Shown here: one piece after another, positions 1 through 64,000 of the stretch
How the letters are laid out: every line of letters starts with the position of its first letter
Position numbering within the stretch: the stretch's first letter is position 1
Assembly (NCBI GenBank): GCA_025358085.1
Contig: JANYKT010000140.1
Coordinates: forward strand, 1-64,000
DNA length: 64,000 nt
Direction of reading: 5' to 3'
DNA from: Deltaproteobacteria bacterium
Lineage (GTDB): Bacteria > Myxococcota > Myxococcia > Myxococcales > 40CM-4-68-19
The notes under the pieces: generated by a model
Told to the model about the DNA's origin: nothing
Database searches by the model: none
The model's input: only the letters and a program-made list of their open reading frames with translations
Made by a program: the position numbers and the translations under genes

Positions 1-239
1 AACCCGGCGGTGTCGAGCAGGTTGACCAGCACGCCGTCGTGCTCGGCGAAGGTGACGTGGGTCGCGACGGTGAAGTTGCGCTTGGCCTCCTCGGGCTCGT
101 GGTCGAGGTGGCTGGTGGATCCGTCCTTGCTGGCCCGCGAAGGAGCGTCGTGTCGGAGCAGCGCCTCGGTGAGCGCGGTCTTGCCGGCGCCGTCGTGGGC
201 GATGACGGCAACGTTGCGAATCTTCCTCGGGTCGAGCAT
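1..239 (-). CDS. Elongation factor G-like GTPase, N-terminal part (truncated by window start)
   Basis: Manual translation of the minus strand: MLDPRKIRNVAVIAHDGAGKTALTEALLRHDAPSRASKDGSTSHLDHEPEEAKRNFTVATHVTFAEHDGVLVNLLDTAGF; P-loop GAGKT and DTAGF fit an EF-G paralog. Not in the ORF track because it is open at the edge. Confidence 0.78.
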   Translation of the reverse strand, partial: MLDPRKIRNVAVIAHDGAGKTALTEALLRHDAPSRASKDGSTSHLDHEPEEAKRNFTVATHVTFAEHDGVLVNLLDTAG

Positions 240-341
240 GGTGACCTCCCGGTCAGGGGCACCTTAGACCGATTGCAAACGCTTGTAGAGACAAGCCTCT
301 CCAGCAACTAGTCCCCGACTCGCTCGCCAGGGCCCGCTTGC

Positions 342-480
342 ATGCACTACAACTTCGCCCGCATCCACCAGAGGCTCCGGGTCACTCCTGCGATGGCGGC
401 GGGCGTCTCCGAGCACGTTTGGGAGACCGAAGATATCGTCGCGCTGCCGGAAACGGGTAGGCAGCCTGCCCGCTTGACAG
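342..480 (+). pseudogene. Transposase C-terminal fragment (degenerate)
   Basis: HYNFARIHQRLRVTPAMAAGVSEHVWETEDIVALPE resembles the conserved C-terminus of a widespread DDE transposase family (HYNFxRIHxxLRVTPAMxAG); no upstream catalytic region in frame. Confidence 0.6.
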
Positions 481-579
481 GCCCGGCGGCAGTGCGCAAG
501 TGTCCGGGTAGCGCGGGGCAAGCGAAAATTCCCCAGGTCGCTGGACCGGACGCCATGGCAGAGGCGTTGCGGCACATGC

Positions 580-894
580 TTGCTCCTATCGCGGAAAACA
601 GAGATTAAGAAGAGCGAGCATGACCTCGAAAAACACAGGGCCACGCTCAACGCAGTGGATCGCAGCGACAACCGCTCGCATACACGCCTGATGGTCGGCT
701 TGATAGTCGGCAGCTTGCTCGCACTGGGCTTGGCCTATTTGGCTGGATACGCGTACGTCCATGGCGATAAGGACTTTGCCGCGAAGGTTGCCCTCGGCAT
801 TGCGAGCTTCCTTGCGGGTGCGGCTAGCGGCTGGGGCGCGAAGGCCGAGGCAGCAAGCAAGAAGACTTTTGGCGGCTCCGGCGACAAAGACTGA
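580..894 (+). CDS. Small membrane protein, hypothetical
   Basis: Two hydrophobic segments (LMVGLIVGSLLALGLAYLAGYAYV; KVALGIASFLAGAASGWGA); start uncertain, possibly Met at 691. Confidence 0.45.
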   Translation: MLLSRKTEIKKSEHDLEKHRATLNAVDRSDNRSHTRLMVGLIVGSLLALGLAYLAGYAYVHGDKDFAAKVALGIASFLAGAASGWGAKAEAASKKTFGGSGDKD

Positions 895-1301
895 CCGGGG
901 CGCGCCTCAAACTGACCCACTACCAAGAAACGTCCAGAATTGAAGCGACTTGGTCGGTCCTGAACAAAAAGCTGATTTCTGTCTGGAAAGCTGTCAGCAC
1001 CTCGCATAGTATGGCGATCGTCTTCGGTGGCTTGGTCCAATGCCGCCGGCTCCGGGTCCGAAAGCCGGGGCAGGTCTCGTAAAAGGTTTGCAGCTGACAG
1101 CAGCTGCCGCGACGGAGTCTTTGCCGTCAGGGGTCTCGACAAGCCGGGAGTGAAGGTCGCGCGACGAGGCGCGCAGCCGTCGAGTGATCGCGGGTCACGG
1201 GTCGATCCCGCGGGCGGCAAGCAGCAAGGTTTGGAATCTGCCCGGAGAGCCGGGTGCTGCGCGGGCTGTCTTTGCCGCGCGAGATCGAGGTGCGCTGAAG
1301 A

Positions 1302-3182
1302 ATGGCGAATGCCGTACTCATCGTCGAAGACGAGCAGAGCGCTTCGCGCCTGATCGCCTCCATCTGCGCCGAGCTGTACCTGGCGTCGCAGGCCACGGCC
1401 TCCGGCAAGGACGCCCAGACGCTCTGTGCGCAGGCGGCAGAGGCAGGCGCGCCTTTCGCGTGCGTGGTGCTCGACCTGGCGCTGGCGGAGCTTGACGGCT
1501 TCCAGTTCGCGTTGGCAGCGCGCGCCGCCGCCTGGGGCAAGGCTTTGCCGCTCATCATCGTCAGCGGGATCTACAAGCAGCTCCCGCCGGACTTCGCCGC
1601 CAGGGCGAGGCCTACGGCGTTCTTCGCCAAGCCATTTGATGTGCAGCCGCTGCGCGCGGCGCTGACCCGGGTCTGCGGGATCCAGGAGCCGCCGTCGGTG
1701 GCCGGGTTGATCGATGACACGCCGGTGGCGCAGCTCTTCATCGATCTCTTCCGCGCCAAGGCCACCGGTACGCTCTCGCTCTCGCAGGACCCGACCCGGC
1801 GGGTGATCACTTTTCAGCAGGGCCAGATCCGGTTCGCGCAGGCGAATATCAAGACCGAGACCGTAGGGGCGGCGCAGATTGCCTCGGGGCTGATCAAGCA
1901 AGCCTCGTTCGACCGCGCGGTGGCGCTGGCCAAGCAGCAGAAGACGCAGCTGCATGAAGCCCTGGCGACGGAGCGCGTGCTCTCGCCCGACCAGCTGAAG
2001 GTCGCGCTCAAGCAGCAGACCGTCGAGGTCTGCGTCAACGCGCTGCACTGGACCGTTGGCGCCCATCGCTTCGAGCCGCAGCCGGCGGAGACGGTGGCGA
2101 TCCTCCCCGACGCGCGCACAAGTCCCGTCGCGCTCGTGCTCGAGGGAGCGAAAAAAGTCTCACCCGAAGACTCGAAGAAGTGGTTGGAGGCCCATGCGCA
2201 GCAGCGCATCCGGCGCAGCGCGGAGCTGGAGCGCGAGCTGTTCTCGGTCAAGAGCGCGTGGCCCGGCGAGAGCATCACTCCGCTGGTGACCGGTGGAAAG
2301 TCCGTCGGCGAAGTGCTTGCCCGGGTGAAAGATGCCGAGCTGCCGCTGCTGCACTACCTGTGCATGAGCGGGCTCTTGACGCTGACTGGCGGCGCGCAGG
2401 CGCAGAAGCCAGTAGCCCCTGCCGGGCCGAGCGACGAGGACCGAGGGAAGATCTTCACCACCCTGGAGAGCAGCGCGCGCCGCATGTTGTTCGGCGAGCG
2501 GGACCACCTCGCCGAGGCCAGCCACTACGAGGTGCTCTGCGTCGGCCGGGACATCAGCGCCGAAGATCTCAAGCAGGCCTACTTCGGCCAGGCCAAGCGC
2601 TTCCACTCCGACAGCTTCAGCGGCGTCGAGCTGGGCAGCGCACGCCGTCTGGCCGAGGAGCTGTTCTCGAAGGTCAACGAGGCGTACCAGGTGCTCTCCG
2701 ACAAGGAGAAGCGCAGCGAGTACGACGTCTTTCTCGACCGCAAAGCCAAGGGACTGCCCACCGATGTCGGGGCCATCCTCCGGGCCGAGGCAGTGTTCCA
2801 GAAGGGCGAACTGCTTTTCAAGGCCGGCAAGTGGGAAGACGCCGAGGCGCTCTTTCGCGAGGCCATCGCGCTCAATCACGCCGAGGCGGAGTTCCACGCG
2901 TATCTCGGCATGGCCATGTTCAGGAGCAAGGGCAAGGCTGATGAGGCGCTGCAGCAAGTGGAGAAGGCGCTGGAGTTCGATCCGCGCCTGCGCAGCGGCA
3001 CGCTCTTCGCCGCGCAGCTCCTGGTCGAGTTGGGTGAGGTGGAGCGCGGCAAGGTCCTGCTCCGCCGGGCCATCGACAAGGATCCGGATTTTGACGAAGG
3101 CAGAAGTTTGCTCCGCACGCTTCGCGAGAAGCCGGCTGAGCAGAAGAAGGGCGGCTTTTTTGGCCGCCTGTTGAAGAAGTAG
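1302..3182 (+). CDS. Response regulator receiver - DUF4388 (PATAN) - J-domain - TPR protein
   Basis: Receiver (VLIVEDEQSASRL...VVLDLALAELDGF...FFAKPF), PATAN-like VAQLFIDLFRAKATGTLSLSQ, J-like HYEVLCVGRDISAEDLKQAYFGQAKRFHSD, C-terminal TPR. Confidence 0.88.
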   Translation: MANAVLIVEDEQSASRLIASICAELYLASQATASGKDAQTLCAQAAEAGAPFACVVLDLALAELDGFQFALAARAAAWGKALPLIIVSGIYKQLPPDFAARARPTAFFAKPFDVQPLRAALTRVCGIQEPPSVAGLIDDTPVAQLFIDLFRAKATGTLSLSQDPTRRVITFQQGQIRFAQANIKTETVGAAQIASGLIKQASFDRAVALAKQQKTQLHEALATERVLSPDQLKVALKQQTVEVCVNALHWTVGAHRFEPQPAETVAILPDARTSPVALVLEGAKKVSPEDSKKWLEAHAQQRIRRSAELERELFSVKSAWPGESITPLVTGGKSVGEVLARVKDAELPLLHYLCMSGLLTLTGGAQAQKPVAPAGPSDEDRGKIFTTLESSARRMLFGERDHLAEASHYEVLCVGRDISAEDLKQAYFGQAKRFHSDSFSGVELGSARRLAEELFSKVNEAYQVLSDKEKRSEYDVFLDRKAKGLPTDVGAILRAEAVFQKGELLFKAGKWEDAEALFREAIALNHAEAEFHAYLGMAMFRSKGKADEALQQVEKALEFDPRLRSGTLFAAQLLVELGEVERGKVLLRRAIDKDPDFDEGRSLLRTLREKPAEQKKGGFFGRLLKK

Positions 3183-3197
3183 GAACAATCCAAGCCA

Positions 3198-5087
3198 GTG
3201 GAGCCAGCAATGAATGGAGAAGGACAGGGTCCCGGGAATCAAACCGACGCGCATGCGGCGCATGACGCACCGGAGCCGGGCAACGCGAAGCTGCCGCCGG
3301 GCCTGAGCGGGGCGCAGCAAGGCCAGGGTGGCGCGCAAGGCCAGCCGCAGGAAGGCGCCGGCGGGAAGCGCAAGTTCCGGCGGCAGCGCCGGGGCGGCCG
3401 CGGGCGCGGGCGCAACAAGCAGGGAGGGACTCCGCAGCAGAACCAGCCCGGCTACGTAGCTCCGCTCGATGCGCACGGCCGCATCGTCGACGTCGAGAAT
3501 GACACCGAAGGCGGATCGAGCGCGGGCTTAGGTCCAGACGAGGACGATGACGGTCCCGAGGACACCGCGCAGCAGCCCGACGGCAACGTCGTCAAAGCTG
3601 CCGCGCAGCAGCTTGACGGCAACGTCGCCAAAGCTGCCGCGCCGCCGCCCGTGGCCAGCGCTGCAGCTCAGCCGGCAGAGGGCAATTCGGCGCTCCCGCC
3701 GCGTCCGGCAGAGTCCCCGGCGGCGGACGGCAACGCGCAGGCGGCGCTGGGCGAGGCGGCGCAGGGCGAGGCGGCGCAGGGCGGGGCCACGCCTGGCGCT
3801 GCGCCATCGCAGCCGGTGCAGTCGCAGCCGCAAGATTCGCAGCCGCAGGGGCAGCAGCAACAGGGGCAGCAGCAACAGGGGCAGCGGCAGGGGCGCGGCG
3901 GGCGGCACCAGCGGCACCAGAATCAGCAGCACCAGAATCAGAACGGACAGCAGAACCAGCAGCAGAAGCCGCAACAGCAGCGGCAGCCCGAAGTCACGGT
4001 CGCTTGCGAGGGCGTGCTGGACATCGATCACCGCGGCAACGGCAAGCTGCGGCTGGCGAAGTTCAACTTCCTCCCGCAGCAGGACGATGTCGAGGTGCCG
4101 CGCCAGCTGATCGATCGCGACAAGCTGCGCCCTGGCTCCATGCTGGCCGGCCAGTCCGCGCGCCGCAACGGCCGGCTGCAGCTGGTCAAGACGGACACCG
4201 TCGAAGGGCTCACGCCCCAGCAGGCCGCGGCCCTGACCGCGTTCTCGAACCTGACCGTGGTGGACCCCGACGACCGGCTGGTGATGGAGACCACGTCCAA
4301 GGAGACGCTGACGCGCATCATCGACATCGTCTCGCCCATCGGCCTCGGGCAGCGCATGCTCATCGTCGCGCCGCCCAAGACCGGCAAGACGATCATGCTG
4401 CAGAAGATCTCGCACGCCATCACCGCCAACAAGCCCGACGTGATCCAGTTCGTGCTGCTGGTGGACGAGCGGCCGGAGGAAGTCACCGACTTCCGCCGCA
4501 CGGTGAAGGCCGAGGTCTTCGCCTCGTCCGCCGACCGCCCCACCGACGAGCACCTGCACGTTGCCGAAATGGCCATGGAGCGCGCCAAGCGGCTGGTCGA
4601 ATGCGGCAAGGACGTGGTCATCCTGCTCGACTCGATCACGCGCCTTTCGCGCGCCTATAATAAAGAGGTCGAGTCGTCGGGCCGCACGCTGTCGGGCGGC
4701 GTCGATTCGCGCGCGCTGGAGCGGCCGAAGCGGCTGTTCGGCGCTGCGCGCAACGCGGAGGAAGGCGGATCCTTGACCATCATCGCCACCGCGCTGATCG
4801 ACACCGGGTCGCGCATGGACGAAGTGATCTTCGAGGAGTTCAAGGGCACCGGCAACTCCGAGATCAACCTCGACCGCGCGCTGGCCGAGAAGCGCGTCTG
4901 GCCGGCCATCAACATCCAGACCAGCGGCACGCGCAAGGAAGAGAAGCTCTTCTCCCAGCACGAATACGAGAAGGTGAAGAAGCTGCGCGGCGCGCTCTAC
5001 GCGCTCAAGCCCACCGAGGCGATGGAGAGGCTGATCAAGTCGATGAATGAATTCAAATCAAACGCGGAGTTCCTGGACGCTATCTAG
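3198..5087 (+). CDS. rho: Transcription termination factor Rho with long low-complexity N-terminal region
   Basis: Rho core: CEGVLDIDHRGNGKLR, GQRMLIVAPPKTGKTIMLQKI, LLVDERPEEVTDFRR, LLDSITRLSRAYN, SGGVDSRALERPKRLFGAARN. Confidence 0.97.
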   Translation: MEPAMNGEGQGPGNQTDAHAAHDAPEPGNAKLPPGLSGAQQGQGGAQGQPQEGAGGKRKFRRQRRGGRGRGRNKQGGTPQQNQPGYVAPLDAHGRIVDVENDTEGGSSAGLGPDEDDDGPEDTAQQPDGNVVKAAAQQLDGNVAKAAAPPPVASAAAQPAEGNSALPPRPAESPAADGNAQAALGEAAQGEAAQGGATPGAAPSQPVQSQPQDSQPQGQQQQGQQQQGQRQGRGGRHQRHQNQQHQNQNGQQNQQQKPQQQRQPEVTVACEGVLDIDHRGNGKLRLAKFNFLPQQDDVEVPRQLIDRDKLRPGSMLAGQSARRNGRLQLVKTDTVEGLTPQQAAALTAFSNLTVVDPDDRLVMETTSKETLTRIIDIVSPIGLGQRMLIVAPPKTGKTIMLQKISHAITANKPDVIQFVLLVDERPEEVTDFRRTVKAEVFASSADRPTDEHLHVAEMAMERAKRLVECGKDVVILLDSITRLSRAYNKEVESSGRTLSGGVDSRALERPKRLFGAARNAEEGGSLTIIATALIDTGSRMDEVIFEEFKGTGNSEINLDRALAEKRVWPAINIQTSGTRKEEKLFSQHEYEKVKKLRGALYALKPTEAMERLIKSMNEFKSNAEFLDAI

Positions 5088-5189
5088 AGCAGCCTCTATC
5101 CAGCCCGTCCATTACTTCGAGCCTCGAGCAATGTCCGGCAATCCGGGCCCCGCGGACGGTGCAGGTGCTTGGCCCCTCTCGACCAGCGA

Positions 5190-5316
5190 CGGCGGAGGGG
5201 GGCCCGTCGCGTCGATCGTACGGTTCGTACGTTTGGACAGTTGGGAAGCCGATTTGAGCCCGCTCAAATCGCCCGAAACGTACGAACTGTACGACCGCGC
5301 CGCGGACCCCCTCGCC
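5190..5316. repeat. Intergenic imperfect palindrome, copy 1
   Basis: Arms CGTACGGTTCGTACGTTT (5217-5234) and AAACGTACGAACTGTACG (5276-5293), one mismatch; inner perfect hairpin GATTTGAGC-CC-GCTCAAATC (5251-5270); second copy near 53465-53590. Confidence 0.85.
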
Positions 5317-5345
5317 ACCCCGCCCTCGCCGCAGGTCCCCATCCT

Positions 5346-6062
5346 TCATTTGATTGTCTTGGGCGTGCCGTGGAGGTACCGCCGGATCGACGGCGTTCCC
5401 TCGCTGACCAGCGCTGCTTCGTAAGGTGCGGGCGGGTCGAGCGGGTGGACCGACCAGCGCGTTGCGTCCGCGCCCTTCGCCCAGAGGACGCAGCCCTGCG
5501 TGGGGTTGATCTCGTACGAGCGCAGCGACCGCGAGAGCCCCTCGCCAGTCGCCTTGAGGAACGCCTCCTTGCAGGTCCAGAGCTTGAAGAACGCCACCGC
5601 GCGCGCAGGCTCGTCGAGCGCGAAGAGCCGCTCCTGCTCGCCGGGGGCGAAGAACCGCCGGGCCAGCGCGTCGGTGCGCCGGATCCGCGGAAGCTCCACG
5701 TCCACGCCCACCTCGAGGTCCGGCGAGATCGCGTACAGCGCATAGTCGCCCGAGTGGCTGACATTGAAGTGCAGCCCGTCCACAAAAGGCTTGCCGTGCG
5801 CGCCATATTGAAACGCGACCTCCGCTGGCGGACAGTCCTGGGCGCGTCCGACGATTTCGCGCAGCATCCCGCGCGCCGCGACCCAATGCCCGCGCAGCGC
5901 GTCGGTGGCGAAGCTCAGCGCGCGTTGCTCTTCGCGCGGCGAAAGGAACGCGCGCAGCGCTTGCAGTCGTGCCGGCGCAGGGTCGAGGCGCGCCAGGAAG
6001 AGCCACACCTCTCCTTCCGCGGGCTCTCCCTCGGCGGGCGGTTGCAACCAGTCGATCGACAT
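5346..6062 (-). CDS. 4'-phosphopantetheinyl transferase (Sfp type)
   Basis: VGVDVELPRIRR and FKLWTCKEAFLKATGEGL motifs; HGKPFVDGLHFNVSHSGDYALYA. Confidence 0.92.
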   Translation of the reverse strand: MSIDWLQPPAEGEPAEGEVWLFLARLDPAPARLQALRAFLSPREEQRALSFATDALRGHWVAARGMLREIVGRAQDCPPAEVAFQYGAHGKPFVDGLHFNVSHSGDYALYAISPDLEVGVDVELPRIRRTDALARRFFAPGEQERLFALDEPARAVAFFKLWTCKEAFLKATGEGLSRSLRSYEINPTQGCVLWAKGADATRWSVHPLDPPAPYEAALVSEGTPSIRRYLHGTPKTIK

Positions 6063-6312
6063 CCGCCGATGCTAACCGGCGTTGCGTTGCCTCAGCCGGG
6101 CAATCGCAGGAACGCCTGTTGTATGTTCAAGTCGATTTCAATCCCGCGTGCGTGGAACCGCGTAATGGATTACGCGCTCCCGGTAGTGGCCTCAATGCCT
6201 GCGCCGTTGCAGGCTTGGCGCATTTCTACACTCATCCATTTTGCGTATGGGTGCGTATTGTTTTTCTCAGTATTCCGTCGCCAGTGTGCGCGCTCAGGGA
6301 GACCAACCAGTC

Positions 6313-8373
6313 ATGGAAGCAACACTATCGAGCGGCGCCCGCGGCGACCGGGCGAACCTGCTGGTGGTCGACGACCTACCCGCGAACGTGCTCGCATTGC
6401 GCGCGGCGCTCGAGCCGCTGGACGAGAATATCGTCGAGGCGAGCTCCGGCGAGGCGGCTCTCGAATACCTGCTCAAGAACGACTGCGCCGCTATCCTTCT
6501 CGACGTGCGGCTGCCGGGCATGAGCGGCTTCGAAGTGGCCGATGCGCTGCGAAGCCGGCCGCGCACCCGCGACATCCCCATTCTCTTCGTCACCGGGACC
6601 CTGCAGGACGGCGCGTCGGCCGGCTACGCGCACGGCGCGTTCGACTACATCCTCAAGCCGTTCAATCCGGACGTGATGCGCGCGAAAGTGTCGGCCATCG
6701 TCAAATTGTACCGGCTGCGGCGCAATATCGAAGAGCAGCGCGATGTGCTGGCTGCGAGCGAGCAAAGGGCCCGCGCGGAGACCGCGAGCGAGCGCGCCTC
6801 CATGTACGATCTGCTCGCGCAGTCGCCCGCCTTGATCGCCAGGCTGCGCGGGCCCGAGCAGGTCTTCGATTACGCGAACTCGCGGTACCGGGAGGCGATT
6901 GGAAACCGCACCCTGGTGGGCAAGCGTCTACGCGACGCCCTCCCGGAGCTCGAGGGCCAGCCCTTCGCGAAACTCCTGGACAGCGTGTACCGGAGCGGCG
7001 AACCGTTCGTCGCCGACGAGGTTCCGGCGCAGCTCGCCCGCGGCGCGGGAGGCACGCTCGAGACTGCCTACTTCAACTTTTCCTACCTGCCCACGCGCGA
7101 CCATTCGGGCTCCGTGGATGGCGTTCTTGTCTACGCGGTGGACGTTTCCGACCAGATGCGAGTGAGGCTCGAGCTCGAGGAGATCTCCAGGAATTTGCGC
7201 GCGAGCGAGGCTCGTTTCCACGGCATGGCAGAGGCCATTCCCCAGCAGGTCTGGACGGCCCGCGCCGACGGCACCGTCGACTTCGTCAACAGCAAGTTCG
7301 CCGAGTACGCGGGGAAGAGCACCGACCAGATCCTCGCCGAGGGATGGGTGCAGCAGATCCAGCCCGACGACTTCGCGGCGTTCAGCGCGGCCTGGGAGCA
7401 CTCGCTCTCCACCGGCGAACCGCTCGAACACGAGCTGCAGCTGCTGCGCAAGAACGACGGCGCATTTCGCTGGCACCTCGTGCGCGCGCTCCCCGAGCTC
7501 GATGAGGCCGGCCACGTGCTGCACTGGTACGGCACGCTGACCGACATCCAAGAGCAGAACGCGGTGGCCGAGCAGCTCGCTTACACCAACGTGTTCCAGC
7601 AGCAGCTGCTCGCGGTGGTGGGGCACGACCTGCGCAACCCGCTCAATGCAATCTCGATGACGGCGCAGCTGCTGCAGAATAAGGCCGACCCCACCCTGGA
7701 GCCGCTGGTGGCTCGCATCTCGCGCAGCGTGGCGCGGATGAAGCGGATCATCGGCGACATCATCAATTTCACTCGCGCCCGCATTGGGAGCGGATTGCCC
7801 GTGGTCCGGCAGCCCTGCTCTGCGCGCCAGCTCTGCCGCGAGGTCATTGACGAGTTCGCCGTGGTGCACCCGGACCGTTGCATCAGGCTTACGGCCGACG
7901 ACCCGGGCGAGGGCGAGTGGGACTCGCTCCGGCTGCAGCAAGCCGTCTCGAACCTGATCGCCAACGGGCTCCAGTACGGCCTGGTGGGCACGGAGCTGGT
8001 GGTGCGCGTCGAGAGCCTGCCCGAAGTGGTGACCATCTCAGTGCAGAACGAAGGGGCGCCCATTCCGGCCAGCTTGCTCGCCTCTGTCTTCGAGCCGTTC
8101 AAGCGTCGTTCGGAGCAGAACCCGCAGGGGTACAATCTGGGGCTCGGGCTTTACATCGTGGCGGAAGTGGTTCGCGCTCACGGCGGCACGGTGGAAGTTG
8201 AGTCCCACGATGCAACCGGCACCCGCTTCACCCTGCGCCTCCCGCGCCGGCTAGCCACTTCAGTCGTCGTCGGGGCGGCCCTGCGGCAGGTCTCCGCTGC
8301 CGGCAACCAGAACGCGCAACAGCTTGAGCGTGCCGACGCCATCGCTTTCGGCAATAGCGAGCACCCCGCCTGA
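6313..8373 (+). CDS. Receiver-PAS-histidine kinase (hybrid sensor kinase)
   Basis: Receiver LLVVDDLPANVLAL...ILLDVRLPGMSGFEVADAL, two PAS-like regions, H-box VVGHDLRNPLNAISMTAQLL, ATPase LGLGLYIVAEVVRAHGGTVEVES. ORF opens at 6241; ATG at 6313 preferred. Confidence 0.9.
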   Translation: MEATLSSGARGDRANLLVVDDLPANVLALRAALEPLDENIVEASSGEAALEYLLKNDCAAILLDVRLPGMSGFEVADALRSRPRTRDIPILFVTGTLQDGASAGYAHGAFDYILKPFNPDVMRAKVSAIVKLYRLRRNIEEQRDVLAASEQRARAETASERASMYDLLAQSPALIARLRGPEQVFDYANSRYREAIGNRTLVGKRLRDALPELEGQPFAKLLDSVYRSGEPFVADEVPAQLARGAGGTLETAYFNFSYLPTRDHSGSVDGVLVYAVDVSDQMRVRLELEEISRNLRASEARFHGMAEAIPQQVWTARADGTVDFVNSKFAEYAGKSTDQILAEGWVQQIQPDDFAAFSAAWEHSLSTGEPLEHELQLLRKNDGAFRWHLVRALPELDEAGHVLHWYGTLTDIQEQNAVAEQLAYTNVFQQQLLAVVGHDLRNPLNAISMTAQLLQNKADPTLEPLVARISRSVARMKRIIGDIINFTRARIGSGLPVVRQPCSARQLCREVIDEFAVVHPDRCIRLTADDPGEGEWDSLRLQQAVSNLIANGLQYGLVGTELVVRVESLPEVVTISVQNEGAPIPASLLASVFEPFKRRSEQNPQGYNLGLGLYIVAEVVRAHGGTVEVESHDATGTRFTLRLPRRLATSVVVGAALRQVSAAGNQNAQQLERADAIAFGNSEHPA

Positions 8374-9210
8374 GGGATCGGTGAGCCGCACCTTGCGCCC
8401 GCGCGAGTAGGGCGGCGCGCGCAGTCGCGTCAGGTCGGAAGGACCCGGCGCATGTCCGTGCGCCACGCGTCTCGCCAGACCCGGGTCGAGCCGCAGCTCG
8501 GCCAGACCATCGAGCGCGCGCGACAGCGGCAGCAGGTATTTGACGATGTCGCCCGCCTTGGCCGCCGCCATCAGCGTGTCGAGCCCGACCGCCTCGTCGA
8601 TGGTGAACGACGCCACCCGCACCCGCTTGAGCTCGCGCAAGTGCGCGCCGGGCCCCAGCCGCGTGCCGAGGTCATGCGCGATGGTCCGCAAGTACGTCCC
8701 CTTCGAGCAGCGCACGAAGATGCCGACGTCGGGCGGCGCGAAGAACGTCATCCGCGCTTCGTCGACGTTGATGGTGCGCGCCTCGCGCTCGACCACTTCG
8801 CCGGCCCGCGCCAGCTCATAGAGCCGCTTGCCGTCTACCTTGCGCGCCGAATACATGGGCGGTGTCTGCTCGATCAGGCCGACGAATCCCTTGAGCTCGT
8901 CTTCAAAGCGCTGCTGCGTGAAGTCGCCGAGCGGCCTGGTTTCCAGCACCTTGCCGGCGGCGTCCTGGGTGTCGGTCGCCTCACCGAAGCGGATCGTCGC
9001 CTGGTACTCCTTCTCGCCGTCGGCGATGTAGCTCGCCACCTTGGTCGCGTCACCGATGCAGATCGGCAGCACGCCCGTGGCCGTCGGATCGAGCGTGCCA
9101 GTGTGGCCGCAACGCTTGGTCTTGAAGAGCGACTTCACGCGGCGCACGACGTCGAAGCTCGTCGGTCCGCTCGGCTTGTTGACCACCACCACGCCCGACA
9201 GTTCAGACAT
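8260..9210 (-). CDS. truB: tRNA pseudouridine(55) synthase TruB
   Basis: GVVVVNKPSGPTSFDVVRRVKSLFKTKRCGHTGTLDPTATGVLPICIGDATK. Confidence 0.96.
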   Translation of the reverse strand: MSELSGVVVVNKPSGPTSFDVVRRVKSLFKTKRCGHTGTLDPTATGVLPICIGDATKVASYIADGEKEYQATIRFGEATDTQDAAGKVLETRPLGDFTQQRFEDELKGFVGLIEQTPPMYSARKVDGKRLYELARAGEVVEREARTINVDEARMTFFAPPDVGIFVRCSKGTYLRTIAHDLGTRLGPGAHLRELKRVRVASFTIDEAVGLDTLMAAAKAGDIVKYLLPLSRALDGLAELRLDPGLARRVAHGHAPGPSDLTRLRAPPYSRGRKVRLTDPSGGVLAIAESDGVGTLKLLRVLVAGSGDLPQGRPDDD

Positions 9211-10216
9211 TCATTGCCTGCTCGATCTCCGATGCGATGCGCGCGCGCACGCTGCTTTCCTCGCCTGCGATGCTGCAGCCGGCTGCGTTGCGGTGCCCGC
9301 CGCCGCCGAACTTCTGCGCGATGGCCGCGACATCGACTCGCCCGCGCGAGCGGAACGAGATGCGCCACGGCGCGCCCTGCTGCTCTGGCTCGCGGAAGGA
9401 CGCCGCCACCTCGACGCCGTCCACCGAGCGCGCGTAGTTGATGAACCCGTCGGTGAGGTCGGCGCCGGTGCCGGTGCGGGCGATCATTTCATTCTTGATG
9501 GTGATGGTCGCGAGCTTGCCCTGCACCGCGAGCGTGCCCAGCACTTCCGCGAGCAGCATCATCCGCGCGAGCGGCTGCTGCTCGTACACGCGCACGGTCA
9601 TTTCCCATGGATCGACGCCGGCCTCGATCAGCGCCGCGGCGATACGCAGGCACTCGGGGTCGGTGGACGAGTAGCGGAAGCAGCCGGTGTCCGCGAGGAT
9701 CGAGGCGTAGATGCACTCGGCAGCGTCGACCGAGAGCGGGTGACCGAGCCCCGCGATGATCTTGAACACGAGCACGCCCACCGCCGCGGCCGCCGGATCG
9801 ACGTAGTTGATGTCGCCGAAGGGCTGGGTGGTGATGTGGTGGTCGAGGTTGATCAGCACGCCGCAGAGGGGCGCCCGCGGCAGGTCCGGCCCGAGCCGGT
9901 CGGCGCTGCCCGAGTCGGTCGCGATGGTGACGTCGAAGGCCGCGCCCGGAGGGAGCGAGGTGACGACCTGATCGGCACCGCGAAGAAAGCGAAAGTTGTA
10001 GGGCAGCTCGTCGGGGTTGTAGACGGTCACCTCGCGGCCCAGCTCGCGCAGGGCGCAGGCGAGCGCGAGTGCGCTGCCGAGCCCGTCGCCGTCCGGTCCG
10101 CGGTGCATGGTGACGAGCACGCGGCGCGCCGGCCGCAACGCATCGACCACCAGCGGCAGGTTTTCCGCCGGTCGCCAGTCGCGCGCGTGGGCGACGCCGC
10201 GATTGATGGCTTTCAC
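9203..10216 (-). CDS. nrnA: DHH/DHHA1 phosphoesterase, NrnA-like
   Basis: VTMHRGPDGDGLGSALALA, INLDHHITTQPFGDINYVDPAAAAVG, FGGGGHRNAAGC. Confidence 0.92.
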   Translation of the reverse strand: MKAINRGVAHARDWRPAENLPLVVDALRPARRVLVTMHRGPDGDGLGSALALACALRELGREVTVYNPDELPYNFRFLRGADQVVTSLPPGAAFDVTIATDSGSADRLGPDLPRAPLCGVLINLDHHITTQPFGDINYVDPAAAAVGVLVFKIIAGLGHPLSVDAAECIYASILADTGCFRYSSTDPECLRIAAALIEAGVDPWEMTVRVYEQQPLARMMLLAEVLGTLAVQGKLATITIKNEMIARTGTGADLTDGFINYARSVDGVEVAASFREPEQQGAPWRISFRSRGRVDVAAIAQKFGGGGHRNAAGCSIAGEESSVRARIASEIEQAMNV

Positions 10217-10650
10217 TCCTGCGTCTCGGAAGCGGCGTCGCCGCCATCGGCCTGGCCAGCGCCGGTCTGCGCGTTTCCGGGGCTGTCGGCCAGGATCCGC
10301 TGGTCGTGCTCTTTCGCCTCCCGCAGCAGCTGGTCGATGCGGTCGCCGCGGTCGATGGCCTCGTCGTAGGTGAAGCGCAGATCCGGCGTCAGCCGCAGCC
10401 CCAGCCCCTTGCCGATTTCGCGCCGCAGAAATCCCTTGGCGGCCTCGAGGCCCTTCTGCGTGTCCTTGCGAATCTTCTCGTCGCCGTGGACCGCGTAGTA
10501 GATGCGCGCCTCGCGCAGGTCGGGCGACATCTTGACGCCGGTGACGGTGACGAGGCCGATGCGCGGGTCCCCCATGCCGTGCGCCAAGACCTCGCCGAGG
10601 AGCTGCTGCAGGAGCTGCCCGACGCGGTCGGGGCGATTGTGCGTGCTCAC
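10213..10650 (-). CDS. rbfA: Ribosome-binding factor A
   Basis: RVGQLLQQLLGEVLAHGMGDPRIGLVTVTGVKMSPDLREARIYYAV; position in nusA-infB operon. Confidence 0.95.
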   Translation of the reverse strand: MSTHNRPDRVGQLLQQLLGEVLAHGMGDPRIGLVTVTGVKMSPDLREARIYYAVHGDEKIRKDTQKGLEAAKGFLRREIGKGLGLRLTPDLRFTYDEAIDRGDRIDQLLREAKEHDQRILADSPGNAQTGAGQADGGDAASETQE

Positions 10651-11117
10651 GGAAGATCCTCCTCGGTCAAATATCCTTCGCCGTCCTCGGAGAACTCCGA
10701 AGCCAGTTCGTGCCGTGCCGTCTCCCCCGGAGCCCGCGGAGGTTCTGGAGGCTCCATCGCCTCCATAGAATCCAAAGCCTGGGGATCGAAGTCGAGCATG
10801 GGCTTGTCCCGCCAGTCGCTCGACATCTGCGAGTAGGTCTCGATCTCCATCTCGCGATTCACCAGCTCCGCGGCGCCCAAAGACTCGAGGTCGCGAACGA
10901 CCTTGTCGAGCACCTCGTTGACGAAGCTGTGGTCATTGGCGACCGCGGTGATGCCGATGACCGCACGCTGCCAGACGTCGTTGTCGCCCACTTCGGCGAT
11001 GCTGACGTTGTAGCGCGCGCGGATGCGGTCGATCATCTTCCGCAGCGCCTGCCGCTTGTCCTTCAGCGACCGCGCGCCGCCGATCACGAAGGTGAGCCTG
11101 AGAACTCCAACGACCAT
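10647..11117 (-). CDS. DUF503 (YlxP-like) protein
   Basis: VVGVLRLTFVIGGARSLKDKRQALRKMIDRIRARYNVSIAEVGDNDVWQRAVIGI; between infB and rbfA. Confidence 0.92.
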   Translation of the reverse strand: MVVGVLRLTFVIGGARSLKDKRQALRKMIDRIRARYNVSIAEVGDNDVWQRAVIGITAVANDHSFVNEVLDKVVRDLESLGAAELVNREMEIETYSQMSSDWRDKPMLDFDPQALDSMEAMEPPEPPRAPGETARHELASEFSEDGEGYLTEEDLP

Positions 11118-11132
11118 GCGGCAACTCCCCGC

Positions 11133-14100
11133 TTACGTCAGCGAAGGCCGGATTGTCTCGAGCTCATAAGCCTCGATGATGTCGCCTTCCTTGAACTCGT
11201 TGAAGTTCTCGATCCCGATGCCGCACTCGAAGCCCTTGTCGACTTCCTTGACGTCGTCCTTGAAGCGGCGGAGCGAGGCGACCTTGCCGGTGAAGATGGA
11301 CTTCGAATCGCGCAGCACCCGCAGGAACGCGGTCCGCGTGACCTTGCCGTCCAGCACCGACGAGCCGGCGATGGTGCCGAGCTTGGGGACGTTGAAGAGC
11401 GCCTGCACCTTGGCGCGGCCGAGGACCTTCTCCTTGATGATGGACTCGAGCTTGTCCTCCATCGCGAGCTTCACGTCATCGAGCGCGTTGTAGATGATGG
11501 TGTACTGCTTCAACGTGACCTCGGCGGACTGGGCTGCCTCGCCCGCCTTGGACTCGATCTTGGTGTTGAAGCCGACGATCATGGCTTTCGACGCGGCGCC
11601 GAGCATGACGTCGCTCTCGGTGATGTTGCCCACGCCCGAGTGGATCACGTCCACCGAGACCTTGGGCGTCGAGAGCTTGATCAGCGCTGCCTTGAGGGCT
11701 TCGACCGAGCCGCCGACGTCGGCCTTGACGATGAGCTTGAGCACCTTGGCCTGGTCCTTCTTGGTCCGGGCCATCAGGTCTTCGAGAGACATCTTGGTGT
11801 TCTTCGACATCTCCTTCTCACGCTGCTTGAAGCGGCGATGCTCGGCCACCGTGGCAGCCGATGCCTCGTCCTCGACGATGTTGAAGTCGTCGCCCGCGGA
11901 GGGCGCGCCGTCGAGACCGAGCACTTCCACCGGGAAGCCCGGCGGCACGTCATCGACGTTCTCGCCGTGCTCGTTCATCATGGCCCGCACGCGGCCAGAG
12001 TGGATGCCGGTGACGATGGCGTCGCCGACCCGCAGCGTTCCGTCCTGCACCAGCACGGTCGCGACCGGGCCGCGGCCCTTCTCCAGCTTGGCCTCGATGA
12101 CCACGCCGGAAGCAGGCTTGTTCGGGTTCGCGGTGAGCTCCAGGACCTCTGCCTGCAGCAGGATGGCCTCGAGCAGCTTCTCGAGCCCCTCACCGGTGCG
12201 GGCCGAGACCGGGATCATCATGATGTCGCCGCCCCAGTCCTCGGCGATCAGGCCGTGGTCCGAGAGCTGCTGCTTGATGCGGTCGGGCTGCGCGCCCGGC
12301 TTGTCCATCTTGTTGATGGCGACCACCACCGTGACCTTGGCGGCCTTGGCGTGGTTGATGGATTCCACCGTCTGCGGCATGACGCCGTCGTCGGCGGCGA
12401 CCACCAGCACCGCGATGTCGGTGGCGTTGGCGCCGCGGGCGCGCATGGCGGTGAAGGCTTCGTGGCCCGGCGTATCGAGGAAGGTGATCGACGCTTCGCC
12501 GCCGTCCGAGCCGACGATGTCCACCGAGTAGGCGCCGATGTGCTGCGTGATGCCGCCGGCCTCGCCCTCGGCCACGTTGGCCTTGCGGAGCGCGTCGAGG
12601 AGCGAAGTCTTGCCGTGGTCGACGTGGCCCATGATGGTGACGACGGGCGGGCGCGAGACCATATCTTCGGCCTTGTCCTCGGTCTCTTCGATGTACTCGT
12701 CGATCTCGAAGCCGACCTTCTCGACCTTCCAGGCGTAGTCGACCGCGAGCAGCGACGCGGTGTCGAAGTCGATGGCCTGGTTCACGGTCACCATCTTGCC
12801 GGCGGTCATCAGCTTGCGGATCAGCTCGGACGACTTCACGCCCATGGCCTGCGAGAGCTCGGAGACGGTGATGGTGTCCTCGATGCGGACCACCTTCTTG
12901 TGCTCCGACATCACCGTGATCTCAGTGCCCTTGCCCTTCTTGGCCGAGCGCTTCTTGTGGCCGCGCACCGGAACGTAGGCGGCGCGCTGGCGGGCGAGAT
13001 CGACCAGGTCCTGCTTCGAGAGGGACTCGACCTTCTCGACGCGCGGACCCTTCTTGCCCTTCTGCTTGTCCTTGGAGACGTCGATGAACTCGCGGCCGCG
13101 GCCGGGGCCGCCCGAGACCACCGCGAGCTCGCGAACCTCGCCGATGGGGCGGGGCCGGAAGCTGCCACCTGGAGGCGGACGCGGCGCGGGCCGGGCGATG
13201 GGGATGAGCGGGCGCGAGAGCACCACGGCGCGCGTGGCCGTGGGGCGGGCGCCGACATTCTCGGAGACCTGGATGGACTGCGTGCCGCCCGGACCTGCCA
13301 CGATGGGACCGGTGGGGAGCGGAGGCGGGACGCGCGTGGGGTGCCGCGGCGGCGGCGGCGCTGCTTTCGCGGCCACCTTGGCGACGCCTGCGGGGACGTT
13401 GGAGTGGGGCTGTTGCTGGACGTTCATTCTCGACGGCTCGACGGTGCGGGGAGACGAAAGCGGAGCGGGACTTGACGGCCTCGGCGCCGGCTGAGCCGCA
13501 GGATCCGGCCGACCGGGCTGCGCCGAGGGGGCTGCCGCACTGGTGGCGGGCGGCTGCGCGGCTTTTGCGGGTGCGGCGGCCTGCTGCGCGGCGGCAACGG
13601 CGGACGCCGTGGGCTGGGCTGCGGCTGGAATCGCGGCGGGCGCGACTTCGGCCGGCTTCGTCGCCTCGACGGGCCTTTGGGCCGGCGCGGGTTCTTGGGC
13701 CTTTGCTTCCGGCGCGAGCTTCGCTTTGGCCTCGGCTGCTGTCTGCTGGGCCGCCACGGCCTGGGCCACCGGCGTCGCCGCCTCTGGGACGTGGACCGCG
13801 GCGACGGGCTGCACTTGCTTGACGGGCTCGGCTACGGCCGCGGTGACCGGAGTTGAATGAAGAGTCGCAGCGGGAGCAGGCGCGACAGCGGCCGCCGGCG
13901 CAGCTGCCGCGACGCCGGCTGCGGCAACGGCTGCTGCTGCATGCGGCTCGGCGTGGTCACCGATGGGCTGGCCATCAGGGCCGAGCGTGTCGGCCTTCTT
14001 GCGGCGCAGAACGACGCCGCTGGCGCTCGGCTTGGCAACAACCGCCTTGGGCGCGCGCTCGCCGAGCACCTTCTCGGTGACGGCCTGTGCCTGGTCATCC

Positions 14101-14216
14101 TCGAGCGAGGAGGAGTGACTCTTGATGTCGTACTCGTGGGCCTTGAGCCAATCGACCATCTCCTTGTTGGAGAGGCCGAGGTCCTTCGCAAGCTCGTAGA
14201 CGCGCTTCTTCGCCAT
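11133..14216 (-). CDS. infB: Translation initiation factor IF-2
   Basis: [38 protein letters not shown]; GTPase [41 protein letters not shown]; Ala/Pro-rich linker. Confidence 0.98.
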
Positions 14217-14284
14217 TCAGTACTACTTCCCTTCTAGAGCCCCTGAAAACGGGACCGCCTTTTAGCTCTCGGCCTCCGTCGCAG

Positions 14285-14568
14285 TCAAGCGAGCGGGGCC
14301 GCCATCCATTCAAGCAACCTGACGAGGGCTGGCTCTTTCGCCTTACCCTTGAGCGCCCTCGCGATTTGCCCTGACTTCAGGGCGAGCTTCGCGCACGCTT
14401 CGGTCCGGCACAGGTAGCAGCCGCGCCCTTGCAGCGCGCGGCCTGGACCCTGTGCGGTGATCCGCAGCAGCTCCGTCTGGGGCTTCTGCTGCCTGCACCC
14501 CACGCAGCGCCGCCGGGGAAACCGCGGGCCGCGGGCAGCTGCCCGTCCGGCCCGACGTCCCCGAGCCA

Positions 14569-14569
<1 letters not shown>
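14285..14569 (-). CDS. YlxR-family (DUF448) protein
   Basis: RRCVGCRQQKPQTELLRI...GRGCYLCRTEACAKLALKSGQIARALKG; GTG start at 14569 overlaps the nusA stop by 1 nt. Confidence 0.88.
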
Positions 14570-16287
<1,718 letters not shown>

Positions 16288-16351
16288 TGCGGTGCTCTCT
16301 TTCTATTGTGGTGTTGCTGTCTGTTGGTGCGCCGCCTGCTGGTGCCGCCCG

Positions 16352-16828
16352 CTAGTCGAACACGGGCTCGATGTTCGCCTTGCTGATCTGCAGGTGCGGG
16401 ACCTGGAAGAGCTTGCCGTCCACGTCCACTGTCACCTTGCCGCCTTCAAACCCTTTCAAGGTCCCGACGAAGGTCTTGCGATTCTCGCACTCGGCGATGG
16501 GTCCGTACGTCTTCAACCGGATCTTCTGGCCGGCATATTTCTGGAAATGCTCGGGCGTTCGCAGCGGCCGGTCCAGCCCCGGGCTCGAGACTTCCAAATC
16601 ATAAGCGCCGGCGAGCGGGTCCTCCACATCAAGCGCTGCGCTGACCGACTTGGAGATGTTGCTGCAGTCTTCGAGCGAGACGCCGCCGGCCTTGTCGATG
16701 AAGAGTCGCAGCGTGGTGCGGCCCCCTGCTCCGCCCAGCTCGACCTCGACCAGCTCGAGCCCCTCGGCCGCGGCCACGGGACCCGCAACCGCGCGGATCT
16801 TTTCGAGGATGTCTTCCTTGCGTCCCAC
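16352..16828 (-). CDS. rimP: Ribosome maturation factor RimP
   Basis: GLELVEVELGGAGGRTTLRLFIDKAGGVSLEDCSNISKSVSAALDVEDPLAGAYDLEVSSPGLDRPL. Confidence 0.96.
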   Translation of the reverse strand: MGRKEDILEKIRAVAGPVAAAEGLELVEVELGGAGGRTTLRLFIDKAGGVSLEDCSNISKSVSAALDVEDPLAGAYDLEVSSPGLDRPLRTPEHFQKYAGQKIRLKTYGPIAECENRKTFVGTLKGFEGGKVTVDVDGKLFQVPHLQISKANIEPVFD

Positions 16829-17004
16829 GGCTCATGCCTCTGCGTCGTCGCCAAAACCCTGCTGCGGGCTGATAAAATGAAAGAGAGCGGGCCGGACCGC
16901 GCCCACTCTCGCTTGCCGCCTTGTGAGCGACCTTCGAAAATGTGCGGCTGCCTCTACCAGAGCAGCCACCCTCCCGTCAACCGCTCCCGCCTCAAGCGAA
17001 AAAC

Positions 17005-17107
17005 TGGGGACACCTTACTCATTTCCGTGGGGCAGCAGTATGGGCACTGCCCTACGTAACCCCGACGAACGGCTGGATTGGCACGGTGAGTTGCGTATGG
17101 TGTCCCA
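17005..17107. repeat. Short element with terminal inverted repeats TGGGGACACC / GGTGTCCCA
   Basis: TGGGGACACC at 17005-17014 and GGTGTCCCA at 17099-17107; internal GGGCAG...CTGCCC hairpin; right end repeated at 29876-29904. Confidence 0.6.
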
Positions 17108-17989
17108 ATGATTGCCGCGGCCATTCAGATGAGTTCGGGTCCGGACCGCGCAGTCAATGAGGAGCGGGCGCTGGCGCTGGTCGAGCTGGCCGCGCAACGG
17201 GGCGCACAGCTGGTCGGCCTGCCGGAGATGTGGGAACACATCGGGCCGGCCGCGCAGAAGACCTTCGCAGGCGAGCTGGAGGGCCGGCAATTGGCGCCGC
17301 TCCGAGAGCTGTGCGCACGGCTGGGAATCTGGTGCGTTGCCGGGTCCATCGCCGAGCGCGTCGAGCCCGAGCGCGTCGAGCCCGAGCGCGCCAAGGCCGG
17401 GGGAGGCCGGCCGCTCATCTACAACACCAGCGCGCTGATCGCGCCGTCGGGAGCGCTGGCTGCCGCCTACCGCAAGCTGCACCTGTTCGATGTCGACATC
17501 CCCGATGGGGCGCGCTACCGCGAGTCCGAAGCGGTCGCGCCCGGAGACGCGCTGCCGAAGGTGGTCGAGCTCGCTGGCTTCGGGCTGCGGCTCGGGCTCA
17601 CGGTCTGCTACGATCTGCGCTTTCCGGAGCTGTACCGCCGGCTGGCCGAACAGGACGCGGACGTGATCGCGGTGCCGGCCGCCTTCACCGCGTACACCGG
17701 CCGCGCGCACTGGGAGGTGTTGCTGCGCGCGCGCGCCATCGAAAACCAGGCCTTCGTGCTGGCGCCGGCGCAGGCCGGACGCATCGGACCGCCGCAGGAA
17801 AGGCGGCTCGCGTGGGGGCACGCCTGCGCCATCGATCCGTGGGGCGAGCTGCTGGCCGACGCAGGCGGCGAGGGCGAAGGCATCGCGCTCGCGCAGTTCG
17901 ACCCTGTGCGCCTTTTGCAGGTGCGGCGAGATCTTCCCGCGCTCCGGCACCGCAGGCGGTTGGTTGATCTGATTTCTGACCTGATCTGA
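17108..17989 (+). CDS. Carbon-nitrogen hydrolase (nitrilase superfamily)
   Basis: Glu (LVGLPEMWEHIG), Lys (YRKLHLFDVDIPDG), Cys (GLTVCYDLRFPELYR) triad context. Confidence 0.93.
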   Translation: MIAAAIQMSSGPDRAVNEERALALVELAAQRGAQLVGLPEMWEHIGPAAQKTFAGELEGRQLAPLRELCARLGIWCVAGSIAERVEPERVEPERAKAGGGRPLIYNTSALIAPSGALAAAYRKLHLFDVDIPDGARYRESEAVAPGDALPKVVELAGFGLRLGLTVCYDLRFPELYRRLAEQDADVIAVPAAFTAYTGRAHWEVLLRARAIENQAFVLAPAQAGRIGPPQERRLAWGHACAIDPWGELLADAGGEGEGIALAQFDPVRLLQVRRDLPALRHRRRLVDLISDLI

Positions 17990-18080
17990 TACCTGTAGTG
18001 GCTACCCTGCTCGGGTTCGTTGACGCCTGCGATCCGCGAAAGTATGGTCGCTCCGCGATACCGCATTTCGAGGGGGCTCC

Positions 18081-19508
18081 ATGCACGTTCGACAGCTGCT
18101 CGCCGCTGCTATCGCGGCCCTCTTTTTCGCCCCGTCCGCGCCCGCGCGTGCACAGACAGACAGCGGCGTCGCGGCGCCCTCGACCACGACCGCGCCGGCG
18201 GCGAAGAAGAAAAAGAAGGTCAAGAAAAAGAAGGGCAAGAAGTCTTCTACCGAGACCGTCGCGCCGGTGACGCCCGCGCCGCCGGTGAAACAGCCCGAGA
18301 TTGACGAGGCGCCGCGCAAGTCGATGGAGAGCGCCGCGCCCGTGCCTGCCCCCGCTGCGCCCGTGCCGGTACCCGCCGCGCCGGAAGCCCAGACGGGTCC
18401 CGAGGACGTGGAGCCACCGTCCATTGCGCATACGCCGGTGACCCGGGCGCTCAAGGGGAAGCCGGTCACCATCAGCGCGCACATCACCGACCCGAGCGGC
18501 GTCTTCCAGCCGATGGTTTACCTGCGCAAGAAGGGCCTCGGCACCGGCGACTTCATCCCCATCAAGATGGTGGCCTCGCGGGTCACGCAGGGCGACTACA
18601 CCGTCGAGCTCCCGGTCGGGCTGGTGAGCGCCGACCTCGAATATTACCTCGAGGCCTATGACAATGCCGGGAACGGCCCGGCGCGCACGGGCTCTCCTGA
18701 GAATCCGCTGCAGCTCAAAGTGCAGGAGGAGCAGAAAAAAATCATCGTCGCGCCCCGGCCCTCCGAGCCGCCGCCGCCCACGATCGTGCAGGTGCAGCCC
18801 AAGGGCGCGCCGCCTGCCATCTCGCACACCGCGGTCACGCAGGCCACCAAGGGCCAGCCGGTGGAGCTGAACGCCAAGCTGCTCGGCGACACCGGCGTGC
18901 AGGGCGCGACCGTGCTCTTCCGGCACGTCGGCGAGCACGACTATCGCGCGTTGCCCATGGGGGACATCGGGAGCGACAACTTCACCGCGACGGTGCCCGC
19001 GCAGCAGGCCACCTCCGACCTCGAATATTACATCGAGGCCTTCGACAAATTCGGCAACGGCCCCGGCCGCTCGGGCGCGCCCAATGCGCCTTATCGCATC
19101 CAAGTCCTGGAGCCGGCACCGACGCGTCCGAGCGTGGTCGTGGGCAGGACCAGCAGTGGCGCCGGCAATCAGCCGCGCCTGGTCAAGGCGCCCTTCAAGG
19201 CCAATCCGGGCCGCGCGGTCGGCTGGCTGGCGATGGCGGGCTTCGTCGGCAGCAGCATCTTCGCTGGCGGCGAGGCGCTGGGCGCTTACAAAGCCAACGA
19301 CTCGTACACTCATACGTTTACCTATGAGGGCCGCGATAATCGCGAGTTGCTGGCGAAAGCCAACGCTTATTCCACTCGTGCGAAGACTCTCGGCATCATC
19401 GCCGGCGCAGCGCTGGTGACTTCCATCGTGCTCCTGATCGTCTTCCCCGAGCACCCGGACACGGTCCTGGTCGGTGGCAGCGGCGGCGATCTCACGGTTC
19501 ATTTCTAG
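18081..19508 (+). CDS. Secreted/membrane protein with two tandem homologous beta-rich domains, hypothetical
   Basis: Signal peptide, Lys-rich linker AAKKKKKVKKKKGKK, two repeats (PSIAHTPVTRALKGKPV...LEYYLEAYDNAGNGPARTGSPENPLQL; PAISHTAVTQATKGQPV...LEYYIEAFDKFGNGPGRSGAPNAPYRI), hydrophobic C-terminus. Confidence 0.75.
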   Translation: MHVRQLLAAAIAALFFAPSAPARAQTDSGVAAPSTTTAPAAKKKKKVKKKKGKKSSTETVAPVTPAPPVKQPEIDEAPRKSMESAAPVPAPAAPVPVPAAPEAQTGPEDVEPPSIAHTPVTRALKGKPVTISAHITDPSGVFQPMVYLRKKGLGTGDFIPIKMVASRVTQGDYTVELPVGLVSADLEYYLEAYDNAGNGPARTGSPENPLQLKVQEEQKKIIVAPRPSEPPPPTIVQVQPKGAPPAISHTAVTQATKGQPVELNAKLLGDTGVQGATVLFRHVGEHDYRALPMGDIGSDNFTATVPAQQATSDLEYYIEAFDKFGNGPGRSGAPNAPYRIQVLEPAPTRPSVVVGRTSSGAGNQPRLVKAPFKANPGRAVGWLAMAGFVGSSIFAGGEALGAYKANDSYTHTFTYEGRDNRELLAKANAYSTRAKTLGIIAGAALVTSIVLLIVFPEHPDTVLVGGSGGDLTVHF

Positions 19509-19517
19509 AGGCCTACG

Positions 19518-20156
19518 ATGCGCTCCCTCCCGCTGCTCGCCGTCGCCGCCCTCTGCGCTTGCTCGTACCAGGCGGAGAATCCGCAGATCTTCGTGCAGGT
19601 CGACGGAATCCCCCAGGGCGCAAATCGCCTCGAGGTGCAGCTGACCGACTCGGCTGCCCTCACGCGGCCCTACGCGCCTACGTTCGGGCAGGGCACCCTG
19701 ACCAGCCTGCAGCTCGCGCTGGACGCGCCGAAGAATCCCGGGACCTTCACCATCACCGCCGACGCTTTCGATCCCCAGCAGGTCAAGATCGCTTCCGGCT
19801 CGTCCGAGGGCGCTCTGCCTGGCGCGGGAACGCTGCAGATCACGCTCGCCGGGCTGCCCGGGGTCTACGGCGCCGCTTGCGACATGACCAGCAGCACGCC
19901 GTGCGCCGCGCCGAACCAGTGCGAGCAGTACGTCCCGAGCGATCCATTGAGCGGCATCTGCACCATCGAGCCCTGCAACGCCGACACCGATTGCCCCGTG
20001 ACCTCGCCCGCCGCGACCTGCGTCGTCTTCCCCGGCGGCACCAGCAAGGCTTGCCAATTCGACTGCACGAGCGGTGGCCAATCCTCCTGCCCCGGCAACC
20101 TCTTCTGCCATGCGGTTCCTGGCACCGGCGGCAAGTCGTTCTGCCAAGGTGATTGA
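19518..20156 (+). CDS. Putative lipoprotein with Cys-rich C-terminus, hypothetical
   Basis: MRSLPLLAVAALCACSYQ lipobox-like; repeated Cys motifs. Confidence 0.7.
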   Translation: MRSLPLLAVAALCACSYQAENPQIFVQVDGIPQGANRLEVQLTDSAALTRPYAPTFGQGTLTSLQLALDAPKNPGTFTITADAFDPQQVKIASGSSEGALPGAGTLQITLAGLPGVYGAACDMTSSTPCAAPNQCEQYVPSDPLSGICTIEPCNADTDCPVTSPAATCVVFPGGTSKACQFDCTSGGQSSCPGNLFCHAVPGTGGKSFCQGD

Positions 20157-20271
20157 GCTGCTGTTGGCTCCCCGTCAGCCGGCTGGACAGAGCGTGCGCC
20201 CCCTCGTTTGACAGCCGAGATCGCGAACAAGTACCGTTCCATGACGTCGCCCTTCATCGAGAGGTCGCATC

Positions 20272-20565
20272 ATGGAGATCACCGAGGTCCGGGTCTTCCC
20301 GGTTTCCGAGGAGCGGCTCAAGGCCTACGTGACCATCACGCTCGACAATTGCTTCGTGGTCCGCGACCTCAAGGTCATCAACGGCAACACCGGCCTCTTC
20401 GTCGCCATGCCGGCCAAGCGGCGCAAGGACGGCACCTTCAAGGACATCGCGCACCCGCTCAACAGCGACACGCGCGAGCGCATGGAACGGACCATTCTGG
20501 AAGAGTACGAGCGCGAGGTCGCCCGAGTCACACCGGCGGTCCCTGAAGCGGCGGCAGGCGGATAG
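20272..20565 (+). CDS. spoVG: Septation/RNA-binding protein SpoVG
   Basis: [72 protein letters not shown]. Confidence 0.97.
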
Positions 20566-20612
20566 CGCGCTCCGGGTTGGATCGAGCGGCCGTCCTAAGG
20601 TAGAAGCCGCGC

Positions 20613-21569
20613 ATGAATGAGTCGCAGTCGGACCTGGTCGTCTTCGCCGGCAACTCCAATCCGCTGCTCGCCCGCGAGATCTGCGACTACCTCGCGATGC
20701 CGGTCGGCAAGTGCGAAGTGGGCAAGTTCTCGGACGGCGAGATCCAGATCGAAATAGGTGAGAACGTCCGCGGCCGCGACGTCTTCCTCATCCAGAGCAC
20801 GTCCACGCCGGTGAACGACCACCTGATGGAATTGCTCATCATGATCGACGCTGCCCGCCGCGCCAGCGCCTCCTCCATCACCGCGGTGGTCCCCTACTTC
20901 GGCTACGCCCGGCAAGACCGCAAGGTGGCCCCCCGGGTTCCCATCACCGCGCGTCTCGTTGCCGACCTGATCACGAGCGCAGGCGCCGACCGCTTCGTTT
21001 CGATGGATCTGCACGCCGGGCAGATCCAGGGCTTCTTCGACATGCCGTCGGACCATCTCTACGCCTCGCCCGTGCTGCTCGAGCACATGCGCAAGCGGTT
21101 CCCCGATGCCTCCGACATGGTGGTGGTCAGCCCCGACGCGGGCGGCGTCGAGCGCGCGCGCGCCTTCGCCAAGCGGCTGGGCTGCGCGCTCGCCATCATC
21201 GACAAACGTCGCGCCAAGGCGAACGTCGCCGAGATCATGAACCTGATCGGCGATGTCCGCGGCAAGACCGCGGTGATGCTCGACGACATGGTCGACACCG
21301 CCGGCACGCTCGCGCAGGGCGCACGGGCCATCATGGACAACGGCGCGAAGAAGGTGCTCGCAGTCGCGGTGCATCCCGTCCTCTCTGGGCCGGCCATCCA
21401 GCGGCTCAACGATTCCGTCATCGAGGAGCTGGTGGTCACCAACACCGTCGCGCTGCAACCCAACGCGCGCGAGTGCAAGAAGATCACCCAGCTCTCGGTC
21501 GGCCGCATCTTCGGCGAAGCCATCCGCCGCATCCACGACTCCGACTCTCTCTCCACCCTCTTCGTCTAA
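20613..21569 (+). CDS. prs: Ribose-phosphate pyrophosphokinase
   Basis: [65 protein letters not shown]. Confidence 0.98.
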
Positions 21570-21738
21570 GGGCCAGGTTGTCCGCCTCGCCGAGCCTTGC
21601 GTGCCTTGCACCCGCCGGGGAAGAGTGTTAGGTACGCCGCCTTTTCGGGCATCCCGCACTACCACCGGCGCTCACCACACCCAGGCTTGCGGCCGCCCGC
21701 CGCGGCGGTGGCGCTCAGGCTTTCAGGAGAACAAAGTC

Positions 21739-22470
21739 ATGGCACAGGTTCAGTCCACGCTCGCCGCGCAGAAGCGCGAAAAGTCAGGCAAAGGTCCCGC
21801 CCGCCAGCTCCGCTTCAAGGGGCTCATCCCGGCGGTCTGCTACGGCCCGCACGACAAGCCGCTGCACGTCTCCATCGACCCGAACGACATCAAGAAGGCC
21901 ATCGCGACCCCGCACAAGTTCAACACGGTCATCACCCTGAAGGTCGAGGGCGGGGAAACGCGCACGGTGCTGTTCAAGCACTACGAAAAGGATCCGCTCG
22001 ACGGCAAGATCTTGCACGCCGACTTCCTCGAAGTCCGCATGGACCAGGACGTGGTCGTCAACGTGCCGGTCGTGCTGATTGGCAGGGCGGTCGGCGTCGC
22101 CGAGGGCGGCATTCTCCAGCAGGTCGCGCGCACGCTCGCCGTGCTCTGCAAGCCGGGCCAGATCCCCGAAAAAATTGAAGTGGATGTGACGGCGCTGAAG
22201 GTCACCGACTCGCTGCACGTCTCCGAGATCAAGGCTCCGGACGGCGTGAAGTTCAAGGCGCGCCAGGATCAGACCATCGCGGTGGTCGCCATCCCGGAGA
22301 AAGAGGAGGAGGTCAAGCCGGCAGTGGTCGCGGTGGTGCCTGGTGCCGAGGGCGCCGCAGCGGTGGCTGGTGCTGCAGGTGCAACCCCGGCGGCGGGCGA
22401 CAAGGCCGCGGCACCGGGGGACAAGGCTGCTCCGGCGGCCAAGGGCGGCGACAAGGGCGGCAAGAAGTAA
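21739..22470 (+). CDS. rplY: 50S ribosomal protein bL25 (Ctc form) with Ala/Lys-rich tail
   Basis: MAQVQSTLAAQKREKSGKGPARQLRFKGLIPAVCYGP...LHADFLEV; start moved to ATG 21739 preceded by aggaga. Confidence 0.95.
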   Translation: MAQVQSTLAAQKREKSGKGPARQLRFKGLIPAVCYGPHDKPLHVSIDPNDIKKAIATPHKFNTVITLKVEGGETRTVLFKHYEKDPLDGKILHADFLEVRMDQDVVVNVPVVLIGRAVGVAEGGILQQVARTLAVLCKPGQIPEKIEVDVTALKVTDSLHVSEIKAPDGVKFKARQDQTIAVVAIPEKEEEVKPAVVAVVPGAEGAAAVAGAAGATPAAGDKAAAPGDKAAPAAKGGDKGGKK

Positions 22471-22476
22471 GCAGCC

Positions 22477-23058
22477 GTGCTGCTCCTCGTCGGCCTCGGA
22501 AACCCGGGCTCGAAGTACGGGCGGACGCGCCACAACATCGGCTTTCGCGTCGCGGAGTTCGCGGCGCAAAGGCTGGGCGCGCCGCTCGACTCGACCCGCT
22601 GGAATACGCTGGTCGGACAGGGGCGGGCCGGGACCGCGCAGGTGGCGGTCCTGCTGCCCCAGACCTTCATGAACTTGAGCGGCGAGCCCGTGGGCCACGC
22701 CGCCCGGTTCTGGAAGGTGGAGCCGGGCGGCGTGGTGGTGGTTCACGACGACCTCGACCTCGAGTTCGGGCGGCTGCAGGTCAAGATTGGCGGAGGAGAC
22801 GGCGGGCACAATGGGCTGAAGAGCCTGAACCAGCACCTGGGGTCGAAAGACTACGTGCGCATCCGGTTCGGAATCGGCAGGCCAACGCAGGGATGGGATC
22901 CCTCGGATTATGTGCTCGGCAAGTTCGACGGTGACGAGGAGAACCAGCTCGAGGAGCTGATCCCCCGGGCGGCGGAAGCAGCAGTGACGGCGCTCTCGCA
23001 AGGAGCGCTGGCAGCGATGAATCAGTTCAACGGCAAGGCAGCAGTAAAAACGAAGTGA
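22477..23058 (+). CDS. pth: Peptidyl-tRNA hydrolase
   Basis: LLVGLGNPGSKYGRTRHNIGFRVAE, PQTFMNLSGEPV, VVHDDLDLEFGRLQVKIGGGDGGHNGLKS. Confidence 0.97.
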   Translation: MLLLVGLGNPGSKYGRTRHNIGFRVAEFAAQRLGAPLDSTRWNTLVGQGRAGTAQVAVLLPQTFMNLSGEPVGHAARFWKVEPGGVVVVHDDLDLEFGRLQVKIGGGDGGHNGLKSLNQHLGSKDYVRIRFGIGRPTQGWDPSDYVLGKFDGDEENQLEELIPRAAEAAVTALSQGALAAMNQFNGKAAVKTK

Positions 23059-23107
23059 TCCTCGCCGCCGGCAATTTCTGCCTGCGGCAAACCCACGAGG
23101 TAACGCG

Positions 23108-23734
23108 ATGCAGACATCGGAAACCCCCACCACTGGCGGAGCGGCGCAAGCCGCGCAGCCGGTCCCGGTCACACCGGCCCCCGCTCAAGTCGCCGTCGTC
23201 CAGCCGGCTCCCAAGCCCGCGGGCACCCGCTTGCGCGAATACGAGACCATTTTCCTGCTCAAGCCCGACCTGGCCGAAGACCTGGTCGAGAAGATCATCG
23301 AGCGCTTCAAGGGCGTGGTCAATCGCGACACGGGCAAGATGCTCAAGGTCGAGAACTGGGGCAAGAAGAAGACCGCGTTCGAGGTGAGGAAGAACCCCCG
23401 CGCGCTGTTCATCCGCTTTCACTATCTCGGCGACTTCAAGATGGTGGCCGAGTTCGAGCGCAACCTGCGCATGACCGACGACGTGATGAAGTACCAGTCG
23501 GTCAAGATCTCCGAGAACGTCGACCCGAACTCTCGCGCGCTCGAGGCGGACGTGAAGCTGCCCGGCGACCCGGAAGTTCCGGATCGCGTTGCGCGTGAGA
23601 CGGAAGGATTCGGCGGCGGCGATCGTGGAGATCGCGGCGATCGTGGAGATCGCGACGACCGTGGCGGCGGCTTTGGCCGCGACCGCGACCGCGAGAATGC
23701 CGACGATGCCGACGCCTCCCCCGAGGCCGAGTAA
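23108..23734 (+). CDS. rpsF: 30S ribosomal protein bS6 with N- and C-terminal extensions
   Basis: REYETIFLLKPDLAEDLVEKIIERFKGVV...VENWGKKKTAFEVRKNPRALFIRFHYLG; C-terminal GDRGDRGDRGDRDDRGGGFGRDRDRE. Confidence 0.95.
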   Translation: MQTSETPTTGGAAQAAQPVPVTPAPAQVAVVQPAPKPAGTRLREYETIFLLKPDLAEDLVEKIIERFKGVVNRDTGKMLKVENWGKKKTAFEVRKNPRALFIRFHYLGDFKMVAEFERNLRMTDDVMKYQSVKISENVDPNSRALEADVKLPGDPEVPDRVARETEGFGGGDRGDRGDRGDRDDRGGGFGRDRDRENADDADASPEAE

Positions 23735-23762
23735 AACCTTTTAGCGACTAAAGGACAAAGAT

Positions 23763-24176
23763 ATGAACGGAGCCAAGAAGGATTTCGGCGGCGGTGGTGG
23801 ATACGGCGGCGGTGGCGGGCGCGGACCCGGCGGTGGCGGCGGCGGTGGTGGTGGCCGCAGCAGCAGCAGCGGCGGCGGCGATCGCGATGAGCGTGGCGGC
23901 GGACGCGGCGGAGCTCGCGGCGGCGGCGACGACATGGAGCGCGGTGGGCGCGGCTTTGGCCGGCGCAAGGTGTGCCGCTATTGCGCCGACAAGAACGCCA
24001 AGGTCGACTACAAGAACGCAGGCGACCTGAAGTACTTCGTCACCGAGCGCGGCAAGATCGTCCCCCGCCGCATCTCCGGGAACTGCGCCAAGCACCAGCG
24101 CCAGGTGGCCACGGCCATCAAGCGCTCGCGCACGGTCGCGCTGCTCCCCTACACCGTCCAGCAGCACCAGAGCTAA
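23763..24176 (+). CDS. rpsR: 30S ribosomal protein bS18 with Gly/Arg-rich N-terminal extension
   Basis: [64 protein letters not shown]. Confidence 0.96.
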
Positions 24177-24186
24177 GGGAGCCGAC

Positions 24187-24633
24187 ATGAAAGTCATCCT
24201 GACGAAGGACCTGGAGCATCTCGGCAAGGCCGGCGCGATGGTGGAAGTGAAGCCGGGCTATGGCCGCAACTACCTGCTGCCGCGCGCTCTCGCGCTTCCG
24301 GCGACGGAAAAGAACGTTCGCCAGCTCGAGCACACCAAGGCGGGCATCCTGGCCAGCGCGTCCAAGCACAAGGCCAACATGGACGCGCAGGCGAAGAAGC
24401 TCTCCGCCATTGAACTCAAGTTCACCCGCAAGGTCGGCGAGCAGAACAAGCTCTTCGGCTCGGTGACCTCGAAGGACGTGTACGAGCAGCTCTCGTCGAA
24501 GGGCTTCGAAATCGACCGCAAGCAGATCCACCTTCCTGAGCCGCTCAAAGAGCTGGGCACGCACGAAGTCGAGGTCAAGCTGCACTCGGACGTCTCGGCA
24601 AAGCTGAAGGTCACCATCGGGGCCGAGCAGTAG
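24187..24633 (+). CDS. rplI: 50S ribosomal protein bL9
   Basis: MKVILTKDLEHLGKAGAMVEVKPGYGRNYLLPRALALPAT. Confidence 0.98.
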   Translation: MKVILTKDLEHLGKAGAMVEVKPGYGRNYLLPRALALPATEKNVRQLEHTKAGILASASKHKANMDAQAKKLSAIELKFTRKVGEQNKLFGSVTSKDVYEQLSSKGFEIDRKQIHLPEPLKELGTHEVEVKLHSDVSAKLKVTIGAEQ

Positions 24634-24660
24634 CCGCAGCCTTGGCATCCAGCTCTGCGC

Positions 24661-24704
24661 GCGAGCGGCCGGGGGCAACCTGAAAGCCCCGGCCGTTCGC
24701 TTTT
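24661..24704 (+). terminator. Rho-independent terminator downstream of rplI
   Basis: GCGAGCGGCCGGGG / CCCCGGCCGTTCGC stem (one G-U), 12-nt loop, then TTTT. Confidence 0.78.
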
Positions 24705-24759
24705 GCGGGCCAAACTTTCGCATGTGCAATGCGCCGCGGCGCGCAGTACGCTCCGCTCC

Positions 24760-26067
24760 ATGCGTCGACTGCTGACAGTGCTCGCCCTCTGCGCCACGCC
24801 GGCGCTGGCCTGGCAGCATCTCAGGAAGACACCGCGCGCGCATGTTTTCACTCTCGACGAGGCCAGCCCGCCGCGTCCAGCCGTTCCTTCCTCGATCTCC
24901 ACCGGCGCGACGCCAACGCTCTCGCAACATCCAGCGGGCCCTTTGCTCCCCGGCACAACCGGTCCCCGGCCGACGCCGCCGCCGCAATCGCCGCCGCTGC
25001 CCGGCGCCGCGCCAGGGACGATGGCGAAACCACCCGGGCCGCCACCTCCGCCGGCGATCCCGCCGCGGCGCTTCGGGCGCTTCGACCTCGACCAGCCCAT
25101 CGCGCAGCTGCGCGCCATGCCAGATTTGAAGAGCTGCGACTTGTCCGCGCTCGCGGGCCACGCCGACTGCGCGTTGCCGCACGACGCCGACAAGCTGGGC
25201 CGCGCGCTCATCGCTTGGGAGACGAGCGGCGAGGTGATCGCGCTGCGGCTCATGTTCGACCCGCAGGCCGCGCCGGCGCTGACCGATCTCGAGTGGCAGC
25301 TGACGCGCGGCTGGGGCCCGCCGGTGCTGGAGCAGCTGCGGCGCGAGAAGGATCAGAAGATGCTCTCGCTCGAGTGGGAGGACGCCGAGCACCGCGCCAC
25401 GCTCGAGGCGCAGGGCTCGCTTTCGCAGCCCTCGCGCGCCATCGCCGTCACGCTCGAGCGCCGCCAGGTCCCGCTCTCGGGCGAGTTGGCGGGTCTGCAT
25501 CCCAAGCCATTCCCGGGCTTCCGAATCCGCTGGCTCAAGCGCCTCGAGTGGGACGGCGTGCCGCACGCGCTGCTCTGGGGTACCAGCCTCTCGCCGGTGC
25601 AGGAAGCAGTAGGCGAGAACGGACCCGCCTGGGCCACGCAGCGAAACTATGTTGCGGTCTGGAAGCTCGCAGCGACCCGGCAGCAGCAGCCGCGCCGCTG
25701 GCGTCCGCTCTGGGAGCGCGAGACCGGTGGGGACGACGACGACGAGGCGCAGCGGGTGCTGCTCGTTGAGGCCCGCGACGTGACCGGGGACGGTGTACCG
25801 GACATCGAGGTGGAGCTGTCGTGCGACTCGTGCGGCTCGACCACGAACGAGCTCATCGTCAAAACCGTGCGCGCGGGCAAACTGGTCGACCTGCTCTCGC
25901 GGCGCGAACTCTTCCACGCCCAGGTCGAGATGACGCCCGGCCAGGTGCGCATCCGCGAGCCGGAAGGAGACGAGCAAAGCCCCACCGTCAGCACCTACGC
26001 CTACGACCGCGGAAAGGGAGCGTTCGTCCTTTCGCGAGAGGAGAGAATGGGCTCGCCGCGCGAGTAA
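24760..26067 (+). CDS. Hypothetical secreted protein
   Basis: MRRLLTVLALCATPALA signal peptide, Pro-rich linker, globular C-terminus; ORF opens at 24703. Confidence 0.65.
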   Translation: MRRLLTVLALCATPALAWQHLRKTPRAHVFTLDEASPPRPAVPSSISTGATPTLSQHPAGPLLPGTTGPRPTPPPQSPPLPGAAPGTMAKPPGPPPPPAIPPRRFGRFDLDQPIAQLRAMPDLKSCDLSALAGHADCALPHDADKLGRALIAWETSGEVIALRLMFDPQAAPALTDLEWQLTRGWGPPVLEQLRREKDQKMLSLEWEDAEHRATLEAQGSLSQPSRAIAVTLERRQVPLSGELAGLHPKPFPGFRIRWLKRLEWDGVPHALLWGTSLSPVQEAVGENGPAWATQRNYVAVWKLAATRQQQPRRWRPLWERETGGDDDDEAQRVLLVEARDVTGDGVPDIEVELSCDSCGSTTNELIVKTVRAGKLVDLLSRRELFHAQVEMTPGQVRIREPEGDEQSPTVSTYAYDRGKGAFVLSREERMGSPRE

Positions 26068-26089
26068 AAGTTCGTGTACCCTTTGCGCA

Positions 26090-26389
26090 ATGGGAATCAA
26101 GTATCCGCTGCCGCCGTGGCTCGTCCACGCAGCCGCGGTGAAAAAGAAGCTGAAGGAGCGCGGCTTCCGGCCATCGGACCGCGTGCAGATCTGCGAGCGC
26201 TGCGAGGAGTACGGCGAAGAGGCCTGGTCGCTCAAGGGCGCCCAGGGCATGGGCGGCCGCGACCTCGCCTACTGCATGAATTGCGGACGCTCGCGCTCCT
26301 GGAAGGGCAGCATCGGCGGGCAGCGCCTGGTCGAGGACCCCTTCGACATCGTCACGTTCCTCGGCATCACCACCACCCCGCCGGCTTAG
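26090..26389 (+). CDS. Small zinc-ribbon-like protein, hypothetical
   Basis: Two CxxC pairs (ICERCEEYG; YCMNCGRS) in a 99 aa ORF following a plausible start. Confidence 0.6.
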   Translation: MGIKYPLPPWLVHAAAVKKKLKERGFRPSDRVQICERCEEYGEEAWSLKGAQGMGGRDLAYCMNCGRSRSWKGSIGGQRLVEDPFDIVTFLGITTTPPA

Positions 26390-26466
26390 GGTTTCGTTAG
26401 CCCAGAGTGCTGATCGTGTAGCGCGTAGCGCCAAGGCCTGGACGAAGGAGGCCAGCACAAGTTGCG

Positions 26467-26988
26467 CTAGCGAATGGCTTTGCGGAGTTCGGCGGCGCGC
26501 TTGCGGATAGCGGGAAGACCGCTGTCAATCTCGACGGTGGCCAGCCGCTGCGTCAGTGCCGGCGGCACCTTGAGCGTGCCCGCCTTGTGCATCGCCTCGA
26601 GCCGCGCGAGGGCCTTTTCGACCACATCGTCGTCGGGGTGGCCGAGCAGCCGGTCCAGCAGCCGCGCGTCGTCCGGCAGTTCGTGCTTCTTGAGATATTC
26701 GGTCGAAGCCGCCTGGAAAGCTTTGGTCTCTTCGATGGCGTAGAGCTTCTTTCGCGCCTCGTCGCGCTCGGCCTCGCCCGTGTCGCCCGGCTTCAATTTC
26801 TCGCGCAGGTGCTCCGGCAACTGCGCGCCGCCGCCCGAAAAGAGCCGGTCCAGGTTGGTCTTGTAGGTCGTGTACTTGGTCGACGTCTGGAACCGCTCTG
26901 CTTCGCGGTCCGACTGCTTGCGCGGCCCGCTGCGGTCGCGGCCCTTGTCGATTTCACGCCAGCTCTTCTTCGGCTTCTCGTCGCTCAC
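26467..26988 (-). CDS. Hypothetical conserved protein (charged N-terminus, helical C-terminus)
   Basis: VSDEKPKKSWREIDKGRDRSGPRKQSDREAERFQTSTKYTTYKTNLDRLFSGG; GTG start at 26988 preferred over the 27048 ATG. Confidence 0.65.
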   Translation of the reverse strand: MSDEKPKKSWREIDKGRDRSGPRKQSDREAERFQTSTKYTTYKTNLDRLFSGGGAQLPEHLREKLKPGDTGEAERDEARKKLYAIEETKAFQAASTEYLKKHELPDDARLLDRLLGHPDDDVVEKALARLEAMHKAGTLKVPPALTQRLATVEIDSGLPAIRKRAAELRKAIR

Positions 26989-27124
26989 GCTTTCTCCGTC
27001 CACAGTTTCTTCACACCAGAATCGAACCTGTCCACACGATACCAGCATTGCGATCCACAGGCAGCGGGGCGCAAGGATTCCTCCATCCCCCGCATGTCAG
27101 ACCCCGCAGGCAAGATGGGCCCCC

Positions 27125-28525
27125 GTGACCGCAACCGCCTTGGCCGTGGCCCCCCCCGGCCGAATTCCGCCGCAGAACCTGGACGCCGAGCGCAGCCTGC
27201 TGGGCGGCATCCTGCTGGACAGCAACGCCTATTCGGATGTCTCCGAACTGGTCAAGCCCGAGGACTTCTACCGCGACGCTCACCGCAAGGTCTACGAGGC
27301 GATGACCTCGCTCGCAACCCGCAGCCAGCCCATCGACCGCATCACGGTCAAGGACGAGCTCACCTCGCTGGGTGCGTTCCAGGCAGCCGGTGGCGACGAC
27401 TTCATCGACCTTCTCGACAAGCTCGTCCCTACCGCCGCGAACCTCGCTTACTACGCGAAGATCATCCATGAAAAGGCGCTGGCGCGGAAGCTGATCGAGG
27501 CCGCGAATGGCATCGCGCAGCTGGGCTACGAGCAGCACGGCGACATGGCGGAATTCGCCGACGAGTGTGAGCGGCGCATCTTCTCGGTGACCGAGCAGAA
27601 GACTACGCAGGCGTTCATTCACGTGAAGCCCATCATCGCCGCGGCCTTCAAGACCATCGAGCAGCTCTACGAGCGCCAGGAGGAGATCACCGGCATCCCG
27701 ACCGGCTTCTCCGACCTCGACCGGCTGACCTCCGGGTTCCAGCCCGGCGACCTGGTCATCCTCGCGGCGAGGCCCAGCATGGGAAAGACGGCGTTCTGTT
27801 TAAACATCGCCACCCACGTCGGCATCCGCGGGCAGTACCAGAGCAAGCGCTGCGGCGTCGGCGTGTTCTCGCTGGAGATGCCCAAGGAGCAGCTGGTGAT
27901 GCGCATGCTCTCATCGGAAGCGCGGGTCGACTCGCAGCGCATGCGCACCGGCAAACTGATCGAAAGCGACTGGGCCAAGCTCGCCACCGCGGCCGGAACG
28001 CTCGCCGACGCGAACATCCACATCGACGACTCGCCCGGTGTCTCGGCGCTGGAGCTGCGCGCCAAGTCGCGCCGTCTCTTCGGCAAGTGCGAGCACACCG
28101 ACGCGCCGCTGCGGCTCATCGTCATCGATTACCTGCAGCTGATGCGCGGCAACGAGCGCATCGACTCGCGCGAACAGCAGATCAGCGAGATCTCCCGCTC
28201 GCTCAAGGCGCTGGCCAAAGAGCTTGGGATCCCAATCATTGCCTTGTCGCAGCTCAACCGGTCACTCGAAAAGCGCCCCGACAAGCGGCCGATGATGAGC
28301 GACCTGCGCGAGTCCGGCGCCATCGAGCAGGACGCCGACACCATCATGTTCATCTACCGCGAGGAGGTCTACGAGAAGGAGAAGGAAGAGGTGAAGGGCG
28401 TAGCCGAGATCATCATCGGCAAGCAGCGCAACGGTCCCATCGGCCAGGCCAACGTCGCCTTCCTGCACGAGTTCACCCGCTTCGAGAACCTGGCGCGCGA
28501 CTACGTGCCGAGCGGCGGCGACTAA
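27125..28525 (+). CDS. dnaB: Replicative DNA helicase DnaB
   Basis: PPQNLDAERSLLGGILLD, LVILAARPSMGKTAFCLNIA, VIDYLQLMRG, SDLRESGAIEQDADTIMFIYR. Start moved to GTG 27125. Confidence 0.95.
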   Translation: MTATALAVAPPGRIPPQNLDAERSLLGGILLDSNAYSDVSELVKPEDFYRDAHRKVYEAMTSLATRSQPIDRITVKDELTSLGAFQAAGGDDFIDLLDKLVPTAANLAYYAKIIHEKALARKLIEAANGIAQLGYEQHGDMAEFADECERRIFSVTEQKTTQAFIHVKPIIAAAFKTIEQLYERQEEITGIPTGFSDLDRLTSGFQPGDLVILAARPSMGKTAFCLNIATHVGIRGQYQSKRCGVGVFSLEMPKEQLVMRMLSSEARVDSQRMRTGKLIESDWAKLATAAGTLADANIHIDDSPGVSALELRAKSRRLFGKCEHTDAPLRLIVIDYLQLMRGNERIDSREQQISEISRSLKALAKELGIPIIALSQLNRSLEKRPDKRPMMSDLRESGAIEQDADTIMFIYREEVYEKEKEEVKGVAEIIIGKQRNGPIGQANVAFLHEFTRFENLARDYVPSGGD

Positions 28526-28552
28526 GCGGTAGTAGTCAGTTAGAAACCTGAG

Positions 28553-29524
28553 TCACCTGCGCAGAGCAGGGCGCCGAAGTGGGCCCGCGACGGCGTTCAA
28601 GACTGACCTTGCCTCGCGCCTCAACGGTCGCGTGCAAGCCGCATCCTGGGCCGGTGGATAGACCGAGCGGATCTGTCGATTTCGCGTGGACAGCCCCGCA
28701 TGGTTGATTAAAGGAGCCGGCTCTGAGGACTTGTCCCGGGACAAGTTGAAACGGCGGTGCCGGCCAATTGCCGCATCGCGTTCGTAAACGGCGCGCTTGA
28801 TAGGGTCGGGAATGTGCTGCGTGGCTCGATGGCCCTCGACTTCCGGCGCGACAGGGCTTGGCGGCGGAGCTGTCCGCGTTTTGCGGCCCACGGCGAATCT
28901 TTCCTTCTTCACTTTCTGAATCAGCAAATCGAGCGCAGCCTCGAGGATGGCTGCCAGGTGCTGAGCCTGCCGCGGAGGCGGAGGCGCAGTGAGCGCGGAC
29001 GGCCTTAAGAGCTCGAGTTCCGGCAGTAGCGAGAGCTCGCTTTCCGGCGGAACACACAGAGCGACTCTCGGCGGAATCGAGAGCGCCAGCGAGGGGCGGC
29101 TGGGAATTTTCCGGATCGTCGCGGGAACTGCTGGCTTGGGGAAGAGCTTCGCGATCATCGCATCGATCTGCCGCTTCGACTTGCCAGCCGCCTGGGCTAA
29201 CAGGTCAAGATGATTTTGCCCGGTCAAATGCGGGACCAGAAGGCGCACGCCCGCGAGGTGAATCTTTCCTGAGCGTACCGCTTCGATCAGCGCAGGCAAA
29301 CGTCGCCCCGCGCGCGCCACGCCTATGCGATTATAAGTCGCGTCTTCGGAGAAACCGAGCTCCTCAACGCAATAAGCAAACATCGAAGAAAAGGATTGGG
29401 CGAGATACAGCTTGCGCTCATCGAACTCGCACTCGCGTCCCCAGAGCCGTCCCCTTTGGACGCCGGCATCCAACGCGCGCTCCACCATCTGTAACGCACG
29501 CTCAGGCTTGGTCTTGAATACCAC
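28553..29524 (-). pseudogene. HNH endonuclease-family gene remnant lacking the HNH domain
   Basis: N-terminal features of the family (YNRIGVARAGRRLPALIEAVRSGKIHLAGVRLLVPHL; HIPDPIKRAVYERD) but the reading departs right after YERD, where the Cys/His HNH part is expected. Confidence 0.65.
28729..28746. repeat. Perfect 18-bp palindrome ACTTGTCCCGGGACAAGT
   Basis: Read directly; sits at the breakpoint of the HNH remnant. Confidence 0.85.
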
Positions 29525-29875
29525 CTCGTCTGGAATGCAGCCTCCCTGGCGTCGCTCGGGGACATTGGCTCAGCTGTCCGGCAACTACAGTTCGAAAATC
29601 GATGGGAAGCTGCTCCATGCGCGTCGCCATTGTCAGGCTCACACCGACCTGGCAGTTGGTCACCTTGCCGGCTGACACACGCGATCGCATTTACTCGGAT
29701 CGGGAGGCCACCGAGTCTGGCGGTAGTGTTCGGCAGGGCCCGCGGGGGTAGCGCGAGAGATCCGAGAAGGCAAAGTTTCAAACGGACCCACCACCTCCAT
29801 TCGCAAGGTGCCTTGATTCAGTTAGCCACGGCGAGTGCGCAGGGTGTCCGAAGCCGCCCACTTTTGCCGAACCGG

Positions 29876-29904
29876 TTGGCACGGCGACTTGCGTATGGTG
29901 TCCC
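29876..29904 (+). repeat. 29-nt dispersed motif, second copy (TTGGCACGGCGACTTGCGTATGGTGTCCC)
   Basis: Matches 17078-17106 (TTGGCACGGTGAGTTGCGTATGGTGTCCC) at 27/29. Confidence 0.8.
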
Positions 29905-29925
29905 CTGTCACTATCAGCAGCGGCC

Positions 29926-32514
29926 GTGCTCTCCCTTCTTCTGGCTCTGGTCCTTGCGCAGGCGGTCCCTGATCCGGTGGCCGAACCGGCCGACGCGCCG
30001 AAAGTCGCCGCGCCGGCAAAGACTTTCACGCCGCCCAGAATCGCGGGAGAGCCGGTCATCGCCGACTTTCCGCCAGGGGCGCAGGGAGCGGCGCGGGTGC
30101 TCCTTGAAATAGATCTTGATCAAGCGGGCGCCGTTGCGGTGGCGCGCGTGATCTCCGCGCCGCAGTCCGGCTTCGACGAGTCGGCACTGGCCGCCGCCAG
30201 GCGATTGAAGTTCGACCCGGCGCGGCTGGGCGGCACGCCGGTGGCGGTCCGGCTGCAATACGCTTTCAACTTCGCCGCGCCAAAAAAGCCCTTGGCCACC
30301 GAACTGCCAGTCAACTTCGCTGGCCTGGTGCGCGAGCGCGGGACGCGGCGGAAGCTGGCTGGTGTCGAGGTCGCCATCGGCTCTCTAATCGCTACCACCG
30401 ACGCGCAAGGCCGCTTCGCCATGCGCGGCGCGCCCGAAGGACCGGTGGCTGTCTCGGTCTCGAGTCCTGGCCACCGCGCTTTCACCGCGCGCGAGCGCAT
30501 CGGTCAGGGCGAGCGGCTGGAGGTCGCATATCGAATCGAGCCCGAATACGCGTCGCCGTTCGAAGCCACGGTGCAAGGCGAGCGCGAGCGGCAGGAGATC
30601 TCCAAGACGACCATTACCGCGGAGGAAATCGCCAAGATCCCCGGCTCCCAGGGCGACGCATTGAAGGTCATTGAAGACTTGCCGGGAGTGGCGCGCACCA
30701 GCCCCATCGGCGGCGGCCAGCTGGTCATTCGCGGCTCGAAGCCCGGCGACTCCTTCGTCTATCTCGACGGCGAGCCGATTCCGCTGCTCTATCATTTCGG
30801 CGCCATCTCCAGCACGGTCAATCCCGATCTGTTGGATGCTATCGAGTTCATTCCCGGCAACTTCAGCGCTGCTTATGGCGATATCACCGGCGGTTTGGTG
30901 GAGGTAAAGACGCGCAAGCTGCGCGAGGAACCTCACGGCTATGCCAACTTGAACCTGCTGGAGGCCAGCGCGCTGGTCGAAGGGCAAGTCGCGCCGGGGC
31001 TCACCCTCGCCGTGGCCGGGCGGCGCAGCTATATCGACGTCATCCTGCGCGCGGTGGCCCCGTCCAATGCTGACTTCGGGCTGACCGTCGCGCCCCGGTA
31101 TTACGACGCGCAGCTTCGCATCGATTGGCGGCCGCCCGCGAGCCCGCACCAGTTTTCCTTTCTGGCGCTCACCTCGGACGACGCGCTGGGCCTGGTGCTC
31201 AAGCGACCCACCGATCAGGACCCGAACCTCTCCGGCAGCATCGACGCCGAGACGGGCTTTCAGCAGCTCCGCGCCAGGCATATCTATCGGCACGGAGCGT
31301 TCTCGATTGAGACGGTTGCGATGTTCGAGAAGCTCTTGCTGCAGTTCGTGATCGGACCCTCGAACTTTTTCCTCAACGGGCACAATCTCTTCTTGCGCAG
31401 CACAGCCAGCGCCGAGGTCTCGGACGCGCTCGCTTTCTCCGGTGGAATCGACGCCGCCAACCGGCGCGTGGCGGTCGGCGCGACCTTCCGCCAGTCATTC
31501 CTTTTTCGCGAAGGCGACTTCAACTCGCAGGGTCCGCGTCCCGACGACGCCACCATCACCGTACCGCCCACGTTCTTCAACCGGCTCAGCCCTGGCGCCT
31601 GGGCCGAGGCGCGCATTCATCTACTCCCGAACCTGGTCATTACACCCGGTATTCGAATCGATACCTATACCTATGGTCCGAAAGACAGGAACACCACGCT
31701 GACCGTGACGCCGCGTGCGTCGGCGCGCTGGGAGGTCACGCCCGAGGTCGCTTTCAAGGGCGGGCTTGGCCTCTATTCGGAAGGCGCGCGCAACGGCGAC
31801 GCGGCCAGGCCGTTCGGCAACCCGGGGGTGCTCCCCGAGCGCGCGTGGCAGGCCACGCTGGGCACCGAATTGCGGCCGCTTCCAGGGGTGCTGATCACAG
31901 CCGAAACCTTCTACAAGGGATTGTCCGATCTCATCGTCCGCACCGACGCGACCGAGACTATCGACGGGCAGACGCTGCCCGTGGTCCTCGACAACGCGGG
32001 CAACGGACGCGTGTTCGGTGTCGAGGTCCTGATTCGCAAGGAGCTGACCTCGCGCTTCTTCGGCTGGCTCGCCTATACCTTCAGCCGCAGCGATCGCATC
32101 GACCGGCCCGGCCAGCCGCGCCGCCTCTTCGACTTCGACCAGACGCACAATCTGACCGCGATTGCCTCTTACAAGCTCGGCGGCGGCTGGCAGCTGGGAG
32201 CGCGTTATCGAATCATCACCGGCAATCCGGATACACCCGTGATTGGCTCCCGCTATCTCGCCACCTTCGATGCGTACCTGCCGATCTACGGGGCCGCAAA
32301 CTCAATGCGGCTTCCGACCTTTCACCAGCTCGACGTGCGGCTCGACAAGACCTGGACCTTCGACTCCTGGTTGCTGGACGCGTATCTGGACGTGCTCAAT
32401 GCCTACAACCACCGGGGTGTCGAAGGCTCGGTCTATAGCTATGATTTTACCGGCCATGCCTATTTCCGCGGCCTGCCGATCATACCCACGCTGGGACTGA
32501 AAGGATCATTCTGA
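29926..32514 (+). CDS. TonB-dependent receptor with N-terminal TonB-CTD-like and carboxypeptidase-regulatory domains
   Basis: ARVLLEIDLDQAGAVAVARVISAPQSGFDESALAAARRLKFDPARLGGTPVAVRLQYAFNF (TonB-CTD); LAGVEVAIGSLIATTDAQGRFAMRGAPEG; plug IPGSQGDALKVIEDLPGVARTSPIGGGQLVIRGSKPGDSFVYLDGEPI; beta-barrel. Confidence 0.9.
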   Translation: MLSLLLALVLAQAVPDPVAEPADAPKVAAPAKTFTPPRIAGEPVIADFPPGAQGAARVLLEIDLDQAGAVAVARVISAPQSGFDESALAAARRLKFDPARLGGTPVAVRLQYAFNFAAPKKPLATELPVNFAGLVRERGTRRKLAGVEVAIGSLIATTDAQGRFAMRGAPEGPVAVSVSSPGHRAFTARERIGQGERLEVAYRIEPEYASPFEATVQGERERQEISKTTITAEEIAKIPGSQGDALKVIEDLPGVARTSPIGGGQLVIRGSKPGDSFVYLDGEPIPLLYHFGAISSTVNPDLLDAIEFIPGNFSAAYGDITGGLVEVKTRKLREEPHGYANLNLLEASALVEGQVAPGLTLAVAGRRSYIDVILRAVAPSNADFGLTVAPRYYDAQLRIDWRPPASPHQFSFLALTSDDALGLVLKRPTDQDPNLSGSIDAETGFQQLRARHIYRHGAFSIETVAMFEKLLLQFVIGPSNFFLNGHNLFLRSTASAEVSDALAFSGGIDAANRRVAVGATFRQSFLFREGDFNSQGPRPDDATITVPPTFFNRLSPGAWAEARIHLLPNLVITPGIRIDTYTYGPKDRNTTLTVTPRASARWEVTPEVAFKGGLGLYSEGARNGDAARPFGNPGVLPERAWQATLGTELRPLPGVLITAETFYKGLSDLIVRTDATETIDGQTLPVVLDNAGNGRVFGVEVLIRKELTSRFFGWLAYTFSRSDRIDRPGQPRRLFDFDQTHNLTAIASYKLGGGWQLGARYRIITGNPDTPVIGSRYLATFDAYLPIYGAANSMRLPTFHQLDVRLDKTWTFDSWLLDAYLDVLNAYNHRGVEGSVYSYDFTGHAYFRGLPIIPTLGLKGSF

Positions 32515-33407
32515 TGCGTGCGTTCATGCTTGCTGCCGCGGGACTCCTGCTGGCCGGCTGCCCCGACGGCCTCGAGCGGCAGTCGCACGTCAGCAAATTG
32601 CGCGTACTCGCGGTGCGGGCCGAGCCTTCCGAGCTTTTGCTCCAGCCCAACGCCGGCCTGCCGCGCACGGTCTTCACCGCGCTCGCGGTCGAGCCTTCGG
32701 GCGCACCCATCACCATCCGGTATGCCCTGTGTGAAACCTTGAGCGGCGTCCCCTCCGCGCAGCTCGCTTGTCCGGGTGACGCCGGAATCGATCTCGACTC
32801 CGACGCTGGCTCGCTCTCGGCCACGCTGGATCTCGCCGACCCGCGCGTCCTCGCCTTTGCCCTTGCAAATGGCGGCATTGTCCCGGCCGACGCTGGTGGC
32901 TTGCTCGCCAAAGGCATTCCATTGCTGGTGGGCTTCACGGCGAACGCGCCCGCCTTCGGCAATGCCGACGGAGGCCCGCCCGCGCAGCAAGGCTCGTTGC
33001 AAGTCCTGAACGGTTTCACCACTGTCACCGTGCGCACCGGCGCGCCGGCCGACACCAATCCGACGCTGCTCGGATTGCAAATCGCGGAAGAGCTGGACGG
33101 CGGCGTCCTTTTGCCCGCCATCGAGGCGCGGCCGGAACTGCAGCTGCGGCCCGGCACAACCGTGCACCTCATTCCGGTGCCGGGGCCCAAGGATGATCCG
33201 TCGAAGCGTTACGGCTTCAGCTTTTTCACTACCGACGGAAGCACGAGCTCTTTGCGTTCGACGGACACCACCTCAACGGGCCAGCCAGCGGATATCTGGA
33301 TTGAGTGGACGACGCCGCTCTTGCCGCAGACCGTGCGGATCTGGGTGGTCGTGCGCGACGGACGTGGCGGCACCGGCTGGATCGAGCGCTCGGTTGCAGT
33401 GCGCTGA
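32514..33407 (+). CDS. Putative lipoprotein, hypothetical (coupled to the TonB receptor)
   Basis: MRAFMLAAAGLLLAGCPDG lipobox; start overlaps the receptor stop. Confidence 0.75.
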   Translation: MRAFMLAAAGLLLAGCPDGLERQSHVSKLRVLAVRAEPSELLLQPNAGLPRTVFTALAVEPSGAPITIRYALCETLSGVPSAQLACPGDAGIDLDSDAGSLSATLDLADPRVLAFALANGGIVPADAGGLLAKGIPLLVGFTANAPAFGNADGGPPAQQGSLQVLNGFTTVTVRTGAPADTNPTLLGLQIAEELDGGVLLPAIEARPELQLRPGTTVHLIPVPGPKDDPSKRYGFSFFTTDGSTSSLRSTDTTSTGQPADIWIEWTTPLLPQTVRIWVVVRDGRGGTGWIERSVAVR

Positions 33408-33509
33408 TTTTCTTCGACGCAGCGCCCACAGTACGAAGCAGTAACGCGACAAGCCACTCCCCCTGCGTTGAGCAGTGGATAGTTTATATCCACGAAGGAG
33501 GGAACCAAC

Positions 33510-34781
33510 TTGAGCGACAACGCATCCTCGAAGCCACAAGCGCGCGTCCTCTGCATTTTGCCCAGCGTGCCTCTCCCCGCCGATACAGGCGGCAATCTCC
33601 GCACGCTGTCACTCGTGCGGGCGCTCGATGACGCCTTCGAAACCAGCACTTTGACCTGGGCGCGTGATGGGCAGGAATCGGAGCGTTTCCGCGCCCGGAT
33701 GCGCGGGGACGTCACCATCCTGAACAAGCCGCACAAGGTCGATGCAACCATTGCGATGGCCATCAGCGCACTGACCGGCCGCCCGCTCGGCTACTCGAGG
33801 TACGGCCTGTTTCCCAAGCGCATTCTAGCCCTGCTGTCCAGCCGTCAATTCGATGCCATTCACTTCGATCACCCGCATACCGCGCTCTCCTGGCCGCTCT
33901 TGCGTCGCTTGCAGCCCAACGCCAGGCTGGTGCTCGACGCGCACAACATCGAGGCTGAAATCCTCGAGCGGCTGATACCGCTCAAGCCAAAGTGGAAGCG
34001 GCCGCTCTTCAGATTCCAGGCCCGGCGCATCCGCGCGCTCGAGCGTGGGCTGGCCAAGGCAATGGATCTGGTATTGACCTGCTCCGATCGCGACGCCGAC
34101 GCCTTTCGCAGGCTCGGGGCGAAGAGCGTCCGCGTGGTCCCCAACGGCGTTCCGCCGCTCGCGCCGATGTCGGGGGGCGTCCGCCGCGACGTGCTCTTTG
34201 TCGGTTCAATGGACTGGCAGCCCAACACCGATGCAGCCATCGCGCTGGCGCGTGACATCTGGCCGCTGGTGCGAGGCAGGCTCGGCGACGCCCGGCTCGT
34301 GCTGGTTGGTCGCAATCCGCCTGAGCAGGTGAGGGCGCTCGCAGCAGATGACATCATCGTCGCGGGCGGCGTGCCTTCGGTGCAGCCCTATCTGGAGACG
34401 GCGCGCGTCACCGCGATTCCACTGCGAGCGGGTTCGGGGACGCGCATCAAGATCCTCGAGGCGTGGGCCGCGAGCGTCCCGGTGATTGCCTCGCGCATTG
34501 CCGCCGAAGGACTGCCCTACGGCGACGGACGAGATCTGCTTTTGGCCGGAAGCCCCGGGGAGTTCGCGCAAAAGCTCGAGACCGTCTTTGCTGATCCAGA
34601 CCTTTCGTCGCGGCTGGCCGAGGGTGGCCGCGAGTCCGCCGAGCCGTTCGGGCAGTCAAAGATCGCCGAGAAAGCGGTGGCCGCCTATTGCGAAGAGCTG
34701 GGCATCGACGGCGACTGGACCAATGACAGCGCGCGCCGGTACAGGACCGCGTACGACGCTGCCATCGCTTCGACCGCGTAA
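33510..34781 (+). CDS. Glycosyltransferase (GT4-like)
   Basis: LPADTGGNLRTLSLVRAL, VVPNGV, VLFVGSMDWQPNTDAAI, IPLRAGSGTRIKILEAWAASVPVIAS; TTG start after ggaggga. Confidence 0.88.
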   Translation: MSDNASSKPQARVLCILPSVPLPADTGGNLRTLSLVRALDDAFETSTLTWARDGQESERFRARMRGDVTILNKPHKVDATIAMAISALTGRPLGYSRYGLFPKRILALLSSRQFDAIHFDHPHTALSWPLLRRLQPNARLVLDAHNIEAEILERLIPLKPKWKRPLFRFQARRIRALERGLAKAMDLVLTCSDRDADAFRRLGAKSVRVVPNGVPPLAPMSGGVRRDVLFVGSMDWQPNTDAAIALARDIWPLVRGRLGDARLVLVGRNPPEQVRALAADDIIVAGGVPSVQPYLETARVTAIPLRAGSGTRIKILEAWAASVPVIASRIAAEGLPYGDGRDLLLAGSPGEFAQKLETVFADPDLSSRLAEGGRESAEPFGQSKIAEKAVAAYCEELGIDGDWTNDSARRYRTAYDAAIASTA

Positions 34782-35815
34782 TCGCGGGAGCGCAGCAGGG
34801 CTCTCTCATTGATTGAGCGGCGCAGTGCGGGATCGCGCAGCCGCTCAATCGCGTCGGCCAGCGCGCTCGCATTTCCAGGCGGGACCAGCAGGCCCGCCCC
34901 CTCGCGCAGCACGCTCGGCAGTTCGCCGACGGCGGTCGCGACCAGCGGGCGTTCCAGCATGGCGGCCTCCAGCGCCACCAGCGGGAGGCCCTCGGTCAGC
35001 GACGGAATCACCACGGCATCCGCGGCGGCGAAGGCGAGGCGCGGGTCGGCCAGATAACCGAGCCAGCGCACGCGCAGGCCGGCCGCGCTCTTTTCCAGCG
35101 TCTGGCGCAGCGGACCATCCCCTGCCACCAGCAACAGTGGCGCGCGCTCTTTGAGCTTGCGCAAGGCTTCCAGCAAGAAACCGATGCCCTTCTCTTCAGA
35201 GAGCCGTCCAATCACCGCGATGACGAACTCTTCATTGGATGCAGAATCGAGATTCAACTCCAGCGGTGCGCGTGCGACGGCGCGCTCCTCCGCGGAGATC
35301 GGCCGCGCGGGGCTGAGCCCATTGGGGATGAACGAAACCGGCGCGGTCCACACCCAGCGCGAAAGCGTGTCTTCGAGGCTGCGGCTTACGACCGCGACCG
35401 CGCGGGTCAAGTTGCCGAGCAGCCTCGCGAACAGTTCATAGAAGCGGACGGCAGGCGTGCTGCGCGTCTCGCCGTGATAGGTCGCGACCACGGGGACGCG
35501 GGCAATCAATCCCGCAATCAAGGCGACCAGCAGAGTCTTGAAATCGTGCGCGTGCAAGAGCCGTACCTCGCGCTCGCGGACGACCTTGGCCACGGCACGC
35601 GCGCAATCGATATCGAAACGGCTCGTGGTATCGAATCGAATGCCCAGAACGCCCGCACGGCTGGCGGCTTCGACGAGCTCGCAAGGCTCGCCGGGGGGAG
35701 AGACGCCACCGATCAGGGCACGGAAAGGCTGACCCGTGGCGGCGGCGAGTGCCAGCACCGCGCGGTCGGCGCCATAGAGCCGCTTGCCCTGCCTTAAATG
35801 GAGGACGCCAATCAC
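34685..35815 (-). CDS. Glycosyltransferase (GT4 family)
   Basis: FIPNGLSPARP, VIAVIGRLSEEKGIGFLLEAL, AVVIPSLTEGLPLVALEAAMLERPLVATAVGELPSVL. Confidence 0.9.
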   Translation of the reverse strand: MIGVLHLRQGKRLYGADRAVLALAAATGQPFRALIGGVSPPGEPCELVEAASRAGVLGIRFDTTSRFDIDCARAVAKVVREREVRLLHAHDFKTLLVALIAGLIARVPVVATYHGETRSTPAVRFYELFARLLGNLTRAVAVVSRSLEDTLSRWVWTAPVSFIPNGLSPARPISAEERAVARAPLELNLDSASNEEFVIAVIGRLSEEKGIGFLLEALRKLKERAPLLLVAGDGPLRQTLEKSAAGLRVRWLGYLADPRLAFAAADAVVIPSLTEGLPLVALEAAMLERPLVATAVGELPSVLREGAGLLVPPGNASALADAIERLRDPALRRSINERALLRSRDYAVEAMAASYAVLYRRALSLVQSPSMPSSSQ

Positions 35816-36891
35816 GACAGGTCGCGGTACAGCGCTGCGTAGGCGTCGACCATCGGTTCGATGGAATGCTTTTGTGCGCGCTGCTGCGCCGCCAGGCCCA
35901 GTCGAGAGCGCAAGTCTGCGTCGCGCACCAGCCGGTCGAGCGCACGGCCGAGAGCGTCGCGGTCGCCCAGCGTCACCAGCAGCGCCGACTCGCCGTCTGC
36001 GTGGATCTCCTCGATCGCCGAGAGCCGGTGCGCGACCGTGGGCAGGCCCGCCGCCATGGCCTCCAGCATCGAGAGCGATCGGCCCTCGCTGAGCGAAGTC
36101 TGCGCGTAGATGTCGAAGGCGGGAAGCAGGCGAGATCCATTGATGACGACGCCGGCAAAATGGACATTGACTTGGCCATGGGCCTTCGCGCGCAGTTCGG
36201 CCTCCATTGAACCGTTGCCAATCAGATAGAGGTGCACGTTGGCGCGATCCCTGAACCGGTCGAGAAAGGCATCAATCAAACGGTCTGGTCCCTTGATTTC
36301 CCGCAGGCCGCCCAGATATCCGATCGCAAGGGTACCTTCGGGAATCTGCAGCTCCTTGCGCGCCTGCCCGCGGGCGCCGCTCGCAGGCGCGTCGAGCGGG
36401 ACGCCATTCGCAATCACCGGCACCCGCGACGACGATGGCGCCCAGGCGCGGATGTCGTCGCGAACCTGCTCGCCGCAGGCGACCAGCGCCTCCGAGAAGC
36501 GGGCCGCGAGATTGGCCGCCTGCCGCTTGCGGCCCTGCGGGGTGCGCTGCTCGTGGAAGGTCGCGAGGACTTTGGTCGAGGGGCTGGTGGCGCGCACCGC
36601 CGCGGCATTGAGAAAGGGACCGAGGTCGTGCGCGTGCAGGACGGTGGCGCCCGAGCGCTGCAAGGCCCCGCGCACGCCGAGGATGGCCTTGAGCGAGAGC
36701 CCGTCGCTGGTGATGTGTTCGAGCGGAACGTCCTGCGAACGCGCCAGGTCGCGCATGGGCCCGTCCGGACCCAGCGCGATGAGCGTGGGCTCGATGCCGC
36801 GCTTGCGGCCGCGCACCGAGAGCTGGACGACCAGCTGCTCCAGCCCGCCGAGATCGAGGCCGTACATCAAGTGCGCAACCCTGAGTTCCAT
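35812..36891 (-). CDS. Glycosyltransferase (GT4 family)
   Basis: LMYGLDLGGLEQLV, VIANGVPLDA, IGYLGGLREIKGPDRLIDAF, YAQTSLSEGRSLSMLEAMAAGLPTVA. Confidence 0.9.
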   Translation of the reverse strand: MELRVAHLMYGLDLGGLEQLVVQLSVRGRKRGIEPTLIALGPDGPMRDLARSQDVPLEHITSDGLSLKAILGVRGALQRSGATVLHAHDLGPFLNAAAVRATSPSTKVLATFHEQRTPQGRKRQAANLAARFSEALVACGEQVRDDIRAWAPSSSRVPVIANGVPLDAPASGARGQARKELQIPEGTLAIGYLGGLREIKGPDRLIDAFLDRFRDRANVHLYLIGNGSMEAELRAKAHGQVNVHFAGVVINGSRLLPAFDIYAQTSLSEGRSLSMLEAMAAGLPTVAHRLSAIEEIHADGESALLVTLGDRDALGRALDRLVRDADLRSRLGLAAQQRAQKHSIEPMVDAYAALYRDLS

Positions 36892-36948
36892 CCTGAACGC
36901 CTCCCGCCGGGAAGCTAGCCAGCAGGCAGGCCAGGGGCAACTCTCTTC

Positions 36949-38649
36949 TCAGTGCGGAGAGGCGCCCGCGGAGACGCGCCAGATGGTTCCGTTCGCGTCC
37001 TCGCTGACCAGGAGAGCTCCGTCGCGCGCGACCGCGACGCCGACCGGGCGGCCCCAGACACCGTCTTTGTCGACCACGAACCCGGTGAGAAAGTCTTCAT
37101 ACTCGCCAGTCGGGATGCCGTCGTGCAGCAGCACGCGCACGACCTTGTAGCCGGTGCGGCGCGCGCGATTCCAGGAGCCATGAAAGGCGGCGAACCCGTC
37201 CCCGCGATATTCAATCGGAAAAGTCGCGCCGTCATAGAAAGTCATCTGCAGGGAGGCGGAGTGCGCCTGGACCAGCACGTCGGGCATCGAGACCTTGCCT
37301 TTCAAATCAGGACGGTCCCCTTTGAGCCGCGGGTCTTCGTGGTCGCCGAGCCAATACCAGGGCCAGCCATAGAATGCGCCTTCGCGCACCCGCGTGATGT
37401 AATCCGGTAGGAGATCGTCGCCCATCCCGTCGCGCTCATTGGTTGAGCACCACAGATCGCCCGTCGTGGGATGCACCGCGAGGCCGACGCAGTTGCGCAG
37501 GCCGGTGGCGAAGATTGCGCCATTCTTGCCGTCGGGGTCGAAGACCAATACGTCGGCGCGGCGCTCTTCTTCGCCCCAGGCGGCGCCCAGCGTTTTGATC
37601 TGGCCGAGTTCCTTTGCTGCCCGCTTCGGCATTTGCTCAGCGACGTTCGACTCCGACCCGACCGAGACAAACATGCGCTTGCCGTCGCGCGAAAAGGCGA
37701 GGTCGCGCGTCCAGTGGCCGCCGCTCCCGCTGGCAAGCTTGCTCACGACGGTCTCGCGCGGGCCGCGGGCGGCGAGGTCACCTGCTCGATAAGCAAAGCG
37801 CAAGACCGCATTGCCTTCGCCGATATAGACCCATTGCGGATTTTCGCGCGGATAGAAAGCAATGCCGAAGGGGCGGTCGAGGTTTTTTGCGAAGATCTCA
37901 TTGCGCTCGATGGTGGCGCCCCTGGAGCGCAGTACACGGATGCGGCCGGCGGCGCTCTCGGCGATGAAGATGTCCCCATTGGGTGCGACGCGCAGCTCGC
38001 GCGGGGCGTCCAGGTCCTTTGCCAGGAGCTCGACGGTAAAGCCGGCCGGCGCGATTGGCTTCTTGCCCGCCGGCGGGTCCACCACGCTTGGGCCATTGTG
38101 CGCCGAGGCGGTCGCGAAGGGCGCAGGGAGGTCGTTCAGTGTGATGCGGCGACGGACGCCCGGTGCATCGGTGGTGAAATCGCTGAGTGCGGCGGCGCCC
38201 GCGCGCACCGCCAGCGACGGCTTTGCGGGAGCGCCACCGGTTGCGCCTGCGCGCTCTACGCTCTCCACCGGAGTCGCCTCGACCGGTGTGGCGCGCAGCG
38301 TTTGCAGATACGCGACGACATCGCGGCGCTCGGCCGCCTCCGGGACGGGGACGAGCATGGTTGTTCCTGGTACCAGTCGCGTTGGGCCGGAGAGGAACCG
38401 ATCGAGCGTGGCCGGGTCCCAAGTGAGCCCGCTCGCGCGCAGCGCTCTGGAGTAGCCGAACCGCGGCCCGCTGGCTGCCTTCCTTCCGACGACGCCGCCG
38501 AGTCCGGGCCCTTGCGCGCTCGCGCTGGTGCCCAGATGGCAGACCGCGCAGCGCTGCTTGAAGAGAACTTCACCGCGGGCGGCGGAGGAGCCGTCGGCAG
38601 GCCTGCTGCAGGCGGCCAGAACGAGCGCGAACGACAAGGCGAGTCTCAT
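36949..38649 (-). CDS. Cytochrome c / PQQ-type sugar dehydrogenase lipoprotein
   Basis: LVLAACSRPADG lipobox, CAVCH haem site, FTVELLAKDLDAPRELRVAPNGDIFIAESAAGRIRVLR, HPTTGDLWCSTNERDGMGDDLLPDYITRV. ATG 38649; ORF opens at 38997. Confidence 0.88.
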   Translation of the reverse strand: MRLALSFALVLAACSRPADGSSAARGEVLFKQRCAVCHLGTSASAQGPGLGGVVGRKAASGPRFGYSRALRASGLTWDPATLDRFLSGPTRLVPGTTMLVPVPEAAERRDVVAYLQTLRATPVEATPVESVERAGATGGAPAKPSLAVRAGAAALSDFTTDAPGVRRRITLNDLPAPFATASAHNGPSVVDPPAGKKPIAPAGFTVELLAKDLDAPRELRVAPNGDIFIAESAAGRIRVLRSRGATIERNEIFAKNLDRPFGIAFYPRENPQWVYIGEGNAVLRFAYRAGDLAARGPRETVVSKLASGSGGHWTRDLAFSRDGKRMFVSVGSESNVAEQMPKRAAKELGQIKTLGAAWGEEERRADVLVFDPDGKNGAIFATGLRNCVGLAVHPTTGDLWCSTNERDGMGDDLLPDYITRVREGAFYGWPWYWLGDHEDPRLKGDRPDLKGKVSMPDVLVQAHSASLQMTFYDGATFPIEYRGDGFAAFHGSWNRARRTGYKVVRVLLHDGIPTGEYEDFLTGFVVDKDGVWGRPVGVAVARDGALLVSEDANGTIWRVSAGASPH

Positions 38650-40004
38650 CAGAATCGATCCACTTTCTTGCCGGAGAGAAGCTCGCTGACGGTGAGGATC
38701 TGGATCCTGGGACGCATGCCCGCCCGCGAGGTTGCATGGCCCTGTCCGGCCGCCTCTGCCCGCATCTGCCGCGTCACTTCCCTGAGCGTAACGAGCACTC
38801 CCAACTCTGCCTTTTCCCGCTTTACGACCTGACCGAAGTCGCGCACGTTCCTGACCGTAACGGCTCCGGAATTGACCGATAAGAGGGCCTGCCCTGGAGT
38901 GCCACTCTTGTCGTCGAAGGTCAGCCTGCCGGCGATGCCAATGTCCTCTTTCCCGGGCCCCGCCGTACGGGCGCCCAGGAGGCCGAGTGCCCAGCACTGG
39001 AAGTCGAAGCTGTCTGCCTGTGCCAGCGCCTCGGCGTCAGCCAGGCTGACCGGCCCTCCCACGACACGAAAGGAGTCGAGCGCAAACGAGTTCCGCAATC
39101 GATATCGGATCAAGTTGATTGAAAGATGCGAAATGTCGATACCGATCCATCTCCGGCCCAGATTCTGCGCGGCGGCAATGGTCGTTCCGCAGCCGCTGAA
39201 TGGGTCCAGCACCACGTCATTCTTGTTGGACGAAACCGAGATGATCCGTTCAAGCAGCGCTTGCGGTTTCTGGGTCATGTAGCCGAGTTTTTCCTGCGAG
39301 AAACTCTTGATCCACGGCGAGTAGAGCGCGACGTCGTCCCAGACATCGTCGAGCGCGACACCCAGGGTATTGCCGCCGCCCCCGCGCCGTTGGTAGCCCG
39401 CCTCATGCGGCTGGTAGGCCAGCTCCTTGTTGAACACCGGCTCCTTCTTTCCGTCGCGCCGGTAATAGAGCAGCGTGTCGTGGTTGCGGATCCAGTTCCG
39501 GGTCCGGGTCTTGAATCCAGAGACCCATCCGCTGCGCCAGATGATCTCGCGCCTGAAGTTCTGCGGGCCGTAGATCGCGTCCATCAACACTTTCAGATAG
39601 TGACTCGCCGACGCGTCGCAATGCAGGTAGATGGAGCCGGTTGATTTGAGTACCCGCCGCAGCTCCACCAGGCGCGGTCCCATCATGGCTAGATAGGCGA
39701 GCATATCTGAGTCGCCCAGCAGAGCGCGGAACGCGAGCATGGCTTTGGCTGCGGGCCCTCCCGCCTCGACAGTCTCGCCATAGGCCCGGGAAGCGTCTTC
39801 GTCCCAGCGCCAGGTATCCTTGAATGCCTTGAATCGAGTGGCCGGGCGCGTCCCGTCCTGTTGTTCGAACAAGACGTCGTAATTCTGATTGCTCTTGAAT
39901 GGAGGGTCCAGATAAACGAGGTCGACGCTTTGGTCGGTGACGTGCCGGCGCAGCACGTCCAGGTTGTCGCCATGAAACAGTGTGTTCGGGCCCATCGCGG
40001 CCAC
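38649..40004 (-). CDS. Beta-class DNA methyltransferase with C-terminal Mrr-like (degenerate) nuclease domain
   Basis: Motif IV LVYLDPPFKSNQNYDVLF, motif I DVVLDPFSGCGTTIAAA; C-terminal EDIGIAGRLTF...ALLSVNSGAVTVRNVRDFGQVVKREKAELGVLVTL...RPRIQILTVSELLSG. Confidence 0.9.
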   Translation of the reverse strand: MAAMGPNTLFHGDNLDVLRRHVTDQSVDLVYLDPPFKSNQNYDVLFEQQDGTRPATRFKAFKDTWRWDEDASRAYGETVEAGGPAAKAMLAFRALLGDSDMLAYLAMMGPRLVELRRVLKSTGSIYLHCDASASHYLKVLMDAIYGPQNFRREIIWRSGWVSGFKTRTRNWIRNHDTLLYYRRDGKKEPVFNKELAYQPHEAGYQRRGGGGNTLGVALDDVWDDVALYSPWIKSFSQEKLGYMTQKPQALLERIISVSSNKNDVVLDPFSGCGTTIAAAQNLGRRWIGIDISHLSINLIRYRLRNSFALDSFRVVGGPVSLADAEALAQADSFDFQCWALGLLGARTAGPGKEDIGIAGRLTFDDKSGTPGQALLSVNSGAVTVRNVRDFGQVVKREKAELGVLVTLREVTRQMRAEAAGQGHATSRAGMRPRIQILTVSELLSGKKVDRF

Positions 40005-40021
40005 TCTGCCACACTGGGCTT

Positions 40022-41932
40022 TTAGTCCTCGATGGACTGCTGTCCGCGCGCCGCCTCGATGAGCAGGTCCACCATCTTCTCCGCCAGCGCGCTCGAGGTC
40101 GGCAGCGCCTCGTGATAAGTGCGCCGCACCGCGGCCTCGCGGCGTGGGTCCAGCACGGCTTTACCCGTCTGCTTCTTGCTCTCGCCAATCACCCGGGCCA
40201 CCTCGAGCCGGCGCTGCACCAGCGCGGCCAGATCGTGATCGATCGCGTCGACCCAGGCCCGCAGCTGCGCCAGCGGCAGCCGCGCGTCGGGCCGCAACGC
40301 CAGCGCGCGCGCCAGCTCGGCGAAGCGCTGCGGGATCAGCGCCTGGTCCGCATCGCAGAGAGCGCGCGCCGGGTCGTCGTGCACCTCGACGATGATGCCG
40401 TCGGCGCCGGCCGCCCACGCCGCGCGCGCGAGGCCTTCCACCAGGTCAGCCCGCCCTGCCGCGTGCGACGGATCGGCGATCAGCGGCAGATGCGTCAGCG
40501 CGCGCGCCGCCAGCAATCCTCCGATATCCAGCGTATTGCGCGTGGACGGCTCGAAGGTGCGGATCCCGCGCTCACAAAGAATCACGCGCAACTCTCCGGA
40601 AGCCATGACGTACTCAGCAGCTCCCAGCCATTCATCCACCGTCGCGCCCGCGCCCCGCTTGAGCAATACCGGCCGCCCGGCCCGGCCCACCGCGCGCAAC
40701 AGGTCGTAGTTCTGCATATTGCGCGCGCCGATCTGCAGCACGTTCGCGTGCTCGGCAACCGCGGCCACCTGATCGACCGCCATCACCTCAGTCACGATGG
40801 GCAGGCCCACCGCCTTGCCCGCCTCGACAAACCATTTCAATGCTTCGAGGCCGTAACCCTGGAATGCATACGGGTTGGTGCGGGGCTTGAAGATCCCGCC
40901 GCGCAGCGCGGTCGCCCCGCAGGCTGCCACCTCGCGCGCGATGCGCATCACCTGCTCCGGCGACTCCACCGTGCAGGGACCGGCGATGACCGCGCGCGCC
41001 CCTGCGCCAACGCGGAACGGCCCCACCTCGACCACCGTCTGCGGCTTGCGCGCCGTGGCGTGGGGCAGCGACTTGACGACAGGTTCGGCGCCCGCCTTGC
41101 CGGCAATGCGAGCCGCGTGCGCCGCCGGCTGGCCGAGCGAGACAACCTGCACGTCCCGCGCGGGCGCCAGCTGTTGCAGCCTGGCGGCGTCGGCGCCCAG
41201 TACCCAGAGCCGCACCGGGAACTCGGCAGTGCCGGCGAGCGGCAGCAGCGTCGCGCCGGTGAGAACGTCCAGCTTCGAAGTCGCGGTCATCGAGGAGGTC
41301 CGCAGAAAGGCGAGCGGGACCTGCGCGCGCGCGTGGTCCGCCATGCGCAAGTGAACGAAGCGAGTCCCGTTCTGCTCCTTGTCCGAGACGTCCTCGACCA
41401 AAACCTCGAGCCCATGCCGCTCGGCGGCGCGGCGCGAGCAGATGGCAGCGTCGGTGGACGAGTCGGCCGCGACGATCTGCGCGGCACCCGCGGTGTCGTA
41501 ACAGACGACCCGCTCGATACCGAGCGCGGCCAGCCTGCCGGTGCATTGCCGCAGCGCCGCGGGATGCGACCAGGCGCGCTTGACATCATTGAGCGGAGTT
41601 CCCTTCCGCACCGCCAGCGCCAGTCTCACCGGCACCGAGGTCAATGCGGTCGCCACCAGATCAAAGCCGCTCACCACCGCAACCGCGAGCGGCTCCAGCG
41701 CTTCGGTAATGGCGCCGACCACCGCGTTCTCGAGTGGGAGCACCGCCTCGTCGACGGCTCCCTCGCGCAGCGCCTCGAGCACTTTTTCGAAGCTGGCGAA
41801 TCCTTGCGGAATGCCGCCGTGCGCGGCCGCCGCGGTCTCGCCATAGGCGCCGGGCTCGCCTTGGTAGCCGACCTTCAACTCGGTCGCGGGACGCGTCTCT
41901 TCGGCCTGGCTTCCCTCAATTTCGCGCAGCAT
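40022..41932 (-). CDS. Prephenate dehydratase - DAHP synthase (AroF type) - chorismate mutase fusion
   Basis: PDT GYQGEPGAYGETAAAAHGG...NGTRFVHL; DAHPS GPCTVESPEQV, GGIFKPRTNPYAFQGYG, CERGIRTFEPSTRNTLD, LIADPSHAAGR; C-terminal AroQ-like LRAWVDAIDHDLAALVQRRLEVARVIGESKKQTGKAVLDPRREAAV. Confidence 0.92.
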   Translation of the reverse strand: MLREIEGSQAEETRPATELKVGYQGEPGAYGETAAAAHGGIPQGFASFEKVLEALREGAVDEAVLPLENAVVGAITEALEPLAVAVVSGFDLVATALTSVPVRLALAVRKGTPLNDVKRAWSHPAALRQCTGRLAALGIERVVCYDTAGAAQIVAADSSTDAAICSRRAAERHGLEVLVEDVSDKEQNGTRFVHLRMADHARAQVPLAFLRTSSMTATSKLDVLTGATLLPLAGTAEFPVRLWVLGADAARLQQLAPARDVQVVSLGQPAAHAARIAGKAGAEPVVKSLPHATARKPQTVVEVGPFRVGAGARAVIAGPCTVESPEQVMRIAREVAACGATALRGGIFKPRTNPYAFQGYGLEALKWFVEAGKAVGLPIVTEVMAVDQVAAVAEHANVLQIGARNMQNYDLLRAVGRAGRPVLLKRGAGATVDEWLGAAEYVMASGELRVILCERGIRTFEPSTRNTLDIGGLLAARALTHLPLIADPSHAAGRADLVEGLARAAWAAGADGIIVEVHDDPARALCDADQALIPQRFAELARALALRPDARLPLAQLRAWVDAIDHDLAALVQRRLEVARVIGESKKQTGKAVLDPRREAAVRRTYHEALPTSSALAEKMVDLLIEAARGQQSIED

Positions 41933-41975
41933 GCTTGCGACACTATCAAGTTGTCAGCGTGATAAGTCTGCCTGA

Positions 41976-42908
41976 ATGTCCAACGAGCCGCCGGACGACG
42001 CCCCGCTCTCGAAGCATTCTTTTCCGAACGACCTCGCCACTGAGCCCTTCGCGGCTGTCTTCCGCAAGCACTTCGCCGCCTTGAAGGCCGCGCACGAAGC
42101 GCAACCCCACGAGGGCGTGCTGATTGCCGCAGTGGACGGCAACGGACTCTTCGACGCGCACGCGCATTTGCGGCTGCCACAGACCGGCATCGCCCACCTG
42201 ATCGTCGGCCGGCACGAGCGCTGCGACGTGGTGCTCTCGCGCGACACCGACGTGTCGCTGCGCCATATGCTCATCCGCGCCACCCGCGGGCCGAAGGGAC
42301 AGATTCATTTGCGCGCAATCGATCTGCGCTCGCGGGTGGGTCTGCTCAGTGAGGACGGCAAGCGCTGCGAGGCCATTGCGTCCAAGGGACCGCTCTTCCT
42401 CCAGGTCGCGAGCTACGTGCTCTTTCTTTTGCCGACCGGGCCCGCCCTCAAGCCCTGGGCCGGCGACGCGGACGCCACCTGGCGCGGCTTCGCCCCGCGC
42501 GATCAGGAAATCTTGCCGGCGCCGCAAGCGCTCAAGTCGCGCGCGGCGCCATCAGCGGGCTCGGTGCGGCTGGCCACCATTACGATTTCCTCCAACTCGC
42601 CGCAGGCGGGAGACCTCACCTCGACTCATGCTGTCTGGAGCGATCAACTGGAGCGCGGCATCTTGGTGGGCCGCGACGATCGCTGCAGCCACGGCGGCGT
42701 CGAAGAGGGGAACCTGAGCCGCGTGCATCTGGTGCTGCTCAGCGTCGACGACGAGGTCTGGGCCATCGACACCGCCTCAACCAATGGAACGCGCGCCTAC
42801 AACGGACCGCCCTTCCGGCAATTGCTGCTCACCGGCGAGACGCACCTGGTGCTCGCCGACGCACTCTCCCTGCGCTGGGCGCCGGTGGTTCACGCGATCC
42901 GCGCTTAG
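41976..42908 (+). CDS. Protein with two FHA domains
   Basis: C-terminal ILVGRDDRCSHGGVEEGNLSRVHLVLLSVDDEVWAIDTASTNGTR; N-terminal HLIVGRHERCDVVLSRDTDVSLRHMLIRA. Confidence 0.82.
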   Translation: MSNEPPDDAPLSKHSFPNDLATEPFAAVFRKHFAALKAAHEAQPHEGVLIAAVDGNGLFDAHAHLRLPQTGIAHLIVGRHERCDVVLSRDTDVSLRHMLIRATRGPKGQIHLRAIDLRSRVGLLSEDGKRCEAIASKGPLFLQVASYVLFLLPTGPALKPWAGDADATWRGFAPRDQEILPAPQALKSRAAPSAGSVRLATITISSNSPQAGDLTSTHAVWSDQLERGILVGRDDRCSHGGVEEGNLSRVHLVLLSVDDEVWAIDTASTNGTRAYNGPPFRQLLLTGETHLVLADALSLRWAPVVHAIRA

Positions 42909-42922
42909 CTGCCGCAGGATCG

Positions 42923-44119
42923 TCAGGGCAGGTCAGGCGCGGCGTTGAAGGTCGCGGTGCCATTCAATGAGCCGAGGAATGCAAGCAGCGCTTTGCGATC
43001 CTTCGCAGACAGCTTGTTGGGCTTGAGCTTCTCGTCGAGCTTCGGGTTTTGCTTGCCGCCTGCGAGCATCAGGTCCACCGCTTCTTCCAGCGACTTCGCG
43101 CTGCCGTCGTGGAAGTACGGCCCCGTGCGCGTGATCTCGCGCAGCGGCTGGGTTTTGAACTTGCCATCGTCGGCGGGGTCCTTGGTGGCGTCCATCCGGC
43201 CGTGATCGGCGAAGGTTCCAGGGCCGCCGGCCGCGGGCTCGGTATATCCCAGGCCTGCATTGTGAAATTGCGAGTCGGTATACAAGGGAGGGACGTGGCA
43301 GAGCGTGCAGCGGGCGTTTTCGAAGACCTGGTGCCCGTGCTTTATTTCCTTGGAGACGGCCTTCTTGTCGCCGCCTTCAAACTTGTCCCACGGCGCGTCG
43401 CCGGTCTTCAGCGCGCGCAGGAATGCCGCCAGCGCCTGCGGGATGTTGCCGGGGGTCGCATTCTCCTTGAAGGCGCGCTGGAACGCGGCGCGATAATTCG
43501 CGATGCCATTGAGTTGGTCGGCGACGCCCTGCTTGCTGGCCACGAGTTGGCCGGTCCAGGCTGCCTCGACGACTGCCTCCAGAGTGGGCTTGCGGCCGTC
43601 CCAATAGAATGCCTGGTGATAAGCGACATTGAGCATACCGGGCGCATTGCGCTTGTTCAGCTTGCCGTCGTCTTTCTTGTCCACCGCCTCGCCGGAGGTC
43701 CATGCCTTTTCGGGGTGATGGCAGCTCTCGCAGGACAGGGTCCCGCTCTTCGATAACCGCTTGTCGAAGAAGAGCTGGTATCCCAGCGCGACCTTCTCGG
43801 GAGTCGTCGCGTTGTCGGCCGGCGCGGTCACCTCGCCGAGGAACGCCGGCGTCTTTGGAATGGCCGGCGCATCGGGCAGCGCCACTCCCTCGATCGATGC
43901 TTTTGCAGCCGGGGCCGTGACCGGACCCGCATCGGGCGCACCGGCATCGGCACCACTCGTCCCCGCGTCGGCGGCCGCGGGACCGATTCCCGTGGCCTGG
44001 CCTGACAACTCCATGCCGCCGTCGAGCGACGCCGCGATGGGCTCCGCCACCGGCTTTGGCTCTTCATGCTTGCAGGATGTGAGTGCCGCGAGGAAGAAAA
44101 TCGAGAAGGAGAGTCGCAT
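42923..44119 (-). CDS. Di-haem cytochrome c peroxidase family lipoprotein
   Basis: CESCHHPEKAW and CTLCHVPPLYTDSQFHNAG CxxCH sites; LPLREITRTGPYFHDGSAKSLEEAVDLM; LAALTSCKHEEP lipobox. Confidence 0.9.
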   Translation of the reverse strand: MRLSFSIFFLAALTSCKHEEPKPVAEPIAASLDGGMELSGQATGIGPAAADAGTSGADAGAPDAGPVTAPAAKASIEGVALPDAPAIPKTPAFLGEVTAPADNATTPEKVALGYQLFFDKRLSKSGTLSCESCHHPEKAWTSGEAVDKKDDGKLNKRNAPGMLNVAYHQAFYWDGRKPTLEAVVEAAWTGQLVASKQGVADQLNGIANYRAAFQRAFKENATPGNIPQALAAFLRALKTGDAPWDKFEGGDKKAVSKEIKHGHQVFENARCTLCHVPPLYTDSQFHNAGLGYTEPAAGGPGTFADHGRMDATKDPADDGKFKTQPLREITRTGPYFHDGSAKSLEEAVDLMLAGGKQNPKLDEKLKPNKLSAKDRKALLAFLGSLNGTATFNAAPDLP

Positions 44120-44207
44120 GACGCGCACCCTAGAAAGCCGCCCGTGCCCTGTCAATTGGCGCGACCAATTCATTGCTGCCCAATGCTGCTTTTCTTAAGC
44201 TGTTCCT

Positions 44208-44639
44208 ATGATGATCCAGAAAATACTTGCAGCGGTGGATTCGTCGCCGCGGGCCGCCAGCGTGGTCGCAGCCGCGGTAGATTTGGCAGCCCGATACCAG
44301 GCGCAAGTGGTGCTGCTGCGCGTGCTGGCGGTGCCACAAGAGTATCCGGCGGCTGCGGCGAACCTCGACGACCCACTCGGAAAAGCGCTGGTGCAGGAGG
44401 CGGCGACAGAGCTTGAAGTGCTCGCTCGCGGCCACGCAAACCTGACGGTGGCCGCACCGGTCGTCTTTGCGGGGCAGCCGTGGCGCGCCATCCTCGACGC
44501 GGCGCAGAGTCTGGGCGCCGATTTGATCGTCGTCGGCAGTCACGGCTACAGCGGGTGGGACCGCATCCTCGGCACCACCGCCAGCAAGGTCGCGGACCAC
44601 GCCGACCGCAGCGTGTTGGTCGTCCACGAGAAGCGTTAA
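44208..44639 (+). CDS. Universal stress protein (UspA family)
   Basis: KILAAVDSSPRAASVVAAAVDLA...LIVVGSHGYSGWDRILGTTASKVADHADRSVLVVH. Confidence 0.93.
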   Translation: MMIQKILAAVDSSPRAASVVAAAVDLAARYQAQVVLLRVLAVPQEYPAAAANLDDPLGKALVQEAATELEVLARGHANLTVAAPVVFAGQPWRAILDAAQSLGADLIVVGSHGYSGWDRILGTTASKVADHADRSVLVVHEKR

Positions 44640-44640
44640 G

Positions 44641-46017
44641 TTATTGCTTGTCGTCGGCGTCGACAGCGAGGCTCAACCAGCGCGCCAGCGTCTTGCCGTC
44701 CACGCCCAGGCGCTCGGCTGTGCTGGTGCGGTGGTTGCCGCATTTTTCCAGCGCCCAGGCGGCGTAGCGGCGCTGCACCTCGCGGATGGGAAGCACCGTC
44801 TCGCCGAGCGGCGGGCCGGAGGTGGAAGCGCTCTCCCCCGCGCCCAGCGCCGGCGGGAGGTCGATCACCAGCGCCTCGCTGGATTGGCCCAGCAAGACCA
44901 CGCGCTCGAGGGCGTGCTTGAGTTCGCGCAGGTTTCCGGGCCAGCGGTGATCGAACAGCCGCGCCAGGGCCGCGGGCGCGAGCCGTTCGACGGGCGAGCC
45001 CGGATGTCGACCCCTCGCCTCGCGGAGAAAGTGCGCGATTAAATCCGGCAGGTCCTCCCGGCGCTCGCGCAGCGGAGGCAGCTCGAGAGCGACCACCTCC
45101 AGGCGATAGAGCAGGTCCTCGCGGAACGAGCCGTCCTTCACCCGCTCGCGCAGGTCGGCGTGGGTGGCCGCGATGATGCGCACGTCGACGGCGCGCTCTT
45201 TCGAGGCGCCGACGGGCCGCACCGCGCCGGTCTCGAGCGCGCGCAGCAGCTTGGCCTGCAGCGCGGGCGTCATCTCGCCAATCTCGTCGAGGAAAAGCGT
45301 CCCGCCGTCGGCTTCGGCGAAGAGACCCGCGCGCCCTTCGCTCGCGCCGGTGAAGGCACCCTTGGTGTGCCCGAACAGCTCGCTCTCCAGCAGGGCGTCG
45401 GGCAGCGCGGCGCAGTTGACGGCTACGAAGCTCCTCGCGGCGCGTTGACTCGCGGCGTGGATGGCGTGCGCAAACAGCCCCTTGCCGGTGCCCGTCTCCC
45501 CGAGCAACAGCACCGGCGCCGAAGTCGTGGCGACGCGCTCCGCCACCTCGATGGTCCTGCGCATCGCCGCGCTCTTGCCGATCACATTGCCGAATCCCAG
45601 CCGTTCCCGCAGGGCCGCCCGCAGCGTCCGGGCCTCGCGGCGAAGCGTCGATTCGCCGAGCGCGCGCTCGAGGAAGAGCAGCAGCTCCTCCACCTTGAAT
45701 GGCTTGGTCAGGTAATGATAAGCGCCGCGCCGGATCGACTCGACCGCGGTGTCGACCGCGCCAAATGCGGTCATGACGATGACCGGGCGTTCGGGCGCGG
45801 CCCTTCGCGAGGCGGTCAGGAGTTCGAGACCGTCCACTCCCGGCATGCGCAGATCGGTAATCAATGCATCGAATGGCTCGTCGATGCGCGCGAGCGCCTC
45901 GCGGCTCGAGGGCAGGGCCAGAGCCTCGTAGCCATGATCCGACAGGCTGTCGGCCAGCGTCTCGGCCATCTCGGGCCGGTCGTCCACGATCAACACGCGC
46001 GGCTTTCGCTCAGGCAC
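44641..46017 (-). CDS. NtrC-family sigma54-dependent response regulator
   Basis: [21 protein letters not shown]+ [42 protein letters not shown] tail. GTG start at 46017, ORF extends upstream. Confidence 0.92.
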
Positions 46018-47521
46018 TGGACGCGTCCTCCTTGGCGAGCGGGATTGCGATGCTGACCACCGTCCCGCGCTGCTCCCCGCGGCCGATGCTGAGCGTACCC
46101 CGATGCGTCTTGACGATCTCGTTGGCGATGGCGAGACCCAGGCCGGTGCCCCGGTCCGGCGCCTTGGTGGTGAAGAATGGCTCAGTCGCCCGCGCGGCGA
46201 TGGCGTCGGAGATCCCCTCGCCGTCGTCCTCGACCAGGAAGGCGACGAACCCGTTGCGCGTCTCGGCGCGCAGCACGACCGAGCCGCCCCGGCTGCAGGC
46301 ATCGCAGGCGTTGAGCAGGAGATTGACGATGGCGTGGCCGAGCAGCCGCGCGTCGCAGGAGATGTGCGGCAGCTCGGGCGGGACCATTGCCGAGAGCGTC
46401 ACGCCCGCCTGGGTGAAGCGGTGCTCGACCAGCAGCAGCGCGGCTTCGGCGACCGTCGCGGGGCGCAGGCTGGTCAGCGCCGGCGCCGACCCGCGCGCGA
46501 GTCCAAGGAAGCCGCGGATCACCTCGCGAATGCTCTCCGCCTGATCAATGATGGCCTGCACCGCCTTGTTGGCGCGCTCGTCGCCATTCACGCGCGTGCG
46601 CAATTGCTCGGCGCGTCCGACGATGACCCCGAGCGGCGTGGCGATCTCGTGCGCCACCCCCGAGGCGAGCGTGATCACGGTAGCCGCGCGGCCCTCCCGA
46701 TCGAGCCGGACTTCGCGCTCGCGGGCCAGCTGTTCGAGCGAGAGCGACCTGGAAGTCTCGAGTTCCCGCTTGCGCTCCCGCAGCGCGAACCCGCCGAAGA
46801 GCAGGACCAGCCCGCCCGCCAGCACCGTCGACAACAGCAGCCGCGTGCTGGCGCGGCGCGCGCGATCCCGGTCGCGGCTGGCGGTGGTGACCACCGCGAC
46901 GCCCCAGCGCCCGAGCAGCGGATCATTCACCATCGCCAGCCCGGCCATGGCAGTGCGCGGCGGCAGCCCCACGCGCGCGGCCACCGCCTGCGGGAGCCGG
47001 ACGGTGGACCGGCCGCTCTCGAGCGGCTCGCGCAACTCGTCGGCAACGAGGCGCCGGCCGTCCGAGGTGTAGAACGCCCCCGCGTGCGGCGGCAGCAGGA
47101 GCACGAGCCGCTGGGTGCCGTGATCGATGCGAGCGAGCGGCTTGAGCAGATTCGCGGTGGGCGTGGTCAGGTCCACCACTCGCCCGTCTCCCACGGGAAC
47201 GCTGAGGAGCACGGCCGGCGCGTCGGGAAGCGCGGCCGCCTGGGCGTCGGCGCTTCGGATGCGCGTCGCGAGATAGGCAAAGGAGATCTCCGTTCGCATC
47301 GGCGCGAGCGCCAACAGGATCGCGTCGTGGCGCGCTCCCTCGAGGCGGACCGCGAGCCCGCCCGCGACGCTGAACGCGAGTGTGGATTGCTCCTCGGCGA
47401 ACTCCTCCAGCGCCAGCGCGGCCTCGCGTTGCTGATCCCAGAAGGCGAGCGCAACGACCGCCGCCACGGCGAGAGCCATCGACAGGATCAGCCAGGGTGG
47501 GCGCGCTAAAGTCATTGCCAA
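46010..47521 (-). CDS. Sensor histidine kinase
   Basis: Two TM segments flanking a sensor region; H-box TLASGVAHEIATPLGVIVGRAEQL; GRGTGLGLAIANEIVKTHRG. Confidence 0.92.
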   Translation of the reverse strand: MAMTLARPPWLILSMALAVAAVVALAFWDQQREAALALEEFAEEQSTLAFSVAGGLAVRLEGARHDAILLALAPMRTEISFAYLATRIRSADAQAAALPDAPAVLLSVPVGDGRVVDLTTPTANLLKPLARIDHGTQRLVLLLPPHAGAFYTSDGRRLVADELREPLESGRSTVRLPQAVAARVGLPPRTAMAGLAMVNDPLLGRWGVAVVTTASRDRDRARRASTRLLLSTVLAGGLVLLFGGFALRERKRELETSRSLSLEQLAREREVRLDREGRAATVITLASGVAHEIATPLGVIVGRAEQLRTRVNGDERANKAVQAIIDQAESIREVIRGFLGLARGSAPALTSLRPATVAEAALLLVEHRFTQAGVTLSAMVPPELPHISCDARLLGHAIVNLLLNACDACSRGGSVVLRAETRNGFVAFLVEDDGEGISDAIAARATEPFFTTKAPDRGTGLGLAIANEIVKTHRGTLSIGRGEQRGTVVSIAIPLAKEDASSA

Positions 47522-47611
47522 GGTGGTTGAAAAGCAAAGCGCGGACCACCGCTGCAGCCCTCTGCGGGCTCGCGGCCGGCCGCCGCGAATCCGGAGAATC
47601 TCCTGCGGTGA

Positions 47612-47628
47612 TCCGGAAATTTTCCGGA
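47612..47628. promoter_or_regulatory. Palindrome TCCGGAAATTTTCCGGA, candidate operator/enhancer
   Basis: 8-bp arms around a single T, in the gap between the TCS and the efflux operon; extra CCGGA copies flank it. Confidence 0.5.
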
Positions 47629-47672
47629 CTGTCCGGCGCGCAACCTACCTCCTTCAAGACGGAGCAGGTGCA

Positions 47673-47688
47673 TGGCATGAACCCTGCT
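47673..47688 (+). promoter_or_regulatory. Candidate sigma54 promoter TGGCATGAACCCTGCT
   Basis: GG-N10-GC spacing as in the -24/-12 consensus TGGCACG-N4-TTGCW; overlaps the annotated tolC-like start. Confidence 0.4.
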
Positions 47689-49083
47689 CTTCGGCGCCGC
47701 ATGCCCGGTCGCTCGTTCCTGCTGTTGACCCTGTTCACAAGTCTAGGCCTGCCTGCCGCGGCGGGCGCCCAGTCGCCGCCGGCTCCTGCTGCGCTGACGC
47801 TCGAGGCAGCCTTGCGGTTCGCGCACGATCACCAGCCGTCGCTGCTCGCGGCGCGCGCTCGCATCGAAGCCAGCCGGGCCGCGGCGCTGATCCCGCGCGC
47901 GGCCTGGTATCCGCGCGCCTCGGCCTCGGCGCAGATCTTCGAGGGCACGACCAACAACACCACCGCTTCCTATGCCGCGCCGTATGGCATCGATCTCCCC
48001 CGCATCGGCGGCACGCGCACCGCCGCGACCGGCAGCTGGAGTCCCTCCCCCTCCACGCTGGGCGCGGTCGGCGCGCGCCAGGAGGTCTTCGACTTTGGAC
48101 GCCTCGCCGCCCTCTCGGCCGCTTCAGACGCCCTGACCGAGGTCGAACGCGCGCGCGGGGATCTCGCGGTCCTCGATGTGGACTTTGCCATCGAAGAATC
48201 GTTCCTCGCGGTCAAGGCGGCCAAGGCAGTGCTGAGCGCGTCGGCGGCGGCGGTGCGACGGTCGGAAGTTCATCGCGACGCCGCGCGCGCCGGCGTGCAG
48301 ACCGGCCTGCGCCGCCCGATCGATCTGACCCGCGCCGAAGCTGACGTGGCGCGATTCGAGGTCGGCCGGGTCCGCGCCGAAGGCGGCGTGACCGCGGCCC
48401 AGAGCTTGTTCGCCGCGGCGACCGGCGTCCCTTCCCCCCTGCTCGACGCGGCCGGAGAAGCGACCGTGCCCACGGCCGCGCCCGGCATGGAGGAGGCGCT
48501 GCAGCAGGCGCTGGCGAGCGATCCGCTCCTCCGCGTCTCCAACGCACTGGTCGTCGCCCAGCAGGCGCAGACCACGGCCATCAGCGCGGAGCTGCGCCCG
48601 GATCTGCAACTGACCGCATCGCTTTCCGCGCGGGCGGGAGGCGCCACACCCACGGCGGGCGGGTTGCCGGACGGCAGCGGCTACTTCCCGGAGGTGCAGA
48701 ACTGGGACCTGGGTTTGATGTTGTCGTGGCCTTTCTTCGACCAGGTCGTTCGCGCGCGGCGCGACACCTCGAGGGCGCAGGAGGCGGTGCGGAGGTCCGA
48801 GGCAAACGCGACCCGCGCCACTGTCGTCACGGGCGTCCAGCAGGCGTCGGTGTCCCTGACCTCCGCCCAGCGTGCGGTCCCCGCGCTGCAGCGATCGGTC
48901 GAGGCGGCACGCGCCAACTACGCCCAGGCCGATGCGCGGGCGCGGGCGGGGCTGAGCAGCCAGCTGGAGCTCGCGGACGCGGACGCGCTGCTGGTTGACG
49001 CGGAGATCTCGCTCGCGCTGGGCGAATTCGAGGCGGCGCGCGCCCGCGCCCGCCTGGCACGACTGACTTCGGAGGCACCTTGA
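47677..49083 (+). CDS. TolC-family outer membrane efflux protein
   Basis: LTLEAALRFAHDHQPSLLAARARIEASRAAALIPRAAWYPRASASAQ; repeat architecture; operon with MFP and RND. Start may be ATG 47701. Confidence 0.9.
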   Translation: MNPALRRRMPGRSFLLLTLFTSLGLPAAAGAQSPPAPAALTLEAALRFAHDHQPSLLAARARIEASRAAALIPRAAWYPRASASAQIFEGTTNNTTASYAAPYGIDLPRIGGTRTAATGSWSPSPSTLGAVGARQEVFDFGRLAALSAASDALTEVERARGDLAVLDVDFAIEESFLAVKAAKAVLSASAAAVRRSEVHRDAARAGVQTGLRRPIDLTRAEADVARFEVGRVRAEGGVTAAQSLFAAATGVPSPLLDAAGEATVPTAAPGMEEALQQALASDPLLRVSNALVVAQQAQTTAISAELRPDLQLTASLSARAGGATPTAGGLPDGSGYFPEVQNWDLGLMLSWPFFDQVVRARRDTSRAQEAVRRSEANATRATVVTGVQQASVSLTSAQRAVPALQRSVEAARANYAQADARARAGLSSQLELADADALLVDAEISLALGEFEAARARARLARLTSEAP

Positions 49084-50297
49084 CGAAACCTGAATCGCTG
49101 GCCACACCCGCCCCCCCGGCGAGCGCGCTCGCGTCGGATCAGAGCCGGCGGATCCCGCTCACCATCGCAGCCGGCGTGGTCGCGCTGCTGGTCCTGGGCG
49201 GCGCGCTGTTCGCCCGCGCGCACGGCCGCACCAATGATGTCGCGCTGGTCTCCACCCCCAAAGGCGTCACCGCGCTGCGCGTCGTCGCCGCGAAGTACCG
49301 CAGGACGCGCCGCTACGTCGGCACGCTCGAGCCGTGGGTCGCGGCCCGCATCGGTCCCCAGCTCGTCTCGGCCTATCTCGACACCGTGCTGGTGCGGCCG
49401 GGCGCGGTGGTCAAGCGGGGACAGGTCGTGGCCACGCTCGACTGCCGCAACAGCTCCGCGGTGAGCAAGGCGGTGGCGATGCAGGCGCGGGCGCTGGAGC
49501 GGACCCAGAAAGCAGTCGCGAGCGAGTCGGCGCGCGTCGGCAGCCTGCTCGGCGGCGGCTTCGTCTCGCCCGACGAGGTGGAGCAGAAGCAAGCCGAGAG
49601 CGAGAGCAAAGAGGCGCAGGTGCTGGCCCTCCAGGCGCAGCTCGCGGGCGCGAGCCTGCAGGTCTCTGATTGCATATTGCGCGCGCCCTTCGACGGCGAA
49701 ATCTCCGAGCGCTCGATGGACCCTGGCGCGTTTGCCCGCCCCGGCTCCTCGATCGTCAGCGAGATCGATCGCGGCACCATCCGGCTCACCGCCGAGGTGC
49801 CCGAAGACGACTTCGCCGACGTCGCGCCCGGCGCGGCGGTCGCCGTCCATGTGCTCGCCACCGGCCAGGATCTCGCCGGGAAGGTGGCTCGCCGCGCGCC
49901 CGGCGCGGACCTCTCGACGCGCACGGTGCACATTGAGATCGACCTGCCGAATCGCGACCGCCGCATCCCGGTGAACACGACCGCGGAGCTCCGGCTCGAC
50001 GTGGGCCAGCCGCTCGACGCAGCGCAGATCCCGCTCGCCGCGGCGACCGTGCGCGGCGAGAAGGCGACGGTGTTCGTGATTGAAAACGACGTCGCTCACC
50101 AGAAGAGCTTCCGTATGCTGGGCGAACGCGAAGGCGCGCTGTTTCTCGACCCCTCGCTGACAGCTGGCACTCCGGTGGTGACGCAGGGTCGCTCCGCTCT
50201 CGCCGAGGGCGACAAGGTAGCGGCGCGGATCAGCGAGGCGCAGGCTCCTGCCCGGCCGCCGCCCGAGGGCCACCTGGAAGGCGAGGGGCGGCCATGA
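49080..50297 (+). CDS. Efflux RND periplasmic adaptor (MFP/HlyD-like)
   Basis: AARIGPQLVSAYLDTVLVRPGAVVKRGQVVATLDCR, ILRAPFDGEISERSMDPGAFARPGSSIVSEID. Confidence 0.93.
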   Translation: MTKPESLATPAPPASALASDQSRRIPLTIAAGVVALLVLGGALFARAHGRTNDVALVSTPKGVTALRVVAAKYRRTRRYVGTLEPWVAARIGPQLVSAYLDTVLVRPGAVVKRGQVVATLDCRNSSAVSKAVAMQARALERTQKAVASESARVGSLLGGGFVSPDEVEQKQAESESKEAQVLALQAQLAGASLQVSDCILRAPFDGEISERSMDPGAFARPGSSIVSEIDRGTIRLTAEVPEDDFADVAPGAAVAVHVLATGQDLAGKVARRAPGADLSTRTVHIEIDLPNRDRRIPVNTTAELRLDVGQPLDAAQIPLAAATVRGEKATVFVIENDVAHQKSFRMLGEREGALFLDPSLTAGTPVVTQGRSALAEGDKVAARISEAQAPARPPPEGHLEGEGRP

Positions 50298-53200
50298 CCG
50301 GGCTCTCGCTGCGCAACCCCATCGCGGTGCTGATGGCGTGCATCGCCTTCGTCGTCTTCGCGCTGGTGGTGACCCCGCGCATGAGCGTGGACGCCTTTCC
50401 CGAGCTGACGCCGCCGGTGCTGGTGGTGGGCACGCTGGCGCCGGGGCTGGGTCCGAAAGATGTCGAGAAGACCATTACCTGGCGCATTGAAAAATATGTC
50501 AGCGCGACGCCGGGCGTGGAGCATGTCGAGAGCGCGAGCCGCAACAACCTGAGCGTGGTCTATGTCTGGCTGCAGTGGGGCACCGACCTCAACTCGGCAC
50601 AGACGCTGGTGCAACAACAAGTCGCCTTCGCGATGAGCGCGGTCCCCAAGTCGCTGGGCGTCCTGCCGCCCTTCGTGCTGCAATACGACCCTTCCAATGC
50701 GCCCGTGGTGCAGGTGACGGTGACCGGCGGAGGCCTGACCGGGCCGCAGCTCTATGACTTCGCACTCAACAACATCGAGCCGGTGCTCGAGGGCATTCCC
50801 GGCGTGGCGAGCGCATCATTGAACGGCGGCCGCCAGCGGCAAATCAACATCCTGGTCGATGCCGCCCGGGCCCAGGCCCGCAAGGTGACCACCGGCGATG
50901 TCGCGGCCGCGGTGGGCAAGGCCAATGCCTTGCTTCCATCGGGCGAATTCATCAATCCAAAGTTCGACGCCAACGTCTATACCAACGCGGTCGCCGCGCG
51001 CGTCTCCGACATCGGCGAGGCAATGGTCAAGGTGAAAGACGGGAAACCCGTTCTGATTCGCGACGTGGCCAAAGTGGAAGATGGCGGCCAGCCCGAAACA
51101 CAGGCAGTGGCGGTCAATGGACAGGATGCGGTCTATCTGAATGTCCTGCGGGTTCCGGGCGGCAATACGCTGCAGATCGTCGATGCGGTGCAGCTCGCGG
51201 TGAAACGCCTGAAAGGCCTGCCGCCGGGTCTGGAAGTGAAAGCCATCTTCGATCAATCAACCTTCGTGCGCACTTCCTATCACGGGCTCAAGAAGGAGAT
51301 CCTGCAGGCGCTGGTGCTGGTCTCGCTGGTGATCCTTCTCTTCCTGCAGAGCGTGCGCGGGACGGTGATCGTCTCCCTGGCCATTCCGTTCTCGTATGCC
51401 ATTACACTGATCGTTCTCTATATCTCCGCTCAGACACTCAATGCCTTCACCCTGGGAGGCCTGACTCTCGCCATGGGCCCTCTGGTCGATTACTCGGTGG
51501 TCGTCCTTGAATCGATTCACCGGCACCGGCTGAGAGGCTTCTCCGCCCTGGACGCAGCCCTGCGGGGCACCGAGGCAGTGGTCCTGCCCGTGCTCGCTTC
51601 CACGCTCTGCACCATGTCCGTGCTGCTGCCGGTGGTGCTCTTCGCCGGGCTGGCAAAGAAGCTCTTCGTCCCGCTCGCGCTCACGGTCGCGGTGGCGATG
51701 GCCGCCTCCTTCTTCGTCTCCATCTGCGTGACTCCGGTGGCCTCGCGGTACCTGCTCGGGCACGCGAAGCCCGGACCGCTCGCGCAGTACGTCTCCCGCG
51801 GCATCGGCCGTCTGGTCGAGGGATATGCCGGCCTGCTGGAGCGCGTGCTGCGTTTCCGCTTCGCGGTCATTGCTGCCTGCACCGTGCTGGTGGTGGCCAG
51901 CGTCATCGCGGCCATCAAGCTGCCCAGCACCTTCTTTCCCGAGATCGACGAATCAATGGAGCGTATCTATGTCCGGCTCGCGCCCGGCACCTCGCTGCAC
52001 GATTCAGCAGCATTGATGAATGACATGGGCCGCGTGCTCAAGGACGAACTCCCCAAGGGCAACGTCGAGCTGGTGTTGACCAATGTGGGATCTCCCGCCA
52101 ACGCCCGCAGCGCCATGAACAGCCCCAACGCCGGCCCGCATATGGGCTTCATCCGCCTGGCGCTGGTGGATGCCGGGGAGCGGTCGCTGTCGCAGCGCGA
52201 GCTCGCCGACAAGATCCGCGAGATCCTTAATCGGCGATTCCCGGGTGTCGAGTGCCTGCAGTGGCCGGGAGGCCTGGTCGCCAGCGTCTTTGCCAATGGA
52301 TATATCGCGCCGCTGGTCGTCGAGGTGCGCGGCGACAACCTGGCGCAGCTGGACGAGAAGGCGCGCGCCGTCGCCGAGGTAGCGCGGACCGTGCCGGGCT
52401 TGCGCGACATCTATCCGACGCTGCAGCTCGATTATCCCGAGGTGCGCGTCGAGACCGACCGGCAGGAGGCGGGCCTGGTCGGCGTGGACGCGCGCGGCGC
52501 CGCGCAGGCCACGCTGGAAGCGACGCTCGGCAACATCAATTCGCCGAGCGTCTGGGTCGATGGTTCCAATGGCCAGTCCTATTATGTCGTCACCTCGCTG
52601 GACGCGGCCTCGGTGCCGGACCCGAACGGCCTCACCCGCGTACCGGTGCGGGTCGGCGAGAATGGCGCGGCGGTCACGCTCGGCGCCTACGCAAAGATTC
52701 GACGCTCGACCGGGCCCATCGCCATCGAGCGCAACCAGCTCGAGCGCGCCGCGCACGTCCTGATGCAGACCGAGGGCCGCGACATCGGCAGCACCGCGGC
52801 CGATCTGGAGCAGCGTCTGCACACGGACCCGCGGACCCGCGACATCAACTTTGAATTCGTCGGCCAGGTGGCGCTGATGCGCAACACCTTCTCCGGCCTG
52901 GGCGTCGCCATCGGCCTCGCCATCATGCTGCTGTTCATGATCATGGCGACGCAATTCAAGTCGCTGCGCCTGCCGTTCGTGATGTTGATGACCATCCCCT
53001 GCACGCTCATCGGCATCGTGATCGCGCTGATGGCGGCCGGCCAGGGCTTCTCGGTCACCGCGCTGATGGGAATACTGATGGTCGTCGGCATCGCGGTCGC
53101 GAACGGAATCCTGCTGGTCGATCACGCCGTGGTGCGCATGACGAACGACGGCCTGGGAAAGCTTGCGGCCATCATCGACGCAGGACGTACGCGCCTGGTG

Positions 53201-53446
53201 CCTATCTTGATGACCAGCTTCGCGACCGTCATCGGCCTGGTCCCCACCGCGCTCGGCCTCGAGGCAGGCACCGAGGCGAACCGCCCGCTTGCGCTGGTGG
53301 TGGTCGGCGGCCTGACTTCCTCGACCGTGCTCTCGCTCTTCCTGGTGCCGGTGATCTTCCTGCTGGTCGCGCCGTCGACGATGCGCGCCCTCGAGCCCGC
53401 GGAGCCTGTGCACCAGCCAATCCCGCCTGTCCCGCAAACCGCCTGA
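50294..53446 (+). CDS. RND efflux permease
   Basis: 1050 aa; GLSLRNPIAVLMACIAFVVFALVVTPRMSVDAFPELTPPVLVV; STFFPEIDESMERIYVRLAPG; typical C-terminal TM block. Confidence 0.96.
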   Translation: MTGLSLRNPIAVLMACIAFVVFALVVTPRMSVDAFPELTPPVLVVGTLAPGLGPKDVEKTITWRIEKYVSATPGVEHVESASRNNLSVVYVWLQWGTDLNSAQTLVQQQVAFAMSAVPKSLGVLPPFVLQYDPSNAPVVQVTVTGGGLTGPQLYDFALNNIEPVLEGIPGVASASLNGGRQRQINILVDAARAQARKVTTGDVAAAVGKANALLPSGEFINPKFDANVYTNAVAARVSDIGEAMVKVKDGKPVLIRDVAKVEDGGQPETQAVAVNGQDAVYLNVLRVPGGNTLQIVDAVQLAVKRLKGLPPGLEVKAIFDQSTFVRTSYHGLKKEILQALVLVSLVILLFLQSVRGTVIVSLAIPFSYAITLIVLYISAQTLNAFTLGGLTLAMGPLVDYSVVVLESIHRHRLRGFSALDAALRGTEAVVLPVLASTLCTMSVLLPVVLFAGLAKKLFVPLALTVAVAMAASFFVSICVTPVASRYLLGHAKPGPLAQYVSRGIGRLVEGYAGLLERVLRFRFAVIAACTVLVVASVIAAIKLPSTFFPEIDESMERIYVRLAPGTSLHDSAALMNDMGRVLKDELPKGNVELVLTNVGSPANARSAMNSPNAGPHMGFIRLALVDAGERSLSQRELADKIREILNRRFPGVECLQWPGGLVASVFANGYIAPLVVEVRGDNLAQLDEKARAVAEVARTVPGLRDIYPTLQLDYPEVRVETDRQEAGLVGVDARGAAQATLEATLGNINSPSVWVDGSNGQSYYVVTSLDAASVPDPNGLTRVPVRVGENGAAVTLGAYAKIRRSTGPIAIERNQLERAAHVLMQTEGRDIGSTAADLEQRLHTDPRTRDINFEFVGQVALMRNTFSGLGVAIGLAIMLLFMIMATQFKSLRLPFVMLMTIPCTLIGIVIALMAAGQGFSVTALMGILMVVGIAVANGILLVDHAVVRMTNDGLGKLAAIIDAGRTRLVPILMTSFATVIGLVPTALGLEAGTEANRPLALVVVGGLTSSTVLSLFLVPVIFLLVAPSTMRALEPAEPVHQPIPPVPQTA

Positions 53447-53464
53447 AGACGCAGCAGACAGGGG

Positions 53465-53590
53465 GTCGAGGGGGTCCGCGGCGCGACCGTACGGTTCGTA
53501 CGTTCTGACCGATTTGAGCGCCCCGACACCGGTCTTCCCCGGGGGCGAAACGTACGAAACGTACGCTCGCCGCCGGACCCTGCCCTCCCC
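53465..53590. repeat. Intergenic imperfect palindrome, copy 2
   Basis: Arms CGTACGGTTCGTACGTT (53488-53504) / AACGTACGAAACGTACG (53549-53565); shares CGAGGGGGTCCGCGGCGCG (53467-53485) with the reverse complement of 5296-5314 exactly. Confidence 0.85.
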
Positions 53591-53628
53591 CCTGGCAGCA
53601 GGGAGCGGCAACCCGGCTGCTTACTTCA

Positions 53629-54117
53629 TCATTTCCATTCGACGCGCAAGACGGTCAGCTCCAGCTCTCCCGCGGGGCGGCGCACGCGCACGGTATCGCC
53701 CTGCTCTTTTCCCAGCAGCGCGAGCCCGAGCGGCGCTTCGTAGGAAATGCGGCCCGGGCCTAGCTCTTCAATCAATTCATCACCGCCGACGATTTGATAG
53801 ATGTGCTCCGCGCCGTCCTCGTCCTCGACCGTCACCGTGGCCCCGAAGAAGGCGCGCGACGTCGCGGCCCGCAGAGCCGGATCGACCACCTCATACTTCT
53901 CCAGCTGCTTCTGCAGCCGATAGATGCGTGCGTCGATCTCGCGGAGCTTCTTCTTGCCCAGCTTGTATTCGTAGTTCTCGCTGCGGTCCCCGTGCGCCGC
54001 GGCTACCGACACTTCCGCGGTCACGCGCGGCCGGTCCTTGTAGAGCAGCTGCTTCAGCTGCCCGTGCAGTCGCTCGAAGCCCGCGCGGGTGATGTATTTT
54101 TTTCGTGCTTGTTCCAC
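53629..54117 (-). CDS. greB: Transcription elongation factor GreB-like
   Basis: KKYITRAGFERLHGQLKQLLYKDRPRVTAEVSVAAAHGDRSENYEYKLGKKKLREIDARIYRLQKQL; GTG start at 54117. Confidence 0.92.
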   Translation of the reverse strand: MEQARKKYITRAGFERLHGQLKQLLYKDRPRVTAEVSVAAAHGDRSENYEYKLGKKKLREIDARIYRLQKQLEKYEVVDPALRAATSRAFFGATVTVEDEDGAEHIYQIVGGDELIEELGPGRISYEAPLGLALLGKEQGDTVRVRRPAGELELTVLRVEWK

Positions 54118-54147
54118 GGCGCTTTGCCTTATGGCAACCTCACTCCA

Positions 54148-54521
<374 letters not shown>

Positions 54522-54525
<4 letters not shown>

Positions 54526-55214
54526 AACAGCAGATCCTCATCGTCGACGATGAGCCGGACCTGATCCGCCTGCTCGAGTACAGCCTGCAGCAAGCGGGCT
54601 TCGAGACGGCCACGGCGGCCGACGGAGAGTCGGCGCTGGCAAAGGCGAGGCGGCGTGTCCCCGATCTGATTGTCCTCGACCTGATGCTGCCCGACCTGCC
54701 CGGCACGGAGGTCTGCCGGCAGCTGCGGGCGGACAAGCGTACGCAGGCGGTGCCGGTCATCATGCTCACCGCGCGCGGGGACGAGGTCGATCGGGTGGTG
54801 GGCTTCGAATTGGGCGCGGACGACTTCGTGACCAAGCCATTCAGCGTGCGCGAGGTCGTGTTGCGCATTCGCGCCATCCTGCGCCGCGGGGCCGGGTCCG
54901 ACGCCAGCGGCGATCCGCGACTGGGCGTGGGGCCGCTGCGCATCGAGCCCGACGCGCACCGGGCTTTCGTCGACGGTGCAGAAATCGCGCTCACCGCGCT
55001 GGAGTTCAAGCTCCTGGGCACTCTCCTCTCGCGGGTGGGGCGCGTGCAGACGCGCGACCAGTTGTTGCGTGAGGTCTGGGGCATGTCGGGCGATTTGCAG
55101 ACCCGGACCGTGGACACGCATGTCAAGCGGCTGCGCGAGAAGCTCGGCAGCGGGCGCGATCTGCTCGAGACCGTGCGCGGGATCGGCTACCGGATCATCG
55201 ACCCCGCGGATTGA
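54522..55214 (+). CDS. phoB: PhoB/OmpR-family response regulator
   Basis: ILIVDDEPDLIRLLEYSLQQAGF...LDLMLPDLPGTEVCRQLR; winged-helix LTALEFKLLGTLLSRVGRVQTRDQLLREVWG. Confidence 0.9.
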
Positions 55215-55217
55215 TCA

Positions 55218-56348
55218 ATGGCAATCTTTGGCCGCGAGCCGACGCTGGATGAAGCTCTGTCGGTCTTGCGCCGTCGCCTCGACGAGAAGGGGCCGCTTCC
55301 TAAATCTCTGGTCGATCTGGGACAGCGCCTCGCGCTGCGCGAATCGCCGCGGCCTGGAGGCGATCCGAGCCTTCCCGAGATGGTCGCTGCCATGCCCGAC
55401 GCGGCCGCGGTGATCGACGGCGCGGGTCGCTTCATCGCCGCCAATCGCCCGCTCGAAATGCTGCTCGGCGCGAAAGTCCTGGGCCGTGGCTTGCTCGAGG
55501 CGACGCGCAGCCACGAGCTGGCAGACGCGGCCTGGCGCGCGCTCGCCGGCTGGCCCGCAAGCCGTGAGATGACGCTGCCCGGTCCCAACAAAGTGGTGGG
55601 CGCCTTGCTCGCGCCGCTCTCGCAGGCGCGCGCGCTGCTGGTGCTGCGCGATCTCACGGAGCAAAAGCGGCGGGAGTTGGTCCGGCGCGACTTCATCGCC
55701 AACGCCAGCCACGAGCTGCGCACGCCGGTCAGCGCCATCAGCGGCGCGGTCGAGACGCTCCTCTCGGGACTGCCGCTTGCCGAGGAGGCGCGGCCCTTCG
55801 TCGAGATGATCGCGCGGCATGCCGAGCGGCTGGGCAACTTGAGCAGCGACCTGCTCGATCTGTCGCGTCTGGAGAGCGGCGAGTTCCGGCCGGAGATGGA
55901 GCCGCTCGACGCGACGCTGGCAATGAGCGTCGCGCTGGAGCTGGTGCGCGCCAAGGCGGCCGAGAAGAAGCTCGAGCTGCGCGTCGAGGGTCCGCCGGGT
56001 CTTCGCGTGCTGGCCGACGCTCGAGCGCTGGAGCAGATCTTCGTCAACCTGCTCGACAACGCCATCAAATACACTCCCGCGCTCGGTCGCATCACCATGG
56101 TGGCCGAGGCGCGCGGCGGGAAAGTGGTGCTCTCGGTGACGGACACCGGGCCAGGCATCGAGCCTCGCCACCAGCAGCGGCTCTTCGAGCGCTTCTATCG
56201 CGCCGACCCGGGACGCTCGCGCGCGGCGGGCGGCACGGGGCTGGGTCTGGCCATCGTCAAGCACCTGGCCCAGCTGCAGGGGGGCGAGGTGTTTGTGGAG
56301 AGCAGTCCCGCGGGCAGTCGCTTCTGGCTGCGGTTCACGCAAGGCTAA
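55218..56348 (+). CDS. PhoR-like PAS-histidine kinase, apparently soluble
   Basis: FIANASHELRTPVSAISGAVETLLSG, NLLDNAIKYTP, GGTGLGLAIVKHLAQLQGG; no obvious TM segment. Confidence 0.9.
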   Translation: MAIFGREPTLDEALSVLRRRLDEKGPLPKSLVDLGQRLALRESPRPGGDPSLPEMVAAMPDAAAVIDGAGRFIAANRPLEMLLGAKVLGRGLLEATRSHELADAAWRALAGWPASREMTLPGPNKVVGALLAPLSQARALLVLRDLTEQKRRELVRRDFIANASHELRTPVSAISGAVETLLSGLPLAEEARPFVEMIARHAERLGNLSSDLLDLSRLESGEFRPEMEPLDATLAMSVALELVRAKAAEKKLELRVEGPPGLRVLADARALEQIFVNLLDNAIKYTPALGRITMVAEARGGKVVLSVTDTGPGIEPRHQQRLFERFYRADPGRSRAAGGTGLGLAIVKHLAQLQGGEVFVESSPAGSRFWLRFTQG

Positions 56349-56359
56349 AAACTCGACCT

Positions 56360-56377
56360 TCGTCACTCAGCTGTCAC
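56360..56377 (+). promoter_or_regulatory. Candidate PHO box (TCGTCAC-TCAG-CTGTCAC)
   Basis: Two 7-nt half-sites with 4-nt spacer, as in CTGTCAT-N4-CTGTCAT, upstream of the DUF47-pit genes and downstream of phoBR. Confidence 0.5.
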
Positions 56378-56439
56378 CTGGACGACGCTCAGCCGCCATG
56401 TAGCCGCGGTATGGGCTGCGCTCCTCAAGGGAGGCGACC

Positions 56440-57066
56440 GTGCTCGAGAAGCTGATGCCGAAGTCCGACGAGTTCTTCGACGACTTCGAAGAACAGGCCG
56501 TGACCACCGTGCAGGGCGCCGAGGCGCTGCAGGCGCTGATCGATGATTTCACCGACGTCGAGCGCAAGGTCTCGGCCATCAAGGACCTGGAGCACAAGGG
56601 CGACGACGTCACGCACCGCGCCTTTGAGCGCCTGCACCGCCAGTTCATCACGCCCTTCGACCGGGCCGAGATCCACCGGCTGCTGTCGCGCATCGACGAC
56701 GTGCTCGACCTCACGGACTCCGCCGCCGAGCGGATGATGCTCTACGAAGTCGGCACTGTTCCGCAGGCGGCGAAAGATCTGGTGGCGGTGCTGGTTCCGA
56801 TGACCCGCAAGATGCTGGAGGCGGTGCGCGGCCTGCGGCATATCAAGCATCCCGAACAGATCTTGACTGCCTGCCGCGAGATCAAGACGCTGGAGAGCCA
56901 GGCCGATGCGGTGGGCCGCACCGCCATCGCGGCGCTTTTCAAGAGCGGCGCGGACGTCCTGACCATCATCAAGTGGAAAGAGATCTACGACCTTCTGGAG
57001 ACGGCCACAGACCGCTGCGAGGACGTATCGAATGTGATTGAGGGCGTCGTGCTGGAGCACGCTTAA
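56440..57066 (+). CDS. DUF47 (PhoU-like, Pit accessory) protein
   Basis: DEFFDDFEEQAVTTVQGAEALQALIDDF...LEHKGDDVTHRAFERLHRQFITPFDRAEIHRLLSRIDDVLDLTDSAAERM. Confidence 0.94.
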   Translation: MLEKLMPKSDEFFDDFEEQAVTTVQGAEALQALIDDFTDVERKVSAIKDLEHKGDDVTHRAFERLHRQFITPFDRAEIHRLLSRIDDVLDLTDSAAERMMLYEVGTVPQAAKDLVAVLVPMTRKMLEAVRGLRHIKHPEQILTACREIKTLESQADAVGRTAIAALFKSGADVLTIIKWKEIYDLLETATDRCEDVSNVIEGVVLEHA

Positions 57067-57067
57067 G

Positions 57068-58090
57068 ATGTTCCCGGTCGTCGTCGCGTTGATCGTGCTG
57101 GCGTTGGTATTCGACTTCATCAATGGCTTCCACGATTCGGCCAATTCGATCGCCACCGTGGTCTCGACTCGCGTGCTCTCGCCCGGGCTGGCAGTGGCCT
57201 GGGCCGCGTTCTTCAACTTCGTTGCTGCCTTCGGCGGCGGGGTGAAGGTCGCCAATACAATGGGCAAGGGAGTGATTCAATTCGAGATGCTCAAAGCCCA
57301 GGGGACGGCGCTGGTGCTGACCGTCATCTTCTCGGCCCTGCTTGGCGCCATTTTGTGGAATCTGCTGACCTGGTGGTGGGGCCTGCCGTCATCCTCGTCT
57401 CATGCGCTCGCGGGCGGGCTGATCGGCGCGATGCTGCCGGCGCTGGGCGTCAAGGGACTGGTTGCTGACGGCATTTTCAAGATCGCCATCTTCATCGTGA
57501 TTTCGCCGGTGGTCGGCATGATTCTCGGCATGGTCTTCATGATCGCGACCAGCTGGATCGTGCGGAAGTCCTCGCCCTGGCAGGTGGACAAGTGGTTCCG
57601 CCGCCTGCAGCTCGTCTCCTCGGGGATCTTCTCCTATGCGCACGGCACCAACGACGCGCAGAAGACCATGGGCATCATCGCGGTGGTGCTCTACGGCACC
57701 ATCTGGAAGGACCGCGTTTTCGCGGTGCCGTTCTGGGTGATCCTGCTGTGTCACGCGGCGATGGCGCTCGGCACCAGCTTCGGCGGCTGGCGCATCATCC
57801 GCACCATGGGACACAGCCTGACCAAGCTGCAGCCCATCGGCGGCTTCTGCGCCGAGACCGGGGGTGGCGTCACCATTCTCGCGGTAGCCGCTTTAGGCAT
57901 CCCGGTCTCCACCACGCACACCATCACCGGCGCCATCGTCGGAGTGGGCGCTACCCGCGGCAATCGCGCGGTGCGCTGGGGAGTGGCCGGCCGCATAGTC
58001 TGGGCCTGGATCTTCACCATCCCGGCCGCAGCGGGCGTGGCCGCCGCGGTCTTCGTGGTCACGCGGGTGCTCAGCGCATTTATTGCATAA
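57068..58090 (+). CDS. pit: PiT-family inorganic phosphate transporter
   Basis: FDFINGFHDSANSIATVVSTRVLSPG, GLPSSSSHALAGGLIGA, FSYAHGTNDAQKTMGII. Confidence 0.96.
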   Translation: MFPVVVALIVLALVFDFINGFHDSANSIATVVSTRVLSPGLAVAWAAFFNFVAAFGGGVKVANTMGKGVIQFEMLKAQGTALVLTVIFSALLGAILWNLLTWWWGLPSSSSHALAGGLIGAMLPALGVKGLVADGIFKIAIFIVISPVVGMILGMVFMIATSWIVRKSSPWQVDKWFRRLQLVSSGIFSYAHGTNDAQKTMGIIAVVLYGTIWKDRVFAVPFWVILLCHAAMALGTSFGGWRIIRTMGHSLTKLQPIGGFCAETGGGVTILAVAALGIPVSTTHTITGAIVGVGATRGNRAVRWGVAGRIVWAWIFTIPAAAGVAAAVFVVTRVLSAFIA

Positions 58091-58195
58091 AGGGCTCACC
58101 AGTAAGCCGGCCAATGCAGTCCTGCCAATTTGCGTAATGACTGCGCCGTCGCCAACTTCTGCAATCGAGCGGCATTGCCGCCAAGGAGACGACGT

Positions 58196-58582
58196 ATGGT
58201 CAAGAAGCTTTCTTCCCTCACTCTAGGGCTGGCGCTCGCCGGCCTGCTCAGCGCAGGTGCAGCCACGGCGCAGACCCCGCAGAACAACACCGCCGAGGTG
58301 GAAAACCCTCACAGCCCTGACAATGCCAAGCGGCCGGACAACAACGTGCCGCGCGCCGAGACCAACGCGATGGCGAGGCCGGCGGAGGACGCGAACGTCG
58401 ACAGCACCGACAACAAGAACCGCGTCGCTCCCGAGGGCGCCGGGCCCAGCGCGACCGGGAATGCCGAGGCGGGCAATCCGCACAGCGTGGTGAATCACAA
58501 AGGGCACCACAAGGTTGCTCACCGGAAGGCCACCGACCCGAAACCAATGGCCACGCCGGCCGCGCCCGCCGACAACAAGTAA
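58196..58582 (+). CDS. Small secreted protein, hypothetical
   Basis: MVKKLSSLTLGLALAGLLSAGAATAQ signal peptide; polar, Asn/Asp-rich mature part. Confidence 0.6.
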   Translation: MVKKLSSLTLGLALAGLLSAGAATAQTPQNNTAEVENPHSPDNAKRPDNNVPRAETNAMARPAEDANVDSTDNKNRVAPEGAGPSATGNAEAGNPHSVVNHKGHHKVAHRKATDPKPMATPAAPADNK

Positions 58583-58598
58583 GCGGCACCCGAAGCGA

Positions 58599-58636
58599 CG
58601 AAGGCCGCCGGCGCTCATCGCGCGCGGCGGCCTTCG
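58599..58636. terminator. Bidirectional-type hairpin between convergent genes
   Basis: CGAAGGCCGCCG (58599-58610) / CGGCGGCCTTCG (58625-58636), then TGCATTTG. Confidence 0.65.
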
Positions 58637-58656
58637 TGCATTTGAGTCAGTGATCT

Positions 58657-59886
58657 TTAGAAGATGTTGTTCCAGTGCAGCAGGAACGACTTGGTGCTGG
58701 CCGCGGACAGCGTGGTGTTGCCCGCAGCGTCCTTCGACTGCCCGTGATTCACCGTGAACTCGGCGTTGACGTGGTTGAAGTTCTTGTTGAAGAAGAAGTT
58801 CAAACCGACCTTGAAGTTGCGGCTGTCGCCCTTGGTGCCGTTGAGCGGCGCACACTGCGCAACCGTAAGGGCGCCGTCGCACGAATCAGCGGAGAAAAAT
58901 TCGTAACCGACATACGGGGCGATGGCGCCGAAGCGATAGCCGATGTTACCAAAGCCACCAATGCCGGTGTCCACGGAGTTGCTGCCGTTGCGGTCGAAAT
59001 AGACCGTGGCCTCGGCAACCAGCTCGGCCGCTTCGGTCATCGGCAGGTTCAGATACATGTCGGCCGAGAACAGCTGCTGGTCGGCAATGCCCAGGGCACC
59101 GGTCGCGTCGCCGTTCTTGCGCAGCGCCTGCGACTGGTAAAGAGCGGAGCCGCCGACGCTGAGGATGGGGTCCTTGCCCCACTTGTACGCGCCGTACAGC
59201 CAGCCGCCTTCCTCGCTGCCGATGATGTCGAAGTTGATGAAGCCGGCGAACTGCGGGTTCGACTTCGGCGTGAGCTGATTACCGGCTTTGCCTGGGTCAG
59301 CGACAGCACTGGTTCCCGGGCGAACGCCTTCATAGACGCCGCCGCGAAAGCCAACCTTCTTGTTGAAAGCCCAGCCGCGAACCTGCACGCCGGTGTCGCG
59401 CAAGCCGGTGAGCGAACCCGCGTTCAGGCCGCGGACCGCGTCGGTCTGGATGTCGGCGGTGATGAAGTTGGTCGTGCTCTGGAGGCCGTTGTGGCTGAAC
59501 GGAATCAAAAGCAGGCCGGCGTCGATATAAAGGACGTTCGGGCCGGTGATGCCGGTCGGAGCCCAGCCAACCCACGCGTCCTGAATGATCGCGCGAGAGT
59601 TGAAGTTGCCCTTCTTGCCGTAGTTCGGATTATCGACCTGGATCAGGTAGCTGAAGTTCTGGTTGATGTCGCCGTTCAGCAGCAGGCGCGAGCGGCGGAT
59701 GAAGAGATCGTAGCTGTTGTCGTTGGCGTTGACGGCGCCGTTCTCCTGCATCAGGAACTGCGTCTGGAGCTGGAAGCTCAAGTTCAGGGTCGCGCCCTCG
59801 ATGGGGATGGGGATCTTGACAGCGTGCGCCGCTGCCGGAATCAGGAGAGTCGCCAGGGCGACGGTGAGAACCTTTGTGACTTTCAT
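58657..59886 (-). CDS. Phosphate-selective-type (OprO/OprP-like) outer membrane porin
   Basis: Signal peptide MKVTKVLTVALATLLIPAAAHA; LNLSFQLQTQFLMQ...NSYDLFIRRSRLLLNGDINQNFSYLIQVDNPN; C-terminal aromatic. Specificity inferred from family and neighbours. Confidence 0.82.
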   Translation of the reverse strand: MKVTKVLTVALATLLIPAAAHAVKIPIPIEGATLNLSFQLQTQFLMQENGAVNANDNSYDLFIRRSRLLLNGDINQNFSYLIQVDNPNYGKKGNFNSRAIIQDAWVGWAPTGITGPNVLYIDAGLLLIPFSHNGLQSTTNFITADIQTDAVRGLNAGSLTGLRDTGVQVRGWAFNKKVGFRGGVYEGVRPGTSAVADPGKAGNQLTPKSNPQFAGFINFDIIGSEEGGWLYGAYKWGKDPILSVGGSALYQSQALRKNGDATGALGIADQQLFSADMYLNLPMTEAAELVAEATVYFDRNGSNSVDTGIGGFGNIGYRFGAIAPYVGYEFFSADSCDGALTVAQCAPLNGTKGDSRNFKVGLNFFFNKNFNHVNAEFTVNHGQSKDAAGNTTLSAASTKSFLLHWNNIF

Positions 59887-60119
59887 GGGTCGTTTCCTCG
59901 GGGACCAGGGGGAAGCTGTGGTGCGGGAGCGCTCTCGGAGGGCGGCTGCCAACTGGTGCGCACTCTACTCATCGGCTATCGAATTGCAAATGTTGCAAGC
60001 GTGACGTTACCGAAACGCTGATTTTGCGCGGCTTGCAATTTGGTCAGGCGGGTGATTATTTCGCCGCCCTCCCTGCAGCGTCGGCTCCCAATTGCGGCGC
60101 GGTGTCAAAGGACTATTTC

Positions 60120-61232
60120 ATGCTCGCACTCCTGCTTGCGGCGGCCATCAAGATCGGCGTTATCAACTCAGTCACCGGACCCGAAGCGCCCATCGGTGAA
60201 AACATGAGCCACGGCTATGCACTGGCCGTCGAGGATTTGAAGGCGAAGGGAATCGAGGTTGAGCTCATCACCGAGGACGACGCCGGCAAGCCGCAAACCG
60301 CGATGGGCGGCCTGGAAAAACTGGTCACCCGCGACGGCGTCGCCGGCATCGTCGGTCCCTATACGTCCGCCTCGTCCAATGCCGCGGCGCGCCTCGCCGA
60401 GCGCTCGAAGATCCCGCTGCTCATCCCCGCCGCCTCCAAGGACGAGATCACCAAACAGAAGTACAAATGGGTCTTCCGCACCAGCGCGGTGGTCAGCTGG
60501 TATGCGCAGGTGCTGTTCGACGCCGCGGCGAAGTTTGGCAAGCCGAAGAGCGTCTTCATCGTCCACGAGAACACCGACTTCGGCACCTCAGCGGCGCGCG
60601 GTGCCACCGAGATTGCCAAGCAGATGAAGCTGGAAGTGCTGGGCACCGAGGCCTACTCGGCCGGGTCGCCCGATTTCCGGCCCACGCTGTCGAAGGTGAA
60701 GGCGGCCAATCCCGATCTGGTGCTCTTCGTCTCGTATGTCGCCGACGCCATTCTGTTGATGCGCCAATCGCGCGAGCTCGGCCTCAAGCCAATGGCGTTC
60801 CTGGGCGGCGGCGCCGGCTTCACCACTTCCCAGTTTGCCTCGGAGAAGACCATCTCCGAAGGCGTTCTCTCCAGCACGCAATGGACCGAGGACGTGAGCT
60901 GGCCCGGCGCCGGCGCATGGGGCGCCCGTTACAAGAAGAAGTTCGGCAAGACCGCGACCTATCACGCGGCCTGCGCTTATGAATCGCTGCTGATCATGGG
61001 CGAGGTCGCCGCCAAGGCCGCCGGCGACCACGAGAAGATCCGCGCCGCCCTGCACGACGGGCAATGGAATGGAATTCTCGGAGAAGTGAAGTTCGCCGAC
61101 TTTGACGGCTTCACCAACCAGAACAAGCACCAGATGCTGGTGGTTCAAATCAAGAATGGCGACTTCGTCACCGTCTTTCCCGAAGAGTTTGCCAAGGGCA
61201 AGGCGGTCTGGCCCTTCCCGGGATTCAAATAG
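60120..61232 (+). CDS. Branched-chain amino acid-type ABC transporter substrate-binding protein
   Basis: IKIGVINSVTGPEAPIGENMSHGYALAVEDLKAKGIEVELITEDDAGKPQTA; followed by livHMGF. GTG 60102 is an alternative start. Confidence 0.92.
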   Translation: MLALLLAAAIKIGVINSVTGPEAPIGENMSHGYALAVEDLKAKGIEVELITEDDAGKPQTAMGGLEKLVTRDGVAGIVGPYTSASSNAAARLAERSKIPLLIPAASKDEITKQKYKWVFRTSAVVSWYAQVLFDAAAKFGKPKSVFIVHENTDFGTSAARGATEIAKQMKLEVLGTEAYSAGSPDFRPTLSKVKAANPDLVLFVSYVADAILLMRQSRELGLKPMAFLGGGAGFTTSQFASEKTISEGVLSSTQWTEDVSWPGAGAWGARYKKKFGKTATYHAACAYESLLIMGEVAAKAAGDHEKIRAALHDGQWNGILGEVKFADFDGFTNQNKHQMLVVQIKNGDFVTVFPEEFAKGKAVWPFPGFK

Positions 61233-62096
61233 GTGATCCGCCTCCTGCAGGCCGTGCTGGGCGGGCTCCTTACCGGGGGCGTCTATGCGCTCATCGGCGC
61301 GGGGCTCTCGCTCATCTTCGGCGTCCTGCGCGTGATCAATTTCGCGCAGGGCGAACTGGTGATGCTGGGCATGTACCTCACCTGGCTGCTCTTCACCTTC
61401 CTGCACCTCGATCCATTTGTTTCCCTGATCGTGGTGATGCCGGTGCTGTGGATGCTGGGCTGGGCGCTGGAGGCGCTCCTGCTCGACCGCATGCACGGCG
61501 CGCTGCCGCAGAACCAGATCCTCCTGACCATGGGCCTTGGACTCGTGCTCTCGAATGGCGCCATGATGGCCTTCACCTCTGACTATCGGCTGGTCAGCAC
61601 CACCTATTCCTCGAGCAGCTTCATGCTGGCCGGCGTGGCGCTCAGCCAGCCACTCGCGGTCTCCTTCGTATTGACGGCGGCCATCGCCACCGCTCTGTGG
61701 GTCTTCCTCGCGCGCACGGATACGGGCATGGCAATCCGCGCCACCGCGCAGGACCGCGACGCAGCTCAATTGATGGGCATTGACGTGCGCCGCATGTCGC
61801 GGCTGGCCTTCGGCATCGGCGCGGCGCTGGCCGGCGCGGCTGGAGCATTGATCGCGCCCACCTATTACATCTTCCCCCAGGTCGGCGGCTCATTTACCCT
61901 GAAAGCCTTCGTCGTGGTGGTGCTGGGCGGCCTCGGCAGCGTGGTCGGCGCCATGCTCGGCGGTTTGATCATCGGCATCACCGAATCCCTCTCGGCCACC
62001 TATATCTCGACCGAGCTGAAGGACGTCTGCGTCTATTCGCTGTTCCTCATCGTGCTGATCGCCAGGCCGGGCGGGCTGCTCGGCAAGGCGGAATGA
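61233..62096 (+). CDS. livH: Branched-chain amino acid ABC permease LivH
   Basis: LLTGGVYALIGAGLSLIFGVLRVINFAQGELVMLGMY. Confidence 0.95.
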   Translation: MIRLLQAVLGGLLTGGVYALIGAGLSLIFGVLRVINFAQGELVMLGMYLTWLLFTFLHLDPFVSLIVVMPVLWMLGWALEALLLDRMHGALPQNQILLTMGLGLVLSNGAMMAFTSDYRLVSTTYSSSSFMLAGVALSQPLAVSFVLTAAIATALWVFLARTDTGMAIRATAQDRDAAQLMGIDVRRMSRLAFGIGAALAGAAGALIAPTYYIFPQVGGSFTLKAFVVVVLGGLGSVVGAMLGGLIIGITESLSATYISTELKDVCVYSLFLIVLIARPGGLLGKAE

Positions 62097-63052
62097 AGCG
62101 CGCCTGGATCCCTGCCGTCATCGTGGCCGGCGTCGCGCTGGTGGCGCTGCTGCCGGTCTTCGTCAAATCCGATTACCCGCTCGGCGTGATGATCGGCGTG
62201 CTGCTCGCCATCTCGCTGGGCGCGGCCTGGAACATCATCGGCGGCTTTGCCGGGCAATACTCGGTCGGTCACTCCGCGTACTTTGGTATCGGCGCTTACA
62301 GCATCGTGGTGCTGCTCGGACGCGGCCTCGCGCCCTGGTGGGGGGCCCTCGCCGGCTCCTTCATTGCCGCTGCGGTAGCGCTGCTGGTCGGCTCCATTAC
62401 TTTGCGGCTGCGCGGCGCATACTTCGTGCTCGCCTCCATCGCCGTGGCCGAGATCCTGCGGCTGCTCGCGCTCTGGGCAAAATCCATCACCAATGGCGCC
62501 GAAGGGATCCTGGTGGGCGAGTTTCCTCCGCTGACTTTGGCGGGCCACACCATCACTGATTTCACCGGCAAGCCGCCCTTCTTCTATATGGCGCTGGGCC
62601 TCGCGGTCTTCTGCGTCGCGGTCAATGCGGTGATCGCGCACACCAAGCTTGGTTATTACCTGCAAGCCATTCGCGAGGATCAGGACGCGGCCTGGTCGCT
62701 GGGCATCCCGCTGTCGCTTTACAAGAACGCGGCGCTACTCATATCGGCGGCGCTGGCGGCGCAGGCAGGCGCATTGACCGCGACCTATGTCTCCTTCATG
62801 GACCCGAACTCGATGCTCGGACTCGACGTCTCGGTGCGAGCGGTGCTGGTCTGCATCCTGGGGGGCGTCGGCACCATCTGGGGCCCGGTCGCCGGTGCCA
62901 TCGTCTTTACGCTGCTCGATGAAGTGCTGTTGCGCTATCTCACGCAGAGTCACCTCCTCGGCCTGGGAGCGCTCTTGATCGCCGCCATCCTGTTTCTCCC
63001 GGACGGGCTCATGGGCCTCGTGACCCGGCTGCGGCAGAGGTCGCGCGCATGA
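62093..63052 (+). CDS. livM: Branched-chain amino acid ABC permease LivM
   Basis: AAWNIIGGFAGQYSVGHSAYFGIGAYS...LGYYLQAIREDQDAAWSLGI. Confidence 0.95.
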   Translation: MKRAWIPAVIVAGVALVALLPVFVKSDYPLGVMIGVLLAISLGAAWNIIGGFAGQYSVGHSAYFGIGAYSIVVLLGRGLAPWWGALAGSFIAAAVALLVGSITLRLRGAYFVLASIAVAEILRLLALWAKSITNGAEGILVGEFPPLTLAGHTITDFTGKPPFFYMALGLAVFCVAVNAVIAHTKLGYYLQAIREDQDAAWSLGIPLSLYKNAALLISAALAAQAGALTATYVSFMDPNSMLGLDVSVRAVLVCILGGVGTIWGPVAGAIVFTLLDEVLLRYLTQSHLLGLGALLIAAILFLPDGLMGLVTRLRQRSRA

Positions 63053-63777
63053 CGGCCCTCCTCGAAATCGTTGCCCTGAGCAAGCACTTCGGCGGCGTCA
63101 AGGCGTTGAGCGACGTCTCGTTTTCGGTCGAGCCCGGCACCGTGCTGGGCCTGGTCGGCCCCAATGGCTCGGGGAAGACAACGATGTTCAGCTGCCTGAC
63201 GGGCTATCTGAAACCCACGCACGGCGAAGCGCGATTCGAGGGAAGATCCCTGAGCGGCCTCTCGCCCGAGCGCGTCTGCAAGCTTGGCGTGGTGCGCACC
63301 TGGCAGAAGGTGCGGCCGCTCGCGAAGCTTTCGGTGCTGGACAACGTGGTGGTGGGCGCGCTCTGCCGCACCGGCTCAGTCAAGAAGGCGCGGGAGATCG
63401 CGCATGAGCAGCTCAAGCTGGTGCGGCTGGATGCACGGGCCAGCGTCCTGGCCGGCGCGCTGCCCATCGGCGAGCGCAAGAAGCTGGAGGTCGCGCGCGT
63501 GCTCGCGACCCAGCCGCGGCTGGTGCTGTTCGACGAAGTGATGGGCGGGCTCAATACGAGCGAAAAGGAGGAGCTGTCCGAGCTGATTGTGGAGTTGCGC
63601 AGAAAGGGCCTCACGCAAATCGTGATTGAGCACGATATGAAAGCGATCCTGCGCGTTTCCGATCGGCTGGTGGTGCTGGGCTCGGGAGTGAAGCTCGCCG
63701 ACGGCGCGCCGGCCGAGGTGGTGCGCGAACCGGCGGTCATTTCCGCTTATCTGGGGGAACCCATTGCTGCGGGTTGA
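63049..63777 (+). CDS. livG: ABC ATP-binding protein LivG
   Basis: [47 protein letters not shown]. Confidence 0.96.
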
Positions 63778-64000
63778 ATCCCTGAGCTTCGCCTATGGCG
63801 ATGCGCAGGTACTGGACTCGGTCTCGCTCGAGGTCGGCAAGGGCGAGATCGTCGCATTGGTGGGGGCGAACGGTGCCGGCAAGACAACGCTGCTCCGCAC
63901 TGTCTCGCGGCTCGTCAAGCCGGTCTCCGGCAAGGTAACGCTCGACGGCGAGGATTTTTCGCGCCTGCGCGCGCACGAGGTGGTGCGGCGCGGGCTGATC
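63764..64000 (+). CDS. livF: ABC ATP-binding protein LivF (truncated by window end)
   Basis: Manual translation [79 protein letters not shown]; overlaps livG end; TTG start inferred. Confidence 0.93.

Follow-up and report, generated by a model that had tools for sequence, protein, structure and literature searches.

Probable disarming of a fused modification-restriction enzyme into a solitary adenine methylase with a pseudo-nuclease tail

The window (the whole stretch of DNA analysed here, 64,000 nucleotides from a Deltaproteobacteria bacterium) carries on its reverse strand a gene for a DNA methyltransferase (MTase) that ends in a Mrr-like nuclease domain. The gene, its parts and its two neighbours are as follows:

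36949..38650, (-) strand: cytochrome c / glucose-sorbosone dehydrogenase gene, downstream, overlapping the MTase stop (Pfam GSDH and Cytochrom_C; synteny)
38649..40004, (-) strand: gene for an adenine MTase with a C-terminal Mrr-like pseudo-nuclease (ORF, 451 aa)
39090..39986, (-) strand: beta-class MTase domain, residues 7-305 (motif order, conserved columns, fold matches)
38652..39062, (-) strand: C-terminal Mrr-like PD-(D/E)XK domain, residues 315-451 (AF2, Foldseek, Pfam)
38931..38933, (-) strand: codon 358, GCC (Ala); Asp (GIDG) in all full-length homologues (family alignment)
38871..38873, (-) strand: codon 378, AAT (Asn); Lys ((S/Q)VK) in all full-length homologues (family alignment)
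38649..38669, (-) strand: short C-terminal tail, 6 residues past G445 (family median 33)
40022..41932, (-) strand: fusion of prephenate dehydratase, DAHP synthase and chorismate mutase, upstream, at the edge of a variable slot (Pfam, synteny)

The tail from which the original prediction started (38650-38975, residues about 344-451) is the C-terminus of the ORF 38649-40004 (-). Judging from the starts of homologues, translation may in fact begin at the ATG at 39995 and not at the GTG at 40004. The stop codon TGA and the ATG start of the following gene overlap (TGATG). The frame is open over 451 codons with a GC3 of 0.77, which is normal for coding sequence; a frameshift or truncation behind the odd motifs of the tail is ruled out, as the frame is open and the flanks align. 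The ORF matches the N6_N4_Mtase profile with E=4.7e-40, and the predicted fold of its MTase domain matches those of CcrM, M.BceJIV and M.MboIIA in structure comparison. In the alignment, motif IV (DPPF, 33-36) is followed by a variable target-recognition region (about 157-235) and then by motif I (DPFSGCGTT, 267-275). By this order, with motif IV ahead of the target-recognition region and motif I (FxGxG) behind it, the protein is assigned to the beta-class N6-adenine DNA MTases. Homologues of the complete MTase-Mrr protein occur in genomes, phages and plasmids.

The homology of the tail to Mrr-like nucleases, as originally proposed, is correct, because the isolated C-terminal domain passes the Pfam cut-offs of both Mrr_cat (25.6 bits, cut-off 21) and NA-iREase1 (34.7 bits, cut-off 27) and because its modelled fold matches solved nucleases. 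AlphaFold2, with an input of 50 alignment rows from which the rows of named phage and plasmid records were left out, predicted a PD-(D/E)XK superfamily fold with a mean pLDDT of 93.4 for this domain. The top solved match in Foldseek was MspJI (4f0p; E=6.6e-4, probability 1.00); EcoO109I and BamHI were among those that followed. A PDB sequence search with the C-terminal profile yielded one chance match only, and a fold search was needed. In the model A358 opens one strand and N378 closes the following strand. The C-terminal domain is thus predicted to be of the Mrr-like PD-(D/E)XK type and to be folded though devoid of catalytic residues. The NA-iREase1 match itself is ruled out as a sign of inactivity, since 49 of 50 aligned family members produce it and nearly all of these are intact.

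Relatives were gathered from 84,980 genomes (75 loci), viral contigs, the window's phylum, and named phages and plasmids, and further from 401 genomes belonging to the same taxonomic family as a Sphingomonas relative. The scan patterns did not contain the catalytic motifs, so that intact copies were not selected for. The resulting non-redundant alignment comprises 142 full-length proteins (the window protein and 141 homologues from bacteria, phages and plasmids). GIAG falls on GIDG and SVN on (S/Q)VK in this alignment, and both D358 and K378 are present in each of the 141 homologues and replaced in the window protein only (A358, N378). The predicted replacement of an acidic residue and of the lysine is hereby confirmed. 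The serine of SVN, which had also been read as a departure (from QVK), is no loss: it is the commonest residue at this position (S in 106/139, Q in 31/139). In a wider census of C-terminal domains, Asp and Lys were found together in 162 rows (some of them repeat fetches), both residues were substituted only in the window protein and its re-fetched copies, and every other row without one of the motif columns comes from a truncated, deleted or frameshifted copy and is no counterpart of the window protein. A second dead case was not found among 31 further Sphingomonadaceae domains, all of which are intact. With the Asp of GxD and the Lys of (Q/E/S)xK both absent, the protein does not appear to belong among the active Mrr-like nucleases.

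The loss is targeted. Out of 20 C-terminal columns conserved at >=95%, the window protein keeps 17, and the three departures are D358, K378 and L390 (to Phe); two of three therefore concern the catalytic pair. Three random departures over 20 columns would hit both catalytic ones with a chance of 18/1140 (about 0.016). In the MTase part 66/69 conserved columns are kept, the changes being mild (N43D, Q57R, F145Y). An overall decay of the C-terminal domain was not seen in pairwise identities, its divergence by this measure not being unusual (rank 47 of 142). In a branch-length test with fixed topology, the window protein's own branch has 0.76 changes per site in the C-terminal domain vs 0.48 in the MTase. 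The ratio of 1.59 compares with a family median of 0.84 (rank 106 of 113), i.e. the domain evolved about 1.9-fold faster than typical. This mild acceleration agrees with relaxed constraint. Taken with the short tail and the conserved columns, it fits a domain on which selection for nuclease function was lost while the fold was still largely kept.

No nuclease or cognate restriction enzyme was found beside the MTase, the scanned neighbours being metabolic, FHA and glycosyltransferase genes. The intact MTase motifs and the lack of a separate restriction endonuclease (REase) adjacent to the gene accord with the original reading as a solitary methylase. A prophage or defence island setting is not supported; the genes around the MTase have housekeeping functions and belong to a conserved block. 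The one-chain fusion of prephenate dehydratase, DAHP synthase and chorismate mutase (40022-41932) is conserved across the bacterium's taxonomic family, mostly at 74-84% identity. Between this gene and a glycosyltransferase lies a variable slot (36915-40022). In three genomes of the same taxonomic family the slot looks different: in G002 the upstream gene is followed by an EamA transporter and then by the two glycosyltransferases, G003 has a similar ORF (probably an EamA transporter), and in G007 a glycosyltransferase stands almost directly after the upstream gene. Since these slots have other or almost no content, the pair of MTase and dehydrogenase (GSDH) is a lineage-specific occupant. An orthologue of the MTase was not found in 11 genomes of the same taxonomic family. 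Members of the protein family are present in three genomes of the same order, and those in the 142-row alignment have both catalytic residues.

The closest aligned homologues are about 54-58% identical to the window protein, and no close relative has the dead form. Intact members occur singly in a Sphingomonas chromosome, in phages and on plasmids. On the Cellulosimicrobium plasmid pTL2A (L205:2837-5761) the gene immediately upstream of an intact member is annotated separately as a restriction endonuclease. The nuclease was also lost elsewhere in the family. Three members (L036, L185, L188) are without most or all of the nuclease domain and a fourth (L067) has a deletion across the Asp motif; these losses are independent, arose through deletion or truncation, and in two cases are found on viral contigs. 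From these four cases it follows that the MTase can persist alone and that loss of the nuclease with the MTase kept happened repeatedly. The window protein is the only case found in which the loss came about by point substitutions and the domain is, by prediction, still folded. In its target-recognition region the window protein most resembles the Sphingomonas clade (51-53% vs a median of 24%), and from this likeness it may share the target site of that clade. Viral contigs were searched for the target-recognition stretch of the window protein, and none carried it.

By full-length homology and identical domain order, the protein is placed in the single-chain MTase-Mrr family (PHROG 67 'DNA methyltransferase'), to which it shows roughly 40-58% identity over the aligned length and which includes Mycobacterium phage Dori gp42, Streptomyces phage TagePhighter gp50 and M. 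japonicum pMLa MAFF_RS35095. In the other full-length members examined GIDG and (S/Q)VK are retained, and the tail at the C-terminus is usually longer than in the window protein. With the orphan beta-class adenine MTases of the CcrM type it shares the beta-class fold and the absence of an adjacent nuclease. CcrM also has an extra C-terminal domain; unlike in CcrM-type orphans, the C-terminal domain of the window protein is of the PD-(D/E)XK type and nuclease-derived. The iREase domains (Pfam NA-iREase1) are likewise of PD-(D/E)XK type without catalytic residues, and the window domain matches their profile. NA-iREase1 is named for its association with NACHT, whereas a NACHT domain was found neither in the MTase protein nor in the seven neighbouring genes scanned. 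MspJI has the same nuclease fold, with a Mrr-like PD-QxK catalytic domain, and differs in being modification-dependent and in its SRA-like domain (PMC12707154). Type ISP enzymes also combine MTase and nuclease in one chain, but they consist of an N-terminal Mrr-like nuclease, a translocase and a gamma-MTase (PMC3874165).

The scenario which best accounts for these data starts from an ancestor in which a beta-class N6-adenine MTase and a presumably active C-terminal Mrr-like nuclease formed a one-gene modification-restriction enzyme, which is also what the intact members look like. On the lineage to the window bacterium, two point substitutions (D358A and K378N) would have disarmed the nuclease, with the MTase retained and the dead domain still folded. 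The present protein would be a solitary (orphan) adenine methylase that marks its target on the host's chromosome but does not restrict DNA, and the pseudo-nuclease would survive as a structural or DNA-contacting tail. As the usual catalytic site is absent, the protein should methylate without cutting. We consider it probable that a fused modification-restriction enzyme was disarmed in this way and became a solitary methylase whose tail is a pseudo-nuclease. The 'solitary methylase' of the original prediction is a conclusion that we also infer, and its other reading, a 'methylation-directed binder', is no more than a possibility.

A sub-case of the disarming scenario is that the dead domain acquired a new job: it would bind DNA, perhaps at methylated or paired sites, and perhaps thereby tune target choice or processivity or block other proteins. 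The kept fold and the 17/20 kept columns, with the catalytic pair and one Leu-to-Phe as the only changes, point in this direction, and REase domains without activity have been described as a theme in conflict systems (PMC10853773; Pfam NA-iREase1). The faster evolution of the domain and its shortened tail leave strong selection for such a role questionable, however, and we hold a new job to be possible but doubtful. An early stage of decay, in which loss of the nuclease came first and the gene as a whole is turning into a pseudogene with the MTase no longer under selection either, would likewise explain the short tail, the faster C-terminal domain and the occurrence in a single genome with no orthologue in the same taxonomic family. 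It is difficult to reconcile with a frame that is open throughout with normal GC3, and with an MTase that kept nearly all of its conserved columns although its own branch accumulated about 0.48 changes per site; we regard it as unlikely. That the nuclease is still active via moved residues, e.g. D354 (which is kept) together with K394 of the window protein (which sits where the alignments have mostly Glu), is highly improbable: the family conserves D354 in addition to D358, so that it is no replacement, and K394 is placed by the model near the far end of helix 384-396, an unlikely site for a catalytic lysine. A sequencing or assembly artefact is scarcely credible, for although each substitution is one base from the family codon (GCC from GAC at codon 358, AAT from AAG/AAA at codon 378) and the dead form comes from one draft genome of 217 contigs which could hold errors, two independent errors at exactly the only two catalytic codons are very improbable, and the sequence around them is clean, with an open frame.

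A common explanation of orphan methylases is that they are relics of restriction-modification systems which lost their nuclease. If the disarming scenario holds, this relic step is readable inside a single protein, with the MTase intact, the nuclease fold present and the catalytic pair alone gone. The window protein is a clear and unusual case of a familiar evolutionary route, not a new kind of system. We tentatively suggest, as a less likely extension, that selection maintains the disarmed domain as a DNA reader without catalytic activity which steers or gates the MTase; if true, a DNA methylase would have domesticated a restriction nuclease as its regulatory module. Comparison with the intact Sphingomonas relatives, whose target-recognition region is the most similar, could reveal a non-cutting role of the fused nuclease domain.

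Two other Mrr_cat domains were found in the genome (G000:C186:71243-71584, L227:613-2709; and G000:C213:14748-15086, L228:1171-1881), one of them fused to a HARE-HTH domain. Judged by eye, both seem to be without the canonical GxD...xK residues, and all three Mrr-like domains of this genome may be inactive.
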